Of a DNA stretch of 64,000 bases, positions 1 to 64,000 are shown piece after piece. The position numbers and the translations under genes are program-made. Below the pieces are notes generated by a model that worked only from the letters and a program-made list of their open reading frames with translations, ran no database searches and was not told the origin of the DNA. Within the stretch, counting starts at the first letter, position 1; each line of letters opens with the position of its first letter. Origin of the DNA: Kaistella gelatinilytica (GTDB taxonomy: Bacteria > Bacteroidota > Bacteroidia > Flavobacteriales > Weeksellaceae); the NCBI RefSeq assembly GCF_015679325.1, contig NZ_JADPVI010000003.1, positions 62,001 through 126,000 of the forward strand, given 5' to 3'.

Positions 1-1
1 A

Positions 2-859
2 GTAAAAGAAATTCTTTTGATTGAAGATTGCTCGAGGGATGATTCTTTAAAAGTCTGTCAGGAATTAACTTTAGAGTATTCAAGAGTTCAACTTTTCCAA
101 CATCCAGACAAAGGAAATCATGGCGCAGGAGCAACCCGAAATTTAGGATTAAAAAAAGCATCCCAGGAATTTATCGCCTTTTTAGATGCAGACGATTACT
201 ACTTGCCAAACCGTTTTGATGCGGAAAAAGAACTTTTTAAAAATGAAAAAACAGAAGGTGTTTTCGGCGCAATCGGTACTGAATTTTTGACTGAAAAAGG
301 TAAGGAAAAATTTAAAGAAAAATTCAACACAAACACATTAAGTACAGTCAACTATGTCGCTGAAGGCCAGAAAATATTCGAGGGTTTTTTTGGAAATGGT
401 AAGTTTCTCGGCGCCTTCTTTTCCCTTATTGCGCTTACAATACGGAAATCAGCACTGGAAAGAGAAAGTTTGCAATTCAACGAAAAATTGAGGGTGCACC
501 AGGACAGTGATTTTATCACCAAACTGATGTATCACTGCCACCTTCAAACGGGAATTATAGATCAACCGATATCGATGCGCGGTGTACATGATGACAACCG
601 AATTACCAGTGTCATCAACTATTCGGAAGATTACTACAACAAACAGATGCTGCTTGCAGAATCCCGTTATAATTGGGCAAAGGAACAAAAAGCGATGCCA
701 AAAGAGATTTTACTTAATTTCCGACTTTCTTATCTAACTTATAAAATTGGACTGACTCCGACTCCGATTAAATATTTTAATTTTGTATGGCATGCTTTGC
801 AAAATCCTAAATTATTTAAAACAAGATATCGTTTTCTCGCTTTAAAAAAACACGGATGA
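2..859 (+). CDS. Family 2 glycosyltransferase, 5' end outside the window
   Basis: Adds a sugar from a nucleotide donor to a surface glycan at the cytoplasmic face of the inner membrane (family knowledge; donor and acceptor unknown). The reading frame is open to the window edge. A TTG at 17 is possible, but codons from base 2 already match the core strand seen in the paralogue at 2845-3786 (ILVED versus LLIED), so the true start lies upstream. The GT-A motif FLDADDYY is present, with HPDKGNHGAGA before it and HQDSDF later. The stop overlaps the next start (ATGA at 856-859), indicating translational coupling. It shares a near-identical central block with the GT2 at 2845, so the two are probably a duplication. 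Confidence 0.9.
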   Translation, partial: VKEILLIEDCSRDDSLKVCQELTLEYSRVQLFQHPDKGNHGAGATRNLGLKKASQEFIAFLDADDYYLPNRFDAEKELFKNEKTEGVFGAIGTEFLTEKGKEKFKEKFNTNTLSTVNYVAEGQKIFEGFFGNGKFLGAFFSLIALTIRKSALERESLQFNEKLRVHQDSDFITKLMYHCHLQTGIIDQPISMRGVHDDNRITSVINYSEDYYNKQMLLAESRYNWAKEQKAMPKEILLNFRLSYLTYKIGLTPTPIKYFNFVWHALQNPKLFKTRYRFLALKKHG

Positions 860-1935
860 TCAAAAAAAGGTTTTCACAAATGGCAACGCTCTTAAAAGAC
901 GCAGCAGAATTCATTATGTTGAAACTTTCACCTACACCGGTCTTGGGAGAAAAAGTTCTTTTAGTTGATTTTAAAAACCCTAATCTTTACCATCGTTTTT
1001 TTTATCTTTTGCTTAAATTCTACAAGATATCCGGTTATCAGATCATTTATCCAATGACTTTTGCGAAATTTCGAAATCTACGAAATGGCGATCCTTATTT
1101 AGCGTTTATCCTGAAAGAGGAAAATCTTCTCAGTATAAAAGACATTAAGCCAAATTCTAACTTTGTAAGAATAACGGATGAACAATTTAGCGCAGAGTAC
1201 TTTAAAAATTACTTTTCTGAAAATAATTTAGAAAAAAACGCTTTCCATATCCCGATGAGTTTTCATCCTTTAATGTATCATAAAAACTTGTGGAATAACA
1301 ACGTACGAAATCAGAATAACCGGATTAACTCCATTTTTTGCTACGGAAACTTTGATGACAAAGCCTATTTAGAAATTGATAGAACAGGCTTTAAAGTTGT
1401 TAACCGTCGTAAACTTTACGAATTTTTCAAGCAGCAGTCAGAATTTCATTTAATTAAAAATCAAGAAGATCTAAATCAAATACTATCAGAGAAACCGATT
1501 GGAAAATATATTTTCGCAGAAAAATATGTTTATCCTTTACCGATGGACGATGTTCAAAGAACACTTTCTAAATTTCGTTTTTTTCTTTGCTGTCCGGGCG
1601 TCGTGATGCCTCTTTGTCACAATGTTATAGAAGCAATATCTGTGGGAACAGTTCCCATAATTCAGCGGGAATATGCGCAAGTAATGTATCCCAAACTTGA
1701 GAATGGAAAAAACGCAGTGATTTTTGAGAATCTTGATGATTTAAAAGATATTTTAAAAAACAAACTTTTTAATATTTCAGAAAGTGATTGTAAGATAATG
1801 AGCGATCATGTTTTCCAATACTATCAAGATTTTCTTTCTCCAGAAAGTGTTGTTGAAAACATTAATTGTAACTTAAAAAGTGGTGCTACAATTTATTTGA
1901 ATGCAGAACACCGGAGTATTAAATTCTTAAAATAA
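856..1935 (+). CDS. Exostosin-like glycosyltransferase (tentative)
   Basis: A 359-residue cytosolic protein without signal peptide. The C-terminal third carries a segment reading CCPGVVMPLCHNVIEAISVG followed by TVPII, which resembles the nucleotide-sugar-binding half of exostosin (GT47-like) and other GT-B enzymes, where an EA-(x)4-G-x-(I/V)-P-(I/V) pattern is typical. The N-terminal half has no motif I recognise. It starts inside the stop of the preceding GT2 and its own stop abuts the next ATG with no gap, so it belongs to one tightly coupled glycan operon. The glycosyltransferase role is inferred from the C-terminal pattern and context; the exact family is uncertain. Confidence 0.6.
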   Translation: MIKKRFSQMATLLKDAAEFIMLKLSPTPVLGEKVLLVDFKNPNLYHRFFYLLLKFYKISGYQIIYPMTFAKFRNLRNGDPYLAFILKEENLLSIKDIKPNSNFVRITDEQFSAEYFKNYFSENNLEKNAFHIPMSFHPLMYHKNLWNNNVRNQNNRINSIFCYGNFDDKAYLEIDRTGFKVVNRRKLYEFFKQQSEFHLIKNQEDLNQILSEKPIGKYIFAEKYVYPLPMDDVQRTLSKFRFFLCCPGVVMPLCHNVIEAISVGTVPIIQREYAQVMYPKLENGKNAVIFENLDDLKDILKNKLFNISESDCKIMSDHVFQYYQDFLSPESVVENINCNLKSGATIYLNAEHRSIKFLK

Positions 1936-2826
1936 ATGCAGAATCTCAGAAAGAAATATCATTTTTGGCGTTTCTACTTTACAACCAGAAATCTGCGTAA
2001 AAACTTTCCTTTTTACAAGATCAAAAGTATAGAGGAAACAATTGAAGATGCGATTGTAAACCGTAAAAGCATCAGCAGGTTTGGCGATGGCGAATTTCGT
2101 CTTCTACTCGAAAACTCCAATATTGGTTTTCAAAGTGGCAGTTCGGAAATGACTGCAAGACTTCGGGAAGTTATACATTCGAAATTAGAAAATCATATGG
2201 TGGCTTTACCCGAAACATTTTCCGTAAAAAACAATCTTAACTGGCGCGTAAAATACTGGTGGCTCAATTTCATTAATAATATCGGAGTTCAGGTAGTCCC
2301 ATTTTTAAATTCTGATAAAACATATGGTAACGCATTTATTACAAGGTTTTATCTGGACTATGAAAAAAAAGAGAAAATCCCAAGGATCATTAAAAACCTT
2401 AAAAAAATCTGGGACAATCAAAATATTCTGATCGTAGAAGGAAAATATTCCAGACTTGGAGTTGGAAATGATTTATTCGAAAATTCAAAATCGATAAAGC
2501 GTATTTTATGCCCTGAGAAAAATGCTTTTTATAGTTACGAAAGTATTTTACAGGAGGCAAAAAAACATGGCGGAGACAAATTAATTCTTATAGCTTTAGG
2601 TCCTACTGCCACTATAATGGCTTATGACTTGGCAAAGGAAAATTTTTGGGCATTAGACATTGGTCACATCGATCTGGAATATATGTGGTATCTGAAAGGA
2701 GAAAGAGAGAAAACACCTGTTGAAGGAAGGCTGGTTAATGAAACTGAAAAGCAACTTAGCCTTGAAATCCCTCAGGAATTCAGAAAAAACTACGAAGACT
2801 CTATTTTGGCGGAAATTAAATGCTAA
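1936..2826 (+). CDS. GT-D fold glycosyltransferase (SP_1767/DUF1792-like)
   Basis: A 296-residue protein with the RFGDGEF motif near residue 49, the DxE-type signature of the GT-D fold first described for DUF1792 of streptococcal Fap1 glycosylation. A second conserved block, DIGHIDLEYMWY, lies near the C-terminus, as in the SP_1767 family. These enzymes transfer a hexose to a growing glycan. The gene follows its neighbour without a gap and precedes a GT2 by 18 bases, so all four are likely co-transcribed. Acceptor and sugar cannot be read from sequence. Confidence 0.78.
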   Translation: MQNLRKKYHFWRFYFTTRNLRKNFPFYKIKSIEETIEDAIVNRKSISRFGDGEFRLLLENSNIGFQSGSSEMTARLREVIHSKLENHMVALPETFSVKNNLNWRVKYWWLNFINNIGVQVVPFLNSDKTYGNAFITRFYLDYEKKEKIPRIIKNLKKIWDNQNILIVEGKYSRLGVGNDLFENSKSIKRILCPEKNAFYSYESILQEAKKHGGDKLILIALGPTATIMAYDLAKENFWALDIGHIDLEYMWYLKGEREKTPVEGRLVNETEKQLSLEIPQEFRKNYEDSILAEIKC

Positions 2827-2844
2827 AAATAAATTATACAATCA

Positions 2845-3786
2845 ATGAAAATCTCCGTTATCACCCCAGTTTACAATGCCGAGAAATACATTACGCAAGC
2901 CGTAGAATCCGCCTTGCAATTTGACGAGGTTTACGAGGTGATTTTGGTTGAAGATCAATCGCCGGATCATGCTTTGGAAGTTTGTAAAAGTCTAGCCGAA
3001 AAATATGACCGTGTCCAATTATTTCAGCATCCAGACAAAGGAAATCATGGCGCCGGAGCGAGTAGAAATTTAGGTTTGGAAAAAGCAACCGGTGATTTTA
3101 TCGCCTTTTTAGATGCCGATGATTATTATTTACCGAACCGTTTCGAGGCTGAAAAGGAACTTTTTAAAAAGCCAGAAGTAGAAGGAGTTTATGGCGCACT
3201 TGGCGTTCATTATTATTCTGAAAAAGCAAAAGACCAGTTTTACTCCCTCTTCGGCGATCGACTGACAACAGTTTATAAAAAACATTCGCCGAAAGATGTT
3301 TTTCGTGGACAATTGGGAATGAATGGAAGTTTCGGATTATTTAGCATTGATGCTTTAACCATTAGAAAATCAGCTTTAGATAAAAAACTTTCCACAATGA
3401 TGAAAACGCATTTACGACTTCATCAGGACACCGAATTTCTTTTCCGACTTTCTTATTATTTAGATTTATATCCCGGAATTTTGGATCAAGCGGTGGCGAT
3501 TCGCGGAGTTCATGAAAGCAACAGAATTACGCAGGTTGACAGTGGAAAAATAAAACCTTCTCTTTCCAGAGTGATGCTTTGGGAGGAAATAAAAAATTGG
3601 TCAGAAAATGAACCATCTGTTTCAGAGGATATCAAACGCCATATCCAAAGAATGCATCGCAGTTTTCAAATTGCAAATAATCCTTTCTTGAAAAAATGGG
3701 GAATGATTGGAAAGTATTTACTTTTAGATTTTAAAAGTATCCGGTCTGGATTATATAATATAAATTTCCGGAAGGAATTATTTTAA
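2845..3786 (+). CDS. Family 2 glycosyltransferase
   Basis: A complete 313-residue GT-A enzyme starting MKISVITPVYNAEKYI, the usual beginning of the family. The metal and nucleotide-sugar site FLDADDYY is near residue 91 and the acceptor-side motif HQDTEF near residue 192. It closely resembles the truncated GT2 at the window start (shared HPDKGNHGAGA and YLPNRF blocks), so one arose from the other by duplication with two unrelated glycosyltransferase genes between them. Its last 9 bases overlap tail-to-tail with the leftward GNAT gene. It is the last rightward gene of this operon. Confidence 0.92.
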   Translation: MKISVITPVYNAEKYITQAVESALQFDEVYEVILVEDQSPDHALEVCKSLAEKYDRVQLFQHPDKGNHGAGASRNLGLEKATGDFIAFLDADDYYLPNRFEAEKELFKKPEVEGVYGALGVHYYSEKAKDQFYSLFGDRLTTVYKKHSPKDVFRGQLGMNGSFGLFSIDALTIRKSALDKKLSTMMKTHLRLHQDTEFLFRLSYYLDLYPGILDQAVAIRGVHESNRITQVDSGKIKPSLSRVMLWEEIKNWSENEPSVSEDIKRHIQRMHRSFQIANNPFLKKWGMIGKYLLLDFKSIRSGLYNINFRKELF

Positions 3787-4356
3787 ATGTTTTCCGAGCA
3801 GGTATTTTTTTTCTAAAATGCCGTTCAGTTCAGAAACGGTAACAAAATTGTTTTTTTGATAAAACCCCAATGCAGGATTATTTTTCTCCACTTCTAATTC
3901 GTAATAATCAACTGATTTTTTCGCTTCTTTTTCAAAACCTACCAAAAGCATTTTACCCACTCCTTTTTTACCGTAAGATTGATCAACTGCAATATAAACC
4001 AACTGATTTTGAGATTGAGTTTCTGCAGTTCTTTGAAAAACCTTACCTAAAAGATGAACGAAATAAATCGGATGTTTTATCAAAGCCTTCATTGTTTCCT
4101 TGATGAAATAGAAACGATTCTTTTTAAGAAAATCATCAAATAACAAATCTACTTGATAAGTTCCGAAAACAAATCCCAGAAGCTTAGTTTCGTCAAAATA
4201 CCCTAAGAAAATTTTCTTTTCTTTATCAGAAGAAACATGATAAGAATAAAATTTCTCAATAAAGTCTACAGAATAAAAAGAAATGATACTTGGCAAAAAC
4301 TTCTTGTGAATTTCTGCGACTTGTCTTACATCTTTTTCGGTGATTTTTTCTATCAT
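3778..4356 (-). CDS. GNAT family N-acetyltransferase
   Basis: A 192-residue cytosolic acyltransferase. The acetyl-CoA pyrophosphate loop is visible as DQSYGKKGVGKML (Q/R-x-x-G-x-G/A form), followed by the family's typical YELEVEKNNPALGFYQKNNF segment (beta strand and NNPAxxFYxKxGF motif). It is the last gene of the leftward operon that begins at 9174 and overlaps the preceding FemAB-like gene by 4 bases (ATGA). In a glycan cluster such enzymes usually acetylate an amino-sugar, but the substrate here is not known. The C-terminal end overlaps the convergent GT2 by 9 bases. Confidence 0.85.
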   Translation of the reverse strand: MIEKITEKDVRQVAEIHKKFLPSIISFYSVDFIEKFYSYHVSSDKEKKIFLGYFDETKLLGFVFGTYQVDLLFDDFLKKNRFYFIKETMKALIKHPIYFVHLLGKVFQRTAETQSQNQLVYIAVDQSYGKKGVGKMLLVGFEKEAKKSVDYYELEVEKNNPALGFYQKNNFVTVSELNGILEKKYLLGKHLK

Positions 4357-5291
4357 TTCAGAACTTTGTAGATGAATTTTGGTCCCATAAAATTAGCAAT
4401 TTTTAAAGGTAATTTTTTCCAAACCTGAATTAAAAACTGAACGATCTTATTTTCCTCTTCGTTTTGATGCGAAGTTTTATTCAAGTAATAATAATACAAT
4501 TGAACCTCTTCTGCTCCCCAGGACTTTTTATAGGGTGCCGTTCCCTGATCTTTTTTACTTCTGCCTAAATCAAAAAAAGAAATTCCTTTTTCGATAGCGT
4601 GACAAATGATCTCCCAATACAATGCGTTGTTTAAAGAAAGATGATTGTACTGCTTCAACGTTGCTGCGTAAGGATGATATATTGCGGTTGGATCCTGAAT
4701 CAAGCATGCTGCACTCACGGGTCTGTTTCCGATATACATCACAATAAATTCTGCAGAATAATCTTCGCTTTTTCCTAATTCCAGAATAATATTTTTATAA
4801 AATTCTTTGCTGTGAGTTGGGGTTCCCAAATCTCGCCAAGCCGTAGAAATTACCTTGTAGAAATCATCTAACAAATCGAGTGTTCCGAATTTTACGGTAT
4901 AATTTGCTTTTTGGGCTTTTCTGACCTGATTTCGTGTTTTGGACTTCACCGATTTTTTCCAGACTTCTTCTTTCCCAGCACTTAAGTCGAGCAAAAAAGT
5001 GAAGTAGTCTTCGATCAAAACATGGTTAATATCCTCAGAAATATTTAAAGGAGATCGGTATTTTAATAAGATCGGCGTTATAATTCCGTTTAAATCTTTT
5101 TTAGATAATGAAATAGATTCATCCATCTTTCCACCATCTGTGATATAAGGGGAGTTTACGAACAGTTCTTTGGTGCCAGAAAGAATTATAGTGCTGTTTC
5201 CAAAAGTAATTTCTTTGCTTTCAAGTGGATAAGTTTTAAGTGCCATATCCTGCCAAAAACGGGAGTCGGAAAACTTATTCTGCAATTTCAT
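4353..5291 (-). CDS. FemAB/GNAT-fold peptidyl or aminoacyl transferase-like protein
   Basis: A FemAB-type protein of about 312 residues with a C-terminal GNAT_6-like fold. Recognisable parts are the KSKTRNQVRKAQK helix region, the segment around PVSAACLIQDP, and a late FFDLGRSKKDQGTAPYKKSW motif typical of FemAB-related proteins in polysaccharide clusters. The longest frame starts at 5363, but that would overlap the upstream deacetylase gene by 89 bases; I prefer the ATG at 5291 (overlap 17 bases, protein beginning MKLQNKFSDSRFW). Family members add an amino acid or acyl group to a cell-envelope molecule; the substrate here is unknown. Confidence 0.8.
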   Translation of the reverse strand: MKLQNKFSDSRFWQDMALKTYPLESKEITFGNSTIILSGTKELFVNSPYITDGGKMDESISLSKKDLNGIITPILLKYRSPLNISEDINHVLIEDYFTFLLDLSAGKEEVWKKSVKSKTRNQVRKAQKANYTVKFGTLDLLDDFYKVISTAWRDLGTPTHSKEFYKNIILELGKSEDYSAEFIVMYIGNRPVSAACLIQDPTAIYHPYAATLKQYNHLSLNNALYWEIICHAIEKGISFFDLGRSKKDQGTAPYKKSWGAEEVQLYYYYLNKTSHQNEEENKIVQFLIQVWKKLPLKIANFMGPKFIYKVLK

Positions 5292-6102
5292 ATTCTTTAA
5301 AATTTTCGTTGAAACATAAATCATACTCGCTCTTACGGTGAGCGTCTTGAAAAAATGTGACAAATCTTGGATCTAAAGTTTTGTAATATTCTTTGTTGTC
5401 GAATTCATTTAAAGCAGGATGCAGCATAACTTCGACCCTATCATAAGTCCTGCTGTTTTTCAGGAAATTAAACAGATTATCGCCATTAATTTCGCACGTA
5501 TTCAACATGGAATAAAATCCTGTTTTAACGGAATTCTCATTAAAGAAGGAAAGAAACTTTAGCAGTAAAAGTTTAATAACATTACTCACCGAAGCAGTTC
5601 TGCCATTGTACTTCCAACTTTCAAAAAGACCTTCATTTATTTCTCTAACTCTTTCGATTTCGTATTTCTTCGCTAACTTTCTTACAATTTTGTTGATGGA
5701 GGGAATGATGTGAACATGTTCATGACCATCGATATGAGAAATCTCAATTCCAATTTCTTTGATCTTTAAAATCTGTAATTCAATTTCCTTTTCCAGAGAT
5801 TCCAGAACTTTTTTACTTTTCCATTTAAAAAGTAATTTCACAAAAGTATTATTAAGCAACCCATTTTCGGTAAGTATATTCTCTGAAAACAATGCTTTTG
5901 CACATGTTAGATTAACATGAACTCCGACACTAAGTTCCGGACATTGTGGTATAATTTCTTTGACTGCATGATCAAAAAACTGCGTATTTGCCATCAAACT
6001 TGCATGCGAAAGGAAACCTTTCTTATTCGCTTTAAGAATGGCTTGATTTACTCCTAAAGAAAAGCCTAAATCGTCGGCATTGATGATGAGTTTTTTTACC
6101 AT
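5275..6102 (-). CDS. YdjC/ChbG family carbohydrate deacetylase
   Basis: A 275-residue metal-dependent deacetylase of the YdjC/ChbG (HpnK-like) family, which removes N-acetyl groups from amino-sugars. The N-terminal IINADDLGFSLGVNQAI gives the catalytic Asp pair (residues 10-11), and the metal-binding HIDGHEHVH block and VGVHVNL strand are intact. The start ATG shares one base with the stop of the upstream membrane protein gene, and the 3' end overlaps the FemAB-like gene, so it sits in the middle of a coupled operon. Deacetylation followed by the downstream acyl or aminoacyl transferases would be a coherent sugar-remodelling sequence (inference). Confidence 0.9.
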   Translation of the reverse strand: MVKKLIINADDLGFSLGVNQAILKANKKGFLSHASLMANTQFFDHAVKEIIPQCPELSVGVHVNLTCAKALFSENILTENGLLNNTFVKLLFKWKSKKVLESLEKEIELQILKIKEIGIEISHIDGHEHVHIIPSINKIVRKLAKKYEIERVREINEGLFESWKYNGRTASVSNVIKLLLLKFLSFFNENSVKTGFYSMLNTCEINGDNLFNFLKNSRTYDRVEVMLHPALNEFDNKEYYKTLDPRFVTFFQDAHRKSEYDLCFNENFKEYEIAE

Positions 6103-7442
6103 TACTTTTGTTTTATAGATCGAAGGTTAAATTTACTCTTTAGATTTCTTTCCATAGAAGTGTCTTGTAAAGGATTTTGATCGATATAAGATTCGCCGGA
6201 TTCTAAAAATATTTTCCGATTAAGATACGATCCAATATCTAAAGTAAAATAATTTAACTGATGATCCAACTCTATATCTTTCGTATTAATTTTCTTATGT
6301 TCTATTTCTGAAATCAACATTTCATATTCCTGGTTTGCCCGAAATGTTATGATCATACTCATTCCAAAAAAGACGGTGAAGAAACCGTACAAGAGCATAT
6401 TACTGAGTTTATTTTGCTTAAAATCAAATAGATATATAATTAATTTATATAAAATAATTAGCAGAATACTGGTGGAAAAGAAAAGCAATCTGGTTCCGAT
6501 TAATGGTGAAACAGCAACAATTAATAAAGGCATTATAAAAAGTAGTCCCCAAAATAAAATTCTCTCTAGCGAAAAGGTTGCTTTTCTAATCTTTTTATTC
6601 CATATCGTAACTGCAATTAAAACAACGATCAATAACAGAAGCAATTCACGATTGTAATAAAAATAAGTCTTGATGATCCTTATCCAATTTGAAAGATAAT
6701 CGTTTAATCCTATATCCATAACAGATTTCCCCACAACTTTTTGTTTAATCTTATTTGCTGGAGCGAAAAACAAAAACGCATATCCAACCACTATTGATAA
6801 AGGAAATACAATTAATTTTAAACCAGGAATCTTTCTCAATTTAATGAAATAAATCAAGGCGAAGAGAAAAGAAACAGCTACTAAAACAGGGGGTACATGT
6901 TCATTACTCATTCCAATAAATAGTCCCAACACGAAGATCAAAAAGAGTGGAATTTTCTTTATTAATGTTTTGTTTCCATCAAGATAATAGTCACTGATTA
7001 CAAATACATAAAACAAATAGAAAACATGTGTCAGTGTATAATTGGTGCTGTAAGGAGTGTAATAAAACATCTCCCCAAAATAATTGATAAAAAGAATAAA
7101 GAATGCAGAGAGCCACAAGAATTTTCGCAACTCATCTATCTGTCTTAAATCTGGGAATTTTCGGTAAATATTCAAGAATAAAACAGAAATAAAAGAATTG
7201 AATAAAACCACACCAAATATTACGACCAAAAACTTATCACGGGAAACAAGGTTTGCGAAAAACTGACCGATACGTGGATTGATCTTATGATAAGAATTGT
7301 AATATTCTAAAAAAGGCGACGGAACGTTAAATTTATTGATATAATAAAAACTGTCTCTCGATACTGGATAGTAATAACAACTGATTGCAATAGCAATATT
7401 TATCAGAATAAAAACGATGTAGGGTAAATTACTCTTTTTCAT
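6102..7442 (-). CDS. Polytopic membrane protein, possibly GT-C/DUF6056-like
   Basis: A 446-residue protein with about ten hydrophobic segments and a hydrophilic tail from about residue 375. After the first segment there is a short loop with YPVSRDSFYY, and a later one reads GMSNEHVPP. A large first loop with acidic/Arg residues and a central NE motif are reminiscent of DUF6056 and other GT-C-like membrane glycosyltransferases, but I cannot assign the family firmly. It overlaps the upstream DPM1-like GT2 by 14 bases. That GT2 makes polyprenyl-linked sugars, so this protein may be the membrane enzyme that uses them (inference). Confidence 0.7.
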   Translation of the reverse strand: MKKSNLPYIVFILINIAIAISCYYYPVSRDSFYYINKFNVPSPFLEYYNSYHKINPRIGQFFANLVSRDKFLVVIFGVVLFNSFISVLFLNIYRKFPDLRQIDELRKFLWLSAFFILFINYFGEMFYYTPYSTNYTLTHVFYLFYVFVISDYYLDGNKTLIKKIPLFLIFVLGLFIGMSNEHVPPVLVAVSFLFALIYFIKLRKIPGLKLIVFPLSIVVGYAFLFFAPANKIKQKVVGKSVMDIGLNDYLSNWIRIIKTYFYYNRELLLLLIVVLIAVTIWNKKIRKATFSLERILFWGLLFIMPLLIVAVSPLIGTRLLFFSTSILLIILYKLIIYLFDFKQNKLSNMLLYGFFTVFFGMSMIITFRANQEYEMLISEIEHKKINTKDIELDHQLNYFTLDIGSYLNRKIFLESGESYIDQNPLQDTSMERNLKSKFNLRSIKQK

Positions 7443-8391
7443 TCTTTAAAACTTCATTAAAATATAATGGTCTGTTTTTAACTTCAATATGAATTCTCCC
7501 AATATATTCTCCGATTATTCCGAGAAAAAATATGATTAAAGAGCAGAAAAAAATCATGACAGATAAAAGTGTCAAAAATCCGGTTCTCGGTTCATGATGA
7601 ACCCAACTGATGTAAATGGAATAGAACAAAAACAATATTGAAAATAGACAACCTAAAATCCCAATAAATGTAGCAACTCTTAGCGGTTTTATAGAAAACT
7701 GAATTACACTGTCAATTGCTAATTTATATAATTCTAAAAAATTATATTTTGATTTACCTGCGTTTCTTTTCGGAGCAGCGAAAGGAATAATATGAGCATC
7801 TTGTAAACCAACTAATGATAGCATTCCTCTGAACATACGGTCGGTCTCATTCAAACTGTTAATCCACAAAACATATTTCTTGTCTAACAATCTAAAATCA
7901 GGCATATTTCTCGGAATCTTAACATCGGAAAGGAAATTTAAGATCCAGTAATACGTATTTCCTAAAATACTATACCTTAATCCCTTATCTTCATTATCAG
8001 TTCGCTGAGTAAGTATTAATTTATTTCCTTTCTCCCATAATTGAACCATTTCAGCTACAATTGCTGGCGGATGTTGCAGATCAGCATCCATAAAAACTAC
8101 TGCGTAATCAGAATCAATAGCTTTATTTTGTTGAACTACATAATTTAATCCGGCAGTCATTGCTATTTCATGTCCGAAATTTTTGCTTTGATTGATGATG
8201 ATTACTCGCGGATTGCTCTTTTGAATTTCCATAAGAACAGACAAAGTCTGATCTTTAGAACCATCATTTACAAAAACGAGTTCATAGTTCTTAAAGGAAA
8301 TATTTTCAAAATTCTGCTGCAATTGCTCTGTAAGAAGTGGAATGTTTTCTTGCTCATTATAGGCGGAAATGATAATGTAGATTTTTCTCAT
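7429..8391 (-). CDS. Polyprenyl-phosphate glycosyltransferase, GtrB/DPM1-like
   Basis: A GT2 of the GtrB/ArnC/DPM1 group, 320 residues from the ATG at 8391 (a TTG three codons upstream is less likely). The GT-A domain begins YIIISAYNEQENIP, carries the metal site FMDADLQHPP and the RNMPDFRL segment, and ends in two transmembrane helices (about residues 230-290), the standard architecture for loading a sugar onto undecaprenyl phosphate at the inner membrane. It lies 12 bases after the methyltransferase gene and overlaps the polytopic membrane protein gene, so flippase or acceptor transferase steps probably follow in the same operon. Confidence 0.92.
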   Translation of the reverse strand: MRKIYIIISAYNEQENIPLLTEQLQQNFENISFKNYELVFVNDGSKDQTLSVLMEIQKSNPRVIIINQSKNFGHEIAMTAGLNYVVQQNKAIDSDYAVVFMDADLQHPPAIVAEMVQLWEKGNKLILTQRTDNEDKGLRYSILGNTYYWILNFLSDVKIPRNMPDFRLLDKKYVLWINSLNETDRMFRGMLSLVGLQDAHIIPFAAPKRNAGKSKYNFLELYKLAIDSVIQFSIKPLRVATFIGILGCLFSILFLFYSIYISWVHHEPRTGFLTLLSVMIFFCSLIIFFLGIIGEYIGRIHIEVKNRPLYFNEVLKNEKE

Positions 8392-8403
8392 CGATTCCAA
8401 ATA

Positions 8404-9174
8404 TTATTTAATAAATAGGCCTACAAACTTCCCTTCAAATTCAACAACAGTAGAATCAATTCCGTTTTTCTCACAGAAATCCTGATAAGCAGAATTGTCG
8501 CCAATATCGTCGCTGATAAAAACGCCGCATTCTCTTAAATGCTTATATAATTCATTATAAGCCCAGGTTCTGCCTTCGTAACTTTTATCTGAATCGTAAT
8601 GAATCACATCGAAAAGATCAGCTTCACCGAAGATTTTAGGTAAAGATTCTTTGTCAGCATGACGAAAGAGCCGCCAGTTTTTTCGGAGATTTTCAGGAAC
8701 AACACATCCAACATATTGATCACCATCCTGACCTAAATAGGGCATATCGGAACTATAAAGCGTACCATTTCTTTTCTTTAACGAAAATAATGCTGCTAAA
8801 GATGACCAACCATAAGCAACACCCGTTTCTACCGCATTTTTTGCCTGGGTAAATTCGCATGCGTGGTAAATTAATTCCAGCGCACCTGCACCACCCATTT
8901 TAATGGGACAATCTGCTTCTTTTTTCGACGCCGACTTTAGTTCTTCCGGAAACAGGCTGCTAAAAGATTGCATCGAATGACCAAAAAGCTTTTTGATCGC
9001 GATATCTTGTGAAACTGCTTTAGACGCTGCCCATTCGTGCGTCTTCTCTTTACCTCGAAAAGCACTTTTTCTGTTGAAAATATTTTTAACAACTTTACGA
9101 CCTAATTCCGGATAAAGATCAGGACGTTTTAGATATCCAATAAATGTTTTAGTTACTCTTTTTAATTCGCTCAC
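8404..9174 (-). CDS. Class I SAM-dependent methyltransferase
   Basis: A 256-residue protein of the Methyltransf_24 type. The SAM-binding glycine strand reads AVETGVAYGWSSLAAL, followed by an acidic block near LYSSDMPYLGQDGD and a second motif FDVIHYDSDKSYEGR, as in small-molecule and sugar O-methyltransferases. The only plausible start is GTG at 9174. It is the first gene of the leftward glycan operon and is divergent from the GT2 at 9279. An imperfect -7 box on the minus strand lies around 9201-9208. The methyl acceptor is unknown; a sugar of the surface glycan is the natural guess. Confidence 0.85.
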   Translation of the reverse strand: MSELKRVTKTFIGYLKRPDLYPELGRKVVKNIFNRKSAFRGKEKTHEWAASKAVSQDIAIKKLFGHSMQSFSSLFPEELKSASKKEADCPIKMGGAGALELIYHACEFTQAKNAVETGVAYGWSSLAALFSLKKRNGTLYSSDMPYLGQDGDQYVGCVVPENLRKNWRLFRHADKESLPKIFGEADLFDVIHYDSDKSYEGRTWAYNELYKHLRECGVFISDDIGDNSAYQDFCEKNGIDSTVVEFEGKFVGLFIK

Positions 9175-9231
9175 TGTGTTTTATTATCTCGCTAAAATAA
9201 GCAAAATAACAATGATTTTTAAAAAACGCTG

Positions 9232-9239
9232 TATATTTG
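9232..9239 (+). promoter_or_regulatory. Bacteroidota -7 promoter box for the GT2 operon
   Basis: TATATTTG matches the TAnnTTTG consensus of Bacteroidota sigma-ABfr promoters. It precedes the ATG at 9279 and shows that the TTG at 9237, which would extend the reading frame, lies inside the promoter and is not the start. Confidence 0.6.
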
Positions 9240-9278
9240 TTTATCCTCAGATCAATAAAAAACACCTTCAAAGCCTTG

Positions 9279-10115
9279 ATGAAATTTTCGATCCTTATCG
9301 CACATTATAATAATGCCCGCTATTTTAAAAAATGCTTTGATTCTTTGGTTGCACAAACCTACTCCAATTGGGAAACTATAATTTTAGATGATGGTTCTCG
9401 GGAAGAGGAAAAGGTTGCAATAAAAAAAATAATTAAAGATGATGTCCGATTCAAATATTATGAAAACAGCAGTAATCAGGGAGTTGGCTTCACAAAACGC
9501 AAATTAATTGAACTGGCAAACGGGGAAATTTTAGGATATGTTGATCCCGATGATGCCCTACTTCCGAGTGCGCTTCAGAATAGCATTGCTGCTTTCCTCA
9601 AACACAATAAGGCCTCATTGACATACTCTCGATTTATGTCGTGTGATAAAGACTTAAAACCAATTGGTCCCTTCAAAGCTGCAAAACAGATCGAGAATGG
9701 AAACCCTTATTTTTTTAACTGTCCCATCCAAATCAATCACTTTGTCTGTTTTAAAAAAGGGATTTACGAAACAACAGAAAAAATGAATCCTGAACTTCAA
9801 ATTTCTGAGGATCAGGACTTATATTTAAAATTATATGAGAAGGGAAAAGCAATTTTTATTGATGATACCAATTATCTTTACAGAAGCCATGATGGTGGGA
9901 TATCGCAAAACGAGAACAAAAAAAAATCCTACGAGTACTGGGCTAAAGTAATTTTTAACGCCATGCATCGAAGAGGACTTACAATGATCAATGGTCAAAA
10001 AATTCCGGCAGAATATACCTCATCACAAGAAATATTTGATTTGTTAGCTTATCAAAATTCTATTGTCTACCGCCTAAAGAAAAAACTGAAAATTATTCTA
10101 CAAAGCTTTTCCTAA
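9279..10115 (+). CDS. Family 2 glycosyltransferase
   Basis: A GT-A enzyme of 278 residues beginning MKFSILIAHYNNARYF. Key parts are the strand ending ILDDGS, the nucleotide-sugar and metal site YVDPDDALLP, and the acceptor-loop segment SEDQDLYLKLY. The start at 9279 is chosen because an upstream TTG falls in the promoter box and the ATG begins exactly at the first beta strand of the fold. It heads a rightward three-gene group (GT2, GT4, acyltransferase) with gaps of 3 bases or less. It is not close to the duplicated GT2 pair at the left end. Confidence 0.9.
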   Translation: MKFSILIAHYNNARYFKKCFDSLVAQTYSNWETIILDDGSREEEKVAIKKIIKDDVRFKYYENSSNQGVGFTKRKLIELANGEILGYVDPDDALLPSALQNSIAAFLKHNKASLTYSRFMSCDKDLKPIGPFKAAKQIENGNPYFFNCPIQINHFVCFKKGIYETTEKMNPELQISEDQDLYLKLYEKGKAIFIDDTNYLYRSHDGGISQNENKKKSYEYWAKVIFNAMHRRGLTMINGQKIPAEYTSSQEIFDLLAYQNSIVYRLKKKLKIILQSFS

Positions 10116-10118
10116 ACC

Positions 10119-11285
10119 ATGCGCAAAAACGATAAAGTTAAAATCCTCTTTCGCCACCGTTCTATGGAAATGGGTGGTGTAGAAAAAGTGATGTTAAGCG
10201 TTCTCAATAACTTGGATCAGGAAAAATTTGAAATGACAGTGATCCTCAATTTAAACCAAGGAGAGTTGAGAAACGAATTTCCGTCGCATGTGAGAAAAGT
10301 TTATTTAACTGATGGTAAAGAGGATTTATCTAAAAATATTTTGCTCCAAAAACTTCAACTTTTAAAACGGAAAACTCAATTAGAAAAACTTCGCAAAAAT
10401 CCTGACATCATTGATAAAAAGTATTTAAAAGAAGAATATGATATTGAGATTGCGATGACTTATAATGATTTCGAATCGGTTTTAAATTCTACAAATAAAA
10501 ATTCAAAAAAAATTGGGTGGTTTCATTCAGAGATCAATTTGCCAAAATTGCAACCTTTAGTTCCTTCGATTTTAGAGCATTTCCCGCAGTTCGATCACAT
10601 GATCTACTGTTCTGAGAAAATTCAGAAAATCATGCACGAAGTTTATCCGACCCTTCAATATCCAAAAGAAAGTGTGATCATCAACGCCATTCCAATTGAA
10701 GAGATTAAAAAGAAAGCTAAGGAAAAAATATCTGATCTACCGCAAAATCCTCTATTTGTTTCTGTCGGAAGACTGCACACCAGAAAAGGCTATCACAAAT
10801 TGATGGATGCACATGCGCAACTTTTAAAAAAGGGATTTCAACATTCCGTAATGATCATTGGTGATGGAGAAGAATTAACCAATCTTTTGGCTCAGCAAAA
10901 AAAATTAGGAGTAGAAAAGACTTTTATTTTCGCCGGAAATAAAATGAATCCGTATCCATATCTAAAAAGTGCAGATTTTTTCATCATGCCATCCGAATCT
11001 GAAGCTTGGCCTTTGGTAATTGCGGAAGCTCTTATTTTACAGAAACCAATTATTGCAACCAAAGTTGGCGATGTTGAAATGATGATCAAGGATAGAAAAA
11101 CCGGTTATTTGATCGATTATAAAACGGCGGAAATATGTGCGGCAATGAAGGAATTTCTTACCAATAAATCTTTAATTTCAGAATTAAAAGAAAATCTAAA
11201 AGACATTGAAAAAGAATTTGATAATCAAAAAATATTCAATGAGATTGAAGAAATCATCCTTAATTTAGCAAAAACGAACCGATGA
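10119..11285 (+). CDS. Family 4 glycosyltransferase
   Basis: A GT-B glycosyltransferase of 388 residues. The N-terminal domain begins with the GT4 pattern MEMGGVEKVMLSVLNNL, and the C-terminal domain has FVSVGRLHTRKGYHKL, the start of the donor-binding half, then FFIMPSESEAWPLVIAEAL, which holds the ExxxxxxxE signature. It is a cytosolic retaining enzyme and is a relative of the GT4 at 12272 (both begin with the GGxEKV motif and share the layout of the donor half). It starts 3 bases after the GT2 and overlaps the following acyltransferase gene by 4 bases. Confidence 0.92.
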   Translation: MRKNDKVKILFRHRSMEMGGVEKVMLSVLNNLDQEKFEMTVILNLNQGELRNEFPSHVRKVYLTDGKEDLSKNILLQKLQLLKRKTQLEKLRKNPDIIDKKYLKEEYDIEIAMTYNDFESVLNSTNKNSKKIGWFHSEINLPKLQPLVPSILEHFPQFDHMIYCSEKIQKIMHEVYPTLQYPKESVIINAIPIEEIKKKAKEKISDLPQNPLFVSVGRLHTRKGYHKLMDAHAQLLKKGFQHSVMIIGDGEELTNLLAQQKKLGVEKTFIFAGNKMNPYPYLKSADFFIMPSESEAWPLVIAEALILQKPIIATKVGDVEMMIKDRKTGYLIDYKTAEICAAMKEFLTNKSLISELKENLKDIEKEFDNQKIFNEIEEIILNLAKTNR

Positions 11286-11842
11286 ATTTCCTCTACAGAA
11301 TCATATTAAAAATCCACACGATCTGCGTCGGCTTACGCGATAAAGCATATATCGAAATTTGCAAATCCCGCGGCTTAAAAGTGGGCAAAGACGTTGTTTT
11401 TATCGAAGCACCAAAGTTTGGGTCAGAACCTTACTTAATAGAAATTGGCGATCGCACCAAAATTACAGCAAACTGCACGTTCATCAATCACGACGGCGCA
11501 ATGTACGTGATCCGCTCGATGGAAAAATATCATGATGTTAGAAATTTCGGACGGATAAAAATTGGTAAAAATTGCTTCATCGGAAATAACTGTACTATTC
11601 TTCCGGGAGTTGAAATGGGCGATAATTGTATTTTAGGCGCGGGTTCAGTTCTCAATTCTTCCACTCCACCCAATTCTGTTTTCGCCGGAACTCCCGCGAG
11701 ATTCATTTGTACGATTGAAGAATATGGAGATAAAGCTTTGAAAAACAATGTAATGTATCCACGTGAATTAGAAGATATTCGACCAAATCTGGATGCGTAC
11801 ATAAAACAAAATCTTCCTCACAATTACAAACCCGTAAAATAA
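11282..11842 (+). CDS. Left-handed beta-helix acyltransferase (LacA/CatB-like)
   Basis: A 186-residue hexapeptide-repeat protein. Repeats are clear from about residue 90 (IKIGKNCFIGNNCTILPG, then MGDNCILGAGSVL) and end in the FAGTPARFI cap that closes the coenzyme-A site. The FINHDGA segment supplies the expected catalytic His. Members transfer acetyl from acetyl-CoA to a sugar hydroxyl or amine. It overlaps the GT4 gene by 4 bases (ATGA), so it probably decorates the sugar that GT4 adds. No terminator is evident downstream. Confidence 0.88.
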   Translation: MNFLYRIILKIHTICVGLRDKAYIEICKSRGLKVGKDVVFIEAPKFGSEPYLIEIGDRTKITANCTFINHDGAMYVIRSMEKYHDVRNFGRIKIGKNCFIGNNCTILPGVEMGDNCILGAGSVLNSSTPPNSVFAGTPARFICTIEEYGDKALKNNVMYPRELEDIRPNLDAYIKQNLPHNYKPVK

Positions 11843-11889
11843 GTTGTACAAAAAGCAAATCTAAAAATTGGTAAATAAATTCTTTAAGA

Positions 11890-12192
11890 TCACTCCAGAC
11901 CTGCGACCCCCAATTTGATCATTTTAATTAAAAGATCTTTTCTGTTCCCATAAGCGTCGAAAACGGCATCCTCACTCAAAGCGCCGCGCGGTAAATTTTG
12001 CGGAATGACTTTCAACCGGTCGTCTTCTAGGTCCTTTCCCCTTTCTTCACCGGTATAATAATTCATCAATTCGTTAAAATCTTCCTGATTCTGATCCCAC
12101 TTTTCGAGTAACTTTTTCATTTCTGAAATAAGTTCGTCGGTGCGGTTCAGAATATTTTCCATTTTGGTAATATTTTCAAGGCGTTTTTCCAT
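11890..12192 (-). CDS. DUF4298 family small protein
   Basis: A 100-residue acidic cytosolic protein with helical, coiled-coil-like character over residues 1-50 and the block YYTGEERGKDLEDD followed by LPRGALSEDAVFDAYG, which I recognise as the DUF4298 pattern. Its function is unknown. It is transcribed leftward, divergent from the GT4 at 12272 with 79 bases between the starts, and does not overlap the acyltransferase on its other side. It may be an unrelated passenger in the glycan cluster. Confidence 0.75.
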   Translation of the reverse strand: MEKRLENITKMENILNRTDELISEMKKLLEKWDQNQEDFNELMNYYTGEERGKDLEDDRLKVIPQNLPRGALSEDAVFDAYGNRKDLLIKMIKLGVAGLE

Positions 12193-12248
12193 TTATGTAA
12201 TTTTAAAATTAAATATACAGATTACTTTTCTTAACAGACGGGCTTTAT

Positions 12249-12256
12249 TATCTTTG
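12249..12256 (+). promoter_or_regulatory. -7 promoter box for the GT4 gene
   Basis: TATCTTTG is a perfect TAnnTTTG box. It ends 15 bases before the TTG start at 12272, giving a predicted 5' leader of about 11-12 bases. Confidence 0.6.
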
Positions 12257-12271
12257 TAGAAACACAATCGT

Positions 12272-13417
12272 TTGAAAAAGAAAATCCTGATCAGAATCGG
12301 TTCTTTACGCCATGGCGGCGCAGAAAAAGTTTTGGTGACTTTTCTGAAAAACCTGCCGGAAGACAAATATGAAATCGATCTTTTATTGAACTTATATTCG
12401 GGGAAATATTTGGCAGAAGTTCCCAGTTGGATCAATGTTTTGTATTTGAATAAAGGCGAAATGATTACGACTAATCGCCTGCAGGACATTCCTACAAAAG
12501 CATTTCGGGTGATTTATCAAAAGGTTTTGAAGACGTTTTCTTCGCTTCTTTATCAATTTATTTTAAAAGATAAAAAATACGATATTGAGTTTGCGGCGAT
12601 TCATGGTTTTCGGGACGAAATTCTAAATTCACCTCAGAAATCATCAAAAAAAATCATCTGGATTCACAATGATTTAAAGAAAACGGAACTGTACAATTAT
12701 ACTGACGACGAATTCCGCAAGTTTTTTGGCTTTGATAAAATTATGGTGATCTCAGAAAAAATTCAACATGATTTTGAAACTTTAGCAAAAACTGAAGAGG
12801 AAAAAAATAAGATTGTTCGAATTTATAATCCTTTAGATACAGAAGAAATTTTGAATAAGTCGGAATGTGGAAGCGGCAAGTCGGAAGATGAAGTTCCTGT
12901 TTTTATTTCGGTCGGAACTATTTTCCCACAAAAAGGATTTGACCGCCTGCTGAGAGTTCATAAACGACTTTTAGAGGAAGGTTTTAAGCACAAAATCCAA
13001 ATTCTCGGCGACGGTTACGATTTTGAAAACATCAAAAAATTACAAAAAGAATTGGGAGTTACGGAAACTTCGACGCTTTTTGGATTTACTGACAATCCTT
13101 ATCCTTCAATTAAAAACGCATACTTTTATATCTTAAGTTCGCGATACGAAGGTTTTCCCACGGTTTTATTTGAAGCCATTACTTTAAAAAAGAAAATTAT
13201 TTCAACTGATGTTTCGGGTGTTCGGGAAATGTTGGACAATGGAAAACTTGGATTGATCGTAGAAAATTCAGAAGACGGAATTTATGATGGAATGAAAAAA
13301 GCCCTTGAAGAACCTGAAAGTTTTGATCAATATTCCGAAAATTTAGAACATTATGAAATACCTTTTAATCTGGACCATTCGGTTAGTAGAATCATGGAAA
13401 TTATAGATCATCTCTAA
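12272..13417 (+). CDS. Family 4 glycosyltransferase with TTG start
   Basis: A GT-B enzyme of 381 residues. Its first strand and glycine loop read ILIRIGSLRHGGAEKVLV, the donor half starts at FISVGTIFPQKGFDRL, and the phosphate- and sugar-binding ExxxxxxxE signature lies in SSRYEGFPTVLFEAITL. An in-frame stop (12257-12259) and the absence of an upstream ATG make the TTG at 12272 the start. The predicted protein begins exactly where GT4 enzymes usually begin. It resembles the GT4 at 10119. The M48 protease gene begins at the next base after its stop. Confidence 0.9.
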   Translation: MKKKILIRIGSLRHGGAEKVLVTFLKNLPEDKYEIDLLLNLYSGKYLAEVPSWINVLYLNKGEMITTNRLQDIPTKAFRVIYQKVLKTFSSLLYQFILKDKKYDIEFAAIHGFRDEILNSPQKSSKKIIWIHNDLKKTELYNYTDDEFRKFFGFDKIMVISEKIQHDFETLAKTEEEKNKIVRIYNPLDTEEILNKSECGSGKSEDEVPVFISVGTIFPQKGFDRLLRVHKRLLEEGFKHKIQILGDGYDFENIKKLQKELGVTETSTLFGFTDNPYPSIKNAYFYILSSRYEGFPTVLFEAITLKKKIISTDVSGVREMLDNGKLGLIVENSEDGIYDGMKKALEEPESFDQYSENLEHYEIPFNLDHSVSRIMEIIDHL

Positions 13418-14707
13418 ATGAAAATAAAAATTCTTTTAATCGTATTTTTCATCAGTCAATTTTTCTATTCACAAGTTTTAAAACTAAACGATACCATTAA
13501 TGACGCCAGAAAATTAAGTCTATTTGCGGCAGATTTTGAATCGAGAACACCGCAATTGATATCTCAATTAGAAAGTCGTAAAATTGGAGATCAAAAAACA
13601 ATTTCATCTTTAATAAAAATAAGAAAAAAAATTGTTCTAGAATTTGCCAAAAACCAATACATTTATTTTGATGAGGAATCTGAAAAATATTTAAATGATG
13701 TCTTTCAAAAATTATTATTGGCAAATAAAATACCTAATCAAAACCTGAAAATTTATATCAACAGAGAAACCAATCCAAATGCTTTTAGTATTGGTGACGG
13801 TATTTTTTTTATTAATATTTCGCTAATCTGCAAAATGGATAATTTAGATGAACTCTATTTTGTACTTTCCCATGAATTGTCGCACTATTTATTAGATCAT
13901 TTTGAAAAAACAATTGTTTTAGAGGAAAAATCTTTATCTACCTACAAAGAAAAATCAAAGAACATTACGAAAAAAAATAAATTTGAGCAAAGTATTTCTG
14001 CCATGAAAGACTATACTTATTTTAATAAAAATCGCAGCAGAAGACAGGAAAAAGAAGCTGATTCTCTAGGTTTTGCTCTTTTTAAAAATGTTTCTAATAA
14101 TGATTTTAGTGCAGAGAAAATTCTAACAAAATTCGATTCTATATCTCCAATTGAAATCGCTCAGGTTGATTTAGATGATTTTAAAAAAGAATTTCAAACC
14201 AAAGATCTAAAATTTAATGATGATTGGATTGATCTTGCATCATACAAATCCTATTATTATAAAAATGGCAGATCTGATGTTTTTGGTTTGGATAGAGATT
14301 CTGTTGCAACACATCCAGAAATTACTGAAAGAATACATATTCTTAAAAAACAGTTTCGCACCGGTCAAAATGATTTACAAACGGAAAACGTGGAATTTTC
14401 TGCCTTAAAATTGAAAATGATCAGCCAAAATTTAATGTCTTATTATTTATCACAAGAATATGGCAAAGGACTTTACTATTCTTTACAATTAGAAAAAATT
14501 AATCTTGCTTCTGATTTTGAAAAAAATTTAAAATCAATTTTCTATGAGAAATTGTACGAATCAAGAAAAAACCATTCTTATAAAAAGTACGTGGAAGATG
14601 TTGATATTTCGCACCAAACAAAAAACTACTCCATGTTTTTAAGTATTTTAGAAAACCTTTCCCTTTCAGATTTATTAAAACTTAAGGAATATTATGAACA
14701 CGAATAA
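13418..14707 (+). CDS. Secreted M48-family zinc metalloprotease
   Basis: A 429-residue exported protein with an N-terminal signal peptide ending near YSQ. The zinc site HELSH is at about residue 152 in VLSHELSHYLLDHFEK, and the third ligand Glu lies in RRQEKEADSLGF. This is the arrangement of M48/Oma1-like gluzincins, and the N-terminal half is long and unassigned. It probably acts in the periplasm on envelope proteins. It follows the GT4 stop directly and is 5 bases before an unknown secreted protein, so these two form a pair within the glycan region. Confidence 0.85.
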   Translation: MKIKILLIVFFISQFFYSQVLKLNDTINDARKLSLFAADFESRTPQLISQLESRKIGDQKTISSLIKIRKKIVLEFAKNQYIYFDEESEKYLNDVFQKLLLANKIPNQNLKIYINRETNPNAFSIGDGIFFINISLICKMDNLDELYFVLSHELSHYLLDHFEKTIVLEEKSLSTYKEKSKNITKKNKFEQSISAMKDYTYFNKNRSRRQEKEADSLGFALFKNVSNNDFSAEKILTKFDSISPIEIAQVDLDDFKKEFQTKDLKFNDDWIDLASYKSYYYKNGRSDVFGLDRDSVATHPEITERIHILKKQFRTGQNDLQTENVEFSALKLKMISQNLMSYYLSQEYGKGLYYSLQLEKINLASDFEKNLKSIFYEKLYESRKNHSYKKYVEDVDISHQTKNYSMFLSILENLSLSDLLKLKEYYEHE

Positions 14708-14712
14708 TTTTT

Positions 14713-16119
14713 ATGAAAAAATTCTTGATCGTCCTAATTATCTGCATTTTTAATCTCCAAAATGCACAAATTGCAATCCCGATATTTAAAGAAAATAAGG
14801 AAGTTTTTGCTTATGCCACGTTTAAACCTGTTTCTAAGTCGAGCAAAAATTATATTTATAAAATGGAAATTCAAGATGTGAATCTGAATAAAATAAATGA
14901 AGTTTTACTAAAAACAGATTTTAAAGTTTTATCATTTGATTTATGCTTTAATGGAAAAAAACTATTGATAGAATGCTTTGATTATGATGATTACAGGACT
15001 CTATTAAAAGATTTCAGGTATTTTATTTATGATATTAAAGAAAACAAAATCTCAGATTGTTTGCAAATGGATTTTGCAAAAGAAAACCGAAATAATATTG
15101 TACAAAAATCATTTCCTATCAATGAAAAAGGATTTACCTTTTTTTTCACAAATGGGTCCAAACAGGAAACCACCATGTATTCTATCAACAACGAAAACCA
15201 AAAGATTTCTGAAAATGCAATTTATTTTCTCAATGAAAAAAATAAGAGAACATACTATCAATATTTAAGATCTGCCACTTCTGATAATATCATGATCCAT
15301 TGTTTTTTTGACAATACTGTTCGATTAGATGGTTCTTATCAACTGCTTTTCTACAATTCTGGCGAACTTTTAAAAACAATAAAACTATCAAATGGGAATA
15401 AGAGAGAGCTTCCAAAATCAATCATTGTAAAAGATAAGGAAGTATTTGTATTTGGCGACACTTACACTTTCATTAATAATAATCTTCAGTACGATGGCTT
15501 TTTTCTTCGGAAATATGATTCTCAAGGCAACGAAATTTCTAACAAAACCATGACGTGGAATGACATGAAACCATTTATCAAAATTAATGAAAATGGAATC
15601 GTCGAAAATCTCGGTTCCATCTACAGTCATGAGTTTAAAATAGATAAAACCTCGAATCATATTATTCTTGTTGGGGAAACTTTTCAGCGCAGACCTTCAA
15701 AAATTAATGATATGATTTTTTTAGATTTTGATGAAAATTTTGAATTAAAAGCGGTAAAAAACTTCAATAAAACTTTTTCAAAATCGAACACAGGTTTTAA
15801 TTATGGCAATCCTTTGGCGGAAGGAACAGATCTTAAAGCCTTAAATTATTTTGATTACGAATTCAGTAATGACTTGGTTAAAAACAATGGGTTGGCTTTC
15901 TTTTTTAAAAATACTGATCAAAAAGATGGATTATTTACAAATGGAAAATATAATTACGGAATTATATCTTACAAAAACAACGAGTTTTCTCGTGATGACA
16001 TCAATTTTACAAGTCAGAATTATTCGTACCTTCTTCCATCTAAACCAGGATATTTTTTGATTTACGAGTTACAAAAGGACGAAAATGTTGAAAAAAGAAT
16101 TGAAAAAATTAATAATTAA
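14713..16119 (+). CDS. Secreted protein of unknown function, possible beta-propeller
   Basis: A 468-residue exported protein with signal peptide (cleavage near NAQ). I do not recognise a family. The sequence alternates short beta-rich blocks such as YQLLFYNSGELLKTI and GFFLRKYDSQGNEI, which resemble blades of a propeller in the way Bacteroidota DUF-type exported proteins do. It lies 5 bases after the M48 protease and is surely co-transcribed, so it may be the partner or substrate of that protease. The codon use is as AT-rich as that of its neighbour. Confidence 0.75.
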   Translation: MKKFLIVLIICIFNLQNAQIAIPIFKENKEVFAYATFKPVSKSSKNYIYKMEIQDVNLNKINEVLLKTDFKVLSFDLCFNGKKLLIECFDYDDYRTLLKDFRYFIYDIKENKISDCLQMDFAKENRNNIVQKSFPINEKGFTFFFTNGSKQETTMYSINNENQKISENAIYFLNEKNKRTYYQYLRSATSDNIMIHCFFDNTVRLDGSYQLLFYNSGELLKTIKLSNGNKRELPKSIIVKDKEVFVFGDTYTFINNNLQYDGFFLRKYDSQGNEISNKTMTWNDMKPFIKINENGIVENLGSIYSHEFKIDKTSNHIILVGETFQRRPSKINDMIFLDFDENFELKAVKNFNKTFSKSNTGFNYGNPLAEGTDLKALNYFDYEFSNDLVKNNGLAFFFKNTDQKDGLFTNGKYNYGIISYKNNEFSRDDINFTSQNYSYLLPSKPGYFLIYELQKDENVEKRIEKINN

Positions 16120-16140
16120 AATTTAAATTCAATTTTCTTT

Positions 16141-16148
16141 TATCTTTG
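16141..16148 (+). promoter_or_regulatory. -7 promoter box, leaderless start at 16154
   Basis: TATCTTTG ends 5 bases before the ATG. With transcription starting 3-5 bases downstream of this box, the mRNA would begin at or next to the start codon. Confidence 0.6.
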
Positions 16149-16153
16149 CTCTA

Positions 16154-16708
16154 ATGTCAGAAAAAACCATAATCCAAAAAGATTTTTACCGCGAAAGTGG
16201 CGTGATGCTTTCGAAGTTTGAAATATTTAAAAAATGTTTCAATCCTAATCTGCATTTTATTTATCTTTTTAGAACCACGCAAAAATATCCTAAAAATACA
16301 TTTTCAGGGAAATTCTGGAGGTTGGTATTGAGACATTATCAGATCAAATATGGTTTTCAAATTTATCCTGAAACTCAAATTGGCGAAGGTTTGTATCTCG
16401 GACATTGGGGTTTGCTCGCCATTAATCCGAAAGTAATCATCGGTAAAAACTGCAATATTGCGCAAGGCGTAAGTATTGCTCAAGCCAATCGTGGTAAATT
16501 TATCGGAACACCGATCATCGGAGATGAAGTCTGGATCGGACCAAATGCTGTAATCGTGGGCGGAATTACCATCGGAAATAACGTGTTGATTGCGCCGAAT
16601 GTTTATCTTGCAGAAGATGTTCCCGACAATTCTCTGGTCATCGGAAATCCTTGCCGGATTTTCAATATTCACAATGCGACGGAAGGTTACATTAATAATA
16701 AAGTTTAA
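16154..16708 (+). CDS. Serine acetyltransferase-like beta-helix acyltransferase
   Basis: A 184-residue hexapeptide acyltransferase with an N-terminal helical segment (FYRESGVMLSKFEIFKKCF) and repeats from about residue 75, including the catalytic His in LGHWGLLAIN, KVIIGKNCNIAQGVSIA, DEVWIGPNAVIVGG and VLIAPNVYLAEDVP. It resembles the CysE-like and colanic-acid-type acetyltransferases used in polysaccharide clusters; a true CysE is usually longer. Its 3' end overlaps the leftward ACP-hot-dog gene by 4 bases. Together the two may acylate a glycan or lipid (inference). Confidence 0.85.
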   Translation: MSEKTIIQKDFYRESGVMLSKFEIFKKCFNPNLHFIYLFRTTQKYPKNTFSGKFWRLVLRHYQIKYGFQIYPETQIGEGLYLGHWGLLAINPKVIIGKNCNIAQGVSIAQANRGKFIGTPIIGDEVWIGPNAVIVGGITIGNNVLIAPNVYLAEDVPDNSLVIGNPCRIFNIHNATEGYINNKV

Positions 16709-17805
16709 GAATTTCTTCTCTGTTTGATGGTAAAAATTCTCGCCATCATCATTCCATCTGATTTACGGATCAAAGTACTGCACAATTTCACTCGGTTTTC
16801 TGACAGGTTTTCTACGGAATTTAAAACATAAATGATTTTGTCGCGGGAATCACAGTTTGCATAATACATCACGTCTCGAAATAACGTAAAATAGTTTTGT
16901 TCCCACTTCAATTGTCCTTGCGAATTAAAGAATTGCAGCTCGCAGAAATCATTGATAATAGGATACGACGCAAAATATAATAGTCCAACTCCATTCAAAT
17001 CGTAATATGGGTTTAACGAATATTCGAACGTAAATAATTGCTCATCAGAAATGTGGAAAATATAATCTTTGTAGAAAAAAGTCTTTAACTCGTTCTTTTT
17101 GATCAACCGATATTCATTCCCAAAAACAGGAAATTCTGAATGCTGTTTGATTTCGCAATGCTCAACGGTTGGTTGACTTTTCGCTAAACTTTTATTGTCG
17201 CCTGTTGATTTTCGAACCGAAAAACTGGTCATCATATCGATTTTAATATTCTTATCGACAGAATCAAAAATGGTGTTGCTAAAGAACATTCCCATTCCAA
17301 ATCGGGAAAGTTCAGCCTTAAATTCAAAAGGATCATTTTCTTTAAAATCATTAAGATTTCCATTTCCATCGATTCTAATTCTTACAAATGTGGCGTAAAG
17401 TCTATTTTCAACGTCATCTTTTAATTCAGATGAAGAAGTACCTAAACCTTCGCAAAGCAAATCCCAGTGCAAACTTCCGGCTTCTTTAAACAGCCAGTTT
17501 TCTGATAGCGCTTCTAAACACAACTGCGGCATATTGATAAAATTGCGTTTTACATTAGTGGATTCTGAAATTGTTTTCGCACGATTTGTTGATGCTGTAA
17601 AACCTTCACCATCACAGTAGTTCAGAATATCTTTAAGATTTACAAATGAAAGCCAATCTTTATTTGGGATCATTTTGCCCAATTTATTCTCCACTTCCAC
17701 GCGCAGGGAAACCAGATCAATACTGTCGATATTTAAATTCCGAAATTCATCAATATAATTTTCTTCGGTAAGCGCAGGCAAGAGTTTTTGGACGATACTT
17801 TTCAT
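16705..17805 (-). CDS. Acyl-carrier-like domain fused to hot-dog LnmK/Pnap_2097-like protein
   Basis: A 366-residue cytosolic protein. Residues 1-65 look like an acyl carrier domain: a helix, then LNIDSIDLVSLRVEVENKLG, where Ser28 would carry phosphopantetheine, then NLKDILNYC. From about residue 90 the segment MPQLCLEALSENWLFKEAGS plus HWDLL matches the conserved start of the Pnap_2097/LnmK group of hot-dog proteins found in biosynthetic clusters. These are related to acyltransferase-decarboxylases and thioesterases. The function here is not known; it could load or release an acyl group for a glycan. A fused carrier is notable. It has its own promoter at 17823-17830. Confidence 0.72.
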   Translation of the reverse strand: MKSIVQKLLPALTEENYIDEFRNLNIDSIDLVSLRVEVENKLGKMIPNKDWLSFVNLKDILNYCDGEGFTASTNRAKTISESTNVKRNFINMPQLCLEALSENWLFKEAGSLHWDLLCEGLGTSSSELKDDVENRLYATFVRIRIDGNGNLNDFKENDPFEFKAELSRFGMGMFFSNTIFDSVDKNIKIDMMTSFSVRKSTGDNKSLAKSQPTVEHCEIKQHSEFPVFGNEYRLIKKNELKTFFYKDYIFHISDEQLFTFEYSLNPYYDLNGVGLLYFASYPIINDFCELQFFNSQGQLKWEQNYFTLFRDVMYYANCDSRDKIIYVLNSVENLSENRVKLCSTLIRKSDGMMMARIFTIKQRRNS

Positions 17806-17822
17806 TCAATTGTATTTACTTA

Positions 17823-17830
17823 CAAAAATA
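17823..17830 (-). promoter_or_regulatory. -7 promoter box for the ACP-hot-dog gene
   Basis: On the minus strand this reads TATTTTTG and ends 17 bases before the ATG at 17805, giving a short leader of about 13 bases. Confidence 0.5.
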
Positions 17831-17872
17831 TCAATCTTTCTGCGAAGTCGCTTACATTTAGTACAAAAAACA

Positions 17873-17880
17873 TATTTTTG
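17873..17880 (+). promoter_or_regulatory. -7 promoter box for carbonic anhydrase
   Basis: TATTTTTG lies 71 bases upstream of the ATG at 17952. An alternative GTG start at 17880 falls inside the box, so it is rejected as the translation start. Confidence 0.5.
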
Positions 17881-17951
17881 TGTTTAGAAAATTTTACTGT
17901 TCATTAATTGGCATTAATCGAACTTCAATATTTACCAAATTCCCTATAAAT

Positions 17952-18632
17952 ATGAAAAAGTCCTACGACGCGATATTTGAAAATAACCGAAAATGGGTAG
18001 AAGCACAAGTTGCGGAAGACCCAAAGTTTTTTGAAAATTTATCACTTACTCAAACTCCGGATTTTCTTTACATCGGTTGTTCAGACAGCCGCGTTTCTGC
18101 AGAGGAAATGATGGGTATGAAACCGGGCGAACTTTTTGTGCACCGGAATATTGCGAATGTGGTGAATACTTTGGATATGAGTGCGACCGCCGTAATTCAG
18201 TATGCGGTAGAACATCTTCAGGTGAAACATATTATTGTTTGCGGCCATTACGGTTGTGGTGGAATTAAAGCTGCGATGACGCCGGAAGATCTTGGCCTTT
18301 TGAATCCTTGGTTACGAACGATTCGTGATGTTTACCGTTTGCATCAGACGGAATTAGATATGATCGAAGATGAGCAAAAACGCTACGACCGATTGGTAGA
18401 ACTGAATGTTCAGGAGCAATGCATCAACGTGATTAAAATGGCTTGTGTTCAGGAAGAATACTTAATAGATGAATATCCGATTGTTCACGGCTGGGTTTTC
18501 GATATGAAAACCGGAAAGATCATCGATCTTGATATCGACTTTGAAAAAATCTTAAAAGACATTCAGAAAATTTACAATTTGACCGATTCTAACTGGGTAA
18601 TGGGCAAAAAGAACAATAAAAATATGCTTTAA
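17952..18632 (+). CDS. can: Beta-class carbonic anhydrase
   Basis: Interconverts CO2 and bicarbonate in the cytosol. The 226-residue protein has all beta-class zinc ligands: Cys43 and Asp45 in GCSDSRVS with the paired Arg47, and His99 and Cys102 in CGHYGCGG. Length is normal. The ATG at 17952 begins MKKSYDAIFENNRKW, the typical N-terminus; the longer frame from 17880 would start in the promoter. It is convergent with pth, 21 bases apart. Confidence 0.95.
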   Translation: MKKSYDAIFENNRKWVEAQVAEDPKFFENLSLTQTPDFLYIGCSDSRVSAEEMMGMKPGELFVHRNIANVVNTLDMSATAVIQYAVEHLQVKHIIVCGHYGCGGIKAAMTPEDLGLLNPWLRTIRDVYRLHQTELDMIEDEQKRYDRLVELNVQEQCINVIKMACVQEEYLIDEYPIVHGWVFDMKTGKIIDLDIDFEKILKDIQKIYNLTDSNWVMGKKNNKNML

Positions 18633-18653
18633 TTTAAAGGTAAAAGAGAAATT

Positions 18654-19217
18654 TTATTTACCATTAAAAGAAGTCATTGCATTTTGAATTCCCGCGAAAA
18701 CAAATGACAGACAAGCTTTAGCAGACTTCTCGATTCTTTCGGGAAGTTTTTCTTTTTCGTCACCTTCCCATTTTCCGAGAACATAATCAACTTGTTTTCC
18801 TTCTGAAAATTCGGCAGAGATCCCAAATCTTAACCTTGGATAATTTTGGGTCTGCAACTGTTCCTGAATACTTTTCAAACCGTTGTGACCCGCGTCAGAA
18901 CCTTTCATTTTCATTCGTAAAGTTCCGAATGGCAAGGACAGATCATCGGTAACGATAATCAAATTTTCCAAAGGAATATTTTCTTTCTGCAGCCAGAATT
19001 TCACCGCATTTCCGGAAAGATTCATGTAGGTATCAGGTTTCAAAATAAAAACTTTTCTACCTTTGTATTTCCCTTCTGCTAAGAGTCCAAAATTGGAGGA
19101 TTTAAAGGGTGCTTCAATGGTTTCGGCAATTTTCTCCGCAACTTTAAACCCGACGTTATGCCGGGTTTCAGTATATTCTTCGCCTTTGTTTCCAAGACCT
19201 ACGATGAGGTATTTCAT
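18654..19217 (-). CDS. pth: Peptidyl-tRNA hydrolase
   Basis: Releases tRNA from stalled peptidyl-tRNA. The 187-residue protein starts MKYLIVGLGN and carries TRHNVGF with the catalytic His, TYMNLSGNAV and the SDAGHNGLKSI block, all diagnostic of bacterial Pth. The ATG at 19217 is preferred to a TTG two codons upstream. It follows a lipoprotein gene by 9 bases and is probably co-transcribed with it, which is an unusual partner for pth. Confidence 0.96.
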   Translation of the reverse strand: MKYLIVGLGNKGEEYTETRHNVGFKVAEKIAETIEAPFKSSNFGLLAEGKYKGRKVFILKPDTYMNLSGNAVKFWLQKENIPLENLIIVTDDLSLPFGTLRMKMKGSDAGHNGLKSIQEQLQTQNYPRLRFGISAEFSEGKQVDYVLGKWEGDEKEKLPERIEKSAKACLSFVFAGIQNAMTSFNGK

Positions 19218-19226
19218 GCTCAATTT

Positions 19227-20123
19227 TTATTGATATTCATACTTTAAAGTTCCCTGTGCAGATGTTGCAGATGTTGGATAACCATCGTTATCATAAACAA
19301 AAGTGAAATTTGCAGTTTGCGTGTCAACATTTGTTGTGGCAACAGCAGTACCATAATTATTGGTAGAAAGTCCCAAAATAGAGTTGCTTGATGTAAGAAA
19401 GTGCGCACCCGCCAAATTTAATTCATAAGGTAAAGTGGCCAACGGATTTTTCTTTGTATCGTAGTTACTAAATTTAACATTGGTAACAATGGGATCAATG
19501 GTAACTGGAGGCGGAGTTATTGCTTTTACAGTCATTTTCCAGGAAGACATATTATCTCCATTAAAAATAACATTGCTTTCAATATTAAATTTCTCTGTGT
19601 AAATATTGGGATCAATAAGATCTTTTCCAGTTAGTGAAGTAACGATTTTGCTTATTTTACCTGCAGCATTGTAAGTATAAATGGTATTGTTTTTAGTAGC
19701 TTCTTCACCGCCAGATTCCATATTGCCAAATGAACTTACTAATATCCCATTATTATAAACCAGATTTACAGTAGTTGTAATGATATTTGTGCCATCGGAA
19801 TTATTCATTATAAATTGAGACAGTTTATTGTCTTTGTAACTGAAGGCAAAATCAGATTTATCACCGTCGTCATCAAGATTAGCACTGGTTAAAACTCCGG
19901 CAGTATAGTTATAAGTAAAAGTTGAGACCGCTCCATCAATGTCTACTGATGTCATTTTTTTCAGTAATTTGGTAGAGCCTGAACCGCCGCCGCTTCCGCC
20001 ACCATTTCCACCAGGTTGGGTCACCCCGATAAGGTAATCACCATTGGTATCACGATTGGGTTCGCATGAAAACAAAATAACAAAACTTAAGAAAAACGTC
20101 AATATGCTTAGAACTTTATTCAT
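19227..20123 (-). CDS. Lipoprotein of unknown function with Gly/Ser linker
   Basis: A 298-residue exported lipoprotein. The signal peptide ends in a lipobox, VILFSC, with the modified Cys at residue 20, followed by a Gly/Ser-rich linker at about residues 38-50. The remainder is a series of beta-strand units such as FTYNYTAGVLTSANL and YTYNAAGKISKIV, resembling the RHS/YD-like single-strand repeats common in Bacteroidota surface lipoproteins. No enzymatic motif is visible. It has its own -7 box and is followed by pth after 9 bases. Confidence 0.8.
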   Translation of the reverse strand: MNKVLSILTFFLSFVILFSCEPNRDTNGDYLIGVTQPGGNGGGSGGGSGSTKLLKKMTSVDIDGAVSTFTYNYTAGVLTSANLDDDGDKSDFAFSYKDNKLSQFIMNNSDGTNIITTTVNLVYNNGILVSSFGNMESGGEEATKNNTIYTYNAAGKISKIVTSLTGKDLIDPNIYTEKFNIESNVIFNGDNMSSWKMTVKAITPPPVTIDPIVTNVKFSNYDTKKNPLATLPYELNLAGAHFLTSSNSILGLSTNNYGTAVATTNVDTQTANFTFVYDNDGYPTSATSAQGTLKYEYQ

Positions 20124-20140
20124 CTTTAAAATAATTTTAG

Positions 20141-20148
20141 CAAAAGTA
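20141..20148 (-). promoter_or_regulatory. -7 promoter box for lipoprotein-pth operon
   Basis: The minus strand reads TACTTTTG, a match to TAnnTTTG, 17 bases before the ATG at 20123 and just downstream of the mfd terminator. Confidence 0.5.
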
Positions 20149-20168
20149 GTCTTTTTTTAGAAATTTCG

Positions 20169-20197
20169 AAAAAGGATCTATTTCCCCAGGATCCTTT
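20169..20197 (-). terminator. Hairpin terminator overlapping the end of mfd
   Basis: On the minus strand AAAGGATC pairs with GATCCTTT across an 11-base loop and is followed by further Ts. The upstream arm is within the last mfd codons. It separates mfd from the lipoprotein-pth unit. Confidence 0.5.
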
Positions 20198-23100
20198 CCA
20201 AAACCGCATTCACCTCATCTACATTCTGCACATTTTCTTTTCTCATCATGAGTTGATTCCCTTCTTTACTGCTTTTCTCCTTTAAAGTCGCTTCTTTCGG
20301 ATTTCGATTCAAGTAAGAAATAATATTTCTGAACTTATCGCTCTGATAAAATTTGTCCTGAGGATTTGAAGGAAAATAACCTAAGAAAACTCCGTTCTTC
20401 ACGACGATCTTATCAAAACCGATTTCGGCAGCGATCCATTTTAACTCCACAGATTTCAAAAGATTGATCGCTTCTGCCGGTAAATCTCCGAATCGATCGA
20501 CCAGTTCACTTTCTAATTTTTGAAGCTCTTCTTTGCTTTGAATTTCTGCTAATTTTTGATACAGTGACAACCGCTCTTCGATACTTTGAACATAAAAATC
20601 GGGCAACATCAATTCGAGATCGGTATCAATATTAACTTCTTTAACTGATTTAAAGAGTTTTTTACGGTCTTCTTCATTATCAAACAAATCTTCAAATTCC
20701 TCATCATTCTGTAATTCTTCCAACGCTTCCTGCATGATTTTCTGGTAAGTCTCAAATCCCATTTCATTGATGAAACCACTTTGTTCACCGCCCAATAGAT
20801 CTCCCGCTCCACGAATTTCTAAATCTTTCATCGCGATCTGAAAACCACTTCCCAGATCCGAAAACTGCTCAATGGCTTCCAGTCTTTTTCTCGCCAAAGA
20901 AGACATCATATCAAAAGGTGGCGTGATCAAAAAACAAAAAGCTTTCCGGTTGCTTCGACCAACTCTTCCCCGCATTTGATGCAGATCTGCCATTCCGAAA
21001 CGCTGTGCATCATTGATGAAAATGGTATTCGCATTCGGAACATCTACTCCACTTTCAATAATGGTCGTCGAAACCAGAACATCATATTTTCCCTCCATGA
21101 AATCCAAAACATTTTTCTCCAGTTGTTTTCCTTCCATTTGTCCGTGACCTGTAATGATCTTGGCATCAGGAACTAACCTTTGAATTAAACCTGCAATGTC
21201 TTTCAGATTTTCGATTCTGTTATTAATAAAATAAACCTGTCCGTCGCGCTGAATTTCATAGGAAATCGCATCCCGTATAATTTCTTCACTGAAACCAACA
21301 ATATTTGTTTCTACAGGCTGTCTGTTTGGTGGCGGCGTTTTAATGACCGATAAATCTCGTGCAGCCATCAAAGAAAACTGCAAAGTCCTCGGGATCGGAG
21401 TTGCCGTTAAAGTCAAGGTATCGATATTACTTTTCAAAGTCTTCAACTTATCTTTTACCGAAACTCCAAATTTGTGTTCTTCATCGATAATTAAAAGACC
21501 CAGATCTTTAAATTTTACTGCACTTCCCACCAATTGATGCGTTCCTATCACAATATCTATTTTCCCGGATGTTAAACCTTCCAAAGTTTCTGCTTTCTGT
21601 TTCGCAGAGCGGAATCTGTTCATATAAGAAATGTTCACCGGAAAATCTTTAAGCCTTTCTGTAAAACTTCTGTAATGCTGAAATGCAAGAATCGTTGTAG
21701 GAACTAAAATCGCGACTTGCTTTCCATCAGTTGCGGCTTTAAAGGCGGCTCTAATTGCAATTTCTGTTTTTCCAAATCCTACATCACCACAAATCAAACG
21801 ATCCATCACGTTATCGTTTTCCATATCATTTTTTACATCCAAAGTCGCTTTTTCCTGATCCGGCGTGTCTTCGTAAATAAAGCTCGCTTCGAGTTCATTC
21901 TGCAAATAAGAATCTGGTGCAAATGCAAATCCTTTCGCTGTTTTTCTTTCTGCGTAAAGTCTAATGAGGTCAAAGGCGATCTGTTTTACCTTCGCTTTTG
22001 TTTTCTGTTTTAAAGATTTCCACGCCGGTGAACCGAGTTTGGATAAAACGATCTCTCTTCCGTCCGGACCGTTGTATTTCGAAATTTTATGTAAGGAATG
22101 AATACTTACATACAGTAAATCACCATTTTTATAAGTGAGTTTGAAACATTCCTGAACTTTTCCGTTATTGTTCACTTTCACCAAGCCCATAAACTTTCCG
22201 ATTCCATGGTCGATGTGCGTGATATAATCGCCGACTTTCATCTGCATCAGATCTTTCAGCGTGATCTGCTCTGATTTGGCAAAAGCATTTTTGGCTTTGA
22301 ATCTTTGGTAACGGTCAAAAATCTGGTGATCCGTATAAACAGAAATTTTATGATCAAAATCGACAAACCCTTCATGAAGTTCAGATTTAAAGGTTTTGAA
22401 CAAGATTTTTGATTTTTCACCTAAAATATCATCGTTTTCTGCGGATGATTTCTGCGCAGTCAGATCTTCAAAAATTGATTCTAAACGCTCTTCCTGTTTT
22501 TCGGTAGAAAAAGAAATCCATGTTTCGAAACCGTCATTTTGTTTTTCCTCTAAATCTTCGAGTAGAAGTTCAAACTTTTTGTGAAAACTTGGTTGTGGTG
22601 TTTGATTTAGCTGAACGATGGTCGCGTCGCTGCCTTTCACTTCCTGTAAAGTAAAATCGATCCATTCAAATTTATTGATCTCTTTCACGAAATCTTCTTC
22701 TGAAACAAAAAGTTCGGCAGGTTTCTGATGTTTTATTTCAGTACTTAAAGTTTCAAATTTCTCTTCCGCTTTCGCATAGAAATTTTTAATGGCACTGAAT
22801 CCTGCAAAAGCATTCTTGGTCACTACCACTAAATCTTTCGGTGCCAGATCAAACAAAGAAACCTTTGTTCCCTGCATTGAAAAATTCATATTCGAAACCA
22901 GCTGAAACTCTTTGATTTTTTCCTTCGAAAGTTGAGTTTCAATATCGAAAGTTTTAATGCTTTCTACTTCATTTCCGAAAAAGGTAATTCGATACGGCTC
23001 TTCATTCGAATAAGAAAACACGTCCACAATACCTCCTCTAACGGAAAATTCACCCGGTTCAGAAACGAAATCGGTATGATTAAAATTAAATTGATGCAGC

Positions 23101-23585
23101 AACTCTTCCGTAAAATCAAAATCCAGTTGATCACCGGTTTTAATCGTATGAGAAATCGCTTTGAAATCTTCTTTCTTCATCACTTTTTCTGCCAGAGAAG
23201 AAAAAGGCGCGATCATGAGTCTTGGTTTTTTATCGTGATGAATCCTGTTCAGAACTTCAGTTCTTAAAACCAGATTAGCATTTTGCGTTTTCTCAATTTG
23301 ATAAGGTTCTAAATGGGTCGGCGGAAAATAAAGCACATTTTCTTTGCCCAATAAATCCTCTAATTCTGAAGTAATATATAAAGCATCTTCTTTATCATCG
23401 GTGAGGAAAAGAAGTGATTTCTTTTTGATCAAAAATAATTCTGCAGCAAAAACCGCGGGAGAAGATCCTGCAAAAGACTTTACTACAAGGTGTTTATTTT
23501 GATCGAGTTGGGTGAACAGTTCTTTTCCAAATCCTAAATGTAGAAGTTGGGGCAGAAAAGTTTCGGTAATTTTTTTTAACGGCAT
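20178..23585 (-). CDS. mfd: Transcription-repair coupling factor
   Basis: Removes RNA polymerase stalled at DNA lesions and recruits UvrA. The protein is 1135 residues from the ATG at 23585 (the frame is open to a TTG six codons earlier). In order it has the UvrB-like N-terminal module with SVRGGIVDVF, the RNA-polymerase-interacting Tudor-like domain beginning at GDYITHIDHGIGKFMGL, Walker A GDVGFGKTE, the DEEH box in LLIIDEEHKFGV, motif III LTATPIPRTL, the QMRGRVGRS motif VI and a C-terminal TRCF domain. Full length and intact. Confidence 0.98.
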   Translation of the reverse strand: MPLKKITETFLPQLLHLGFGKELFTQLDQNKHLVVKSFAGSSPAVFAAELFLIKKKSLLFLTDDKEDALYITSELEDLLGKENVLYFPPTHLEPYQIEKTQNANLVLRTEVLNRIHHDKKPRLMIAPFSSLAEKVMKKEDFKAISHTIKTGDQLDFDFTEELLHQFNFNHTDFVSEPGEFSVRGGIVDVFSYSNEEPYRITFFGNEVESIKTFDIETQLSKEKIKEFQLVSNMNFSMQGTKVSLFDLAPKDLVVVTKNAFAGFSAIKNFYAKAEEKFETLSTEIKHQKPAELFVSEEDFVKEINKFEWIDFTLQEVKGSDATIVQLNQTPQPSFHKKFELLLEDLEEKQNDGFETWISFSTEKQEERLESIFEDLTAQKSSAENDDILGEKSKILFKTFKSELHEGFVDFDHKISVYTDHQIFDRYQRFKAKNAFAKSEQITLKDLMQMKVGDYITHIDHGIGKFMGLVKVNNNGKVQECFKLTYKNGDLLYVSIHSLHKISKYNGPDGREIVLSKLGSPAWKSLKQKTKAKVKQIAFDLIRLYAERKTAKGFAFAPDSYLQNELEASFIYEDTPDQEKATLDVKNDMENDNVMDRLICGDVGFGKTEIAIRAAFKAATDGKQVAILVPTTILAFQHYRSFTERLKDFPVNISYMNRFRSAKQKAETLEGLTSGKIDIVIGTHQLVGSAVKFKDLGLLIIDEEHKFGVSVKDKLKTLKSNIDTLTLTATPIPRTLQFSLMAARDLSVIKTPPPNRQPVETNIVGFSEEIIRDAISYEIQRDGQVYFINNRIENLKDIAGLIQRLVPDAKIITGHGQMEGKQLEKNVLDFMEGKYDVLVSTTIIESGVDVPNANTIFINDAQRFGMADLHQMRGRVGRSNRKAFCFLITPPFDMMSSLARKRLEAIEQFSDLGSGFQIAMKDLEIRGAGDLLGGEQSGFINEMGFETYQKIMQEALEELQNDEEFEDLFDNEEDRKKLFKSVKEVNIDTDLELMLPDFYVQSIEERLSLYQKLAEIQSKEELQKLESELVDRFGDLPAEAINLLKSVELKWIAAEIGFDKIVVKNGVFLGYFPSNPQDKFYQSDKFRNIISYLNRNPKEATLKEKSSKEGNQLMMRKENVQNVDEVNAVLERILGK

Positions 23586-23600
23586 ATGTTGATCTGAAGG

Positions 23601-23608
23601 CAAAAATG
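23601..23608 (-). promoter_or_regulatory. Probable -7 promoter box for mfd
   Basis: The minus strand reads CATTTTTG, one mismatch from TAnnTTTG, ending 15 bases before the ATG at 23585. Confidence 0.3.
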
Positions 23609-23642
23609 AACTTTAAAAATAAGTGATAATAAAACAGAAAAG

Positions 23643-23667
23643 CGATTTCGGGACTTTTCCGAAATCG
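23643..23667. repeat. Perfect 9-base inverted repeat between mfd and a small secreted protein gene
   Basis: CGATTTCGG and its reverse complement CCGAAATCG are separated by 7 bases. It has no T-run and lies in the 313-base divergent intergenic region (23586-23898), so an operator or an RNA hairpin is as likely as a terminator. Nothing else is recognisable in that region apart from AT-rich possible promoter sequence around 23840-23860. Confidence 0.5.
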
Positions 23668-23898
23668 TTTGAAGCCACAAATTTAAGCATTATTTCTGAT
23701 TTTCATTTTTCTGTAATAGATAGGTTTTCAGAAACCTTTGATAATTATTGCGGTAATAAATTAGAAATCAACCATGAAGAGGCTTTATTTTAGTTAAATT
23801 TTGGTTAAAGTTATCTTCGAAAAATTATCGAGAATATTATTTGTATAATTTTACTTTGTTAAAAAACAACACAATATTAATTTAACCCTTTTTAAAAA

Positions 23899-24165
23899 AT
23901 GAAAAAATTATTCACAGTATTGTCTTTGGCTCTGGGATTAGGATTAGCAAGTGCACAACAAGTTACTCCAAAAGCAACGACTAAAGCAGCGCCTGCAAAA
24001 GAAGCGAAAATGCAAACCGCTAAACCTGCAGTTAAAGCAGCAAAGCCGGCAGCAACAAATTCCGCCGTTAAAATGAAAAAAGACGGAACACCGGACAAAA
24101 GATACAAAGCCAACGAACATCTGAAAAAAGATGGTACTCCTGATAAAAGATACAAAACAAAATAA
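23899..24165 (+). CDS. Small secreted Lys/Ala-rich protein with KKDGTPDKRYK repeats
   Basis: An 88-residue exported protein with signal peptide (cleavage near ASA-Q, residue 19). The mature part is strongly basic, first Ala/Lys/Pro-rich (residues 22-55), then two perfect copies of KKDGTPDKRYK at 60-70 and 76-86 joined by a 5-residue linker. I believe similar DGTPDxRYK repeats occur in small exported proteins of related flavobacteria, function unknown. It could bind a polyanion such as DNA or LPS (inference). It is monocistronic, with a terminator at 24186. Confidence 0.8.
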   Translation: MKKLFTVLSLALGLGLASAQQVTPKATTKAAPAKEAKMQTAKPAVKAAKPAATNSAVKMKKDGTPDKRYKANEHLKKDGTPDKRYKTK

Positions 24166-24185
24166 TTTTGTAATTTCTAATTTAG

Positions 24186-24217
24186 AAAGCCTTGAGAATT
24201 TATTCCAGGGCTTTTTT
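24186..24217 (+). terminator. Rho-independent terminator after the small repeat protein
   Basis: AAAGCC pairs with GGCTTT across a 17-base loop and is followed by six Ts. It separates the repeat-protein gene from the lipoprotein gene. Confidence 0.6.
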
Positions 24218-24238
24218 GTTACCTTTAAAAAAAAATTA

Positions 24239-24598
24239 ATGAGACTTCTCTCTACCCTATTTATTTTTGCTGTGATTCTGGGTTGTCAATCGGAAACCCG
24301 GGAAAATCCCCGCGCCTATGTGGAAGGCAATATCACAGAAACCAAATTAGAATTTGCAAAAATCAAAGTGCTCATAAAAAGCGATAATGCGATCGTGGCC
24401 GAAACAATTCCCAGCGGTTCGGGAGATTTCACATTATCGGGTCCGCTTCTTTCTGATTCTTTTTCCTTGGTTTTTAATGCAAAAATTAAATCGTTCAAAG
24501 CATCAAAATCTGGGTCTGCAATTTCGAGTGATTCTCTGCAAATACTCGTTCCTGCAGGAACAACCTATATTACTTTTAACGAAATAAAACTAAAGTAA
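24239..24598 (+). CDS. Small lipoprotein, unknown function
   Basis: A 119-residue lipoprotein starting MRLLSTLFIFAVILGC, with the lipobox Cys at residue 16. The mature part has beta-strand character (YVEGNITETKLEFAKIKVLI and later DFTLSGPLLSD), suggesting a small Ig- or transthyretin-like sandwich. The ATG at 24239 is chosen because it begins the signal peptide; the open frame extends upstream through the terminator. Its stop overlaps the next start by one base (TAATG), so it pairs with the outer-membrane protein gene that follows. Confidence 0.75.
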   Translation: MRLLSTLFIFAVILGCQSETRENPRAYVEGNITETKLEFAKIKVLIKSDNAIVAETIPSGSGDFTLSGPLLSDSFSLVFNAKIKSFKASKSGSAISSDSLQILVPAGTTYITFNEIKLK

Positions 24599-25209
24599 TG
24601 AGAATCTTGACCCTCTTTTTTTTCTGTTGCAGCACTTTAATTTTCAGTCAGAAAAAGAAAAAAATACTCGATGTAGTTTCTAATATCGAAACAAAAGTTA
24701 CCATCTTAAAACCAATCGGTAATAATTCTCTCGCCAAAGATGTACAGCCGTTTTACGGATTTGGATTTAGCGGAAATTTAATGACACCGATCAATTTTGG
24801 GATCGGCGTAGATTACAGTATGCTTTTCTCCAATGTAATTTACGACCGCAAAAATGCTTATGGGAACATCGCCTCACCGACTTTGACCATTATCGATGTT
24901 TTTCTCATGCACCGTGATAATATTTCCGAAGAATTTATGGTGGAGGAAATGGCGGGTTTCAGCTATTACAATCATTCCAGCACCTATTTAGATTTCAACA
25001 ATGAAAAATTAAAAAATAATGGAATTGGTTTTAATTTAGGTGGAAAAGTCATCTATATTTTAGATCCGGAAGGCTATCAAGCAGTTTTTCTGACGGGAAG
25101 ATTAAATTATTATTCTACCAATGTTTATAACGAAAACCCGGAAATTCAAAAATTTTACAACCATTCTGTCTTTCTGAGTTTAAGTTTTGGTTATCGCTTC
25201 AACTTTTAA
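24598..25209 (+). CDS. Outer-membrane beta-barrel-like protein
   Basis: A 203-residue exported protein with signal peptide ending near IFSQ. Alternating strands (GFGFSGNLMTPINFGIGVDYS, interrupted here by my limit; GIGFNLGGKVIYI) and the C-terminal SFGYRFNF, ending in Phe, are typical of small outer-membrane barrels. Function unknown. The start overlaps the preceding lipoprotein gene by one base, so they are translationally coupled and may form one envelope complex. Confidence 0.7.
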   Translation: MRILTLFFFCCSTLIFSQKKKKILDVVSNIETKVTILKPIGNNSLAKDVQPFYGFGFSGNLMTPINFGIGVDYSMLFSNVIYDRKNAYGNIASPTLTIIDVFLMHRDNISEEFMVEEMAGFSYYNHSSTYLDFNNEKLKNNGIGFNLGGKVIYILDPEGYQAVFLTGRLNYYSTNVYNENPEIQKFYNHSVFLSLSFGYRFNF

Positions 25210-25243
25210 AATCATGATCTTTAATCTTCTCGATAAAATCTAT

Positions 25244-25251
25244 TAAATTTG
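25244..25251 (+). promoter_or_regulatory. -7 promoter box, leaderless start at 25256
   Basis: TAAATTTG ends 4 bases before the ATG, so the predicted mRNA begins at or within a base or two of the start codon. Confidence 0.6.
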
Positions 25252-25255
25252 CGTT

Positions 25256-26773
25256 ATGCTGAATTTTATTAAGAAAAAAACTGCTTTGATCTGGGCAAAA
25301 AATAATGTGAAGGAAACGCAAACTTTCAAAAAAAATGCGGTCCAAGATCAGGAGAAACTGATGTTGTCTTTGGTAAAAACCGCAGAGAAAACTTTGTTTG
25401 GCAGAGAGCATCAGTTTGAAAACATCAAAACCATTTCCGACTTTCAAAAAAATGTAACGATCGCTGATTACGAAGATCTTAAACCTTATATTGAGAGAGT
25501 AAAAAAAGGACAGAAAAATATTCTCTGGACAGAAACGCCGGAATATTTTGCGAAAACTTCCGGCACCACTTCCGGTTCTAAATATATCCCGATTTCTAAA
25601 GAAGGAATGCCTTTTCAACTTAATGCAGCCCGAAGTGCGCTCTTTCATTATATTGCTCAAAAAAATAATTCAGATTTCGTTTCCGGGAAAATGATCTTTT
25701 TGCAGGGAAGTCCGGAACTGGAGGAAATTAATGGAATTCAAACTGGCCGACTTTCCGGAATTGTAGCGCATCATATTCCAAACTATCTGCAGAAAAATCG
25801 ACTGCCAAGTTTGAAAACGAACCTCATCGAAGACTGGGAAACTAAAGTTGATGAGATCGTAAAAGAAACTGAGAAAGAGAATATGACTTTAATTTCGGGA
25901 ATTCCACCGTGGTTGATCATGTATTTTGAAAAACTGATCGAGCGAAACGGTAAGAAAATTAAAACCTTATTTCCTAATCTACAGCTCATCATTACAGGCG
26001 GCGTGAATTACGAACCCTACCGCGAAAAGATGGAAGAACTTCTGGGTGGAAAAGTAGATATCATTCAGACTTTTCCGGCGAGTGAAGGTTTTTTTGCGTT
26101 TCAGGATGATTTTGAAAAAGAAGGATTATTACTTTTAACGAATCATGGAATTTTTTATGAATTTATTCCGCTCGAAGAATACGGAAAAAAGGATGCTAAA
26201 AGATTAACTTTAAAAGACATCGAACTCAACAAGGATTACGCTTTAATTTTGACCACCAATTCTGGACTTTGGGCATATTCGATCGGAGATGTTGTACGGT
26301 TTATTTCTGAAGATCCTTACCGAATTTTAGTTTCCGGCAGAACGAAACATTTCACTTCAGCTTTTGGAGAACATGTGATCGCTTTTGAAGTTGAAGAAGC
26401 CATGAAAGCAACGGTAGAGAAGTTTCCTGCGCAGATCACCGAATTTCATCTCGCGCCACAAGTGAATCCCACGCAAGGTTTGCCTTATCATGAATGGTTC
26501 ATCGAGTTTGAAAAAGAACCGGAAAATTTAGAAAATTTCCGGAAAAATCTTGACGAAGAAATGCGGAAGAGAAATTCCTATTATGATGATCTAATTTCAG
26601 GGAAAATTTTGCAACCTTTGATCATTACCAGTTTAAATAAAAATGCGTTTCAGGATTACGCAAAATCAGAAGGAAAATTAGGCGGACAAAATAAAATCCC
26701 ACGTTTGGCAAATGACAGGAAAATTGGTGATTTTTTAGATTTAAAAAAAGTAAATCCTAATTTTATAAATTAA
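25256..26773 (+). CDS. GH3 auxin-responsive promoter family acyl-amide synthetase
   Basis: A 505-residue cytosolic protein of the GH3 family, ATP-dependent enzymes that adenylate a carboxylic acid and join it to an amine. The ATP-binding loop KTSGTTSGSKYIPIS is near residue 101-115, the nucleotide-binding FPASEGFFAF near 276, and the hinge motif YSIGDVVRF near 340. Bacteroidota carry such proteins, but I know of no established substrate for them. It is followed after 4 bases by a small lipoprotein gene. Length is slightly below that of plant GH3 enzymes. Confidence 0.9.
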   Translation: MLNFIKKKTALIWAKNNVKETQTFKKNAVQDQEKLMLSLVKTAEKTLFGREHQFENIKTISDFQKNVTIADYEDLKPYIERVKKGQKNILWTETPEYFAKTSGTTSGSKYIPISKEGMPFQLNAARSALFHYIAQKNNSDFVSGKMIFLQGSPELEEINGIQTGRLSGIVAHHIPNYLQKNRLPSLKTNLIEDWETKVDEIVKETEKENMTLISGIPPWLIMYFEKLIERNGKKIKTLFPNLQLIITGGVNYEPYREKMEELLGGKVDIIQTFPASEGFFAFQDDFEKEGLLLLTNHGIFYEFIPLEEYGKKDAKRLTLKDIELNKDYALILTTNSGLWAYSIGDVVRFISEDPYRILVSGRTKHFTSAFGEHVIAFEVEEAMKATVEKFPAQITEFHLAPQVNPTQGLPYHEWFIEFEKEPENLENFRKNLDEEMRKRNSYYDDLISGKILQPLIITSLNKNAFQDYAKSEGKLGGQNKIPRLANDRKIGDFLDLKKVNPNFIN

Positions 26774-26777
26774 CAGC

Positions 26778-27110
26778 ATGAAAAATATTTTTGCTTTTCT
26801 TATTATTCTCATGTCGGTTTCCTGCGTTTCGACAAAATACAATACTGAGAAAAATCAAGGGAATTTTGATCAAGTTCAAGCTGGTGCAAAATATGCTGTT
26901 TACGATTTCAATAATAACAAATCAGTCATCGATATCACTTCTATAGAAAATTACCGAATCATTGGAACGCATAATAAGCAAACAATTTCGATCGCTAAAA
27001 AAGACATTAAAGAAATTAAGAAAATTAAAACGACAGGTACAATTGTTTTAGTTACAGCTGGTGTCGCGTTGGTAGCGAGTGCCATAGCTCTTATAAACTT
27101 TTCAAGATGA
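26778..27110 (+). CDS. Small lipoprotein with C-terminal membrane segment
   Basis: A 110-residue exported protein. The signal peptide ends in the lipobox SVSC with Cys16. The middle is a small mixed domain (AKYAVYDFNNNKSVIDI, then SIAKKDIKEIKKI), and residues 85-106 form a hydrophobic helix. Function unknown. It is 4 bases after the GH3-family gene and so should be co-transcribed with it, although one is cytosolic and the other exported. Confidence 0.75.
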   Translation: MKNIFAFLIILMSVSCVSTKYNTEKNQGNFDQVQAGAKYAVYDFNNNKSVIDITSIENYRIIGTHNKQTISIAKKDIKEIKKIKTTGTIVLVTAGVALVASAIALINFSR

Positions 27111-27145
27111 ATTCATACTACTGCAAAAAACACTGAAGTGAATGC

Positions 27146-27484
27146 CTAATTCGAAACCACCTTCAACCCAACCACAGAAGCAATTAATGTAAAAACAAAA
27201 AACATTCGCCAGAACGTTGCCGGTTCATTGAACACAAAAATCCCCATAAAAACCGCTCCAACTGCTCCAATTCCAGTCCATACGGCGTAAGCAGTTCCGA
27301 TCGGAATCGCATTTGATCCGACAGAAATTGCTTTGTACAATAAAAACATGCTCAAAAACAGGGAAATCACGAATCCAGCCCACCAGAAATAACTTTCTCT
27401 TCCTGTCGTTTCCTGCGCTTTTCCAAGACATGTGGCAAATCCGGTTTCAAATAAACCACCGATAATGAGTAAAATCCAGTTCAT
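27146..27484 (-). CDS. sugE: SMR family exporter, SugE/Gdx-like
   Basis: A 112-residue, four-helix small multidrug resistance protein of the inner membrane. The essential Glu13 is in GGLFETGFA, and the GTAYAVWTGIGAVGA signature of the SugE/Gdx branch is complete. Gdx proteins export guanidinium; other SugE proteins handle quaternary ammonium compounds, and sequence alone does not decide. It is transcribed divergently from the MFS exporter gene, 176 bases apart, and its start is predicted to be leaderless. Confidence 0.88.
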   Translation of the reverse strand: MNWILLIIGGLFETGFATCLGKAQETTGRESYFWWAGFVISLFLSMFLLYKAISVGSNAIPIGTAYAVWTGIGAVGAVFMGIFVFNEPATFWRMFFVFTLIASVVGLKVVSN

Positions 27485-27488
27485 TTTT

Positions 27489-27496
27489 CAAAGATA
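27489..27496 (-). promoter_or_regulatory. -7 promoter box, leaderless start at 27484
   Basis: The minus strand reads TATCTTTG and ends 4 bases before the ATG of the SMR gene. Confidence 0.6.
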
Positions 27497-27648
27497 AATT
27501 TTTAAATTAAAATTAAAGTCCACGAAGGTGAATATGAGTTGCAAAAAAAATTAATTAAAAGCCGCAACTTTATCTAAATAAAGTAATGCCCAAGAGAAAA
27601 TTCTTGCATTCATCGTAAATTAATAAATGATTTTTCATTTCGAAAATT

Positions 27649-27656
27649 TAATTTTG
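27649..27656 (+). promoter_or_regulatory. -7 promoter box, leaderless start at 27661
   Basis: TAATTTTG ends 4 bases before the ATG of the MFS gene. Confidence 0.6.
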
Positions 27657-27660
27657 CAAA

Positions 27661-28899
27661 ATGATTTCTCTGCAACCCATTCAAACCTTAAAAATTCCCG
27701 AATTTCGAAATTTAATGACAGGAAGATTTTTTCTGATTTTAAGTTTTAGAATGTTAGCAACTTTGATGGGATGGTGGATCTACCAACTCACCAAAGATCC
27801 TTTTGCCATTGGTTTGATCGGTTTATCTGAAGTAATTCCCGCAGTTTCTACCGCGCTCTATGCAGGCCACGTTATCGACAATTCCGAGAAGAAAAGACTT
27901 TTGTTAATTTGCAACTACGCCTACGTTTTCCTCATCAGTTTATTGGCGATTCCCGCATTTTTCGGACATCGATTATTACATTTCAGCAATGTAGAAATTT
28001 CCTATTTTATTTACGCAGTCATCTTTTTCACGGGATTTTGCCGCGCTTTTATCGGACCCATTATTCCTTCGATGATTCCAAAAATTGTTTCGAAAGAAGA
28101 GCTTCAGAACGCGATAACGCTCAATCAGGCAACATTTCTTACCGCCTCCGTTTTCGGCCATGCTTTAGGAGGATTTTTAATTCATTGGATTGATGTTTCC
28201 GGAACCATTTTGGTCGTAGTTGGCTTAATGATTTTCTCTTCCATTTTCTTTTGGCTCCTCAACCAACATCCCTCCGAAAACAGTGATAAAACCATTGGCG
28301 TCGTAAAAAGTATGCGGGAAGGTATTGCCTTCATTTATAAAACAAAAGAAATTTTAGGCGCGCTCAGTCTCGATATGTTTGCCGTACTTTTCGGCGGCGC
28401 AGTCGCTATGATCCCCGTTTTTGCAACCGATATTTTAAAAGTGGGCGCAGAAGGTTTTGGACTGCTCAATGCAGCTTCAGACATCGGCTCTATGTGTATT
28501 ATTTTGACCCTGGCTTTTTTCCCCTTAACCAAAAATCAAGGTAAAATATTATTGATCGCCGTTGCGGGATTCGGATTATGCATCATCGGTTTTGGATTGT
28601 CAAAACTCTACTGGCTTTCCTTTATGCTCCTCGTTTTCAGTGGCATGCTCGACGGGATTTCCGTTGTTATCCGGGGAACAATTGTACAGTTAAAAACGCC
28701 CAATTATATTCGGGGCCGTGTTCTGAGCGTGAATTCAATTTTCATCATGTCGAGCAATGAAATGGGACAATTTGAAAGCGGCGTCGCAGCAAAACTTCTT
28801 GGCGTCGTTCGGTCCGTCGTTTTCGGCGGTACCATGACGGTTTTAATTGCACTTTTGGTCGCGAAGAAAGTCCCTAAACTTCGCAAAATGAATTATTAA
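27661..28899 (+). CDS. MFS transporter, EntS/MFS_3-like
   Basis: A 412-residue inner-membrane protein with about 12 hydrophobic helices. The first helix is preceded by IPEFRNLMTGRF, typical of the MFS_3 (EntS-like) exporter branch, and the helix 2-3 loop reads AGHVIDNSEKKRLLL, the form of MFS motif A (G-x-x-x-D-x-x-x-R/K). The late segment IRGRVLSVNSIFIMSSNEMGQ is also typical of this branch. Proton-driven efflux of a small molecule is likely; substrate unknown. It stands alone, divergent from the SMR exporter. Confidence 0.88.
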   Translation: MISLQPIQTLKIPEFRNLMTGRFFLILSFRMLATLMGWWIYQLTKDPFAIGLIGLSEVIPAVSTALYAGHVIDNSEKKRLLLICNYAYVFLISLLAIPAFFGHRLLHFSNVEISYFIYAVIFFTGFCRAFIGPIIPSMIPKIVSKEELQNAITLNQATFLTASVFGHALGGFLIHWIDVSGTILVVVGLMIFSSIFFWLLNQHPSENSDKTIGVVKSMREGIAFIYKTKEILGALSLDMFAVLFGGAVAMIPVFATDILKVGAEGFGLLNAASDIGSMCIILTLAFFPLTKNQGKILLIAVAGFGLCIIGFGLSKLYWLSFMLLVFSGMLDGISVVIRGTIVQLKTPNYIRGRVLSVNSIFIMSSNEMGQFESGVAAKLLGVVRSVVFGGTMTVLIALLVAKKVPKLRKMNY

Positions 28900-28904
28900 T
28901 TTTT

Positions 28905-29030
28905 AACGAGCACCAATAGTCTCGCTTCTCAATGAAGCTGATCCGGCTCTACGTTCCAATCTTTTTTGCCAAAGCTTTACCCATCGCCAAAAAAAGGATT
29001 TCCACTGCGATCCGGGCTAGAATAAAAACA
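28905..29030. repeat. Possible dispersed REP-like intergenic element
   Basis: The 251-base gap between the MFS gene and dnaB contains a segment visibly richer in G and C than its surroundings, with GATCCGG at 28940-28946 and GATCCGGG at 29009-29016, and a Phe/Ala-poor non-coding character in all frames. I recall GATCCGGGCTA-type elements as recurrent intergenic repeats in flavobacterial genomes, but only one copy is in the window, so this is tentative. Confidence 0.35.
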
Positions 29031-29138
29031 ACAGCTTCTGCCAACTTACCAACATCAAACCGAATTGACTGCTAGTGATTTAAGTCACAATTCAGATTCA
29101 ATGTTGATTAAATAATTTGAATAAAAACTTTAAAAAAC

Positions 29139-29146
29139 TATCTTTG
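29139..29146 (+). promoter_or_regulatory. -7 promoter box, leaderless start of dnaB
   Basis: TATCTTTG ends 4 bases before the dnaB ATG at 29151, predicting a leaderless transcript. Confidence 0.65.
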
Positions 29147-29150
29147 TCTC

Positions 29151-30749
29151 ATGACACAAAAGGAAACTTTATCTTCACTCATTCATGGTAATTTCGCGAA
29201 AGAACTTTCTATTTCCGACGGCAAAATGCCGCCAAATGCAATAGAATTCGAGAAATTGGTGATCGGGACTTTTTTGATCGATAAAAAAGGACTCGATTAT
29301 TCTATCGATTTACTAACGGCTGAGGTGTTTTACGATCCCCGTCATCAGGAAATATTTACGGCAATTTTAAAATTATACGAAGGAAATCATCCTGTCGATT
29401 TAATGACCGTGATTCAGCAACTCAAAAAAACTGAAAAACTCAGTTTTGCAGGTGGTGATCATTATATTATTGACTTAACAATGGGAGTTTCTTCAAGTGC
29501 TCACATCGAATATCATGTTCGTGTCATCCTGGAAAAATTTATCCTCCGAAGTTTAATTAATGTATCTGCAAACGTCATCGACAGTTCTTACAAAGAATCC
29601 ACCGACGTTTTTGAATTGCTGGACAAAGCCGAACAATCTTTCTTTGAGATCACCAACGGAACCATTAAAAAAGGGTTCGATACCGCAAATACTTTGGTAA
29701 AACAAGCCATCGAAACGATCAAAGCTTTAAAAGACAAAGAAGGAATCTCCGGAATCCCCTCTGGATTTAAAGACATCGACAAAGAAACCGGTGGTTGGCA
29801 AAATTCAGATTTAATTATTATTGCAGCCCGTCCCGCCATGGGAAAAACGGCGTTCCTGCTTTCTATGGCCAGAAATATTGCCGTAGAACATAAAATCCCT
29901 TTAGCTTTATTCTCTCTGGAAATGGCATCAGTTCAGTTGATCACCAGAATGATCGCGTCGGAAACCGGCATTTCTTCAGAGAAATTGCGAAAAGGACAAA
30001 TGAGCGATGAAGAATGGCAGCGATTATTTTCAAATGTTTCTGCTTTGGAAAACGCTCCTTTATATATTGATGAAACTCCGTCGCTTTCTGTATTCGATTT
30101 CCGTGCAAAGTGCCGAAGATTGGTCATGCAGCACGGCGTGAAGATCATCATGGTAGATTACCTTCAATTAATGACCGCAAACTCCGGAAAAGGAGGTGTT
30201 GGAAATCGGGAGCAGGAAATTGCAATGATCTCCAGATCTCTAAAAGCGATTGCAAAAGAACTGAATGTTCCTGTAGTTGCACTTTCACAGCTTTCCAGAA
30301 GTGTAGAAACACGCCCTGGAAAAAGACCAATGCTTTCTGACCTTCGGGAATCTGGAGCTATTGAACAGGATGCCGATATTGTTTCCTTTATTTTCCGCCC
30401 GGAATATTATAAGATCGCGACCTGGGATAATGACGAAGATGGTGGCGAAACTTCTACTGAAAATCAGGCAGAACTTATTATCGCAAAACACAGAAATGGT
30501 GCAACAGCTGATGTGAGAATGTCTTTCTACAAAAATATTGCAAAATTTGCCGACCTCGATCTATTTGGAAATCAATATGGAACCGGCGGTTATCAACCTT
30601 CTAATTTCGGACAACTTGATGCTCCAAGCGGTTTTGAAAAAATAAAAACGACCATCGATCCTGGTGCTGCTTTCGATTTACCGAGCAAGCAAAATCTTTC
30701 CGGTTCTTCGATGAATGATGCAGATGATGATGACGATTTTCAATTTTAG
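29151..30749 (+). CDS. dnaB: Replicative DNA helicase
   Basis: The hexameric helicase that unwinds DNA at the replication fork. At 532 residues it is longer than the E. coli protein because of N- and C-terminal tails. The N-terminal DnaB domain begins around PPNAIEFEKLVIGTFL, Walker A is AARPAMGKTAFL, Walker B IIMVDYLQLM, followed by the arginine-finger region LSDLRESGAIEQDADIVSF. The last residues are a poly-Asp tail (DADDDDDF). The start is set by the leaderless promoter. rnhA follows after 2 bases. Confidence 0.97.
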   Translation: MTQKETLSSLIHGNFAKELSISDGKMPPNAIEFEKLVIGTFLIDKKGLDYSIDLLTAEVFYDPRHQEIFTAILKLYEGNHPVDLMTVIQQLKKTEKLSFAGGDHYIIDLTMGVSSSAHIEYHVRVILEKFILRSLINVSANVIDSSYKESTDVFELLDKAEQSFFEITNGTIKKGFDTANTLVKQAIETIKALKDKEGISGIPSGFKDIDKETGGWQNSDLIIIAARPAMGKTAFLLSMARNIAVEHKIPLALFSLEMASVQLITRMIASETGISSEKLRKGQMSDEEWQRLFSNVSALENAPLYIDETPSLSVFDFRAKCRRLVMQHGVKIIMVDYLQLMTANSGKGGVGNREQEIAMISRSLKAIAKELNVPVVALSQLSRSVETRPGKRPMLSDLRESGAIEQDADIVSFIFRPEYYKIATWDNDEDGGETSTENQAELIIAKHRNGATADVRMSFYKNIAKFADLDLFGNQYGTGGYQPSNFGQLDAPSGFEKIKTTIDPGAAFDLPSKQNLSGSSMNDADDDDDFQF

Positions 30750-30751
30750 GA

Positions 30752-31234
30752 ATGAGCCTTAAAATAGAAATTTTTACCGACGGTGCCTGCAGCGGAAATC
30801 CGGGACCAGGTGGTTACGGGATCGTCATGAAAGTTCCCGAAAAAAATTACGAAAAAAGATATTCCCAGGGATTTCGCCTCACCACCAACAACCGCATGGA
30901 ATTATTGGCGGTAATTACGGCTTTAGAAAAAATAAAATCTACGGAAAACGATATTCATATTTATACCGACAGCAAATACGTTGTAGATGCTATTCAAAAA
31001 AAATGGTTGCAATCCTGGGTGAAAATTGGATTTAAAAATAAAAAAAATCCTGATCTCTGGAAGAGAATGATCCCTTTGCTCAAAGATTATAAAACGACTT
31101 TTCACTGGATCAAAGGTCACGCCGGACATTTAGAAAATGAGATCTGTGATCAACTTGCGGTAAAAGCTGCGCAAACAGAACCATTGCAAATTGATGAGTT
31201 TTTTGAAAACCAACAGAACGGTGGACTTTTCTAA
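30752..31234 (+). CDS. rnhA: Ribonuclease HI
   Basis: Cleaves RNA in RNA-DNA hybrids, for example Okazaki primers and R-loops. The 160-residue enzyme has the catalytic Asp in FTDGACSGNPGPGG (residue 9), the Glu in NNRMELLAV (residue 48-49 region), the Asp in IYTDSKYVV, and the final Asp in ENEICDQLA with the conserved HWIKGHAGH loop. It lacks the N-terminal hybrid-binding domain. It is 2 bases behind dnaB, so replication helicase and primer removal are co-expressed. Confidence 0.96.
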   Translation: MSLKIEIFTDGACSGNPGPGGYGIVMKVPEKNYEKRYSQGFRLTTNNRMELLAVITALEKIKSTENDIHIYTDSKYVVDAIQKKWLQSWVKIGFKNKKNPDLWKRMIPLLKDYKTTFHWIKGHAGHLENEICDQLAVKAAQTEPLQIDEFFENQQNGGLF

Positions 31235-31240
31235 GGGGTC

Positions 31241-31400
31241 ATTTGCTTCGCAGTGAATAGTGAATTGCTTCCGATAAATTAGCGTTGCTGTAAGTGTCAT
31301 CTTTTTAAATTCATTTGAAAAAATTGAATATTCCCCTTTAGAAATTCACTATTGACCAAATTGACTCGAAGAAATTCACAATTCAGTCATTCACGCGAAG
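31241..31400. repeat. Degenerate ATTSAC-unit intergenic repeat
   Basis: Between rnhA and the nitroreductase gene, short degenerate units of about 7 bases (ATTCACT, ATTGACC, ATTGACT, ATTCACA, ATTCAGT, ATTCAC) recur at 31344-31394. An inverted relative, GTGAATAGTGAATTGCTTC, lies at 31253-31271, so the region could fold back on itself. There is no coding sequence here. Confidence 0.45.
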
Positions 31401-31447
31401 AAACGCCATCATAGAAATTCTCTACCAAATCTTCACCCCCATTTATT

Positions 31448-31455
31448 TATCTTTG
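31448..31455 (+). promoter_or_regulatory. -7 promoter box, leaderless start at 31460
   Basis: TATCTTTG ends 4 bases before the ATG of the nitroreductase gene. Confidence 0.6.
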
Positions 31456-31459
31456 TTTT

Positions 31460-32089
31460 ATGAATTACCTAGAATCTCTGCGCAACCGCTATTCTGTGAA
31501 AAAATTTGATAAAAATAAAGTTGTTTCCAGTGAATTGATCACTAATATTTTAGAAGCTGCAAAACTTTCCGCAAGTTCGTTGGGACTTCAACCATACGAG
31601 ATCATTATTGCAGAAAGTCCTGAAATGAAGGAGAAATTAATACCCGCTTTTTATAATCCTTCTCAAATTTCTACGTGTTCCCATCTGATCATTATCACTT
31701 CTAAAAACAACATCAGTCCGGATTATATTGGCGAATACTTCACGCAGATCTCTACTACGAGAGAAATTCCTTTAGAAACCCTCGATCCATTTCGGGAAAG
31801 CATCAGCAAGCACATCCAAAAATTAAGTAGTGATGAAGTCATGACCTGGGCCGATAAACAAAGCTACATCGTTCTGGGAAATCTTATGTTTGCTGCAGCT
31901 TTAGAAAATGTAGACACTTGTCCGATGGAAGGATTTAAGCAGGAAATTATTGATGAAATTTTGGGACTGGATTCGCAGATCGAAAAAGTCGCCGTGACTT
32001 TAGCACTCGGTTATCGCTCGGAAGAAGATGAGTTTCAGAATTTTAAAAAAGTACGGAAACCCAATGATAAATTGTTTAAATTTATTTAA
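31460..32089 (+). CDS. Nitroreductase family NAD(P)H-dependent oxidoreductase
   Basis: A 209-residue FMN-dependent oxidoreductase of the NfsB-like family. The FMN phosphate site is the N-terminal RNRYSVKKFDKNK, followed by AAKLSASSLGLQPYEIIIA, and a late VAVTLALGYRSEEDEFQN with the family's GYR motif. It is dimeric and cytosolic, and reduces quinones or nitro compounds with NAD(P)H; physiological substrate unknown. It is monocistronic with its own strong leaderless promoter. Confidence 0.9.
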   Translation: MNYLESLRNRYSVKKFDKNKVVSSELITNILEAAKLSASSLGLQPYEIIIAESPEMKEKLIPAFYNPSQISTCSHLIIITSKNNISPDYIGEYFTQISTTREIPLETLDPFRESISKHIQKLSSDEVMTWADKQSYIVLGNLMFAAALENVDTCPMEGFKQEIIDEILGLDSQIEKVAVTLALGYRSEEDEFQNFKKVRKPNDKLFKFI

Positions 32090-32099
32090 AATATTTGGT

Positions 32100-32107
32100 T
32101 AAATTTG
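32100..32107 (+). promoter_or_regulatory. -7 promoter box for the antitoxin-like gene
   Basis: TAAATTTG ends 19 bases before the ATG at 32127. Confidence 0.4.
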
Positions 32108-32126
32108 ATAAGTTAAATTATTTATA

Positions 32127-32351
32127 ATGAACGCAATAAGACAAATTGTGGAGGTTAAAGACCACAAAATAAATATAGAACTCCCCGAAAACTTCAATGC
32201 TGATAAAGTTGAAGTTATTATTTTTCCTGTAGATGAGGAGGAATTGTACTACGTCTCAGAAGAAGAAAAGAATTTGATGCGGGAACGACTGAAAAATATA
32301 AATGAAGAAGATTTTGAAAGTTGGGATTCAATCAGACAAAATTATTTGTAA
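32127..32351 (+). CDS. Antitoxin-like protein of a type II module
   Basis: A 74-residue acidic protein: an N-terminal beta-rich region (QIVEVKDHKINIELPENF) as in small DNA-binding antitoxins, then an acidic helix tail (EEEKNLMRERLKNINEEDF). I assign it as an antitoxin because the next frame, 2 bases later, begins exactly like a ParE/RelE toxin (MFKILISQNAKSDL), now disrupted. Without a working toxin, this gene may be kept for autoregulation or to neutralise another toxin. Family assignment is by context. Confidence 0.55.
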   Translation: MNAIRQIVEVKDHKINIELPENFNADKVEVIIFPVDEEELYYVSEEEKNLMRERLKNINEEDFESWDSIRQNYL

Positions 32352-32353
32352 TA

Positions 32354-32590
32354 ATGTTTAAAATACTTATTTCCCAAAATGCGAAATCAGATTTAAGCGA
32401 AATAAGTTACTTTAGAGCAACTAAAATTAAATCCTTTTTTTCAAATCCGATATGACCAATTCCGAATGCGGCAGGTAAAAAAATTTCCAGTTATTATTCA
32501 TTTTATTATCGATACGGAAAAAAATACATTAAAAATTTTCGGGATTCGACATGCAAAACAAAATCCTGAAAATTATCCAAAAATTTAATC
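32354..32590 (+). pseudogene. Disrupted ParE/RelE-type toxin gene
   Basis: The frame starting at 32354 reads MFKILISQNAKSDLSEI and stops after 34 codons (TGA at 32453-32455). From about 32443 a second frame, shifted by one base, continues with IRYDQFRMRQVKKFPVIIHF and then KIFGIRHAKQNPENY, which is the typical C-terminal half of a ParE toxin. About 30 residues of the usual middle are missing, so an internal deletion plus frameshift has inactivated it. It lies 2 bases after the antitoxin-like gene, the usual operon order, and its remnant runs up to the nadB start. Confidence 0.75.
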
Positions 32591-32603
32591 TCCAACAAAC
32601 TAC

Positions 32604-34178
32604 ATGATAAAAGCAGACGTACTCGTTATCGGATCCGGAATCTCCGGACTTTCTTATGCGATAAAAATTTCCGAAAGAATGCCCGAAGCGAAAATCATTA
32701 TCGTCACCAAAGCCGATGAAGATGAAAGCAACACCAAATATGCTCAAGGCGGATTAGCCGTTGTAACAGACTTCGATAAAGACGGTTTCCAGAAACATAT
32801 CGACGATACCATGAGAGCCGGCGACGGTGAAAATAATCTGGAAGTCGTTAAAATGGTCATCGAAGAAGGTCCCGAAAGATTTAAGGAACTCGTGGAATGG
32901 GGAACCAATTTCGATCAGAAAGATGGTCATCTCATGCTTGGAAGAGAAGGTGGTCACACCGAAAACCGAATTGTTCACCACAAAGATATTACTGGAAAGG
33001 AGATAGAGCGCGCTTTACTGGCAACCATCAATAAATCTCCGAATATCGAAATGATGGCGCATCATTACGTCATCGATTTGATCACGCAACATCATGTTCC
33101 GGATAAAATTTTCGATCTTGATAAAATCGACTGTTATGGTGCTTATATTTTGGATGAAAAAACGAAAAGCATCAAAAAAATTACAGCGAAAATAACTTTA
33201 GTTGCAACAGGAGGAGCTGGGCATGTTTATAAAAATACCACCAATCCAATTATTGCAACCGGCGACGGAATCGCTTTCGTACACAGAGCGCGGGGAAAAA
33301 TTTCGAACATGCAGTATTATCAGTTTCACCCGACTGCTCTATATTCTAAATTAGACGGAATGCTGTTTTTGATTTCCGAAGCAGTTCGCGGTGATGGTGC
33401 CAAACTAAGAACGAAAGACGGTAAGAAATTCATGCACAAATATGATGAGCGCGAAGAATTAGCTTCAAGAGATATTGTCGCAAGAGCTATTGACAGCGAA
33501 TTGAAGATTTCCGGCGACGAATATGTAGGACTTGATTGTCGCGAAATGGATCACGAAAAATTCGTCGAACACTTTCCAAATATTTATCAAAAATGCCTGG
33601 ATGAAGGAATTGATCCCTTCAAACAACTCATTCCTGTAGTTCCGGCCTGTCATTATTTAATGGGCGGAATCGACATTGACCGAGACGGGCAAAGTTCCAT
33701 CAAAAACTTATTCGCCGTTGGAGAATGTACCAATTCCGGATTGCACGGCGCCAATCGACTGGCTTCCAACTCTTTATTGGAAGGAATGGTTTTCGGACAT
33801 AATGCAGCTTTGAAAACCGTCGAACTTTTAGAGATCAATGATTTCAATTTTGATGATTTGAAAGCGATTCCTGAGTGGAACGAAGAAGGCATGAAAATGA
33901 TGGATGAAATGGTCATGGTGTCTTATCTTCGACGACAGTTGCAGGAAATGATGAGCGATCTGGTGAGTATTGTTAGAAGCAATGACCGATTGACACTGGC
34001 AAAGAAAAAGCAGCAGGAAATTTTCGAAGCGGTAAACGAACTGTACAGTTATTCTATTCTTTCGCCGAAACTTTCTGAACTCAGAAATTTGACCAATATT
34101 TCTTACCTCATCATCAAACATTCCTTATTAATGAGGGAAAATAAAGGTGCATTTTTTAATAAAGATCTCGTATCATGA
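32604..34178 (+). CDS. nadB: L-aspartate oxidase
   Basis: FAD-dependent oxidation of L-aspartate to iminoaspartate, the first step of de novo NAD synthesis. 524 residues, full length. The FAD-binding GSGISGLSYAIKI is at residues 9-21, the substrate loop has EGGHTENRIVHHKDITG, and the conserved HGANRLASNSLLEGMVFG lies near residue 385. The stop overlaps the sulfurtransferase start by 4 bases, and nadC follows that gene. nadA, which makes quinolinate, is not in the window. Confidence 0.97.
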   Translation: MIKADVLVIGSGISGLSYAIKISERMPEAKIIIVTKADEDESNTKYAQGGLAVVTDFDKDGFQKHIDDTMRAGDGENNLEVVKMVIEEGPERFKELVEWGTNFDQKDGHLMLGREGGHTENRIVHHKDITGKEIERALLATINKSPNIEMMAHHYVIDLITQHHVPDKIFDLDKIDCYGAYILDEKTKSIKKITAKITLVATGGAGHVYKNTTNPIIATGDGIAFVHRARGKISNMQYYQFHPTALYSKLDGMLFLISEAVRGDGAKLRTKDGKKFMHKYDEREELASRDIVARAIDSELKISGDEYVGLDCREMDHEKFVEHFPNIYQKCLDEGIDPFKQLIPVVPACHYLMGGIDIDRDGQSSIKNLFAVGECTNSGLHGANRLASNSLLEGMVFGHNAALKTVELLEINDFNFDDLKAIPEWNEEGMKMMDEMVMVSYLRRQLQEMMSDLVSIVRSNDRLTLAKKKQQEIFEAVNELYSYSILSPKLSELRNLTNISYLIIKHSLLMRENKGAFFNKDLVS

Positions 34179-35017
34179 AAATATCTCCAATTATCAGCGC
34201 AGAAGAATTAGCCAGTTTAGACCGGGAAAATGTGGTCATCGTTGACGCCGGAAGCGGTGGATCTGCTTATGAAAAATACCTCGAAGAACATATTGACGGA
34301 GCGCTTTATGTCGATTTGAATAATGATTTGGCGGCCATTTCTAAAAATTCAAAAGACGGCGGAAGACATCCTTTACCAAGCTTAGAAAAATTTGCAGAAG
34401 TTTTACAACATTTAGGAATTGGCAAAAACACGCATGTCATTGTTTACGATAATAAAAACGCATCCATCGCTGCATCGCGGTTTTGGTGGATGTTGCGGTC
34501 TGTAGGAATAGAGAACGTACAGGTTTTAAATGGCGGAATTCAAATGGCAAAAGAAAAAGGATTGCTTTTAAATTCGAATAAAGTCGCACCTAAAACAGCA
34601 GATAAAATTTCTACACAGGACTGGAAACTACCACGAGTCGATCTTAATTTTGTTGAACAACATTCTGAAGATCCAGAATTTTTGGTAATTGATGTTCGGG
34701 AAAAAGACCGATACGATGGAAGAACTGAACCTATCGACGAAATTGCGGGACATATTCCGGGCGCTGTTAATGTTCCTTTTAAAGAAAATCTCAACGATGA
34801 CGGAACTTTTAAAAGTCCAGAAATCCTGCACGAAAAATATGCGAAGTTGTTAAATAACATTCCATCTGAAAATACAGCAATTCACTGTGGTTCAGGCGTT
34901 ACTGCTTGTCACACTTTATTAGCATTGGATTATGCAGGATTTGAAATCCCAAATCTTTATGTCGGATCATGGAGTGAATGGTCGAGCAGTGACAAAAAAG
35001 TCGCAACAAATATTTAA
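34175..35017 (+). CDS. Two-domain sulfurtransferase (3-mercaptopyruvate type)
   Basis: A 280-residue tandem rhodanese protein. The N-terminal domain (residues 1-125) is inactive, with YDNKNASIAASR in the active-site position, and the C-terminal domain carries the catalytic Cys238 in HCGSGVTACHT. The loop CGSGVTA is the signature of 3-mercaptopyruvate sulfurtransferases; thiosulfate enzymes usually have CRKGVTA. It overlaps nadB by 4 bases and lies 55 bases before nadC, so it is part of this operon; it may deliver sulfur for the iron-sulfur cluster of NadA (inference). Confidence 0.88.
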   Translation: MKISPIISAEELASLDRENVVIVDAGSGGSAYEKYLEEHIDGALYVDLNNDLAAISKNSKDGGRHPLPSLEKFAEVLQHLGIGKNTHVIVYDNKNASIAASRFWWMLRSVGIENVQVLNGGIQMAKEKGLLLNSNKVAPKTADKISTQDWKLPRVDLNFVEQHSEDPEFLVIDVREKDRYDGRTEPIDEIAGHIPGAVNVPFKENLNDDGTFKSPEILHEKYAKLLNNIPSENTAIHCGSGVTACHTLLALDYAGFEIPNLYVGSWSEWSSSDKKVATNI

Positions 35018-35072
35018 TTAAATTTCGATCTTCAATATTAAAAATTCCTGAAGATCTCTTAAAAGATAAAAA

Positions 35073-35942
35073 ATGAAAAAACCCGAATACGTTACAAAAG
35101 AAGCACTCAAAACATTTATTACTAATGCTTTAGAGGAAGATATTCACGATGGTGATCACTCTACTTTGGCAACGATTCCAAAAGATTTACAGCAAAAAGC
35201 TAAACTTTTAGTTAAAGAAGACTGTATTCTAGCTGGCGTTGAACTGGCAGAAATTATTTTTAAACAGTTCGATAAAAATCTGGTAGTAGAACGTTTGTTA
35301 AAAGATGGCGACGCGGCAAAAGTAGGCGATATTGCTTTTTTCGTTACGGGAAGTGCGCGATCGATTCTTTCCACGGAACGGTTTGTTTTAAATTGCATGC
35401 AGCGAATGAGCGGAATCGCGACGATGACCCATGACTGGGATTCCAGGTTATTGGGAACTAGAACTAAACTTTTAGATACTCGAAAAACCACTCCAAATTT
35501 TAGAATTTGCGAAAAATGGGCAGTTGTCATTGGTGGCGGAACCAATCACCGATACGGATTATATGATATGATCATGTTGAAGGATAACCACATCGATTAC
35601 AACGGAAGCATCACGAACGCCGTAAAAATGGCAAAAGATTACGTAAAAAAAACTAAAAAGAAACTAAAAATTGAAGTAGAAACCCGGGATCTCGCTGAAG
35701 TTGCAGAAGCTATAAAATCTGGTGCGGATCGAATTATGCTCGATAATATGGATACTCAAACCATGAAAAAAGCAGTTCATCTCATCAATGGCAAATGCGA
35801 AAGTGAAGCTTCGGGCGGAATTACGAGAGATCAGTTAAAAGATATTGCCAATACAGGCGTAGATTTTATTTCAGCAGGCGCCTTAACGCACTCTGCAGCC
35901 AACATTGACCTAAGTTTGAAGGCGGTGAATGATTTGCAGTAA
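35073..35942 (+). CDS. nadC: Nicotinate-nucleotide pyrophosphorylase (quinolinate phosphoribosyltransferase)
   Basis: Converts quinolinate and PRPP to nicotinate mononucleotide, CO2 and PPi. 289 residues with EEDIHDGDHST near the N-terminus, TRKTTPNFR and KLLDTRKTTP substrate-binding residues, NHRYGLYDMIMLKDNHI, and ESEASGGITRDQL with the phosphate-binding C-terminal FISAGALTHS. All QPRT motifs are intact. It completes the nadB-sulfurtransferase-nadC set. Confidence 0.96.
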   Translation: MKKPEYVTKEALKTFITNALEEDIHDGDHSTLATIPKDLQQKAKLLVKEDCILAGVELAEIIFKQFDKNLVVERLLKDGDAAKVGDIAFFVTGSARSILSTERFVLNCMQRMSGIATMTHDWDSRLLGTRTKLLDTRKTTPNFRICEKWAVVIGGGTNHRYGLYDMIMLKDNHIDYNGSITNAVKMAKDYVKKTKKKLKIEVETRDLAEVAEAIKSGADRIMLDNMDTQTMKKAVHLINGKCESEASGGITRDQLKDIANTGVDFISAGALTHSAANIDLSLKAVNDLQ

Positions 35943-36103
35943 AAACATCTAAATACGGTTAATTTTATATATAACACATTTAACATAAATTTATTCAGTG
36001 CATAAAAAATCGTCTAATAGACTTTTAATCAACTGATTGATTTAATTTTTAACAAAACTTTAAAATTTAACAATTTATTAATAAATGTTCCGAATTTTTT
36101 GAA

Positions 36104-36111
36104 TATTTTTG
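36104..36111 (+). promoter_or_regulatory. -7 promoter box for TonB-dependent receptor
   Basis: TATTTTTG lies 37 bases before the ATG at 36149. The 206-base gap after nadC is otherwise very AT-rich and contains no other recognisable element. Confidence 0.5.
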
Positions 36112-36148
36112 CACCAATTAATTAGAATAAAACCTAAGTTTAAAATTT

Positions 36149-38815
36149 ATGAAAAGTAATTTGTTAAAAAAGTCGATGTTAACTGTGGTTATCACACTTT
36201 CTACAGCAAGTGTCTATTACGCACAGTCGGTAAAAGATACCTTGAGCAGAGAAGCTGATATCGAGCAAGTTGTACTTACGGGTGTTGCTGATATTGCAAA
36301 GGACCGCAAAACTCCGGTAGCTGTTTCTACTATTAAAGAAGCACAGATCGTAGAGAAATTGGGTAACCAGGAGTTCCCAGAGATTCTAAACACCACTCCA
36401 TCAGTTTATGCAACGAAAGGAGGTGGAGGTTTCGGAGATTCAAAATTGAATATTCGAGGTTTTGATCAAAAAAATATCGCCGTAATGGTAAATGGTGTTC
36501 CTGTAAATGACATGGAGACCGGAGCAGTTTACTGGTCTAACTGGGCTGGTTTATCTGATGTAACTTCTGCAATGCAGGTTCAGAGAGGATTGGGTTCTTC
36601 TAAATTAGCAATTGCTTCTGTTGGAGGTACCGTAAATATTTTAACAAGAGCAGCAGACAAAAAAGAAGGTGGAATCGTTTCAGCAGCATTGGGAAACAAT
36701 GGTTATTTGAAAACGCTTGCCGCTTACAACAGTGGTAAAATGGCAAATGGTCTTTCTACTTCATTTTTATTAAGCAGAACTGCAGGTTCTACTTATGCAG
36801 ACGGAACTAAATTTGAAGGCTACAACTATTACTGGGCTTTAGGATACAAAAAAGGTAATCATGACTTTCAGTTTACCATTACCGGTGCACCGCAAACTCA
36901 CAACCAAAGATTTTCTTACGTAACACTTCAAAATTATATCAAATACGGATCTGACGGTGAACCAAACATCAGATACAATCCAGATTGGGGTACTTTGAAA
37001 GGAGAAGAATATTCTATGAGAGTCAATTATTACCACAAACCGGTTCTATCTTTGAACTGGGACTGGAATATTTCTCCAAGCTCTAAATTAAACACAGTTG
37101 CTTATGCTTCTTTTGGTAGAGGTGCAGGAACTGCTTCAGTTGGAAAATCTAACGGAAAAGATCTTTCAGCATTTACTACGCCTGAAGGAACTTTAAATAT
37201 TGACGGTATTGTTGCAAGCAATGCTGCATCAACTCCAGACAAAGGGATCTTAATTAGAAATGCTTCTATCAACTCTCACAACTGGTACGGTGTGATCACC
37301 AGCTTTAATCATAAAATAAATGACCAAATTAACTTCACAGTTGGTTTTGACGGAAGATACTACTACGGATATCATTATCAAATCGCAACAGATCTTTTAG
37401 GAGGTTCTGCATACAGAGATCAAGGTAATAAAAACCTTTTTGTTCCAAATGCACAAAATGTTTTGGTACCTGGTTATAACTACGTATCAAATGTTTTCGC
37501 ACCTAAACCAGACTGGAATCCTTTCGGAGGAAAAATTAATAATATCAGCGACCGAATTGGTTACAACAACGATGGTGAAGCTCTTTGGTATGGTGGTTTC
37601 GGACAATTAGAATATTCTAATGACAAACTATCTGCCTTTGTACAAGGTGCAGTTTCTCAACAGGGTTTCCAAAGAATTGATAATTTCCTTATTGATGGAG
37701 TATCTACACTTAATGGTAATAATTATGTAGGATATAATAATCCAGCTTCAGGATCTACTCCTCTTACAGCTCCTTATGCTGCAACAGCAGCGAATCCTGC
37801 TCTTAATACCAAAACAGGTTTCAAAAATATTTTAGGATATAATGTTAAAGCCGGTTTGAATTATAACATCGATGAACATCACAATGTTTTCGGAAATATT
37901 GGTTATTATTCTAAGCAGCCTTTCTTAAACGCAGTTTACCCAAACAACAAAAATTACCTGAACCCAAATCTTACCAATGAGAAAATATTTGGTGTAGAAT
38001 TAGGATATGGTTTCCGTTCTGCAGTCTTTAATGGTAACATTAATGTGTACAGAACTTCTTGGGCAGATCGATTGTTAAGAAAATCTAACGGTAATATTAC
38101 TTTGCCAGACACTTCTGTTTATTTAAATACTTATGCGAACATCAGTGGAATTACAGAAATTCACCAAGGTGTAGAATTTGACGGAAACGCCAGATTAACA
38201 AAATATTTATCTTTGACAGCAATGGCATCGATCGGAGACTGGTACTATAAAGGACAGGCAACCGGAGATGTATTCGACGAAACAAACGTAGCTGTTCCAG
38301 GACAATCTGCTCAAACTTTATATTTAGATAAAGTAAAAGTTGGTAGTTCAGCACAAAGTACTTACGCAGCTGGTTTCATTTTAGAGCCGGTAAAAGATCT
38401 TAAACTTGATGCATCTTACAGATATGTTGACCGTTTATATGCAAATTTAAATGTTACCAGTTTTAATACTACAGCTGCACAGGATGCAGGAGCATTAAAA
38501 TTACCTTCATTCGGATTGTTTGATCTTGGAGCTTCTTACAAATATTACATCAACGCAAAACAATCTTTCACAATCAGAGGGAATGTTTACAACTTATTTG
38601 ATAAAGTATATATTTCAGAATCAAACACCAATATCTTTTCAGGTTTGTCCAAAGATCAATATGCAGCTCTTAACCCAGCGTTTACAGGAACTACTTTAAC
38701 AACTAATTATAATAATTACGTTGCAGCAGGAACTTACAACGGAGTTAGCCAGCAAAATCAAGCTTATTTCGGATTCGGAAGAACTTGGTCAGCGAGTTTA
38801 GCTTTCAACTTCTAA
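36149..38815 (+). CDS. TonB-dependent outer-membrane receptor
   Basis: An 888-residue 22-stranded barrel receptor. The signal peptide ends near YYAQ, then a TonB box-like ADIEQVVLTG, a plug domain (SVYATKGGGGFGDSKLNIRG, residues about 85-105, and NGVPVNDMETGAVYWSNW), and barrel strands to a terminal Phe (SASLAFNF). It lacks the carboxypeptidase-like N-terminal domain seen in SusC proteins and has no SusD partner nearby, so it is a solitary receptor of unknown substrate. A strong terminator follows. The plug motif DMETGAVYWSNW is like that of siderophore and cobalamin-type receptors in this phylum. Confidence 0.92.
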   Translation: MKSNLLKKSMLTVVITLSTASVYYAQSVKDTLSREADIEQVVLTGVADIAKDRKTPVAVSTIKEAQIVEKLGNQEFPEILNTTPSVYATKGGGGFGDSKLNIRGFDQKNIAVMVNGVPVNDMETGAVYWSNWAGLSDVTSAMQVQRGLGSSKLAIASVGGTVNILTRAADKKEGGIVSAALGNNGYLKTLAAYNSGKMANGLSTSFLLSRTAGSTYADGTKFEGYNYYWALGYKKGNHDFQFTITGAPQTHNQRFSYVTLQNYIKYGSDGEPNIRYNPDWGTLKGEEYSMRVNYYHKPVLSLNWDWNISPSSKLNTVAYASFGRGAGTASVGKSNGKDLSAFTTPEGTLNIDGIVASNAASTPDKGILIRNASINSHNWYGVITSFNHKINDQINFTVGFDGRYYYGYHYQIATDLLGGSAYRDQGNKNLFVPNAQNVLVPGYNYVSNVFAPKPDWNPFGGKINNISDRIGYNNDGEALWYGGFGQLEYSNDKLSAFVQGAVSQQGFQRIDNFLIDGVSTLNGNNYVGYNNPASGSTPLTAPYAATAANPALNTKTGFKNILGYNVKAGLNYNIDEHHNVFGNIGYYSKQPFLNAVYPNNKNYLNPNLTNEKIFGVELGYGFRSAVFNGNINVYRTSWADRLLRKSNGNITLPDTSVYLNTYANISGITEIHQGVEFDGNARLTKYLSLTAMASIGDWYYKGQATGDVFDETNVAVPGQSAQTLYLDKVKVGSSAQSTYAAGFILEPVKDLKLDASYRYVDRLYANLNVTSFNTTAAQDAGALKLPSFGLFDLGASYKYYINAKQSFTIRGNVYNLFDKVYISESNTNIFSGLSKDQYAALNPAFTGTTLTTNYNNYVAAGTYNGVSQQNQAYFGFGRTWSASLAFNF

Positions 38816-38837
38816 TCACTTAGATTTTATAATATCT

Positions 38838-38867
38838 AAATCCCGGCTTTTCGCCGGGATTTTTTTT
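38838..38867 (+). terminator. Strong rho-independent terminator
   Basis: AAATCCCGGC pairs perfectly with GCCGGGATTT across a 5-base loop, followed by a run of Ts. The next promoter box begins at its last base. Confidence 0.85.
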
Positions 38868-38874
38868 ATCTTTG
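38867..38874 (+). promoter_or_regulatory. -7 promoter box next to the terminator
   Basis: TATCTTTG directly abuts the terminator T-run and is 23 bases before the ATG at 38898. Confidence 0.55.
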
Positions 38875-38897
38875 CCGTTAACATTAAAAAAAATAAA

Positions 38898-39338
38898 ATG
38901 GATTTTTACAACATTTTTCTTCAGGCACACAAAGGATTTGGTTACTTGGTTTTATTACTCGTAGCAGTATTCTTAATTTCTTTACTCGTTTGTATGTTTG
39001 GGTACTCCGGAAAAATTTCTAAATTATTGAAAAAGTCTACTTTAATTACCATGATCATGTTTCATATTCAGGCGTTGGTAGGAATTGTTTTGTTATTTAT
39101 CTTTTCCCCAGGCTTTAAACAAGCTTTAGACAGTGGAACATTGATGAGCGATTCTGCAACCAGACACACCTTCGTAGAGCATCCTTTTTCAATGGTTGTT
39201 GGAGCAGTTTTAATGACCATCATCAATAAAAAATTGAAAACAAACGACAAACTCAATTTCGGGATCGTAATTATGGGAGTTGTTGCAGTTATATTATTCG
39301 CGTACGCTTTCCCGTGGATGAGAGTTTTCGGATCGTAA
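38898..39338 (+). CDS. Four-helix membrane protein with conserved His residues
   Basis: A 146-residue inner-membrane protein with four hydrophobic segments. His residues at about 11 (LQAHKGFGY), 58 (MFHIQALVG) and 92 (FVEHPFSMV) lie near membrane ends, compatible with a b-type haem protein of the small cytochrome B-like family. I cannot confirm haem binding from sequence. It has its own promoter and is followed by asd after 33 bases. Confidence 0.7.
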   Translation: MDFYNIFLQAHKGFGYLVLLLVAVFLISLLVCMFGYSGKISKLLKKSTLITMIMFHIQALVGIVLLFIFSPGFKQALDSGTLMSDSATRHTFVEHPFSMVVGAVLMTIINKKLKTNDKLNFGIVIMGVVAVILFAYAFPWMRVFGS

Positions 39339-39371
39339 TTAAACAGTCATTCTAATTTTTATCTTAAATAA

Positions 39372-40364
39372 ATGAAAGTAGCACTTATTGGCGCAACCGG
39401 AATGGTGGGTCAAGTAATGTTAAAAGTTTTAGAGGAAAGAAATTTTCCCCTTACCGAATTAATTCCTGTAGCCTCCGAGAAATCGGTTGGTAAGGTTATT
39501 ATTTTTAAAGGAAAGGAATACAAAGTCGTATCCATGCAAACCGCGATTGATATGAAACCCGAGATCGCTCTTTTTTCTGCAGGTGGAACAACTTCTCTGG
39601 AATTTGCACCAAAATTTGCCGCCGCAGGAACAACGGTGATCGACAATTCTTCCGCATGGAGAATGGAAGCTGATAAAAAATTGATCGTTCCTGAAATCAA
39701 CGCTAAAGAACTTACCAAAGAAGATAAGATCATCGCAAATCCAAACTGTTCGACGATTCAGCTGGTAATGGTTTTGCATCCTTTAAATCTGAAATACAAC
39801 TTGAAACGCGTAATTGTTTCCACGTATCAATCTGTTACCGGAACAGGGAAAAATGCAGTAGATCAGCTCAATGCTGAGATCGAAGGCACTAATGATGTCG
39901 CAAAAGTTTATCCTTATGAAATTTTCAAAAATGCTTTGCCGCAATGTGATGTTTTTTCAGATGATGATTATACGAAGGAAGAAATTAAATTAATGACCGA
40001 ACCGAAGAAAATTTTGGGCGATCACACCTTTAACATTACCGCTACAGCAGTTCGTGTTCCAGTTCAAGGTGGTCATTCCGAAAGCGTAAATATCGAATTT
40101 GAAAATGATTTTGATTTGGATGAGGTTCGAAATATTCTTTCAAATACGCCGGGAGTTACCGTTTTAGATGATGTAAAAAATAACATTTATCCGATGCCAC
40201 TTTATGCAGAAGGGAAAGATGAGGTCTTTGTCGGTAGAATCCGGAAAGATTTCTCCCAACCCAAAACGCTGAATATGTGGATTGTCGCAGATAATCTCCG
40301 AAAAGGTGCCGCAACAAATGCGGTGCAGATCGCAGAATATCTGCTCGAAAACAAATTAGTCTAA
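39372..40364 (+). CDS. asd: Aspartate-semialdehyde dehydrogenase
   Basis: NADPH-dependent reduction of aspartyl phosphate, feeding lysine, diaminopimelate, threonine and methionine synthesis. 330 residues with the NADP loop GATGMVGQVML, the phosphate loop AGGTTSLEF, the catalytic Cys in NPNCSTIQL, and the active-site His in VQGGHSESVNIEF. Length is normal for the family. A bidirectional-looking strong hairpin terminator follows at 40367-40395. Confidence 0.97.
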   Translation: MKVALIGATGMVGQVMLKVLEERNFPLTELIPVASEKSVGKVIIFKGKEYKVVSMQTAIDMKPEIALFSAGGTTSLEFAPKFAAAGTTVIDNSSAWRMEADKKLIVPEINAKELTKEDKIIANPNCSTIQLVMVLHPLNLKYNLKRVIVSTYQSVTGTGKNAVDQLNAEIEGTNDVAKVYPYEIFKNALPQCDVFSDDDYTKEEIKLMTEPKKILGDHTFNITATAVRVPVQGGHSESVNIEFENDFDLDEVRNILSNTPGVTVLDDVKNNIYPMPLYAEGKDEVFVGRIRKDFSQPKTLNMWIVADNLRKGAATNAVQIAEYLLENKLV

Positions 40365-40366
40365 AA

Positions 40367-40395
40367 AAAATGCTCACCAGAAAGTGAGCATTTTT
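40367..40395 (+). terminator. Rho-independent terminator of asd
   Basis: AAAATGCTCAC pairs with GTGAGCATTTT across a 6-base loop and is followed by Ts. The A-run on the other side could let it work on either strand. Confidence 0.8.
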
Positions 40396-40439
40396 AATTA
40401 GAAGACTGAAACAATTTTAATTAATACCCTATAACTGTA

Positions 40440-41441
40440 ATGACAGAAAACAGCAATTCCCCCAATAATAATTTTGCCTTTCAAAGATGGGTCGCCATCA
40501 TCGGGATTGTACTTTTTATCGGAAAACTTATCGCTTGGCATTTGACCAATTCTGATGCGGTTTTTTCTGACGCCATGGAAAGTATCGTGAATATCATCGC
40601 TGCTTTTATGGGATTATATTCGCTTTATCTCGCTGCAAAACCCAAAGATCGCGAACATCCTTACGGACATGGAAAAGTAGAATTTGTGACTTCAGGAATC
40701 GAAGGAGCGCTTATTATTTTCGCCGGAGTTATTATTATCGTACAGTCTGTCGATTCTTTATTACACGGAAATACTCCTAAACAATTAGACTGGGGAATCC
40801 TCATCGTTGCCGTTACCGCCGTAATTAATTATTTGCTGGGTTACATTTCTACTAAAAAAGGGATCAAAGAAAATTCCCTTGTTTTACAAAGTTCGGGGAA
40901 ACATCTGCAGAGCGATACTTTAACTACACTTGGCGTAGTCGTGAGTTTGATCCTGGTTTATTTCACTAAACTCTACTGGATCGATGCAGTCGTCGCCTTA
41001 CTTTTCGGTGCATATATTATGTTTGTGGGGTATAAAATTATTCGTAAATCGTTGAGCGGAATTATGGATGAAGCAGATCTTGGAATGCTTTCCCGCCTCG
41101 CTGCTTTTCTCAATGAAAACCGAAAACCGGAATGGATCGACCTTCACAATATGCGAATTCAACAGCACGGAAGCGGACTTCACATCGATGCTCATTTAAC
41201 AATTCCATGGTATTTTCAATTGCGGAAAGCGCACGAAGAAATGGAAGAAATGTACCGTTTGATCGGAGAAAATACAGACCGAACGATCGAATTTAATTTT
41301 CACTTAGATGATTGCAAACCGGCTTCCTGCGAAATCTGTCAAATTTTTGATTGTCCGGTTCGGGAAAGACCTTTTGTGAAAAAAATCGAGTGGAATTACA
41401 AGAATATTTCTCAGGTGAGCAAACATGATGTCAATAATTAA
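40440..41441 (+). CDS. Cation diffusion facilitator with Cys-rich C-terminus
   Basis: A 333-residue inner-membrane metal exporter with six helices. The SDAMESIVN pair of acids, the HPYGHGKVEF loop after helix 3 and the QSDTLTTLG helix 5 motif (Gln in place of the usual His, followed by Asp) mark a CDF protein. The cytosolic domain ends in a segment with four Cys (ASCEICQIFDCPV plus one upstream, DDCKP), which could be a metal site absent from classical Zn exporters. The 3' end overlaps the leftward XrtF partner by 4 bases. Confidence 0.9.
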   Translation: MTENSNSPNNNFAFQRWVAIIGIVLFIGKLIAWHLTNSDAVFSDAMESIVNIIAAFMGLYSLYLAAKPKDREHPYGHGKVEFVTSGIEGALIIFAGVIIIVQSVDSLLHGNTPKQLDWGILIVAVTAVINYLLGYISTKKGIKENSLVLQSSGKHLQSDTLTTLGVVVSLILVYFTKLYWIDAVVALLFGAYIMFVGYKIIRKSLSGIMDEADLGMLSRLAAFLNENRKPEWIDLHNMRIQQHGSGLHIDAHLTIPWYFQLRKAHEEMEEMYRLIGENTDRTIEFNFHLDDCKPASCEICQIFDCPVRERPFVKKIEWNYKNISQVSKHDVNN

Positions 41442-41875
41442 AGGCGGTTAATTATCATCTTTTTTCGATAATAAAACAGCGGAATGATCAGTAAGAGGAT
41501 CAAAGGTTGAATAACAAATCTTCTCATATAAAAAGAAAACAGATATCCGATCTCAAATTTGGTGTGAATGCAGTACAAATAGATCGGCAACGTGATCGCG
41601 AAAACAATAAGCATTAAAATGATCGCCTGAATGGTCCACTCTTTATTTTTGAAAATAAAATAAACAACCACTGCAGAAAAGAAGAGATTCAGCAAAAACC
41701 GAAATGCATAACTAAGAATGAGCTTCGTCCATTCAAAATCCGGAAAAGCTGCGTGTTTATTAGCTTCATGAAAATAGTAGAGAAAAGGATCGTAAAAAAT
41801 CTGATCTTCCAGCATGCGAATGCTGATGAGACCGAAAACTCCCAGAATTACAAAAAGCCAGCTAAATATTTTCAT
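41438..41875 (-). CDS. Exosortase F-associated membrane protein
   Basis: A 145-residue membrane protein with about four helices and the conserved FYDPFLYYFH loop after the first, which I recognise from the flavobacterial exosortase F-associated family. It overlaps xrtF by 14 bases, so the two are translationally coupled. No function beyond association with XrtF is known. Its 3' end overlaps the CDF gene tail-to-tail by 4 bases. Confidence 0.85.
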   Translation of the reverse strand: MKIFSWLFVILGVFGLISIRMLEDQIFYDPFLYYFHEANKHAAFPDFEWTKLILSYAFRFLLNLFFSAVVVYFIFKNKEWTIQAIILMLIVFAITLPIYLYCIHTKFEIGYLFSFYMRRFVIQPLILLLIIPLFYYRKKMIINRL

Positions 41876-42404
41876 TTTTTGTTTCCTTTAAAGCAAAAAA
41901 TTTAACCCAGATGAGCCAGAGAAGCACAACACTTCCATAAATAATCGCGGGAAAAAAATAATCATGACCAATCTTCGAATATTTCGGCAATTCTAAAATG
42001 ATGATATTGAGTCCGGCAATTCGAAGAATATTCATAATGTGGAGGAACAGCAATCCGAAAATTACAAAGAGAAAAGTTTTTGCTCCCTTATAGAAAGCAA
42101 AGATAAAGGACAGGAACAAAATCATGATCGAAATTGCGTTGCAACCTTCTACCATTCGAGACGTATATTTTCCACTGACAAAAAACCATGTCGTTTCATC
42201 TTGCGGTTTTCCCGGTATCATTTGCGAAGGATAACCCAGAAATTGCTGCACAAAAGTTGTTTGTCTCATGACCCAGGTTGAAAAAGGATCTAAACCTGCA
42301 TTTTTGAATTCATTAAGGTAAAACTGATACGCCAAAACCATTACCACATATAAAATGATAAATCGCAGCAGAATTTTCAGAACAGGCTTGAAATCAGTGA
42401 ACAT
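41862..42404 (-). CDS. xrtF: Exosortase family protein XrtF
   Basis: A 180-residue inner-membrane protein, the flavobacterial XrtF subtype of exosortase. The catalytic Cys88 in VEGCNAISI, Arg128 in NILRIAGLN and His147 in IGHDYFFP match the exosortase/archaeosortase triad. Exosortases cleave a C-terminal sorting signal and pass the protein to the envelope or a polysaccharide. I see no protein in the window with an obvious PEP-CTERM-like tail. It is coupled to its partner gene and diverges from the amgK operon. Confidence 0.92.
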   Translation of the reverse strand: MFTDFKPVLKILLRFIILYVVMVLAYQFYLNEFKNAGLDPFSTWVMRQTTFVQQFLGYPSQMIPGKPQDETTWFFVSGKYTSRMVEGCNAISIMILFLSFIFAFYKGAKTFLFVIFGLLFLHIMNILRIAGLNIIILELPKYSKIGHDYFFPAIIYGSVVLLWLIWVKFFALKETKNENI

Positions 42405-42442
42405 TCCTGCAAATATAATGATTTATAAAATTGTAATTTCCC

Positions 42443-42450
42443 TATATTTG
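42443..42450 (+). promoter_or_regulatory. -7 promoter box for the amgK operon
   Basis: TATATTTG ends 7 bases before the ATG at 42458, implying a leader of only 3-4 bases. Confidence 0.6.
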
Positions 42451-42457
42451 TAAAAGT

Positions 42458-43486
42458 ATGACCAGGGAAAAGGCACAAGTTTTTTTTGAAGAATTTATCG
42501 GCGAGAAAGCGTCCGATTTTTTTAGTTTAGCACAAAGCGGCTCTGCAAGGATAAATTTTGTAGGCAAAAGTTCGGACAGAAAATACATCATCACGTTTAA
42601 TGATAATTTAGCCGAAAACGAAAGTTTCTATTATTTTTCCCGGGTTTTTTCTGAACTTCAATTAAACACTCCAAAAATTTACAAGATCTCTGAAGATTGG
42701 AAAATTTATATTCAGGAATTTTTGGGCGAGAAAACATTATCAGAAGTTATCGAAGCGGAAGGATTTTCCGAAAGAACGAAATCTTTAGTTAAAGAAACGC
42801 TTCAAAAACTTTTTAACCTTCAAACGAAAACCACCGAAGCAGTTGATTATTCAAAAACCTTTGAATACGAAAGCTACAACGAACTTCCAGTTTTAAATGA
42901 TTTATTTTATTTCAAAAGTTTCATCGCCGATGTTTTAGAAATCCCTTATCATAAAGCGAGTTTGCTTCTTGAATTTAAAAAATTAATTTCCCTAATTGAA
43001 AACCTGGAGCCAAAAGGAATCATGATCCGTGATTTTCAGGCGCGAAATATTATGGTCGGTGAAAATGACAAAGTTTATTTTATCGATTATCAGTCTGCGA
43101 TGAAAGGACCCTTGATTTACGATGTTGTTTCATTTTTATTTCAGGCAAAAGCAAATTTTCCTCATGATTTTAAAGAGGAAATGCTTAATTATTATTTCTC
43201 ATTGTGGAAGGAAGGGGAAAAAGTTGGGCAGTTGAAAAATTCTTTAAAACCGATTCAGCTGATCCGATTTCTGCAGGTTTTGGGAGCATATGGTTTCCGT
43301 GGATTGATTCAGAGGAAAAAACATTTTATTTCGAGCATCGATCAGGGAATAGAAAACCTTTTTACCTTTTCTGAAAACTGGGAGGAAATGAATGAATATC
43401 CTGAATTGAAGAAAATTATTTTGCAATTGAAAACGGATGAGGTGAAGAATAAAATTAATAACATTATTTTAAAACATGAGCAATAA
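42458..43486 (+). CDS. amgK: AmgK-like MurNAc/GlcNAc anomeric kinase
   Basis: A 342-residue aminoglycoside-phosphotransferase-fold kinase. The catalytic loop IMIRDFQARNIMV (Asp192, Asn197) and the metal motif YFIDYQSAMKGPLIYDVVSFL (Asp210) match AmgK, the kinase that phosphorylates MurNAc and GlcNAc at C1 for cell-wall recycling, much better than aminoglycoside resistance enzymes, which have HGD. A MurU-like uridylyltransferase lies three genes downstream, which supports the assignment. It is followed after 9 bases by the RapZ-C gene, with its stop inside a 20-base duplication. Cytosolic; substrate assignment is by family and context. Confidence 0.85.
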   Translation: MTREKAQVFFEEFIGEKASDFFSLAQSGSARINFVGKSSDRKYIITFNDNLAENESFYYFSRVFSELQLNTPKIYKISEDWKIYIQEFLGEKTLSEVIEAEGFSERTKSLVKETLQKLFNLQTKTTEAVDYSKTFEYESYNELPVLNDLFYFKSFIADVLEIPYHKASLLLEFKKLISLIENLEPKGIMIRDFQARNIMVGENDKVYFIDYQSAMKGPLIYDVVSFLFQAKANFPHDFKEEMLNYYFSLWKEGEKVGQLKNSLKPIQLIRFLQVLGAYGFRGLIQRKKHFISSIDQGIENLFTFSENWEEMNEYPELKKIILQLKTDEVKNKINNIILKHEQ

Positions 43487-43515
43487 ATTAAAAATATGAG
43501 CAATAAATTAAAGAT
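43476..43515 (+). repeat. 20-base tandem duplication at the amgK/rapZ junction
   Basis: ATGAGCAATAAATTAAAAAT at 43476-43495 is repeated at 43496-43515 with one change (AAAAAT to AAAGAT). The first copy holds the kinase stop and an ATG that would end after seven codons; the second is the start of the RapZ-like gene. Loss of the second copy would restore an overlapping gene arrangement. Confidence 0.9.
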
Positions 43516-43915
43516 AGAAATACACAGTTTTTCCTATAAAAAAGGCGGAATCCCTAAAGATTATAGCGGAAATGGTGGCGGTTTTGCCTTCGATTGTCGT
43601 GGAATCTTAAATCCTGGAAGAGTTGAAGAATACAAACAGCAAACCGGTTGTGATATCGGCGTTCAAAATTATCTGGAAACCGTAACCGAAATGCCTAATT
43701 TTTTAGAACTTGTAAAAAATTTGGTTTCCATCAATATTGATAATTATCTGTCCAGAGGATTTGAACATCTTCAAATTAATTTTGGATGTACTGGCGGACA
43801 ACATCGCTCGGTTTATTGCGCTGAAAAAATTGCTGCATTCGTTAAAGAAAAATATCCGCAAACTGAAGTTATGCTTCAGCACGACGAACAGCCACAACTT
43901 AATCAGCATGTTTAA
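43496..43915 (+). CDS. Stand-alone RapZ C-terminal domain protein
   Basis: A 139-residue cytosolic protein equal to the C-terminal domain of E. coli RapZ, without its P-loop N-terminal domain. The diagnostic loop INFGCTGGQHRSVYCAEKIA (residues 94-113) corresponds to IGCTGGKHRSVYIAEQLA of RapZ, the glucosamine-6-phosphate-binding site, and FDCRGILNPGRV aligns with the earlier FDVRFLPNP. In E. coli the domain senses GlcN6P to control glmS via small RNAs; here it lies between a MurNAc kinase and a MurU-like enzyme, pointing to a sensor for recycled amino-sugars (inference). DUF805 starts 8 bases before its stop. Confidence 0.9.
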   Translation: MSNKLKIEIHSFSYKKGGIPKDYSGNGGGFAFDCRGILNPGRVEEYKQQTGCDIGVQNYLETVTEMPNFLELVKNLVSINIDNYLSRGFEHLQINFGCTGGQHRSVYCAEKIAAFVKEKYPQTEVMLQHDEQPQLNQHV

Positions 43916-44282
43916 AAATCCTTTTTCTTTTGAAGGTAGAATTCGACGAACAGAATTCGGGATTTCGTACCTAATTTACATTGGTATTTCAACGATTTTT
44001 TCTTTGGTTCGAGAGAAAATGAAGCAACAAGGCGATGAGAATTTATTGTTGTTGATTATTACTTTAATATCTTATATTCCTTTGATATGGTTTTCTTTAG
44101 CGCAAGCTGCAAAAAGATGTCATGATCGCGGAAATTCTGGTTGGTATCAATTAATTCCGTTTTATGTGTTATGGTTAATTTTTGCTGACGGGGAAGTTGG
44201 CCCAAATGAATATGGTCCAAATCCTAAAGGAATCGGAAATTTTGATGAAATAAACGAAATAGGATTAAAAGAAACTTTTTAA
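43908..44282 (+). CDS. DUF805 membrane protein
   Basis: A 124-residue inner-membrane protein: FSFEGRIRRTEFGISYLIY at the N-terminus, two to three hydrophobic segments, and the AAKRCHDRGNSGWYQLIPFY motif near residue 75 that defines DUF805. Function unknown. The ATG at 43908 overlaps the RapZ-C stop by 8 bases, so it is translated with it; the longer frame from 43737 lies wholly inside RapZ-C and is rejected. It is the only membrane protein of this operon. Confidence 0.85.
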   Translation: MFKNPFSFEGRIRRTEFGISYLIYIGISTIFSLVREKMKQQGDENLLLLIITLISYIPLIWFSLAQAAKRCHDRGNSGWYQLIPFYVLWLIFADGEVGPNEYGPNPKGIGNFDEINEIGLKETF

Positions 44283-44283
44283 T

Positions 44284-44997
44284 ATGAAGGCACTCATCTT
44301 CGCAGCCGGAAAAGGCACCCGCTTAAAACCTTTTACTGATCATCATCCAAAAGCACTTGCGGTGGTGAATGAAGTTCCTTTGCTGGAAAGAAACATCAAA
44401 TATATTCAGAGTTTTGGCATCAATGAATTCGTAATTAATGTTTATCATTTTGGAGAACAGATTACCGATTTTTTGAAGAAGAATGATAATTTCGGTGCGA
44501 AAATTGAGATCTCAGACGAAAAAGAAGAGTTACTCGAAACTGGCGGTGGTTTAGTTTTTGCAAGAAAATTTCTGGATTTTAAAGAAGATTTTCTGATCAT
44601 GAATGCAGATATATTAACAGATTTAGATTTGAATGGTTTTGTTAAATTTCATCAGGAAAAGAAAGATTTCGCTACATTAGCAGTATCAGACCGCGTTAGT
44701 TCTCGTAAACTTCTTTTCAATGAGAATATGATCTTACGAGGTTGGCTCAATGTACAAACAGGCGAACAGCGATTGGCAGAATTCAACAAAGGATTTAAAC
44801 CTTTAGCTTTTAGCGGAATACACTGCATTAATCCCCGAATTTTTAATAAGATAAAAAGAAAAGGCAAATTTTCCATCATGGAAGAGTATCTGGATTTAAT
44901 GCACACTGAAGAAATTCATGGCTATGAACATCAAGCCCATTTAATCGATGTTGGAAGACCGGAATCTATTCTGGCAGCAGAAAAAATTTTTAAATAA
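44284..44997 (+). CDS. murU: MurU-like sugar-1-phosphate nucleotidyltransferase
   Basis: A 237-residue nucleotidyltransferase. The NTP-binding FAAGKGTRLKPFTDHHPK (residues 6-23), the LETGGG loop near 85, and the metal Asp of MNADILTDLD near 108 closely match MurU, which makes UDP-MurNAc from MurNAc-1-phosphate supplied by AmgK. A general glucose- or mannose-1-phosphate enzyme of the same fold is possible, but the AmgK-like neighbour favours MurU. One base separates it from DUF805; the LOG gene starts 4 bases after it. Confidence 0.82.
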   Translation: MKALIFAAGKGTRLKPFTDHHPKALAVVNEVPLLERNIKYIQSFGINEFVINVYHFGEQITDFLKKNDNFGAKIEISDEKEELLETGGGLVFARKFLDFKEDFLIMNADILTDLDLNGFVKFHQEKKDFATLAVSDRVSSRKLLFNENMILRGWLNVQTGEQRLAEFNKGFKPLAFSGIHCINPRIFNKIKRKGKFSIMEEYLDLMHTEEIHGYEHQAHLIDVGRPESILAAEKIFK

Positions 44998-45001
44998 ACG
45001 A

Positions 45002-45760
45002 ATGAGTAAAATAAAAAGAGGGAAAGGAACTTCGATAGAATTGACCGGACCCGCATTTGAGATCGATCAAAAAGTACAAAGTTCTTTCAAGGAAAAAACC
45101 TGGGACGAAACCATCACCAAAGACAGCTGGATGGTTTTTAAAATAATGGCGGAATTTGTAGATGGCTACGAAAAATTGGCGAAAATTGGTCCCTGCGTTT
45201 CTATATTTGGATCTGCACGGCTAAAACCAGGCAGCGAACATTATAACATGGCGGTAGATATCGCAGAAAAAATTACAGAAATCGGTTTCGGTGTCATCAC
45301 AGGAGGTGGTCCCGGAATCATGGAAGCCGGAAACAAAGGTGCTCATCAAGGTGGCGGAAAATCGATCGGATTGAATATAGAGTTGCCTTTTGAACAGCAT
45401 TTTAATCCTTTTATTGATAAAGGTTACAGCATGGATTTTGACTACTTTTTCGTAAGAAAAGTAATGTTCATTAAATATTCTCAAGGTTTCATCGTAATGC
45501 CGGGAGGATTTGGGACTTTGGATGAATTGATGGAAGCAATTACTTTAATTCAAACCGATAAGATCGGCAGATTTCCTATCGTTCTGGTTGGGTCAAAATA
45601 CTGGGGCGGTCTCATCGACTGGTTTAAGAATACCCTTTTAGTAAACGGTATGATCTCTGAAGAGGATTTGAATCTTTATCGTGTTGTTGATACCGCGGAA
45701 GAAGCAGTTGCTCATATCAAGGCTTTCTACGACAAATATACAGTGAACGTTAATTTCTAA
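45002..45760 (+). CDS. LOG family protein (TIGR00730-type)
   Basis: A 252-residue Rossmann-fold protein of the LONELY GUY/lysine-decarboxylase-like family. It has GSARLKPGSEHY, the nucleotide-binding TGGGPGIMEAGNKGA and the PGGFGTLDELMEAITLIQT motif, whose Glu is catalytic in nucleoside 5'-monophosphate phosphoribohydrolases. The enzyme would cleave AMP-type nucleotides to base and ribose 5-phosphate. The ATG at 45002 is preferred to 44948, which would overlap murU. It ends the amgK operon; how it relates to cell-wall recycling is unclear. Confidence 0.88.
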   Translation: MSKIKRGKGTSIELTGPAFEIDQKVQSSFKEKTWDETITKDSWMVFKIMAEFVDGYEKLAKIGPCVSIFGSARLKPGSEHYNMAVDIAEKITEIGFGVITGGGPGIMEAGNKGAHQGGGKSIGLNIELPFEQHFNPFIDKGYSMDFDYFFVRKVMFIKYSQGFIVMPGGFGTLDELMEAITLIQTDKIGRFPIVLVGSKYWGGLIDWFKNTLLVNGMISEEDLNLYRVVDTAEEAVAHIKAFYDKYTVNVNF

Positions 45761-45766
45761 TGGCAC

Positions 45767-45774
45767 TATATTTG
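45767..45774 (+). promoter_or_regulatory. -7 promoter box for the DUF6702 gene
   Basis: TATATTTG lies 26 bases before the ATG at 45801, just downstream of the LOG gene. Confidence 0.5.
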
Positions 45775-45800
45775 AGCCAATCATATTACAAAAGAATAAG

Positions 45801-46271
45801 ATGAAAAAGTTTTTACAGATTACAGGAATATTGGCTTTGATGATATTGATGAGTTTTGAAGGTGCAGACTTTTACTCCTCAATGACAAAAGTGGATTATG
45901 TGGAAGGAAGCAAGACCTTAAAATTCACGACAAAAATGAATAAGGAACACATTTCTGACGCCATTAAAATAAATTCAAGCACCGCAGGTTTTGAAGCAGA
46001 GGTAAAAAAATATGTGAATAATAATTTCGATCTGTACGTGAACGGAAGTCCAAAAGCACTTACGTTCACAGGCAGTCAAATTAATGGCGAATCAGTTTGG
46101 GTATATTTTGAAGCGAACGGTATTGCTGACATCAGTACTTTAAAAATTAAAAATACGATCATGTTGAGTACCTTCCCGAAACAGTTTAACCTTGTTAATA
46201 TCGCTTACAAAGGAAATCAGAAAACAATGAATTTTCAGCGAGGAAAAGAAGTGAATGAGGTTAGTTTTTAA
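45801..46271 (+). CDS. DUF6702 family exported protein
   Basis: A 156-residue exported protein with an N-terminal hydrophobic signal (ITGILALMILMSFEGADF). The mature part, from HISDAIKINSS to KNTIMLSTFPKQFNLVNI, fits the DUF6702 family of small Bacteroidota secreted beta-rich proteins. Function unknown. It has its own promoter and is followed by a hairpin terminator at 46291-46330. Confidence 0.75.
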   Translation: MKKFLQITGILALMILMSFEGADFYSSMTKVDYVEGSKTLKFTTKMNKEHISDAIKINSSTAGFEAEVKKYVNNNFDLYVNGSPKALTFTGSQINGESVWVYFEANGIADISTLKIKNTIMLSTFPKQFNLVNIAYKGNQKTMNFQRGKEVNEVSF

Positions 46272-46290
46272 AAGATAAACCATAAATACA

Positions 46291-46330
46291 AAATCCGTTC
46301 TGTCATATGCGACAGGACGGATTTTATTTT
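46291..46330 (+). terminator. Hairpin terminator after the DUF6702 gene
   Basis: AAATCCGT and TGTC on the left pair with GACA and ACGGATTT on the right around an ATATGC loop, with one internal mismatch, followed by T-rich sequence. The stretch from 46331 to 46495 holds no gene I can support. Confidence 0.65.
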
Positions 46331-46495
46331 TGAGAAGAAAGTGAAGCTTGCTTTCAAAAACTAGCCATAGATTTCCCAACAATAATGAATTCATGATATT
46401 AGTTCGGATTGAACCAATTCTCATCAATACAGATGCATTAAAATGCTTTCTCAACATTACAAAAGGTGATTATAACAAGCAAAACGTAAGACACG

Positions 46496-46530
46496 AAAAA
46501 GCCGCCTCAAAAAATGAGGCGGCTTTTTTA
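46496..46530. terminator. Strong bidirectional terminator
   Basis: AAAAAGCCGCCTCA pairs with TGAGGCGGCTTTTTT across a 5-base loop. It can end the leftward DUF5689 operon and stop rightward read-through. Confidence 0.85.
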
Positions 46531-46549
46531 TAGATATAGGAAACTATCT

Positions 46550-48613
46550 TTATTTAGCTCCTTTAACTGCAAAGTTATCAACTTCCCAAGTTGTAGAGAA
46601 GCCTGGAACTGAAGTATATTTAAACGCCAGTACAATATTTTTGTTGGCATAATCTTTTAAGCTTACGCGCCCTGAACTTGCAAAACCAAAGTTGTTGATG
46701 TCTGTATCAAACGAAGCGTTAAGCTTAGTCCAGGTTGTAGTCGCAACATTACCTGTATAATTTTCGGTAACGTAAAGTTCTAATGGATTACCTGAATATC
46801 TTGCGTCGCTTTCAAAAGACACAAAAGCGTTCGTATATCCAGCTAAAGAAATTTTATTCTTCGTGATCAACCAGTCTTCATTTGCCTGGCGGAAACCGTC
46901 CATAAACGCACATGGTCTTGGATTACCAAAAGCAGCGGTGTTCCAAACCTGCGCACCTGTAACGCTCACTGCAGTCCAGTTTGCTAAGGTGTTAGAGTCG
47001 AAACCATCTTCAAAGATAGGCGTGAAAAGCTGAGGAACTGTTCCGTCACAACGAGCATTACCAAAATTAGCATTGATCTGTTTTGGAATCAGTAGTTGGT
47101 ATTTTCCGCTCACATAAGTTACGATCGCGTAAATATCACCTTTTCCTCCGTCGCTTTCAGAACGTGCAAAAGTAGCCGATGTATAGGTTTTCAAAATTAT
47201 TTTGTTACCACTACAATCTTCTAAAGTCAAATCTGCCGGTGCATAAGATTTGTACAAATCAGCAGCAATAACCTCAACATCTCTGATTTTGACCCAACGA
47301 CCAACATCAGACGCTGTCAGTGAAGTAATTGTTCTTTCTGTAGGTACTGGTGCCGAAATATTAGCATTACTATCGTAGAAAGTATTATATACATTAGCTT
47401 CCGGTATTAATCCATTGTTAATTATACCAATCTGAAGTTCACCATTTACATTGCTTACCGCAAGACCTTTTAATTTAACGTAAACAACTTTACCAACTCT
47501 AAATCGAGCATCCTGATAAAGAGCTGCCTTATTAACATTGATACGAATTCCGCCAGTTTCATCTTCACCATAAATAGCTCTGGTAAGATTATTTGCTTCA
47601 TCGTTTGCAGTTACTTTAACTTTCAATAAGAAATCACCAGTAATCTGGGTTGAAGATCCGGAAATAAGCTGTTTAACTTCTGCTACTGTTTTAGCAGTTA
47701 ATCCCGTTTGATCTAATATACAAGGATTGCTTGCAATACCATCTTTTCTAGGAAACTTTTTCATTTCTGCTAAATCGGTAACCTTATTAATATACAGTTG
47801 GAAGGTGCTTGTAAATTTACTGAAAATACCAACAAACGCTCCGTTTCCAGCAGGTACAACCTGATTTGCGAATGAAGCAAAACCACTGTTTCTTACGATC
47901 GCAGTTCCTGTGTAGTTGTTAGAAACCGTATTCCAGCCTTCACCAATTTGTCTGTCCACTGTAAATCCGTCTGGAGCGAAGTTTGCACAAAGTGCATTTT
48001 TCGTAAATTCAACATCATTCACCTGGATCAATGCTCCTAATAAATTATTATTCGCAGAAAACTCAGAGATCTTCAATACTTTAGGAATAATGTTCTCTCT
48101 GATTTTACATGATCTGAACATCGCAGCAGGAAGCAATTTTTCTGGAATTCTTGAAACTGCATCTACCTGACCCGTTGCATCTGATTTGGAATCTCTAATT
48201 CCCAATTGCACTAAACTACCATAAGATCCTAAAGAAAGACCTGCTAATTTAATATAGATCTTACTTCCCTGTGGAAATTTAGTGTAAGTACTTACCGCAT
48301 CAACACTGATCGTAAAACCTTGTGTAGGATTCACCGGTAAATCCTGAATGTAGATCGTTTTATAGATGTTCCCTGTTTCATCAGTAGATGATACATAACC
48401 TTCCATAATGTCAGTTGAAGTCGCCGGGAAATCATATCTCACACTTCCGTGCAAAGCTTTCACCTGCGCAATTGTTAATGTTGCTACAAGATCCTGACAT
48501 TGATAACCGTCTAAATTCGGTGCATCATATTTATCATCGTGAACACAACCTGTAAGAAACAGCGCCGTGAAAGCGATAAATAAAACCTTAAAAAATGAAT
48601 TATATTTTTTCAT
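46550..48613 (-). CDS. DUF5689 lipoprotein with a choice-of-anchor J-like C-terminus
   Basis: A 687-residue outer-membrane lipoprotein: signal peptide and lipobox FLTGC (Cys22), followed by acidic VHDDKYD, the kind of +2 region seen in surface-exported Bacteroidota lipoproteins. Two DUF5689-like OB-type repeats follow (TIAQVKALHG to about residue 290, and AKTVAEVKQLISGS to about 505), then a jelly-roll domain with EDGFDSNTLANWTAVSV and FVSFESDARYSGNPLEL typical of choice-of-anchor J/cleaved-adhesin. It follows its TonB receptor gene by 19 bases. DUF5689 is often linked to secreted nucleases, and one lies divergent at 51654. Confidence 0.85.
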   Translation of the reverse strand: MKKYNSFFKVLFIAFTALFLTGCVHDDKYDAPNLDGYQCQDLVATLTIAQVKALHGSVRYDFPATSTDIMEGYVSSTDETGNIYKTIYIQDLPVNPTQGFTISVDAVSTYTKFPQGSKIYIKLAGLSLGSYGSLVQLGIRDSKSDATGQVDAVSRIPEKLLPAAMFRSCKIRENIIPKVLKISEFSANNNLLGALIQVNDVEFTKNALCANFAPDGFTVDRQIGEGWNTVSNNYTGTAIVRNSGFASFANQVVPAGNGAFVGIFSKFTSTFQLYINKVTDLAEMKKFPRKDGIASNPCILDQTGLTAKTVAEVKQLISGSSTQITGDFLLKVKVTANDEANNLTRAIYGEDETGGIRINVNKAALYQDARFRVGKVVYVKLKGLAVSNVNGELQIGIINNGLIPEANVYNTFYDSNANISAPVPTERTITSLTASDVGRWVKIRDVEVIAADLYKSYAPADLTLEDCSGNKIILKTYTSATFARSESDGGKGDIYAIVTYVSGKYQLLIPKQINANFGNARCDGTVPQLFTPIFEDGFDSNTLANWTAVSVTGAQVWNTAAFGNPRPCAFMDGFRQANEDWLITKNKISLAGYTNAFVSFESDARYSGNPLELYVTENYTGNVATTTWTKLNASFDTDINNFGFASSGRVSLKDYANKNIVLAFKYTSVPGFSTTWEVDNFAVKGAK

Positions 48614-48632
48614 TTGGATATATTATTATTAA

Positions 48633-51410
48633 TTAAAACCTTAAATAAACGTTTGCGAAGAAAGTAGTTCCTCTGTCATACCATAATTTTGGTCCGAACA
48701 AAGGTTTGTCTCTTTGTGCATCAGCAAAAGCTTCCGGGAAGTTAACTGATCTGCCTTGCTCAAATCCTCCTGTTACGTAATTTCTGTTGTTCAAAATGTT
48801 GTTTACACTTAAACTAAGACCCATTCTGTATTTTCCGAACATGAAAGATTTACCAGCATTTGCATTCAACATAAATTGATCGTCAAATTTTTTCTGATCC
48901 GTGATCAATGCTAAATTTTCTGGTGTTACACCAGGATAAAGATGTCCTGTCGGATCTGTATATAAGGTTGAAGTCTTGTTCAATGCAGAGAAATTCAAAT
49001 AATTATCCTGCAAATAATTTGCGGTTGCACCAATCCACCAATATTTTGGGGAGTTGTATCTCAATCCTACTGAATATGCTTTCTGTGGAGTTCCGGCAAC
49101 TTTGTAATCTTTAATATTCGCAGTACCGAAATCTCTGATCGGATTACCGAAATTTTTCACAGTCGTATCATCTGCAGTAAGAACTCTTGGATTATTGGTA
49201 ATTCTGTAATCACCGTAGCTTCCAACAGCTGTTGCGCTCAATGTTGGTGTAATTTTTACTTCTGCACCTAATTCTAAACCTTTGTAAGTTTTATTAACTC
49301 CACTAAGAATTTCAGCAACTAATGCATTTCCCTGATCTACAACAGAAGATGAAATATCTGCGTAATAGCGGGAGATTTGTGTCGCATTATTAACGGTCGT
49401 GTAATAACCACTCAATCTTATTTTTAAAGTTTGTCCTCTTAAGATATAACTCAAGTCATTAGAATTGATGATCTGGTTTTCAACATTTGGCGTGATCATA
49501 TTGCTTACACGCGGATTAATGAAGATTTCATTAAGCGTTGGTGCCAAACTGAAGAAAGCTCCGTTATAAACAATAAAGTTTTTACCGTTTATTTTATAAG
49601 TTACTTTCCCTTTGATCCCTGCATCAAATGAGTTATAAATATCACTTTTACCTTTACTTCCCGGATAATAGTGGTGTCTGAATTTACCATCTCTCTGCGA
49701 ATCTGCGAACGACGTAAATACCGATCCTACAATATTCCATTTTGGTAAATCTATTTCTGTAGAAGCATTGAAACTATATTGATTTCTCAATAAATCGTAA
49801 GAATACTGCGTTCTGTCTCCAACCTTGATCTTTGCATTCGGGTTATCTAAATCGTAAGGCTGATCGTTTCCGAAAGCATTAAGATTTGATCCGTACAAAC
49901 CTCCTAAAAGATCTTTCAATTCTCTAAAATTATCTGATTTTAAATTCTGATAATTAAAGTTAAGATTCAACTTCCAGTTAGGTGCTAATTTGGTATCGAA
50001 ATGAGATACAAAATTGATGGTTTTATCTTTGTTTACGTCTTCAACAATGGTATAAACAGCTGCCTGTTCTTTACCGGTCATATCATAACGGTTGATGTAA
50101 TTCGCGTTATAAAGATTGTTCCAGTTAATTTGGCTAACATTCTCGTCATTTTGCCAGGCGCTTGTATTTGCATCGATATCAGCTTGTGAAGCTCCAACAG
50201 ATATTAAGTAACTTGGTAAATTTCTATAATAAGTTGGGTTCGGATCTGCGGCGTGGAACCAATCCAAACGGCTTCTTCCGTCTCTACCAAACTGGTATGA
50301 AAGGGTATTGTTCCAGTTACTGCTTTTACCAATTTTTAAATAATCAGTGATCATGAATACCGGTTCAAAAACTTTTCGGATACGGGAATTTCTTTTTTCC
50401 CCATCTTGCCATCCCCAATAAGAGTTGTAATCTTTACCCATTAAGTCATAAACCTCCTGCGTGTTTGGTGAATTGCTCGCTCTGTACGTTGGCGAACCAA
50501 AAGCGGTAATATTAATAGCGTGTCTGCTGCTGAATTGTTTTTCGATCGCACCGAAGTATCCGTAAGCATCCTGATAAGTTCCTTTGATAACTCCTTCATC
50601 TGCCCATCTTCTACTTGCAGAAAATGTGAATGCCCATCCTTTTTTAGATAAACCGCTGGAATACGTTGCCATTGCACGGTGAAAATAACTTCTGTTCGTA
50701 AATGAATATGCCAAAGAAGTTTGCTTTCTGTAGCTAGAAGCTCTTGTATTGTAATAAACTACTCCACCTAAATTTCCGAATGCATATTCAGAAGGTGTAA
50801 TATTATCTACATACTCGTAAGGATATCTTGTAACATCATTTAAACCACCCCAATTGCTGAAATCAACTTTTCCATCATCTCCTTTAGACATTGAAACGCC
50901 GTTGAATAATACATCTTCATATCTGTTTTCAACACCTCTTGCACGGAACCAGTACGCTCCCAGTTCAAATGCCGAAATATTTTGGAAAGTATCTCTACCT
51001 GAACTTAAAAGTCCTACTGTTGGCTGCATCGAAGAACCACCTTCAGAACTGTCATTAGCAGAATCGTCAATGACCATCACTCCTGCGTTTGGATTTGCAG
51101 CAACCCCTAAACTGATAACGCCCAGATCTTTTCTCTTATCATCGGCAGTTACATCAAATTCGATCAATTTTGCTTCAAAACTTTGTCTCGAAACGGTGAT
51201 TTGATAGTGACCGGGTTTTAAATCAACAAACTGGAAATAACCAATTTTGTCGGCTTTTACTTGATCTGCAGATTGTCCCAAGTCAATCGCTGCATTCTCA
51301 ATAGGTTTTCCCTCCTGATCTTTTACATATGCGTAAACCGTAGTTTGTGCAAAATAAAATGATGCAGGAAGCAAAGTAAACAATGAGATTAAGGATAATT
51401 TTTTAATCAT
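48633..51410 (-). CDS. TonB-dependent receptor with carboxypeptidase-like N-terminal domain
   Basis: A 925-residue outer-membrane receptor. After the signal peptide (FYFAQ) comes a CarboxypepD_reg-like beta domain (AYVKDQEGKPIENAAIDLG, about residues 25-100), a short TonB box region (VMVIDDS), the plug domain with VENRYEDVLFNGVSM and NLGGVVYYNTRAS, and the barrel ending ANVYLRF. This is the SusC-like layout, with a DUF5689 lipoprotein in place of SusD. A -7 box lies at 51459-51466. Substrate unknown; context suggests nucleic acid or phosphate compounds. Confidence 0.92.
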   Translation of the reverse strand: MIKKLSLISLFTLLPASFYFAQTTVYAYVKDQEGKPIENAAIDLGQSADQVKADKIGYFQFVDLKPGHYQITVSRQSFEAKLIEFDVTADDKRKDLGVISLGVAANPNAGVMVIDDSANDSSEGGSSMQPTVGLLSSGRDTFQNISAFELGAYWFRARGVENRYEDVLFNGVSMSKGDDGKVDFSNWGGLNDVTRYPYEYVDNITPSEYAFGNLGGVVYYNTRASSYRKQTSLAYSFTNRSYFHRAMATYSSGLSKKGWAFTFSASRRWADEGVIKGTYQDAYGYFGAIEKQFSSRHAINITAFGSPTYRASNSPNTQEVYDLMGKDYNSYWGWQDGEKRNSRIRKVFEPVFMITDYLKIGKSSNWNNTLSYQFGRDGRSRLDWFHAADPNPTYYRNLPSYLISVGASQADIDANTSAWQNDENVSQINWNNLYNANYINRYDMTGKEQAAVYTIVEDVNKDKTINFVSHFDTKLAPNWKLNLNFNYQNLKSDNFRELKDLLGGLYGSNLNAFGNDQPYDLDNPNAKIKVGDRTQYSYDLLRNQYSFNASTEIDLPKWNIVGSVFTSFADSQRDGKFRHHYYPGSKGKSDIYNSFDAGIKGKVTYKINGKNFIVYNGAFFSLAPTLNEIFINPRVSNMITPNVENQIINSNDLSYILRGQTLKIRLSGYYTTVNNATQISRYYADISSSVVDQGNALVAEILSGVNKTYKGLELGAEVKITPTLSATAVGSYGDYRITNNPRVLTADDTTVKNFGNPIRDFGTANIKDYKVAGTPQKAYSVGLRYNSPKYWWIGATANYLQDNYLNFSALNKTSTLYTDPTGHLYPGVTPENLALITDQKKFDDQFMLNANAGKSFMFGKYRMGLSLSVNNILNNRNYVTGGFEQGRSVNFPEAFADAQRDKPLFGPKLWYDRGTTFFANVYLRF

Positions 51411-51458
51411 AACAAATTATTTATTTCCCTTTTTAGATATCAATTTATTAAGGGGTCA

Positions 51459-51466
51459 CAAATTTA
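51459..51466 (-). promoter_or_regulatory. -7 promoter box for receptor-DUF5689 operon
   Basis: The minus strand reads TAAATTTG, 48 bases before the ATG at 51410. The rest of the 243-base divergent region is AT-rich and shows no further element except the box at 51643. Confidence 0.45.
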
Positions 51467-51642
51467 AACTTAATTTTTGTTAAGTTAAACATATTTAACA
51501 CTTTATTCTCATAAATACACGTTAACAATTATTAATTTTATTTATTCATATCGAATTCATGATTAACATCATATTTAGGATTTTATTAAAGTCTTTACAT
51601 TAAAAAATATTCACTAGTTTTACCTCCTCAATTTTTATATCA

Positions 51643-51650
51643 TAATTTTG
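51643..51650 (+). promoter_or_regulatory. -7 promoter box, leaderless start at 51654
   Basis: TAATTTTG ends 3 bases before the ATG; an alternative TTG at 51648 is inside the box. Confidence 0.6.
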
Positions 51651-51653
51651 AAA

Positions 51654-52856
51654 ATGAAAAAACTTTATATTTTAGCTTTCGTTTTTAGTTTCGGATTTAT
51701 TTTTTCGCAACAAAAACAGGTTCAGAGAGCCGCAATTGGTTTCCTAAATGTTGAAAATCTCTGGGATACAGTTCCGTCTGCAGATTATATTGACGGCACC
51801 AAAGATGTTCACAATCCCGCATTCCACAGAAGTGTACCGCTCGATTCTTTAAAATATTTAGAAACAACCGAAGATTACAAAGGCGAATGGAGTGATTCAC
51901 TGCTTATCGGTAAAAAAGTGATCCGCAACCAAATTCTTGCTGATGATTTCACTGAGAACAGCGCAAAAAACTGGACCAAAGCAAAATACAATCAAAAACT
52001 GGCCAACGAAGCGAGAGTTATTTCAGAGCTTGGCCGACAATACACCAATGACAATCCTGTTATCGTAGGTTTGATCGAAGTGGAGAACAGACAGGTTATT
52101 CAGGACCTTATCGCGCAACCGGCCCTGGCAAAAGCGAATTACGGAATCGTACATTACAATTCTTATGATGCGAGAGGAATTGATATCGCAATAATCTACC
52201 AAAAAAGCAGATTCAAAGTAACTGATTCTTATGTGACCGACATTAAGGTATATAACGATGAAGGGAAAAGATCTTACACCAGAGGAGTTTTGGTAATAAG
52301 AGGAATTTTAGATGGTGAAAAAGTAGGGGTCTTTATGAATCACTGGCCATCGAGAAGTGGTGGAGAAGCAAAATCTCTCCCAAGACGTGCTGCCGCTGCA
52401 AAAGTATTGAAAACGGAAATGGATAAAGCCAGAGCCGAAGATCCAGACAGAAAATTATTTGCAATGGGTGATTTCAATGACGATCCGGTAAGTCCAAGTG
52501 TGAGAAAACTTTTGGGAGCCGTGGGTGATCCTGCTCAATTATCAGAAACAAGTCCTTATTACAATTTAATGTACAAACCTTTCAAAGCAGGAGTAGCTTC
52601 ACTAGCTTATCGTGATGCACCGAATCTTTTTGATCAAATCATCGTTTCTAAAAACCTGTATTCAACCGAGAAATTAACTCCAACGTACAGTGTTTTTAAA
52701 GCGGAAATTTTTGCACCTTCTTATTTGGTCAATGACTCCGGACAATGGAAAGGGTATCCTTTGAGATCTTGGGACGGTGATAGATTTACAGGTGGTTTTA
52801 GTGATCACTTTCCAGCAGTATGTATCATCCAGAGAGAATTTAAGTCTACTAAATAG
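51654..52856 (+). CDS. Secreted endonuclease/exonuclease/phosphatase-family enzyme
   Basis: A 400-residue exported metal-dependent phosphodiesterase of the EEP fold. Signal peptide ends near FSQQ; then FLNVENLWDT with the metal-binding Asn, LIEVENRQV with the catalytic Glu, the MNHWPSRSGG loop with catalytic His/Asn, MGDFNDDPVS with Asp and Asn, and a late FSDHFPAV His. All active-site positions are present. It may be a nuclease or a phosphatase and works outside the cytosol. Divergent from the TonB receptor-DUF5689 operon; own terminator at 52877. Confidence 0.9.
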   Translation: MKKLYILAFVFSFGFIFSQQKQVQRAAIGFLNVENLWDTVPSADYIDGTKDVHNPAFHRSVPLDSLKYLETTEDYKGEWSDSLLIGKKVIRNQILADDFTENSAKNWTKAKYNQKLANEARVISELGRQYTNDNPVIVGLIEVENRQVIQDLIAQPALAKANYGIVHYNSYDARGIDIAIIYQKSRFKVTDSYVTDIKVYNDEGKRSYTRGVLVIRGILDGEKVGVFMNHWPSRSGGEAKSLPRRAAAAKVLKTEMDKARAEDPDRKLFAMGDFNDDPVSPSVRKLLGAVGDPAQLSETSPYYNLMYKPFKAGVASLAYRDAPNLFDQIIVSKNLYSTEKLTPTYSVFKAEIFAPSYLVNDSGQWKGYPLRSWDGDRFTGGFSDHFPAVCIIQREFKSTK

Positions 52857-52876
52857 ACGAGTCAAATAATAACAGT

Positions 52877-52909
52877 AAGACCGGAGTTGATTCAGCTCCG
52901 GTCTTTTTT
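52877..52909 (+). terminator. Rho-independent terminator of the EEP gene
   Basis: AAGACCGGAG pairs with CTCCGGTCTT across a 9-base loop, then Ts. Confidence 0.85.
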
Positions 52910-52938
52910 ATTTTATATCTTTAACTTAAAATTACGCA

Positions 52939-53355
52939 ATGAAAAAAATAATTTATTTAATAATGATCTCGCTCTTCGTCATGAGTTGTGCTCCTCAAAA
53001 TAAAATAGCGGACACGAAAGAAAATCACGAGATCAAACCAACCAAAAACGACGACGGAGAATGGGAACTGGATGTTCTGGATACGCAGTATGACTATTTT
53101 CTGACCGCAATTGCGAAACCGATGAGTATGTATTCTGAAAATTATCTGAAAAGCCGAAACACCTTTCTGGTCACCGAATGGAATTCCTACTATTTTTCCG
53201 GAAGATATAGAAATGTGATTGAGTCCTCAATCGATTACAATTCCAATGAAAATTATGGGATCAAATTTGAGTACAGATTGTACCAGGTTTTCGCTTATGT
53301 TCAGTGGAAATATGGTTTAAAAATGAATGGTTTGAGTCAGGCAGACATTCGGTAA
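52939..53355 (+). CDS. DUF6146 family lipoprotein
   Basis: A 138-residue lipoprotein: signal peptide and lipobox FVMSC (Cys17), an acidic linker, and then a domain with EWELDVLDTQYDYFLTAIAK followed by YLKSRNTFLVTEWNSYY, which I recognise as DUF6146. Function unknown. A near-consensus -7 box (TATCTTTA at 52916-52923) precedes it; a terminator shared with sod follows. Confidence 0.78.
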   Translation: MKKIIYLIMISLFVMSCAPQNKIADTKENHEIKPTKNDDGEWELDVLDTQYDYFLTAIAKPMSMYSENYLKSRNTFLVTEWNSYYFSGRYRNVIESSIDYNSNENYGIKFEYRLYQVFAYVQWKYGLKMNGLSQADIR

Positions 53356-53388
53356 TCTTTTACCTTAGATTTTAAATTAAAGCAAAAA

Positions 53389-53413
53389 AAAGGTTCAGAA
53401 ATTCTGAACCTTT
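53389..53413. terminator. Bidirectional terminator between DUF6146 and sod genes
   Basis: AAAGGTTCAG pairs perfectly with CTGAACCTTT across a 5-base loop. It lies between convergent genes and can serve both. Confidence 0.7.
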
Positions 53414-53435
53414 AATTATAATAAGAGTATTCTAA

Positions 53436-54029
53436 TTATTTATTGAATTTTTCTTCAACTTTATCCCAGTTGATCACATCGAAAAATGCAGTGACGTAAT
53501 CTGGTCTTCTGTTTTGATAATGCAAATAATAAGCATGTTCCCAAACATCTAATCCTAAAAGTGGCGTTCCCTGACAATCTGCAACCGGCATCAAAGGATT
53601 ATCTTGATTTGGTGAAGAACAAACTGCAACTGAACCGTCTGCTTTTTTGCACAACCAAGCCCAACCGGAACCAAATCTCGTTTTCGCTGCTTCAGCAAAA
53701 TCAGTTTTAAATTTATCAAAACCTCCGTAAGTTTCGATGGCTGCTTTTACATTTCCTACAGGCTCTTTGCTTCCTCCCGGAGTTAAAATTTCCCAGAAAA
53801 GAGAGTGGTTAAAATGACCGCCACCATTATTTCTAACAGCAGGTTTGTCTGTTCCTGTTTTGCAAACTTCTTCGATCGTTTTACCTTCTAAATCTGTTCC
53901 AGCAATTGCTTTGTTTAAATTATCAATATATGCTTGATGATGTTTTGTGTAATGGATCTCCATTGTTTTTGCATCAATCGTTGGTTCTAATGCGTCGTAA
54001 GCGTATCCTAATTCTGGTAATGTGAACAT
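53436..54029 (-). CDS. sodA: Superoxide dismutase, Fe/Mn family
   Basis: Converts superoxide to hydrogen peroxide and oxygen. The 197-residue protein has the four metal ligands His26, His75 (HFNHSLFW), Asp161 and His165 ([10 protein letters not shown]). NQDNPLM with Gln142, and the lack of a Gln in the FNH region, are the Mn-type signature, closer to E. coli SodA than SodB, although Bacteroidota enzymes can be cambialistic. There is no signal peptide, so it is cytosolic. It has a single-gene unit with a terminator. Confidence 0.95.
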
Positions 54030-54130
54030 AATTTTTTGGTTTTAATGTTATTACCCAAAATTACTCATTAATTAGACCAATTCCAAAATAGAAACATTGT
54101 TTTAGTAAATCTTTAACATTGCTAAAAAAC

Positions 54131-54154
54131 AAAAACCGCTCAAAAGAACGGTTT
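54131..54154 (-). terminator. Hairpin terminator of rho
   Basis: On the minus strand AAACCG pairs with CGGTTT across a short loop and is followed by Ts, 22 bases after the rho stop. Confidence 0.6.
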
Positions 54155-54176
54155 AAATATTATTATATAAAAAATT

Positions 54177-56111
54177 TTATCTGTTCATCGACATCAAAAA
54201 TTCTTCGTTGTTTAAAGTATTTTTCATGCTTTTGTTGACAAATTCCATCGCTTCGACCGGATTCATATCAGCCAAATATTTTCTCAGGATCCACATTCTC
54301 TGTTGCGTTGTTTCATCCATCAAAAGATCATCTCTTCTCGTGCTTGATGAAACAAGATCGATCGCTGGATATGTTCTTTTGTTCGCAATTTTTCGATCCA
54401 GCTGAAGTTCCATATTTCCGGTTCCTTTAAATTCTTCGAAAATTACTTCATCCATTTTAGAACCTGTATCAATCAATGCTGTAGCGATAATGGTCAATGA
54501 ACCACCACCTTCAATATTTCTTGCCGCTCCGAAAAAACGTTTTGGTTTGTGCAATGCATTCGCATCAACACCACCGGAAAGAATTTTTCCTGAAGCCGGT
54601 GTTACTGTATTATAAGCTCTCGCCAAACGTGTAATTGAATCTAATAAGATCACAACATCATGACCACATTCTACCATTCTTTGTGCTTTCGACAGCACCA
54701 GATTTGCCACTTTTACGTGTTTATCTGCAGGTTCATCAAATGTAGAAGCAATTACTTCTGCATTTACGCTTCTTTCCATATCGGTTACCTCTTCCGGTCT
54801 TTCATCGATGAGTAAGATCATCATATAAGCTTCGGGATGATTGGCTGAAATTGAATTCGCAATATCTTTCAACAACATGGTTTTACCGGTTTTCGGTTGC
54901 GCCACGATCATTGCTCGTTGTCCTTTTCCAATTGGGGTAAACAGATCGACAATTCTTGTAGAAAGTGTTGAGTTTTTTCCAGTTAAATTAAATTTTTCTT
55001 CCGGAAATAATGGCGTTAAAAATTCAAAAGAAACCCGGTCTTTAATGAATTCCATATCGCGACCATTCACTTCAGTTGGTTTTAATAAAGAGAAATATTT
55101 CTCGCCTTCTTTCGGTAAACGTACAATTCCTTTTACCGTATCACCTGTTTTCAAAGCGTAATTACGGATCTGATTCGTCGAAACGTAAACATCGTCGGGA
55201 GAAGAAATGTAAGAGAAATCGGAGGAACGCAAGAAACCGTAGTTGTCTGGAAGAATTTCAAGAACACCTTCAATCGTTACTAAACCATCGAAATTAAATT
55301 CTTTTTTCGCCGGCTCCTCGTGAGAATCTGCGTTTTGCTGATTCTTATTTTGGTTAGGGTTTTTATTTTGGTTCGGATTCCTGTTCTGATTAGGATGATG
55401 CGGTTTATTCTGATTTGGATTCTGATTAGGATTAGGGTTTTGATTCCCGTTCCCATTTTGATTTACATTCCCGTTCTGATTACCGTTTCCGTTCTGATTT
55501 ACATTACCGTTTCCGTTCTGTTCCTGATTGAGATTTTGATTCGGATTCTGGTTTTTATTCTGATTCGGGTTTTGGTTTTGATTAGGATTCTGATTTGGGT
55601 TTTTCGCCTTCAGCGGTCTTACCTCAGGTTCCTTCTCTACTACCACCTCATCTGCGGAATTGTCAGCAGACATTTGCTCCTGAGCTTGTGGAGTTCGCTG
55701 TCTTTTTTTCTTCTGTTCCGAATTTTGTTGTTTCGGTTCGTCCGTTGAAAGTTGAACATTTTCCTTCTTTAAATCTTCAAAATTAGATTCTTCAACCATT
55801 GCGACCGCATTTTCTGTAATTTCGTTTGCAACAGCAACAACTTCAGCCGGTTTCTCGACTTTCTTTTTAGGTGCTGGTTTTTTTGCAACCGTTTTTTTTG
55901 GTGCAGGAGTTGAATTTTCTTCTGTGATCATAGGAGTTTGAGTGGCGTTATAATAATCTTTTGCAACTTTCGAGTTCGAAGCCTGAAAATCCAGGATTGC
56001 AAAAACTTTATCATTTTCTGTGCTATTTTTAGCAACTTTAACGCCTAAATCTTGGGTGATTTTAGCCAAATCCGTATCAGATTTCGACTTTAACGTTTCG
56101 ATATTGAACAT
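54177..56111 (-). CDS. rho: Transcription termination factor Rho with Asn/Gln-rich insert
   Basis: RNA-dependent ATPase that ends transcription. 644 residues: an N-terminal Rho_N/SAP-like helix pair (residues 1-45), a Lys/Pro/Ala-rich linker (66-90), an acidic stretch, an almost pure Asn/Gln/Pro/Gly tract (171-260), the RNA-binding OB fold ([14 protein letters not shown]), and the ATPase with Walker [14 protein letters not shown] and Walker [11 protein letters not shown], plus a Q-loop [11 protein letters not shown]. The inserted tract is absent from E. coli Rho; Bacteroides Rho is known to have a disordered region that drives condensate formation. The insert has no Shine-Dalgarno-like or domain motif. 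Confidence 0.97.
55332..55601 (-). repeat. Asn/Gln-coding tandem repeat inside rho
   Basis: Short imperfect repeats (NPNQN, NGNGN and NVNQN units) make codons 171-260 of rho. The DNA is a degenerate tandem array whose opposite strand gives a false Ile/Leu-rich open frame. Confidence 0.85.
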
Positions 56112-56240
56112 AAATTGTTATGTAAGAAATAAATTATAAGTAGGTGTAAGTAAGAAAGTTAAGTCGGGCGACTTGTCTCTTTTCAGATCATTTGTAATGC
56201 AAATCTACACTAATTTTCGAATAATGCAAAAAATTATCGC

Positions 56241-56248
56241 TATTTTTG
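56241..56248 (+). promoter_or_regulatory. -7 promoter box for the DUF4293 gene
   Basis: TATTTTTG lies 18 bases before the ATG at 56267; an alternative start at 56246 is within the box. Confidence 0.5.
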
Positions 56249-56266
56249 CACCTCAACTTCATCATA

Positions 56267-56656
56267 ATGTTGCAAAGAATACAGACTGTTTGGATATTTT
56301 TGGCGATTTTAGGCGCCATCTTTTTGTTCGTAACCGGACAGGATTTTTCCCTCTTCGGACCTACTCCTTTTATATCTATTGTTTGTGTAGTTATGATCTT
56401 GTTGGGATTTATAAGTATTTTAAGTTACAAAGACCGCAAAAGACAAATTCTGCTGAATAACATCGGCATTTTTATAAACGTTTTGTTGCTCGGTTTATTG
56501 GCGTATTGGTTACTCACTTTATCTGGAGGAATTCATTTTCCTGAGAAAGGTATTGAGCCGTTTTTTCCGTTTCTTTCGATCATCTGTTTGCTTATTGCAA
56601 ACGTTTATATTCGAAAAGACGACAGGCTCGTAAAATCTGTAGACAGACTCCGCTAA
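56267..56656 (+). CDS. DUF4293 membrane protein
   Basis: A 129-residue inner-membrane protein with four hydrophobic helices, starting MLQRIQTVWIFLAILGAIFL, the usual beginning of DUF4293. The C-terminal loop IRKDDRLVKSVDRLR is the conserved basic tail of the family. Function unknown. The ATG at 56267 fits the first helix; the frame from 56246 would start in the promoter. It stands alone, followed by a terminator. Confidence 0.85.
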   Translation: MLQRIQTVWIFLAILGAIFLFVTGQDFSLFGPTPFISIVCVVMILLGFISILSYKDRKRQILLNNIGIFINVLLLGLLAYWLLTLSGGIHFPEKGIEPFFPFLSIICLLIANVYIRKDDRLVKSVDRLR

Positions 56657-56680
56657 ACTCACAACGATTTTTTTTGAGTG

Positions 56681-56710
56681 AAACAGTTCCTTTTTAGGAG
56701 CTGTTTTTTT
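56681..56710 (+). terminator. Rho-independent terminator of the DUF4293 gene
   Basis: AAACAG and TCCT pair with AGGA and CTGTTT (one T-G mismatch), followed by Ts. Confidence 0.75.
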
Positions 56711-56755
56711 TATGACCAAAACTGAAAAATATTTTATCTTTAACAAAAATTATCT

Positions 56756-57679
56756 ATGAGCAGAATTTCTTTACTTCTAGCATTAATGTTGTCCTCGCTA
56801 TTTTACTCACAGGAAGTTTCAAAAGAAAGAGTAACAATTGTTCTTTCCAAACTGGCTTCTGATGAAATGAAAGGACGCGAAATTGGAACTCCCGAAAATG
56901 ATTCCGCTTCGATCTATATTGCAAAGCGTTTTGAGGAGGATCAATTAGACTTTTGTACCGGAAATTCTTACCTCGTTCCCTTTCAGTACAAAGGAAAAAC
57001 AGTTTACAATGTTTGCGGAATTAAGAAAGGAAAGTCCAATAAAACTCTCGCTTTCACAGCACATTTCGATCATATTGGCACAAGCGAAAACACCGAAGAT
57101 AAAGTGTTCAATGGTGCAGATGATAACGCAAGTGGCGTAACCACCGTAATTGGTTTAGCTGATTTTTTTAAAACTGAAAAGCCCGATTTCTCTATGATGT
57201 TCATCGCTTTTAACGGCGAGGAAAAAGGAATGAAAGGTTCTAAAGCCATTTCCAACCTTGAAAGTTTAGAGTCGAAATACCAAAATATTACAGCTTTATT
57301 TAATTTCGAAATGGTGGCGACGGTTTCTAAATTTGGTCGGAACGCCTTATATATGACGGGTGATGAATTTTCAGATCTGGACGAACTTTTTAATGGGAGA
57401 GCGGTTAATGGCCTTCAGATATTTCCTGACCCTTATTTAGGACAAAATCTTTTTTACCGTTCCGACAACGTAAGTTTTGTGAAAAAGAAAATCATCGCGC
57501 ACTCTTTTTCGACGGTAGATATGAATACTGCAACACATTACCATCAACTGAATGATGATTTAAAAGTGGTGAATTTTGATAATCTCACGCAAATAATCAA
57601 TAATCTGGGAAAAACATTCGAAAAATTGAAACCGGAAAATTTTAAACCAACCTATAATAATAAGGTCGATTTTAATTAA
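56756..57679 (+). CDS. Secreted M28-family metallopeptidase
   Basis: A 307-residue exported aminopeptidase-like enzyme with signal peptide (FYSQE). The di-zinc site is FTAHFDHIG (His), NGADDNASG (bridging Asp), FNGEEKGMKG (catalytic Glu and ligand) and the late HYHQLNDD His, as in the M28 family. Length is typical for a soluble M28 domain. Substrate unknown; probably short peptides in the periplasm. A near-consensus -7 box (TATCTTTA at 56735-56742) is 13 bases upstream. Confidence 0.92.
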   Translation: MSRISLLLALMLSSLFYSQEVSKERVTIVLSKLASDEMKGREIGTPENDSASIYIAKRFEEDQLDFCTGNSYLVPFQYKGKTVYNVCGIKKGKSNKTLAFTAHFDHIGTSENTEDKVFNGADDNASGVTTVIGLADFFKTEKPDFSMMFIAFNGEEKGMKGSKAISNLESLESKYQNITALFNFEMVATVSKFGRNALYMTGDEFSDLDELFNGRAVNGLQIFPDPYLGQNLFYRSDNVSFVKKKIIAHSFSTVDMNTATHYHQLNDDLKVVNFDNLTQIINNLGKTFEKLKPENFKPTYNNKVDFN

Positions 57680-57703
57680 TCAGCGTCACAATTCTAAATT
57701 CCT

Positions 57704-57711
57704 TAATTTTG
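57704..57711 (+). promoter_or_regulatory. -7 promoter box for the ABC exporter
   Basis: TAATTTTG lies 18 bases before the ATG at 57730. Confidence 0.5.
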
Positions 57712-57729
57712 CTCCCGAAATTCCCTTAA

Positions 57730-59568
57730 ATGAAACCATTAAAACGCATTCTTTCTATTGCAAAACCTCATCAAAGATACCTTTACGGAAGTATTATTTT
57801 TAATCTACTCTACTCTTTACTCCAGATCTTTTCCATCGTAACCATGCTTCCGATCCTGCGAATATTATTCAAGCTGGACAAAGAAGTTGACACGAACATC
57901 ATTCCTGTTTACAGCGGTAGATTTGCAGATTATTTTGGGTATATGAAAGATATGGCGTATTATAAGATCCAGCTTAACATCAATGAATATGGTGCGATTC
58001 AGGTTTTAGCCTTCCTTTGTGGTCTTACTGCTGTTGCGTTTTTACTTCGAAATCTTTTTAGATATTTAGGTTCTTATCTTTTGGTGAATTACCGCGTTGG
58101 AATTACGAAAGATCTACGAACTGCGATGTACGATAAATTTTTAAAACTGCCCGTTTCCTTTTTTACAGAGCAGCGAAAAGGAGATATGATGTCGAGAATC
58201 TCCAATGATATCGGCGCCGTAGAAGGCGGAATCATGGGAAGCTTGGTCGATATTTTGAACGCTCCTTTCATGATCATTGCGTCGTTAATTACTTTATTTA
58301 TTCTTTCTCCACAATTAACTTTATTTTCCCTTTTAGTCTTTCCAATAATGGGTTTGATCATTGCCTGGGTGGGAAAAAGTTTGAAAAGACAGGCAACTGC
58401 AGCACAGGAAGAGTTAGGAAATTTATTTTCTTTGGTCGATGAAACTTTGAAATCTTCCAAAGTCATTAAAATTTTTAATGCAGATAGAATTCTAAAAAAC
58501 AGATTCAATACCACCACCGATAACTGGCAGAAATACGCCATCGGAATGAGTCGCAGAAGAGAACTCGCTTCACCGATGAGTGAATTTTTGGGTTCCGTAA
58601 CTTTATTAATCATCACTTGGTTTGCTGGAACTGAAATCATTAACGGCACCAACAAAGACCCTGTGACTTTCTTAGCTTTTATCGGAGTTTTCTTCCAGAT
58701 TTTAGATCCTGCGAAAAAATTATCAAATGCTTTTTCCTCTATTCAAGGTGGAATGGCGAGTTTAGATCGTGTCTCTGAAGTTTTAGATTACGATTTAAAG
58801 ATTGATGAAATTCCAAATCCAACTCCTATATCTACTTTAAAAAATCAAATTGAATTTAAAAATATTGGTTTCTTTTACGATAAGGATAATGTTATTTTAA
58901 AGAATTTCGATCTAACGATTCCAAAAGGAAAAACCATCGCTTTGGTCGGTCAGTCAGGTTCTGGAAAAACAACGATCGCTAATTTACTGGCGCGTTTTTA
59001 CGATGTTTCTGAAGGGGAAATTTTAATTGATGGGGAAAATATTAAAAATTTAAAGGTTCAGGAATACCGTCATCTTTTGGGAATGGTTACGCAGGAATCT
59101 GTTTTATTTAATGATTCCATCTTCAATAATATTTTGATGGGAAAACCCGACGCAACCGAAGAGGAAGTGATGGCTGCAGCGAAAATCGCCAATGCTCATG
59201 AATTCATTCAGAATTTACCTGAAAAATATTACACCAATATCGGTGACGACGGAAATAAACTTTCCGGCGGACAAAAACAAAGGGTTTCCATTGCAAGAGC
59301 CGTTCTGAAAAATCCACCAATAATGATTCTGGATGAAGCGACGTCTGCTTTAGATACAGAGTCTGAAAGATTTGTTCAGGATGCTTTAGAAAAAATGATG
59401 GAAAACAGAACTTCACTCGTTATTGCACACCGACTTTCAACCATTCAAAAAGCCGACTGGATCGTCGTGATGGAACGCGGAGTTGTTGTAGAGCAAGGAA
59501 CTCATCTGGAATTGTTCGAGAAAAAAGGAATGTACAGAAGATTGGTTGATCTGCAGAATTTCGGGTAA
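57730..59568 (+). CDS. msbA: MsbA-like ABC exporter
   Basis: A 612-residue half-transporter with an N-terminal six-helix membrane domain (to about residue 340) and a C-terminal ATPase. Walker A VGQSGSGKTTIANLL, signature KLSGGQKQRVSIA, Walker B MILDEATSALDTE and the switch His in VIAHRLSTI are complete. It resembles MsbA, the lipid A flippase, and related multidrug exporters; which it is cannot be decided from sequence alone. The TonB-like gene follows after 18 bases. Confidence 0.88.
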   Translation: MKPLKRILSIAKPHQRYLYGSIIFNLLYSLLQIFSIVTMLPILRILFKLDKEVDTNIIPVYSGRFADYFGYMKDMAYYKIQLNINEYGAIQVLAFLCGLTAVAFLLRNLFRYLGSYLLVNYRVGITKDLRTAMYDKFLKLPVSFFTEQRKGDMMSRISNDIGAVEGGIMGSLVDILNAPFMIIASLITLFILSPQLTLFSLLVFPIMGLIIAWVGKSLKRQATAAQEELGNLFSLVDETLKSSKVIKIFNADRILKNRFNTTTDNWQKYAIGMSRRRELASPMSEFLGSVTLLIITWFAGTEIINGTNKDPVTFLAFIGVFFQILDPAKKLSNAFSSIQGGMASLDRVSEVLDYDLKIDEIPNPTPISTLKNQIEFKNIGFFYDKDNVILKNFDLTIPKGKTIALVGQSGSGKTTIANLLARFYDVSEGEILIDGENIKNLKVQEYRHLLGMVTQESVLFNDSIFNNILMGKPDATEEEVMAAAKIANAHEFIQNLPEKYYTNIGDDGNKLSGGQKQRVSIARAVLKNPPIMILDEATSALDTESERFVQDALEKMMENRTSLVIAHRLSTIQKADWIVVMERGVVVEQGTHLELFEKKGMYRRLVDLQNFG

Positions 59569-59586
59569 TTTTAACACTATAACGCT

Positions 59587-60021
59587 ATGAAAAATTTTAT
59601 TGTACTTTTTACATTGATGGGAATTTTCGCTTTTGGTCAGGAAAAAGCAAATATGGATATTTCACAAAAAAAGGAATATTCTATTTTAAAAAGTAAGATG
59701 GATTTGACAGATGTTCATTTAAATGCTGACACAATACCAGAGTTTCCGGGTGGAATAAATGCTTTTAGACAAAAATTCAACCAACTGATAGACGTATCAA
59801 ATTTAGATCCAGGAAGAGGCGGGACGACGAAGACAACAGTATTTTTTATTATCGAGAAGGATGGAAATGTAAGTAATATCGCAACTATCGGTGATAAGCA
59901 ATATTCAAAAGAAGCTGAAAAGGCCCTTAAACAAATAAAAAATATTTGGAAGCCTGCAATATTAAATAATGAACCTGTGAGATATTTTTTCACACTGCCC
60001 TTGACAATGAGTTTTGAATAG
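59587..60021 (+). CDS. Exported TonB C-terminal-like protein
   Basis: A 144-residue exported protein with signal peptide (FAFGQ). The mature domain shows the TonB C-terminal pattern: EFPGGINAFRQKF, TKTTVFFIIEKDGNVSNI, KEAEKALKQIKNIWKPAI and VRYFFTLPLTMSF. There is no membrane anchor or proline-rich linker, so it is not a classical energy transducer. It follows the ABC exporter gene by 18 bases and may be co-transcribed. Function unknown. Confidence 0.8.
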   Translation: MKNFIVLFTLMGIFAFGQEKANMDISQKKEYSILKSKMDLTDVHLNADTIPEFPGGINAFRQKFNQLIDVSNLDPGRGGTTKTTVFFIIEKDGNVSNIATIGDKQYSKEAEKALKQIKNIWKPAILNNEPVRYFFTLPLTMSFE

Positions 60022-60085
60022 GTGCCAATTTTTTTGAAGTTTTTCTTACTAAATTTTAGCCTGCGAAAAAAGGCATTTTCATTAT

Positions 60086-60472
60086 CTATAACCTAAAAGT
60101 AACATTAGTCCATAATTTTGTAATTAAGAAGATGATGGTACAACCTGCTGCATAACACAAAATATCGATCCAGCTAAAACTATTTCCAACAACGATTGCG
60201 GCGATACTTCCGGGTTTTAAACCTAAAACATCTGCGATTTTAAAATACTGTAAAACTTCAACGATCACGGAAAAAATAAAGATTCTTGTAATTAATTTTG
60301 TGCGGTTTTCAACTTTAAAAAAAGTAAGAATTAAAGTATAAATTAAGATCACCACGATAACATCGCCAAGATAAGCGCGTACGAAAAAAATATCTTTGAA
60401 GACCGTTGCAATCAACACTTCGATCAAAAATAGTAGTATTGACAGAAGAAAATATTTTAGGCTAAATTTCAT
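60086..60472 (-). CDS. DUF2809 membrane protein (VanZ-like)
   Basis: A 128-residue inner-membrane protein with four hydrophobic helices. The segments FVRAYLGDVIVVILIYTL and VEVLQYFKIADVLGL match the DUF2809 pattern, related to the VanZ-like fold, whose Glu in VEVLQ is conserved. Function unknown. It follows the next gene upstream by 4 bases in the same leftward unit. Confidence 0.78.
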   Translation of the reverse strand: MKFSLKYFLLSILLFLIEVLIATVFKDIFFVRAYLGDVIVVILIYTLILTFFKVENRTKLITRIFIFSVIVEVLQYFKIADVLGLKPGSIAAIVVGNSFSWIDILCYAAGCTIIFLITKLWTNVTFRL

Positions 60473-60476
60473 TATT

Positions 60477-61067
60477 TTAAATTATAATGTTATTGTTTAC
60501 TTTTTTCTTTTCCGAGCGGTAAGCAAAATAGGCCAGTCCGCCATAAAAGCTTCCGAAAAATAAAAATCGCCCATAATTTGTCATTACCGTTCCGTCTCCC
60601 AGTTTTACAGGATGTGTAATTCCCAAAACTTCCAAAGCATTTTCAGCTGAAATAGTGAGGATGATGACAGGAAATAAGATTAAAATTTTAAGAAATCTAA
60701 ACTTTAAAATTCTGCCTTTCTCATCTTCCGAAATGTCAAATAGTAAAAATTTGTTTGCTAAAAATAGGGATAAGAAAGTATTAAAAACGATGGTATCAAC
60801 GCCTAGATCTAAAAAGAAATAAATAATTCCACCAGCAAATAATAAGGAAAAGACAATAAATCTAAATTTGAAGGGAAAAAAGACCAAAAAAATAATGGGG
60901 AAAAACAACATAATGTCGTAATAAAAAAGTTCCACATATTGTTTAGCAATTTCCCTGTCAATATTATTTGCAAACACAAGAATATACAAATACTGCAACA
61001 TTAGAAACACATAAGATGCGGTAAGTTCGTATTTCCAGAAAGTAAATTTATTTTGAATTCCAATCAT
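60477..61067 (-). CDS. Multi-pass membrane protein, unknown
   Basis: A 196-residue inner-membrane protein with about six hydrophobic segments and no motif I recognise. Notable is the GDGTVMTNYGRFLFFGS loop between the last two helices. The ATG at 61067 is used in place of a TTG just upstream. It lies 4 bases upstream of the DUF2809 gene and 32 bases after mutS in the same direction, so it could be read through from mutS. Confidence 0.7.
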   Translation of the reverse strand: MIGIQNKFTFWKYELTASYVFLMLQYLYILVFANNIDREIAKQYVELFYYDIMLFFPIIFLVFFPFKFRFIVFSLLFAGGIIYFFLDLGVDTIVFNTFLSLFLANKFLLFDISEDEKGRILKFRFLKILILFPVIILTISAENALEVLGITHPVKLGDGTVMTNYGRFLFFGSFYGGLAYFAYRSEKKKVNNNIII

Positions 61068-61099
61068 CAAATAAGGTTATCATCAAATTAGCACTTTAA

Positions 61100-63685
61100 T
61101 TATCTCCCAATCATTTTCTTAATCGAATTCAACTTCATCAAAGCTTCAATCGGCGTTAAAGTATTGATGTCTATTTTCAATAATTCTTCCCGAATATTTT
61201 CTAAAACAGGATCATCTAACTGGAAGAAAGAAAGTTGCATACTTTCTTCGGTAATTGATTTTGCAGAATCTTTGGAACCACTGTGTGAACGGCTTTTTTC
61301 TAAAGTTTTCAAAACTTCATTCGCGCGGTTTACAACTTTTGCCGGCATTCCTGCCAATTTCGCAACGTGAATACCGAAACTGTGTTCACTTCCACCTGAC
61401 AATAATTTACGTAGAAAAATAATACTCCCTTTATGCTCCTGAATCGAAACGTGGAAGTTTTTAATGCGTTCAAAATTGACCGTCATTTCATTGAGTTCGT
61501 GATAATGGGTTGCAAATAAAGTTTTCGCCTGCGTTGGATGTTGATGCAGATATTCCGCAATCGCCCAAGCAATCGAAACTCCGTCGTAGGTTGAAGTTCC
61601 TCGTCCGATCTCGTCTAAAAGAATTAAACTTCGTTCAGAAATATTATTCAAAATATTGGCAGCTTCATTCATTTCTACCATGAATGTTGATTCACCGGAA
61701 GAAATATTATCCGTCGCGCCAACTCTCGTAAATATTTTATCTAAAACGCCAATTTCCGCATGTTTTGCCGGAACAAAACTTCCAATTTGCGCCATTAAAC
61801 AAATAATGGCGGTCTGTCTTAAAATTGCCGATTTACCCGCCATATTCGGACCGGTAACCATTATTATCTGTTGAGAATCTTTCGACAAAAACAAATCGTT
61901 TGGAATATATTTTTCCCCCAAAGGCAAAGCGTTTTCAATAATCGGATGACGCGCTTCTTTCAGATCAATTTCAAAACCTTCATTCAAAACGGGCTTCGTA
62001 TAAGATTCAGAAACAGCGAGTTCAGAAAGTCCAACACCACAATCGAGTTCAGCAATAATTTTAGAATTCTCCTGAATTTGATCGATGTAGATCATCACAT
62101 TTTCACAAACTTTTCGATACAGTTGATGTTCTATTTTTGAAATTTTTTCTTCCGCGCCGAGAATTTGTTCTTCGTATTCTTTGAGTTCTGCCGTAATGTA
62201 TCTTTCAGCATTTACCAAGGTTTGCTTGCGGATCCAGTCTTCCGGAACTTTATCTTTATGAGAATTCCTGACTTCAATAAAATAACCGAAAACATTATTG
62301 AAACTGATCTTCAAACTCGTGATTCCGGTTCGTTTGACTTCGCGGTCGCACATCTCATCCAAAAAACCCTTTCCTTTGGTTTGAAGGCCGCGCAAATGGT
62401 CGAGTTCATCTGAAATTCCGGTCTTAATGACATTCCCTTTGGAAATATTAACGGGAAGTTCTTCGTTCAAATAATCAGTCAAATAATTAATGAGTTCATC
62501 AACATTTACCAAAGGCGAGATCCACGTTAAAACCTCATCGTGACTATGAAGAAGTTCTTTAATTTTTTGAATATTAATCAGACTCTGACGAAGATAACCG
62601 ACCTCTTTTGGATATATTTTTTCCGAAGCCAACTTCCCCATCAAACGATCAAGATCAGAAATCGATTTTAATAATTGTAAAATCTCATATTTCAGATTTT
62701 CTTCTTTATTAAAAAACTCAATGAGATCTAATCTTCTATTGATTTCATTCACCGATTTTAAAGGGAGAATCAATCTTCGTCGCAACAATCTTCCTCCCAT
62801 CGGAGTTGAAGTTTTGTCCACAATATCCAGCAATGATTTCCCTTGAGGATGACTTGAATAAACGATTTCCAAATTTCGCAACGTGAAATGATCCATCATC
62901 AAAAAATCATCTTTCGGAATGAGTTTTATTTTGGTAATGTGCTGCAAAAGTGCATGATGCGTATCTTCAACCAAATAAGCGAAGATCGCGCCGGCTGCAA
63001 CAATTCCTAATTTTAGATCATCAACGCCAAATCCTTTTAGGGAACTTGTTTTAAAATGATTGGTCAGTTTTTCATACCCGTAATTATATTGAAAAGCCCA
63101 GTCCTCTAATTTAAAAGAATTGCGGTTTTTCAATTGAGCAGGAAGTTCTGTGGTTCGCTGATAAATAATTTCGCTCGGATCAAAAGTTCCGACGATGTGA
63201 AGCAGTTGTTCCAGATTTCCTTCTGAAGTCAAAAATTCGCCGGTAGAAACATCGACCAAAGCCAGTCCGAACTTCTCCTTTGCTTTATGTATAGAAAGTA
63301 AAAAGTTATTTTTCTTGGAAGTTAAAACCTGTTCATTGAACGTTACGCCTGGAGTTACCAATTCGGTCACGCCACGTTTTACAATTCCTTTGACACCTTT
63401 TGGATCTTCAAGTTGATCACAAATCGCCACACGAAGTCCGGCTCTCACGAGTTTTGGCAAATAAGTATCCACCGAATGATGAGGAAAACCAGCGAGTTCG
63501 ATATGACCTTCACCGTTGGCTCTTTTGGTTAAAACGATTCCTAAAATCTGAGAAGTTCTAATCGCATCCGTACCAAAAGTCTCGTAAAAATCTCCCACAC
63601 GAAACAGCAAAAGTGCATCAGGATATTTCGCCTTGATGGTGTTGTATTGCGTCATTAAAGGAGTTTCTTTCTTTTCTTTTGCCAC
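61100..63685 (-). CDS. mutS: DNA mismatch repair protein MutS
   Basis: Recognises mismatches and starts repair. The 861-residue protein begins with GTG (no in-frame ATG upstream). It has the mismatch-binding domain FRVGDFYETFG with the Phe-x-Glu motif, the lever and clamp domains, the ATPase Walker A VTGPNMAGKSAILRQ, Walker B ILLDEIGRGTSTYDG, and the FATHYHELNEM motif. A domain order and length typical of MutS1. Divergent from the RNA methyltransferase gene, 72 bases apart. Confidence 0.97.
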   Translation of the reverse strand: MAKEKKETPLMTQYNTIKAKYPDALLLFRVGDFYETFGTDAIRTSQILGIVLTKRANGEGHIELAGFPHHSVDTYLPKLVRAGLRVAICDQLEDPKGVKGIVKRGVTELVTPGVTFNEQVLTSKKNNFLLSIHKAKEKFGLALVDVSTGEFLTSEGNLEQLLHIVGTFDPSEIIYQRTTELPAQLKNRNSFKLEDWAFQYNYGYEKLTNHFKTSSLKGFGVDDLKLGIVAAGAIFAYLVEDTHHALLQHITKIKLIPKDDFLMMDHFTLRNLEIVYSSHPQGKSLLDIVDKTSTPMGGRLLRRRLILPLKSVNEINRRLDLIEFFNKEENLKYEILQLLKSISDLDRLMGKLASEKIYPKEVGYLRQSLINIQKIKELLHSHDEVLTWISPLVNVDELINYLTDYLNEELPVNISKGNVIKTGISDELDHLRGLQTKGKGFLDEMCDREVKRTGITSLKISFNNVFGYFIEVRNSHKDKVPEDWIRKQTLVNAERYITAELKEYEEQILGAEEKISKIEHQLYRKVCENVMIYIDQIQENSKIIAELDCGVGLSELAVSESYTKPVLNEGFEIDLKEARHPIIENALPLGEKYIPNDLFLSKDSQQIIMVTGPNMAGKSAILRQTAIICLMAQIGSFVPAKHAEIGVLDKIFTRVGATDNISSGESTFMVEMNEAANILNNISERSLILLDEIGRGTSTYDGVSIAWAIAEYLHQHPTQAKTLFATHYHELNEMTVNFERIKNFHVSIQEHKGSIIFLRKLLSGGSEHSFGIHVAKLAGMPAKVVNRANEVLKTLEKSRSHSGSKDSAKSITEESMQLSFFQLDDPVLENIREELLKIDINTLTPIEALMKLNSIKKMIGR

Positions 63686-63735
63686 GGAATGGATTTTAAA
63701 AATTTATTGGAATGAAAATTAAGATTTGAAAACCT

Positions 63736-63743
63736 TAATTTTG
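63736..63743 (+). promoter_or_regulatory. -7 promoter box for the RNA methyltransferase
   Basis: TAATTTTG lies 14 bases before the ATG at 63758. Confidence 0.5.
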
Positions 63744-63757
63744 CCAAAAATACGAAA

Positions 63758-64000
63758 ATGTCATCCACAAAGAAACTGAAACTCGAAGAATTAGGAAGAA
63801 TAGATGTTGAAACCTTTAAAGAAACCAAGAAAACACCACTTGTCGTGGTTTTAGATAATGTTCGGAGCATGCATAATGTGGGTGCGATTTTCAGAACGGC
63901 AGATGCTTTCTTAATTGAAAAAGTCGTATTGTGTGGAATTACACCTCAACCGCCACATCGGGAAATTCATAAAGCTGCTTTGGGCGCGACAGAAAGTGTG
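63758..64000 (+). CDS. SpoU/TrmH-family RNA methyltransferase, cut at the window end
   Basis: The first 81 codons of a SPOUT-class RNA 2'-O-methyltransferase. The N-terminal helix is followed by LVVVLDNVRSMHNVGAIFRTADAF, split here for length: DNVRSMHNVG and FRTADAF are the family's motif 1, with Asn and Arg used in RNA and SAM binding; GITPQPPHREIHKAALGA follows as in TrmH-like enzymes. No stop appears before 64000. It is likely a short single-domain member (the family is usually 150-180 residues). Which RNA it modifies is unknown. Confidence 0.85.
   Translation, partial: MSSTKKLKLEELGRIDVETFKETKKTPLVVVLDNVRSMHNVGAIFRTADAFLIEKVVLCGITPQPPHREIHKAALGATESV

Follow-up and report, generated by a model that had tools for sequence, protein, structure and literature searches.

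We found that an AmgK-like sugar kinase, the C-terminal domain of RapZ (RapZ-C) and a MurU-like nucleotidyltransferase constitute, as judged from homology and gene order, a conserved unit in Bacteroidota, in which the first two are mostly fused into one protein. This unit is likely to be a MurNAc (amino-sugar) salvage module. The part played by RapZ-C is more tentative: it may be an enzyme of the pathway.

The unit was analysed in a 64,000-nucleotide stretch of Kaistella gelatinilytica DNA (the window), where an earlier note had described five closely packed genes behind one promoter as a single recycling system. Indeed, all five ORFs were present on the forward strand, and each matched its named family: the kinase (42458..43486; 342 aa, APH fold; PF01636, 41.5 bits), a stand-alone RapZ-C (43496..43915; 139 aa; PF22740, 104 bits with a cut-off of 27), a DUF805 membrane protein (43902..44282; PF05656, 72.3), the MurU-like sugar-1-phosphate nucleotidyltransferase (44284..44997; 237 aa) and a LOG-family protein (45002..45760; TIGR00730, 138.2 bits with a cut-off of 96.35). 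The next gene encodes a DUF6702 protein (45801..46271, forward strand) and occupies the same place in seven loci of the window's family. Close packing was seen at most junctions, with 9 bases between kinase and RapZ-C, an overlap of 14 bases between RapZ-C and DUF805, and 1 base between DUF805 and the MurU-like gene, but the overlap of LOG with MurU is probably an artefact of the start call. The LOG ORF had been listed from 44948; its true start is probably the ATG at 45002, 4 bases past the MurU stop, because in five relatives (L061-L065) the chosen LOG ORFs, of 250-252 aa, each begin after that stop. The single promoter fared less well. The -33/-7 promoter consensus is TTTG-N(17-24)-TAnnTTTG. 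A weak candidate -7 box, TATATTTG (42443..42450, forward strand; read directly), lies 7 bases 5' of the kinase ATG, but the full pattern had no match ahead of the kinase and occurred at chance level across the window, so that one promoter can be proposed only weakly.

The proposed link between kinase and RapZ-C was borne out in a survey of 296 Bacteroidota genomes, which yielded 36 RapZ-C genes in as many unselected loci: RapZ-C was fused to the kinase in 26 and adjacent to it in 8, and the remaining two genomes encode the kinase elsewhere, unlinked. A MurU-like gene adjoined the module in 28/36 of these loci. Likewise, among the best 80 of at least 586 named loci, the fusion recurred in 79 and MurU in 52, and the next family in 6; more distant neighbours included none that was widely shared apart from MurU, and tblastn with AnmK of the window's genome gave no match in loci L031-L145. 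The five-gene system of the earlier note was thereby reduced to a core of three, as DUF805 and LOG do not travel with the module across the 36 loci and were ruled out as parts of it. DUF805 is a local insertion outside the conserved module, present in 1/7 loci of the window's family and without a match in the other 35 loci (tblastn, E 1e-3), and LOG neighbours the module in 7/7 loci of the window's family and nowhere else among the 36. The fused protein was found in Bacteroidota including gut Bacteroides, Phocaeicola and Parabacteroides, and in records labelled Acidobacteria, Elusimicrobia, Calditrichia and Delongbacteria. A literature search that covered few subscription papers returned no paper on the kinase-RapZ-C fusion.

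Genome content was consistent with a role in MurNAc metabolism. AnmK was present and MurQ absent (MurQ being scored as present at E <= 1e-20) in 13/36 genomes with RapZ-C versus 0/124 without it, counts that carry no correction for phylogeny; since related genomes are not independent, Fisher values were not taken as probabilities. AnmK alone was rejected as a correlate, as it occurred in 26/36 genomes with RapZ-C and 91/124 without. The kinase was found without RapZ-C in 25 of these 124 genomes, none of which has AnmK or MurQ. All ten RapZ-C genomes that lack AnmK carry a PF01869 protein above cut-off, the family of the Tannerella forsythia MurNAc 6-kinase MurK (reported in PMC5790795). The window's genome belongs to the 13 with AnmK and without MurQ. 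The phosphoglycolate-phosphatase model found four HAD proteins in it, one of which scored 38 bits with the MupP model, against a cut-off of 359; the other three had no MupP match among the matches listed (the best 25 of 32 in one case).

With the curated families, both enzymes scored below cut-off. The window's kinase matched AmgK (NF045759) best, at 49.8 bits, and scored 20.6 bits with NF045698, far under the cut-offs of 550 and 500; because the curated AmgK cut-offs were not reached, its sequence is classed as AmgK-like only. On the same AmgK model, a fused Bacteroides homologue scored 63.4 and a kinase of f17, a family without RapZ-C, 104.8. The MurU-like protein scored 148.3 bits with NF045761, top of 22 families with the next at 89.4 and under the cut-off of 250, and it matched 4y7t (3.2e-25) and the MurU chain 8hhd (5.1e-24). 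In family f17, NamZ lay near the kinase in 6/6 genomes looked at, a MurU-like match adjoined the kinase in 4/5 loci, and in one locus (L148) a sodium symporter followed NamZ. This context suggests that the input of the f17 route could be unphosphorylated MurNAc. The mere presence of NamZ was uninformative as a discriminator (77/80), its position in f17 being the exception. The theme of cell-wall recycling thus persists as probable amino-sugar salvage, drawn from the AnmK/MurQ pattern and the position of NamZ in f17.

From these features we infer that MurNAc is the substrate of the kinase. That kinase and nucleotidyltransferase instead use another sugar or small molecule, with an accidental link to MurNAc, is improbable, as AmgK and MurU were the top-scoring NCBIfam families and both the genome pattern and the NamZ and symporter beside the f17 kinase argue against it. 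We give a similarly small chance to a GlcNAc or GlcN route, in which RapZ-C would act catalytically on GlcNAc-6P or GlcN6P, the kinase would serve as a general N-acetylhexosamine 1-kinase, and UDP-GlcNAc would be the product of the nucleotidyltransferase. NCBIfam does name AmgK enzymes N-acetylmuramate/N-acetylglucosamine kinases, N-acetylhexosamine 1-kinase is among the fold neighbours of the kinase, and the known RapZ ligand is GlcN6P according to PMC7073468, but such a route predicts neither the presence of AnmK without MurQ nor the NamZ neighbour in f17.

In RapZ-C, eleven residues were invariant in 54/54 aligned homologues (C98, T99, G100, G101, H103, R104, S105, D22, D33, R35 and H129), and the motif CTGGxHRS was found in 80/80 fused loci. 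RapZ-CTD is described as dimerising alone (PMC7073468), which would suit a domain that merely oligomerises or stabilises the kinase; this many invariant positions in the anion loop and at acidic, Arg and His sites, together with the two genomes in which the domain is unlinked from the kinase, make that role very improbable. C98-x5-R104-S105 meets the C-x5-R-S/T loop pattern of Cys-based phosphatases and sits between a strand and a helix. The likeness to these enzymes is one of sequence spacing, the fold match being not above noise: below E 0.001 Foldseek returned RapZ alone, and VIA gave, among the matches listed, only ones at noise level. Among NCBIfam models, RapZ-C matched RapZ and not MupP (NF009696), and on this basis it is proposed as an analogue of MupP, not a member of its family.

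The conserved pocket bears on whether RapZ-C senses or catalyses. The earlier reading, in which RapZ-C is a regulator that senses GlcN6P or MurNAc-6P and sets kinase activity by fusion or contact without catalysis, is rather unlikely, though it has the most in its favour among the rivals. The E. coli RapZ-CTD is reported to bind GlcN6P at about 10 nM by SPR, and GlcN6P to control RapZ contacts (PMC7073468); the anion pocket keeps its T, G, H and R, and the AnmK/MurQ association fits a signal equally well. Of the E. coli pocket residues H190, T248, G249, H252 and R253 plus C247, 5/6 are conserved, but H190 aligns with a Gly in 54/54 homologues, so ligand specificity probably differs from that of E. 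coli RapZ. Furthermore, the invariant Cys is not explained by a pure sensor alone, and a step would be missing wherever a genome has AnmK but neither MurQ nor a recognised MupP. An active role is preferred because the invariant CTGGxHRS fits the Cys-phosphatase loop, E. coli RapZ requires its loop Cys, and both NTPase and phosphatase activity are reported for the homologue YvcJ (PMC7525490). Taken together, the Cys loop, the genome pattern and the published hints favour catalysis at least as much as sensing.

We infer for RapZ-C both catalysis and a substrate, MurNAc-6-phosphate, from which it would strip the 6-phosphate with the conserved Cys as nucleophile; that it performs this phosphatase step has, from sequence, slightly less than an even chance. 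AnmK would supply MurNAc-6-phosphate from anhydro-MurNAc or, where AnmK is lacking, a MurK-type PF01869 kinase might form it from MurNAc. The AmgK-like kinase would then add a phosphate to C1 of MurNAc and the MurU-like enzyme would make UDP-MurNAc, with RapZ-C standing in for the HAD phosphatase MupP of Pseudomonas. The whole route, MurNAc-6P to MurNAc (RapZ-C), MurNAc-1P (kinase) and UDP-MurNAc (MurU), stands just short of an even bet. Somewhat more tentatively, RapZ-C may be a Cys-dependent phosphosugar phosphatase and the fusion a two-step dephosphorylate-rephosphorylate 'mutase' (MurNAc-6P to MurNAc to MurNAc-1P) that takes the place of MupP; in that case the GlcN6P sensor in E. coli RapZ would be an enzyme domain recruited for signalling.

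The module resembles the AmgK-MurU recycling with MupP outlined for Pseudomonas and Caulobacter (PMC5371407, PMC13046382) in its kinase and MurU-type pair, and the window's genome likewise has AnmK and MurA; it differs in that RapZ-C is fused or adjacent to the kinase in the Bacteroidota module and that no good MupP match was found among the four HAD proteins. The salvage route of T. forsythia, also a member of the Bacteroidota, comprises MurT, MurK, MurQ, AmgK and MurU, and the passages of PMC7670621 on AmgK and MurU make no mention of RapZ-C. RapZ and YvcJ (UPF0042) have the fold and anion loop of the C-terminal domain in common with the window's RapZ-C. In contrast, the kinase-like N-domain is absent from the window's genome (PF03668, 0 matches), as the earlier note had supposed, and RapZ-C has an additional DxSGNGGG stretch besides the Gly at H190.

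In genomes that have AnmK but no MurQ, this widespread and mostly fused protein probably fills a gap in MurNAc recycling. It makes a question about RapZ biochemically testable, namely whether its conserved Cys and its sugar-phosphate pocket carry out catalysis, and the salvage of cell-wall precursors may include RapZ-C as a hitherto unrecognised enzyme.

The RapZ C-terminal domain (RapZ-C, PF22740) was present in 36 of 296 Bacteroidota genomes, in open frames of two sizes, 478-524 aa (n = 26) and 134-155 aa (n = 10); none of the 36 had the length of classical RapZ, whose E. coli version has 284 aa. The earlier note had linked RapZ-C to an AmgK-like kinase and suggested a survey of their co-occurrence and fusion in Bacteroidota, and this survey supported the link: all 26 long frames were kinase and RapZ-C fused in a single protein, and the kinase lay directly upstream of RapZ-C in 8 of the 10 short-frame loci and elsewhere in the genome in the other two (G180 and G271). 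No MurU label adjoined the solitary RapZ-C genes of these two genomes (L056 and L059, respectively), and both genomes contained AnmK and lacked MurQ. Scanning GTDB contigs with the fusion alignment yielded at least 586 relatives, of which the best 80 were examined; the fusion was present in all 80, as expected from ranking by likeness to it. Named Bacteroides, Phocaeicola and Parabacteroides are among these 80, as are records, mostly MAGs, that bear the labels Ignavibacteria, Calditrichia, Delongbacteria, Elusimicrobia or Acidobacteria. The two samples overlap, since the two Ignavibacteria records share ORFs with G216 and G156, assigned to the same phylum in the genome sample.

A MurU-like nucleotidyltransferase gene followed RapZ-C or the fusion in 28 of the 36 Bacteroidota loci and not in the other 8. 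Among the best 80 of at least 586 relatives, it lay within 1.5 kb in 55 (at least 800 bases downstream were available in 75), and no further recurrent ORF family occurred in more than six loci. LOG adjoined the module in 7/7 loci of the window's family and 0/29 others; a LOG-like gene about 4 kb past MurU in another family's genome (L046, 14674-15426) may be chance or a remnant. DUF805 was found in one of the 36 RapZ-C loci, the window, where the membrane protein gene (43902-44282) follows RapZ-C, overlapping it by 14 bases, and precedes MurU; the family's six other loci showed no such gene. Exosortase XrtF and its associated membrane protein (41438-42404, minus strand) are divergent from the kinase (42458-43486, plus strand), 53 bases away, a placement kept in the family's seven loci.

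The pathway of AmgK, MurU, MupP and AnmK is known (passages of PMC5371407 and PMC13046382). AnmK, MurQ and the kinase were searched in 80 genomes (36 with and 44 without RapZ-C) and in 80 more without it, giving 124 without. The kinase (E <= 1e-8) was present in 36/36 RapZ-C genomes versus 25/124 without. MurQ, scored at E <= 1e-20 with a few so counted falling just below the curated cut-off, was present in 16/36 versus 98/124. AnmK by itself was rejected as a correlate, showing no difference (26/36, one of them incomplete where its contig ends, versus 91/124). AnmK without MurQ occurred in 13/36 RapZ-C genomes versus 0/124, counting one genome per species with kin among them and 7 of the 13 from one family. 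In G154, the AnmK reading frame (C1:93509-94549) carries a single in-frame TAG.

The 25 kinase-only genomes are G009, where a MurU-like gene and the kinase are adjacent, and 24 of 25 sampled genomes of a single family, f17; neither AnmK nor MurQ was found in any of the 25. In f17, a MurU-like match adjoined the kinase in four of five loci (L146-L150; L146 has no MurU label), and a NamZ gene lay about 1 kb from the kinase in 6/6 genomes examined, followed by a sodium:solute symporter in L148, the sole f17 locus scanned. NamZ is, from its family name, an exo-beta-N-acetylmuramidase, and the T. forsythia MurNAc importer belongs to the sodium symporter superfamily (in part of PMC5790795); because of these two points, MurNAc may arrive unphosphorylated in f17. 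With kinase, MurU-like gene and NamZ, and the symporter in L148, these loci without RapZ-C look like a self-contained unit of MurNAc uptake and reuse. An AmgK/MurU route has already been described in T. forsythia (passages of PMC7670621).

The window's genome encodes AnmK (C1:916203), MurA (C1:1473993) and NamZ (C1:1400108), and its sole MurQ-model match is weak, inside a 616-aa frame resembling GlmS. Four HAD proteins, found with a phosphoglycolate-phosphatase model, were nearest to a beta-phosphoglucomutase family, YjjG and TIGR02247 (two); the MupP model matched one at 38 bits (cut-off 359) and was absent for the other three among the matches listed. Since the comparison covered these four, a HAD-type MupP substitute may exist among the remaining HAD proteins. 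A PF01869 protein above cut-off was found in all 10 RapZ-C genomes without AnmK, and in G230 MurQ adjoins the PF01869 gene. This supports the route weakly, because PF01869 also exceeded the cut-off in 1/7 kinase-only genomes tested (G098; frames of 270 and 289 aa, presumably of the activase type) and 3/5 tested genomes with neither kinase nor RapZ-C.

In the predicted RapZ-C structure, a G-C-T-G-G-Q-H-R-S stretch links strand 91-98 to helix 104-119, and C98, T99, G100, G101, H103, R104, S105, D22, D33, R35 and H129 are invariant in 54/54 aligned homologues. The cysteine phosphatase signature is spaced C-x5-R (HCX5R; passage of PMC6355987). In E. coli RapZ, malonate or sulfate sits in this loop (passage of PMC5737377), whose cysteine is essential and not replaceable by serine, the mutants also losing RNA binding; a crystal of the E. 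coli C-terminal domain with GlcN6P contained a product that, according to the authors, was likely chemically transformed (section of PMC9841335). Tight GlcN6P binding by the E. coli C-terminal domain (passage of PMC7073468) would fit RapZ-C as a sensor, a less probable but serious alternative, though H190 of the E. coli GlcN6P pocket is replaced in the homologues here. At the protein level, NTPase and phosphatase activities are reported for YvcJ (passage of PMC7525490), and ATPase and phosphatase activities for Xanthomonas HpaP (title and citing passages), probably a RapZ relative judging from the citing context in PMC7073468 and PMC7525490. On the basis of the loop and cysteine data, the RapZ-family activity reports and the occurrence of AnmK without MurQ, we tentatively propose RapZ-C as a candidate MurNAc-6P phosphatase, a role about as open to doubt as to belief. 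In the route that we infer, in kinase substrate, RapZ-C activity and direction alike, RapZ-C would dephosphorylate MurNAc-6P, standing in for MupP in the salvage of MurNAc to UDP-MurNAc.
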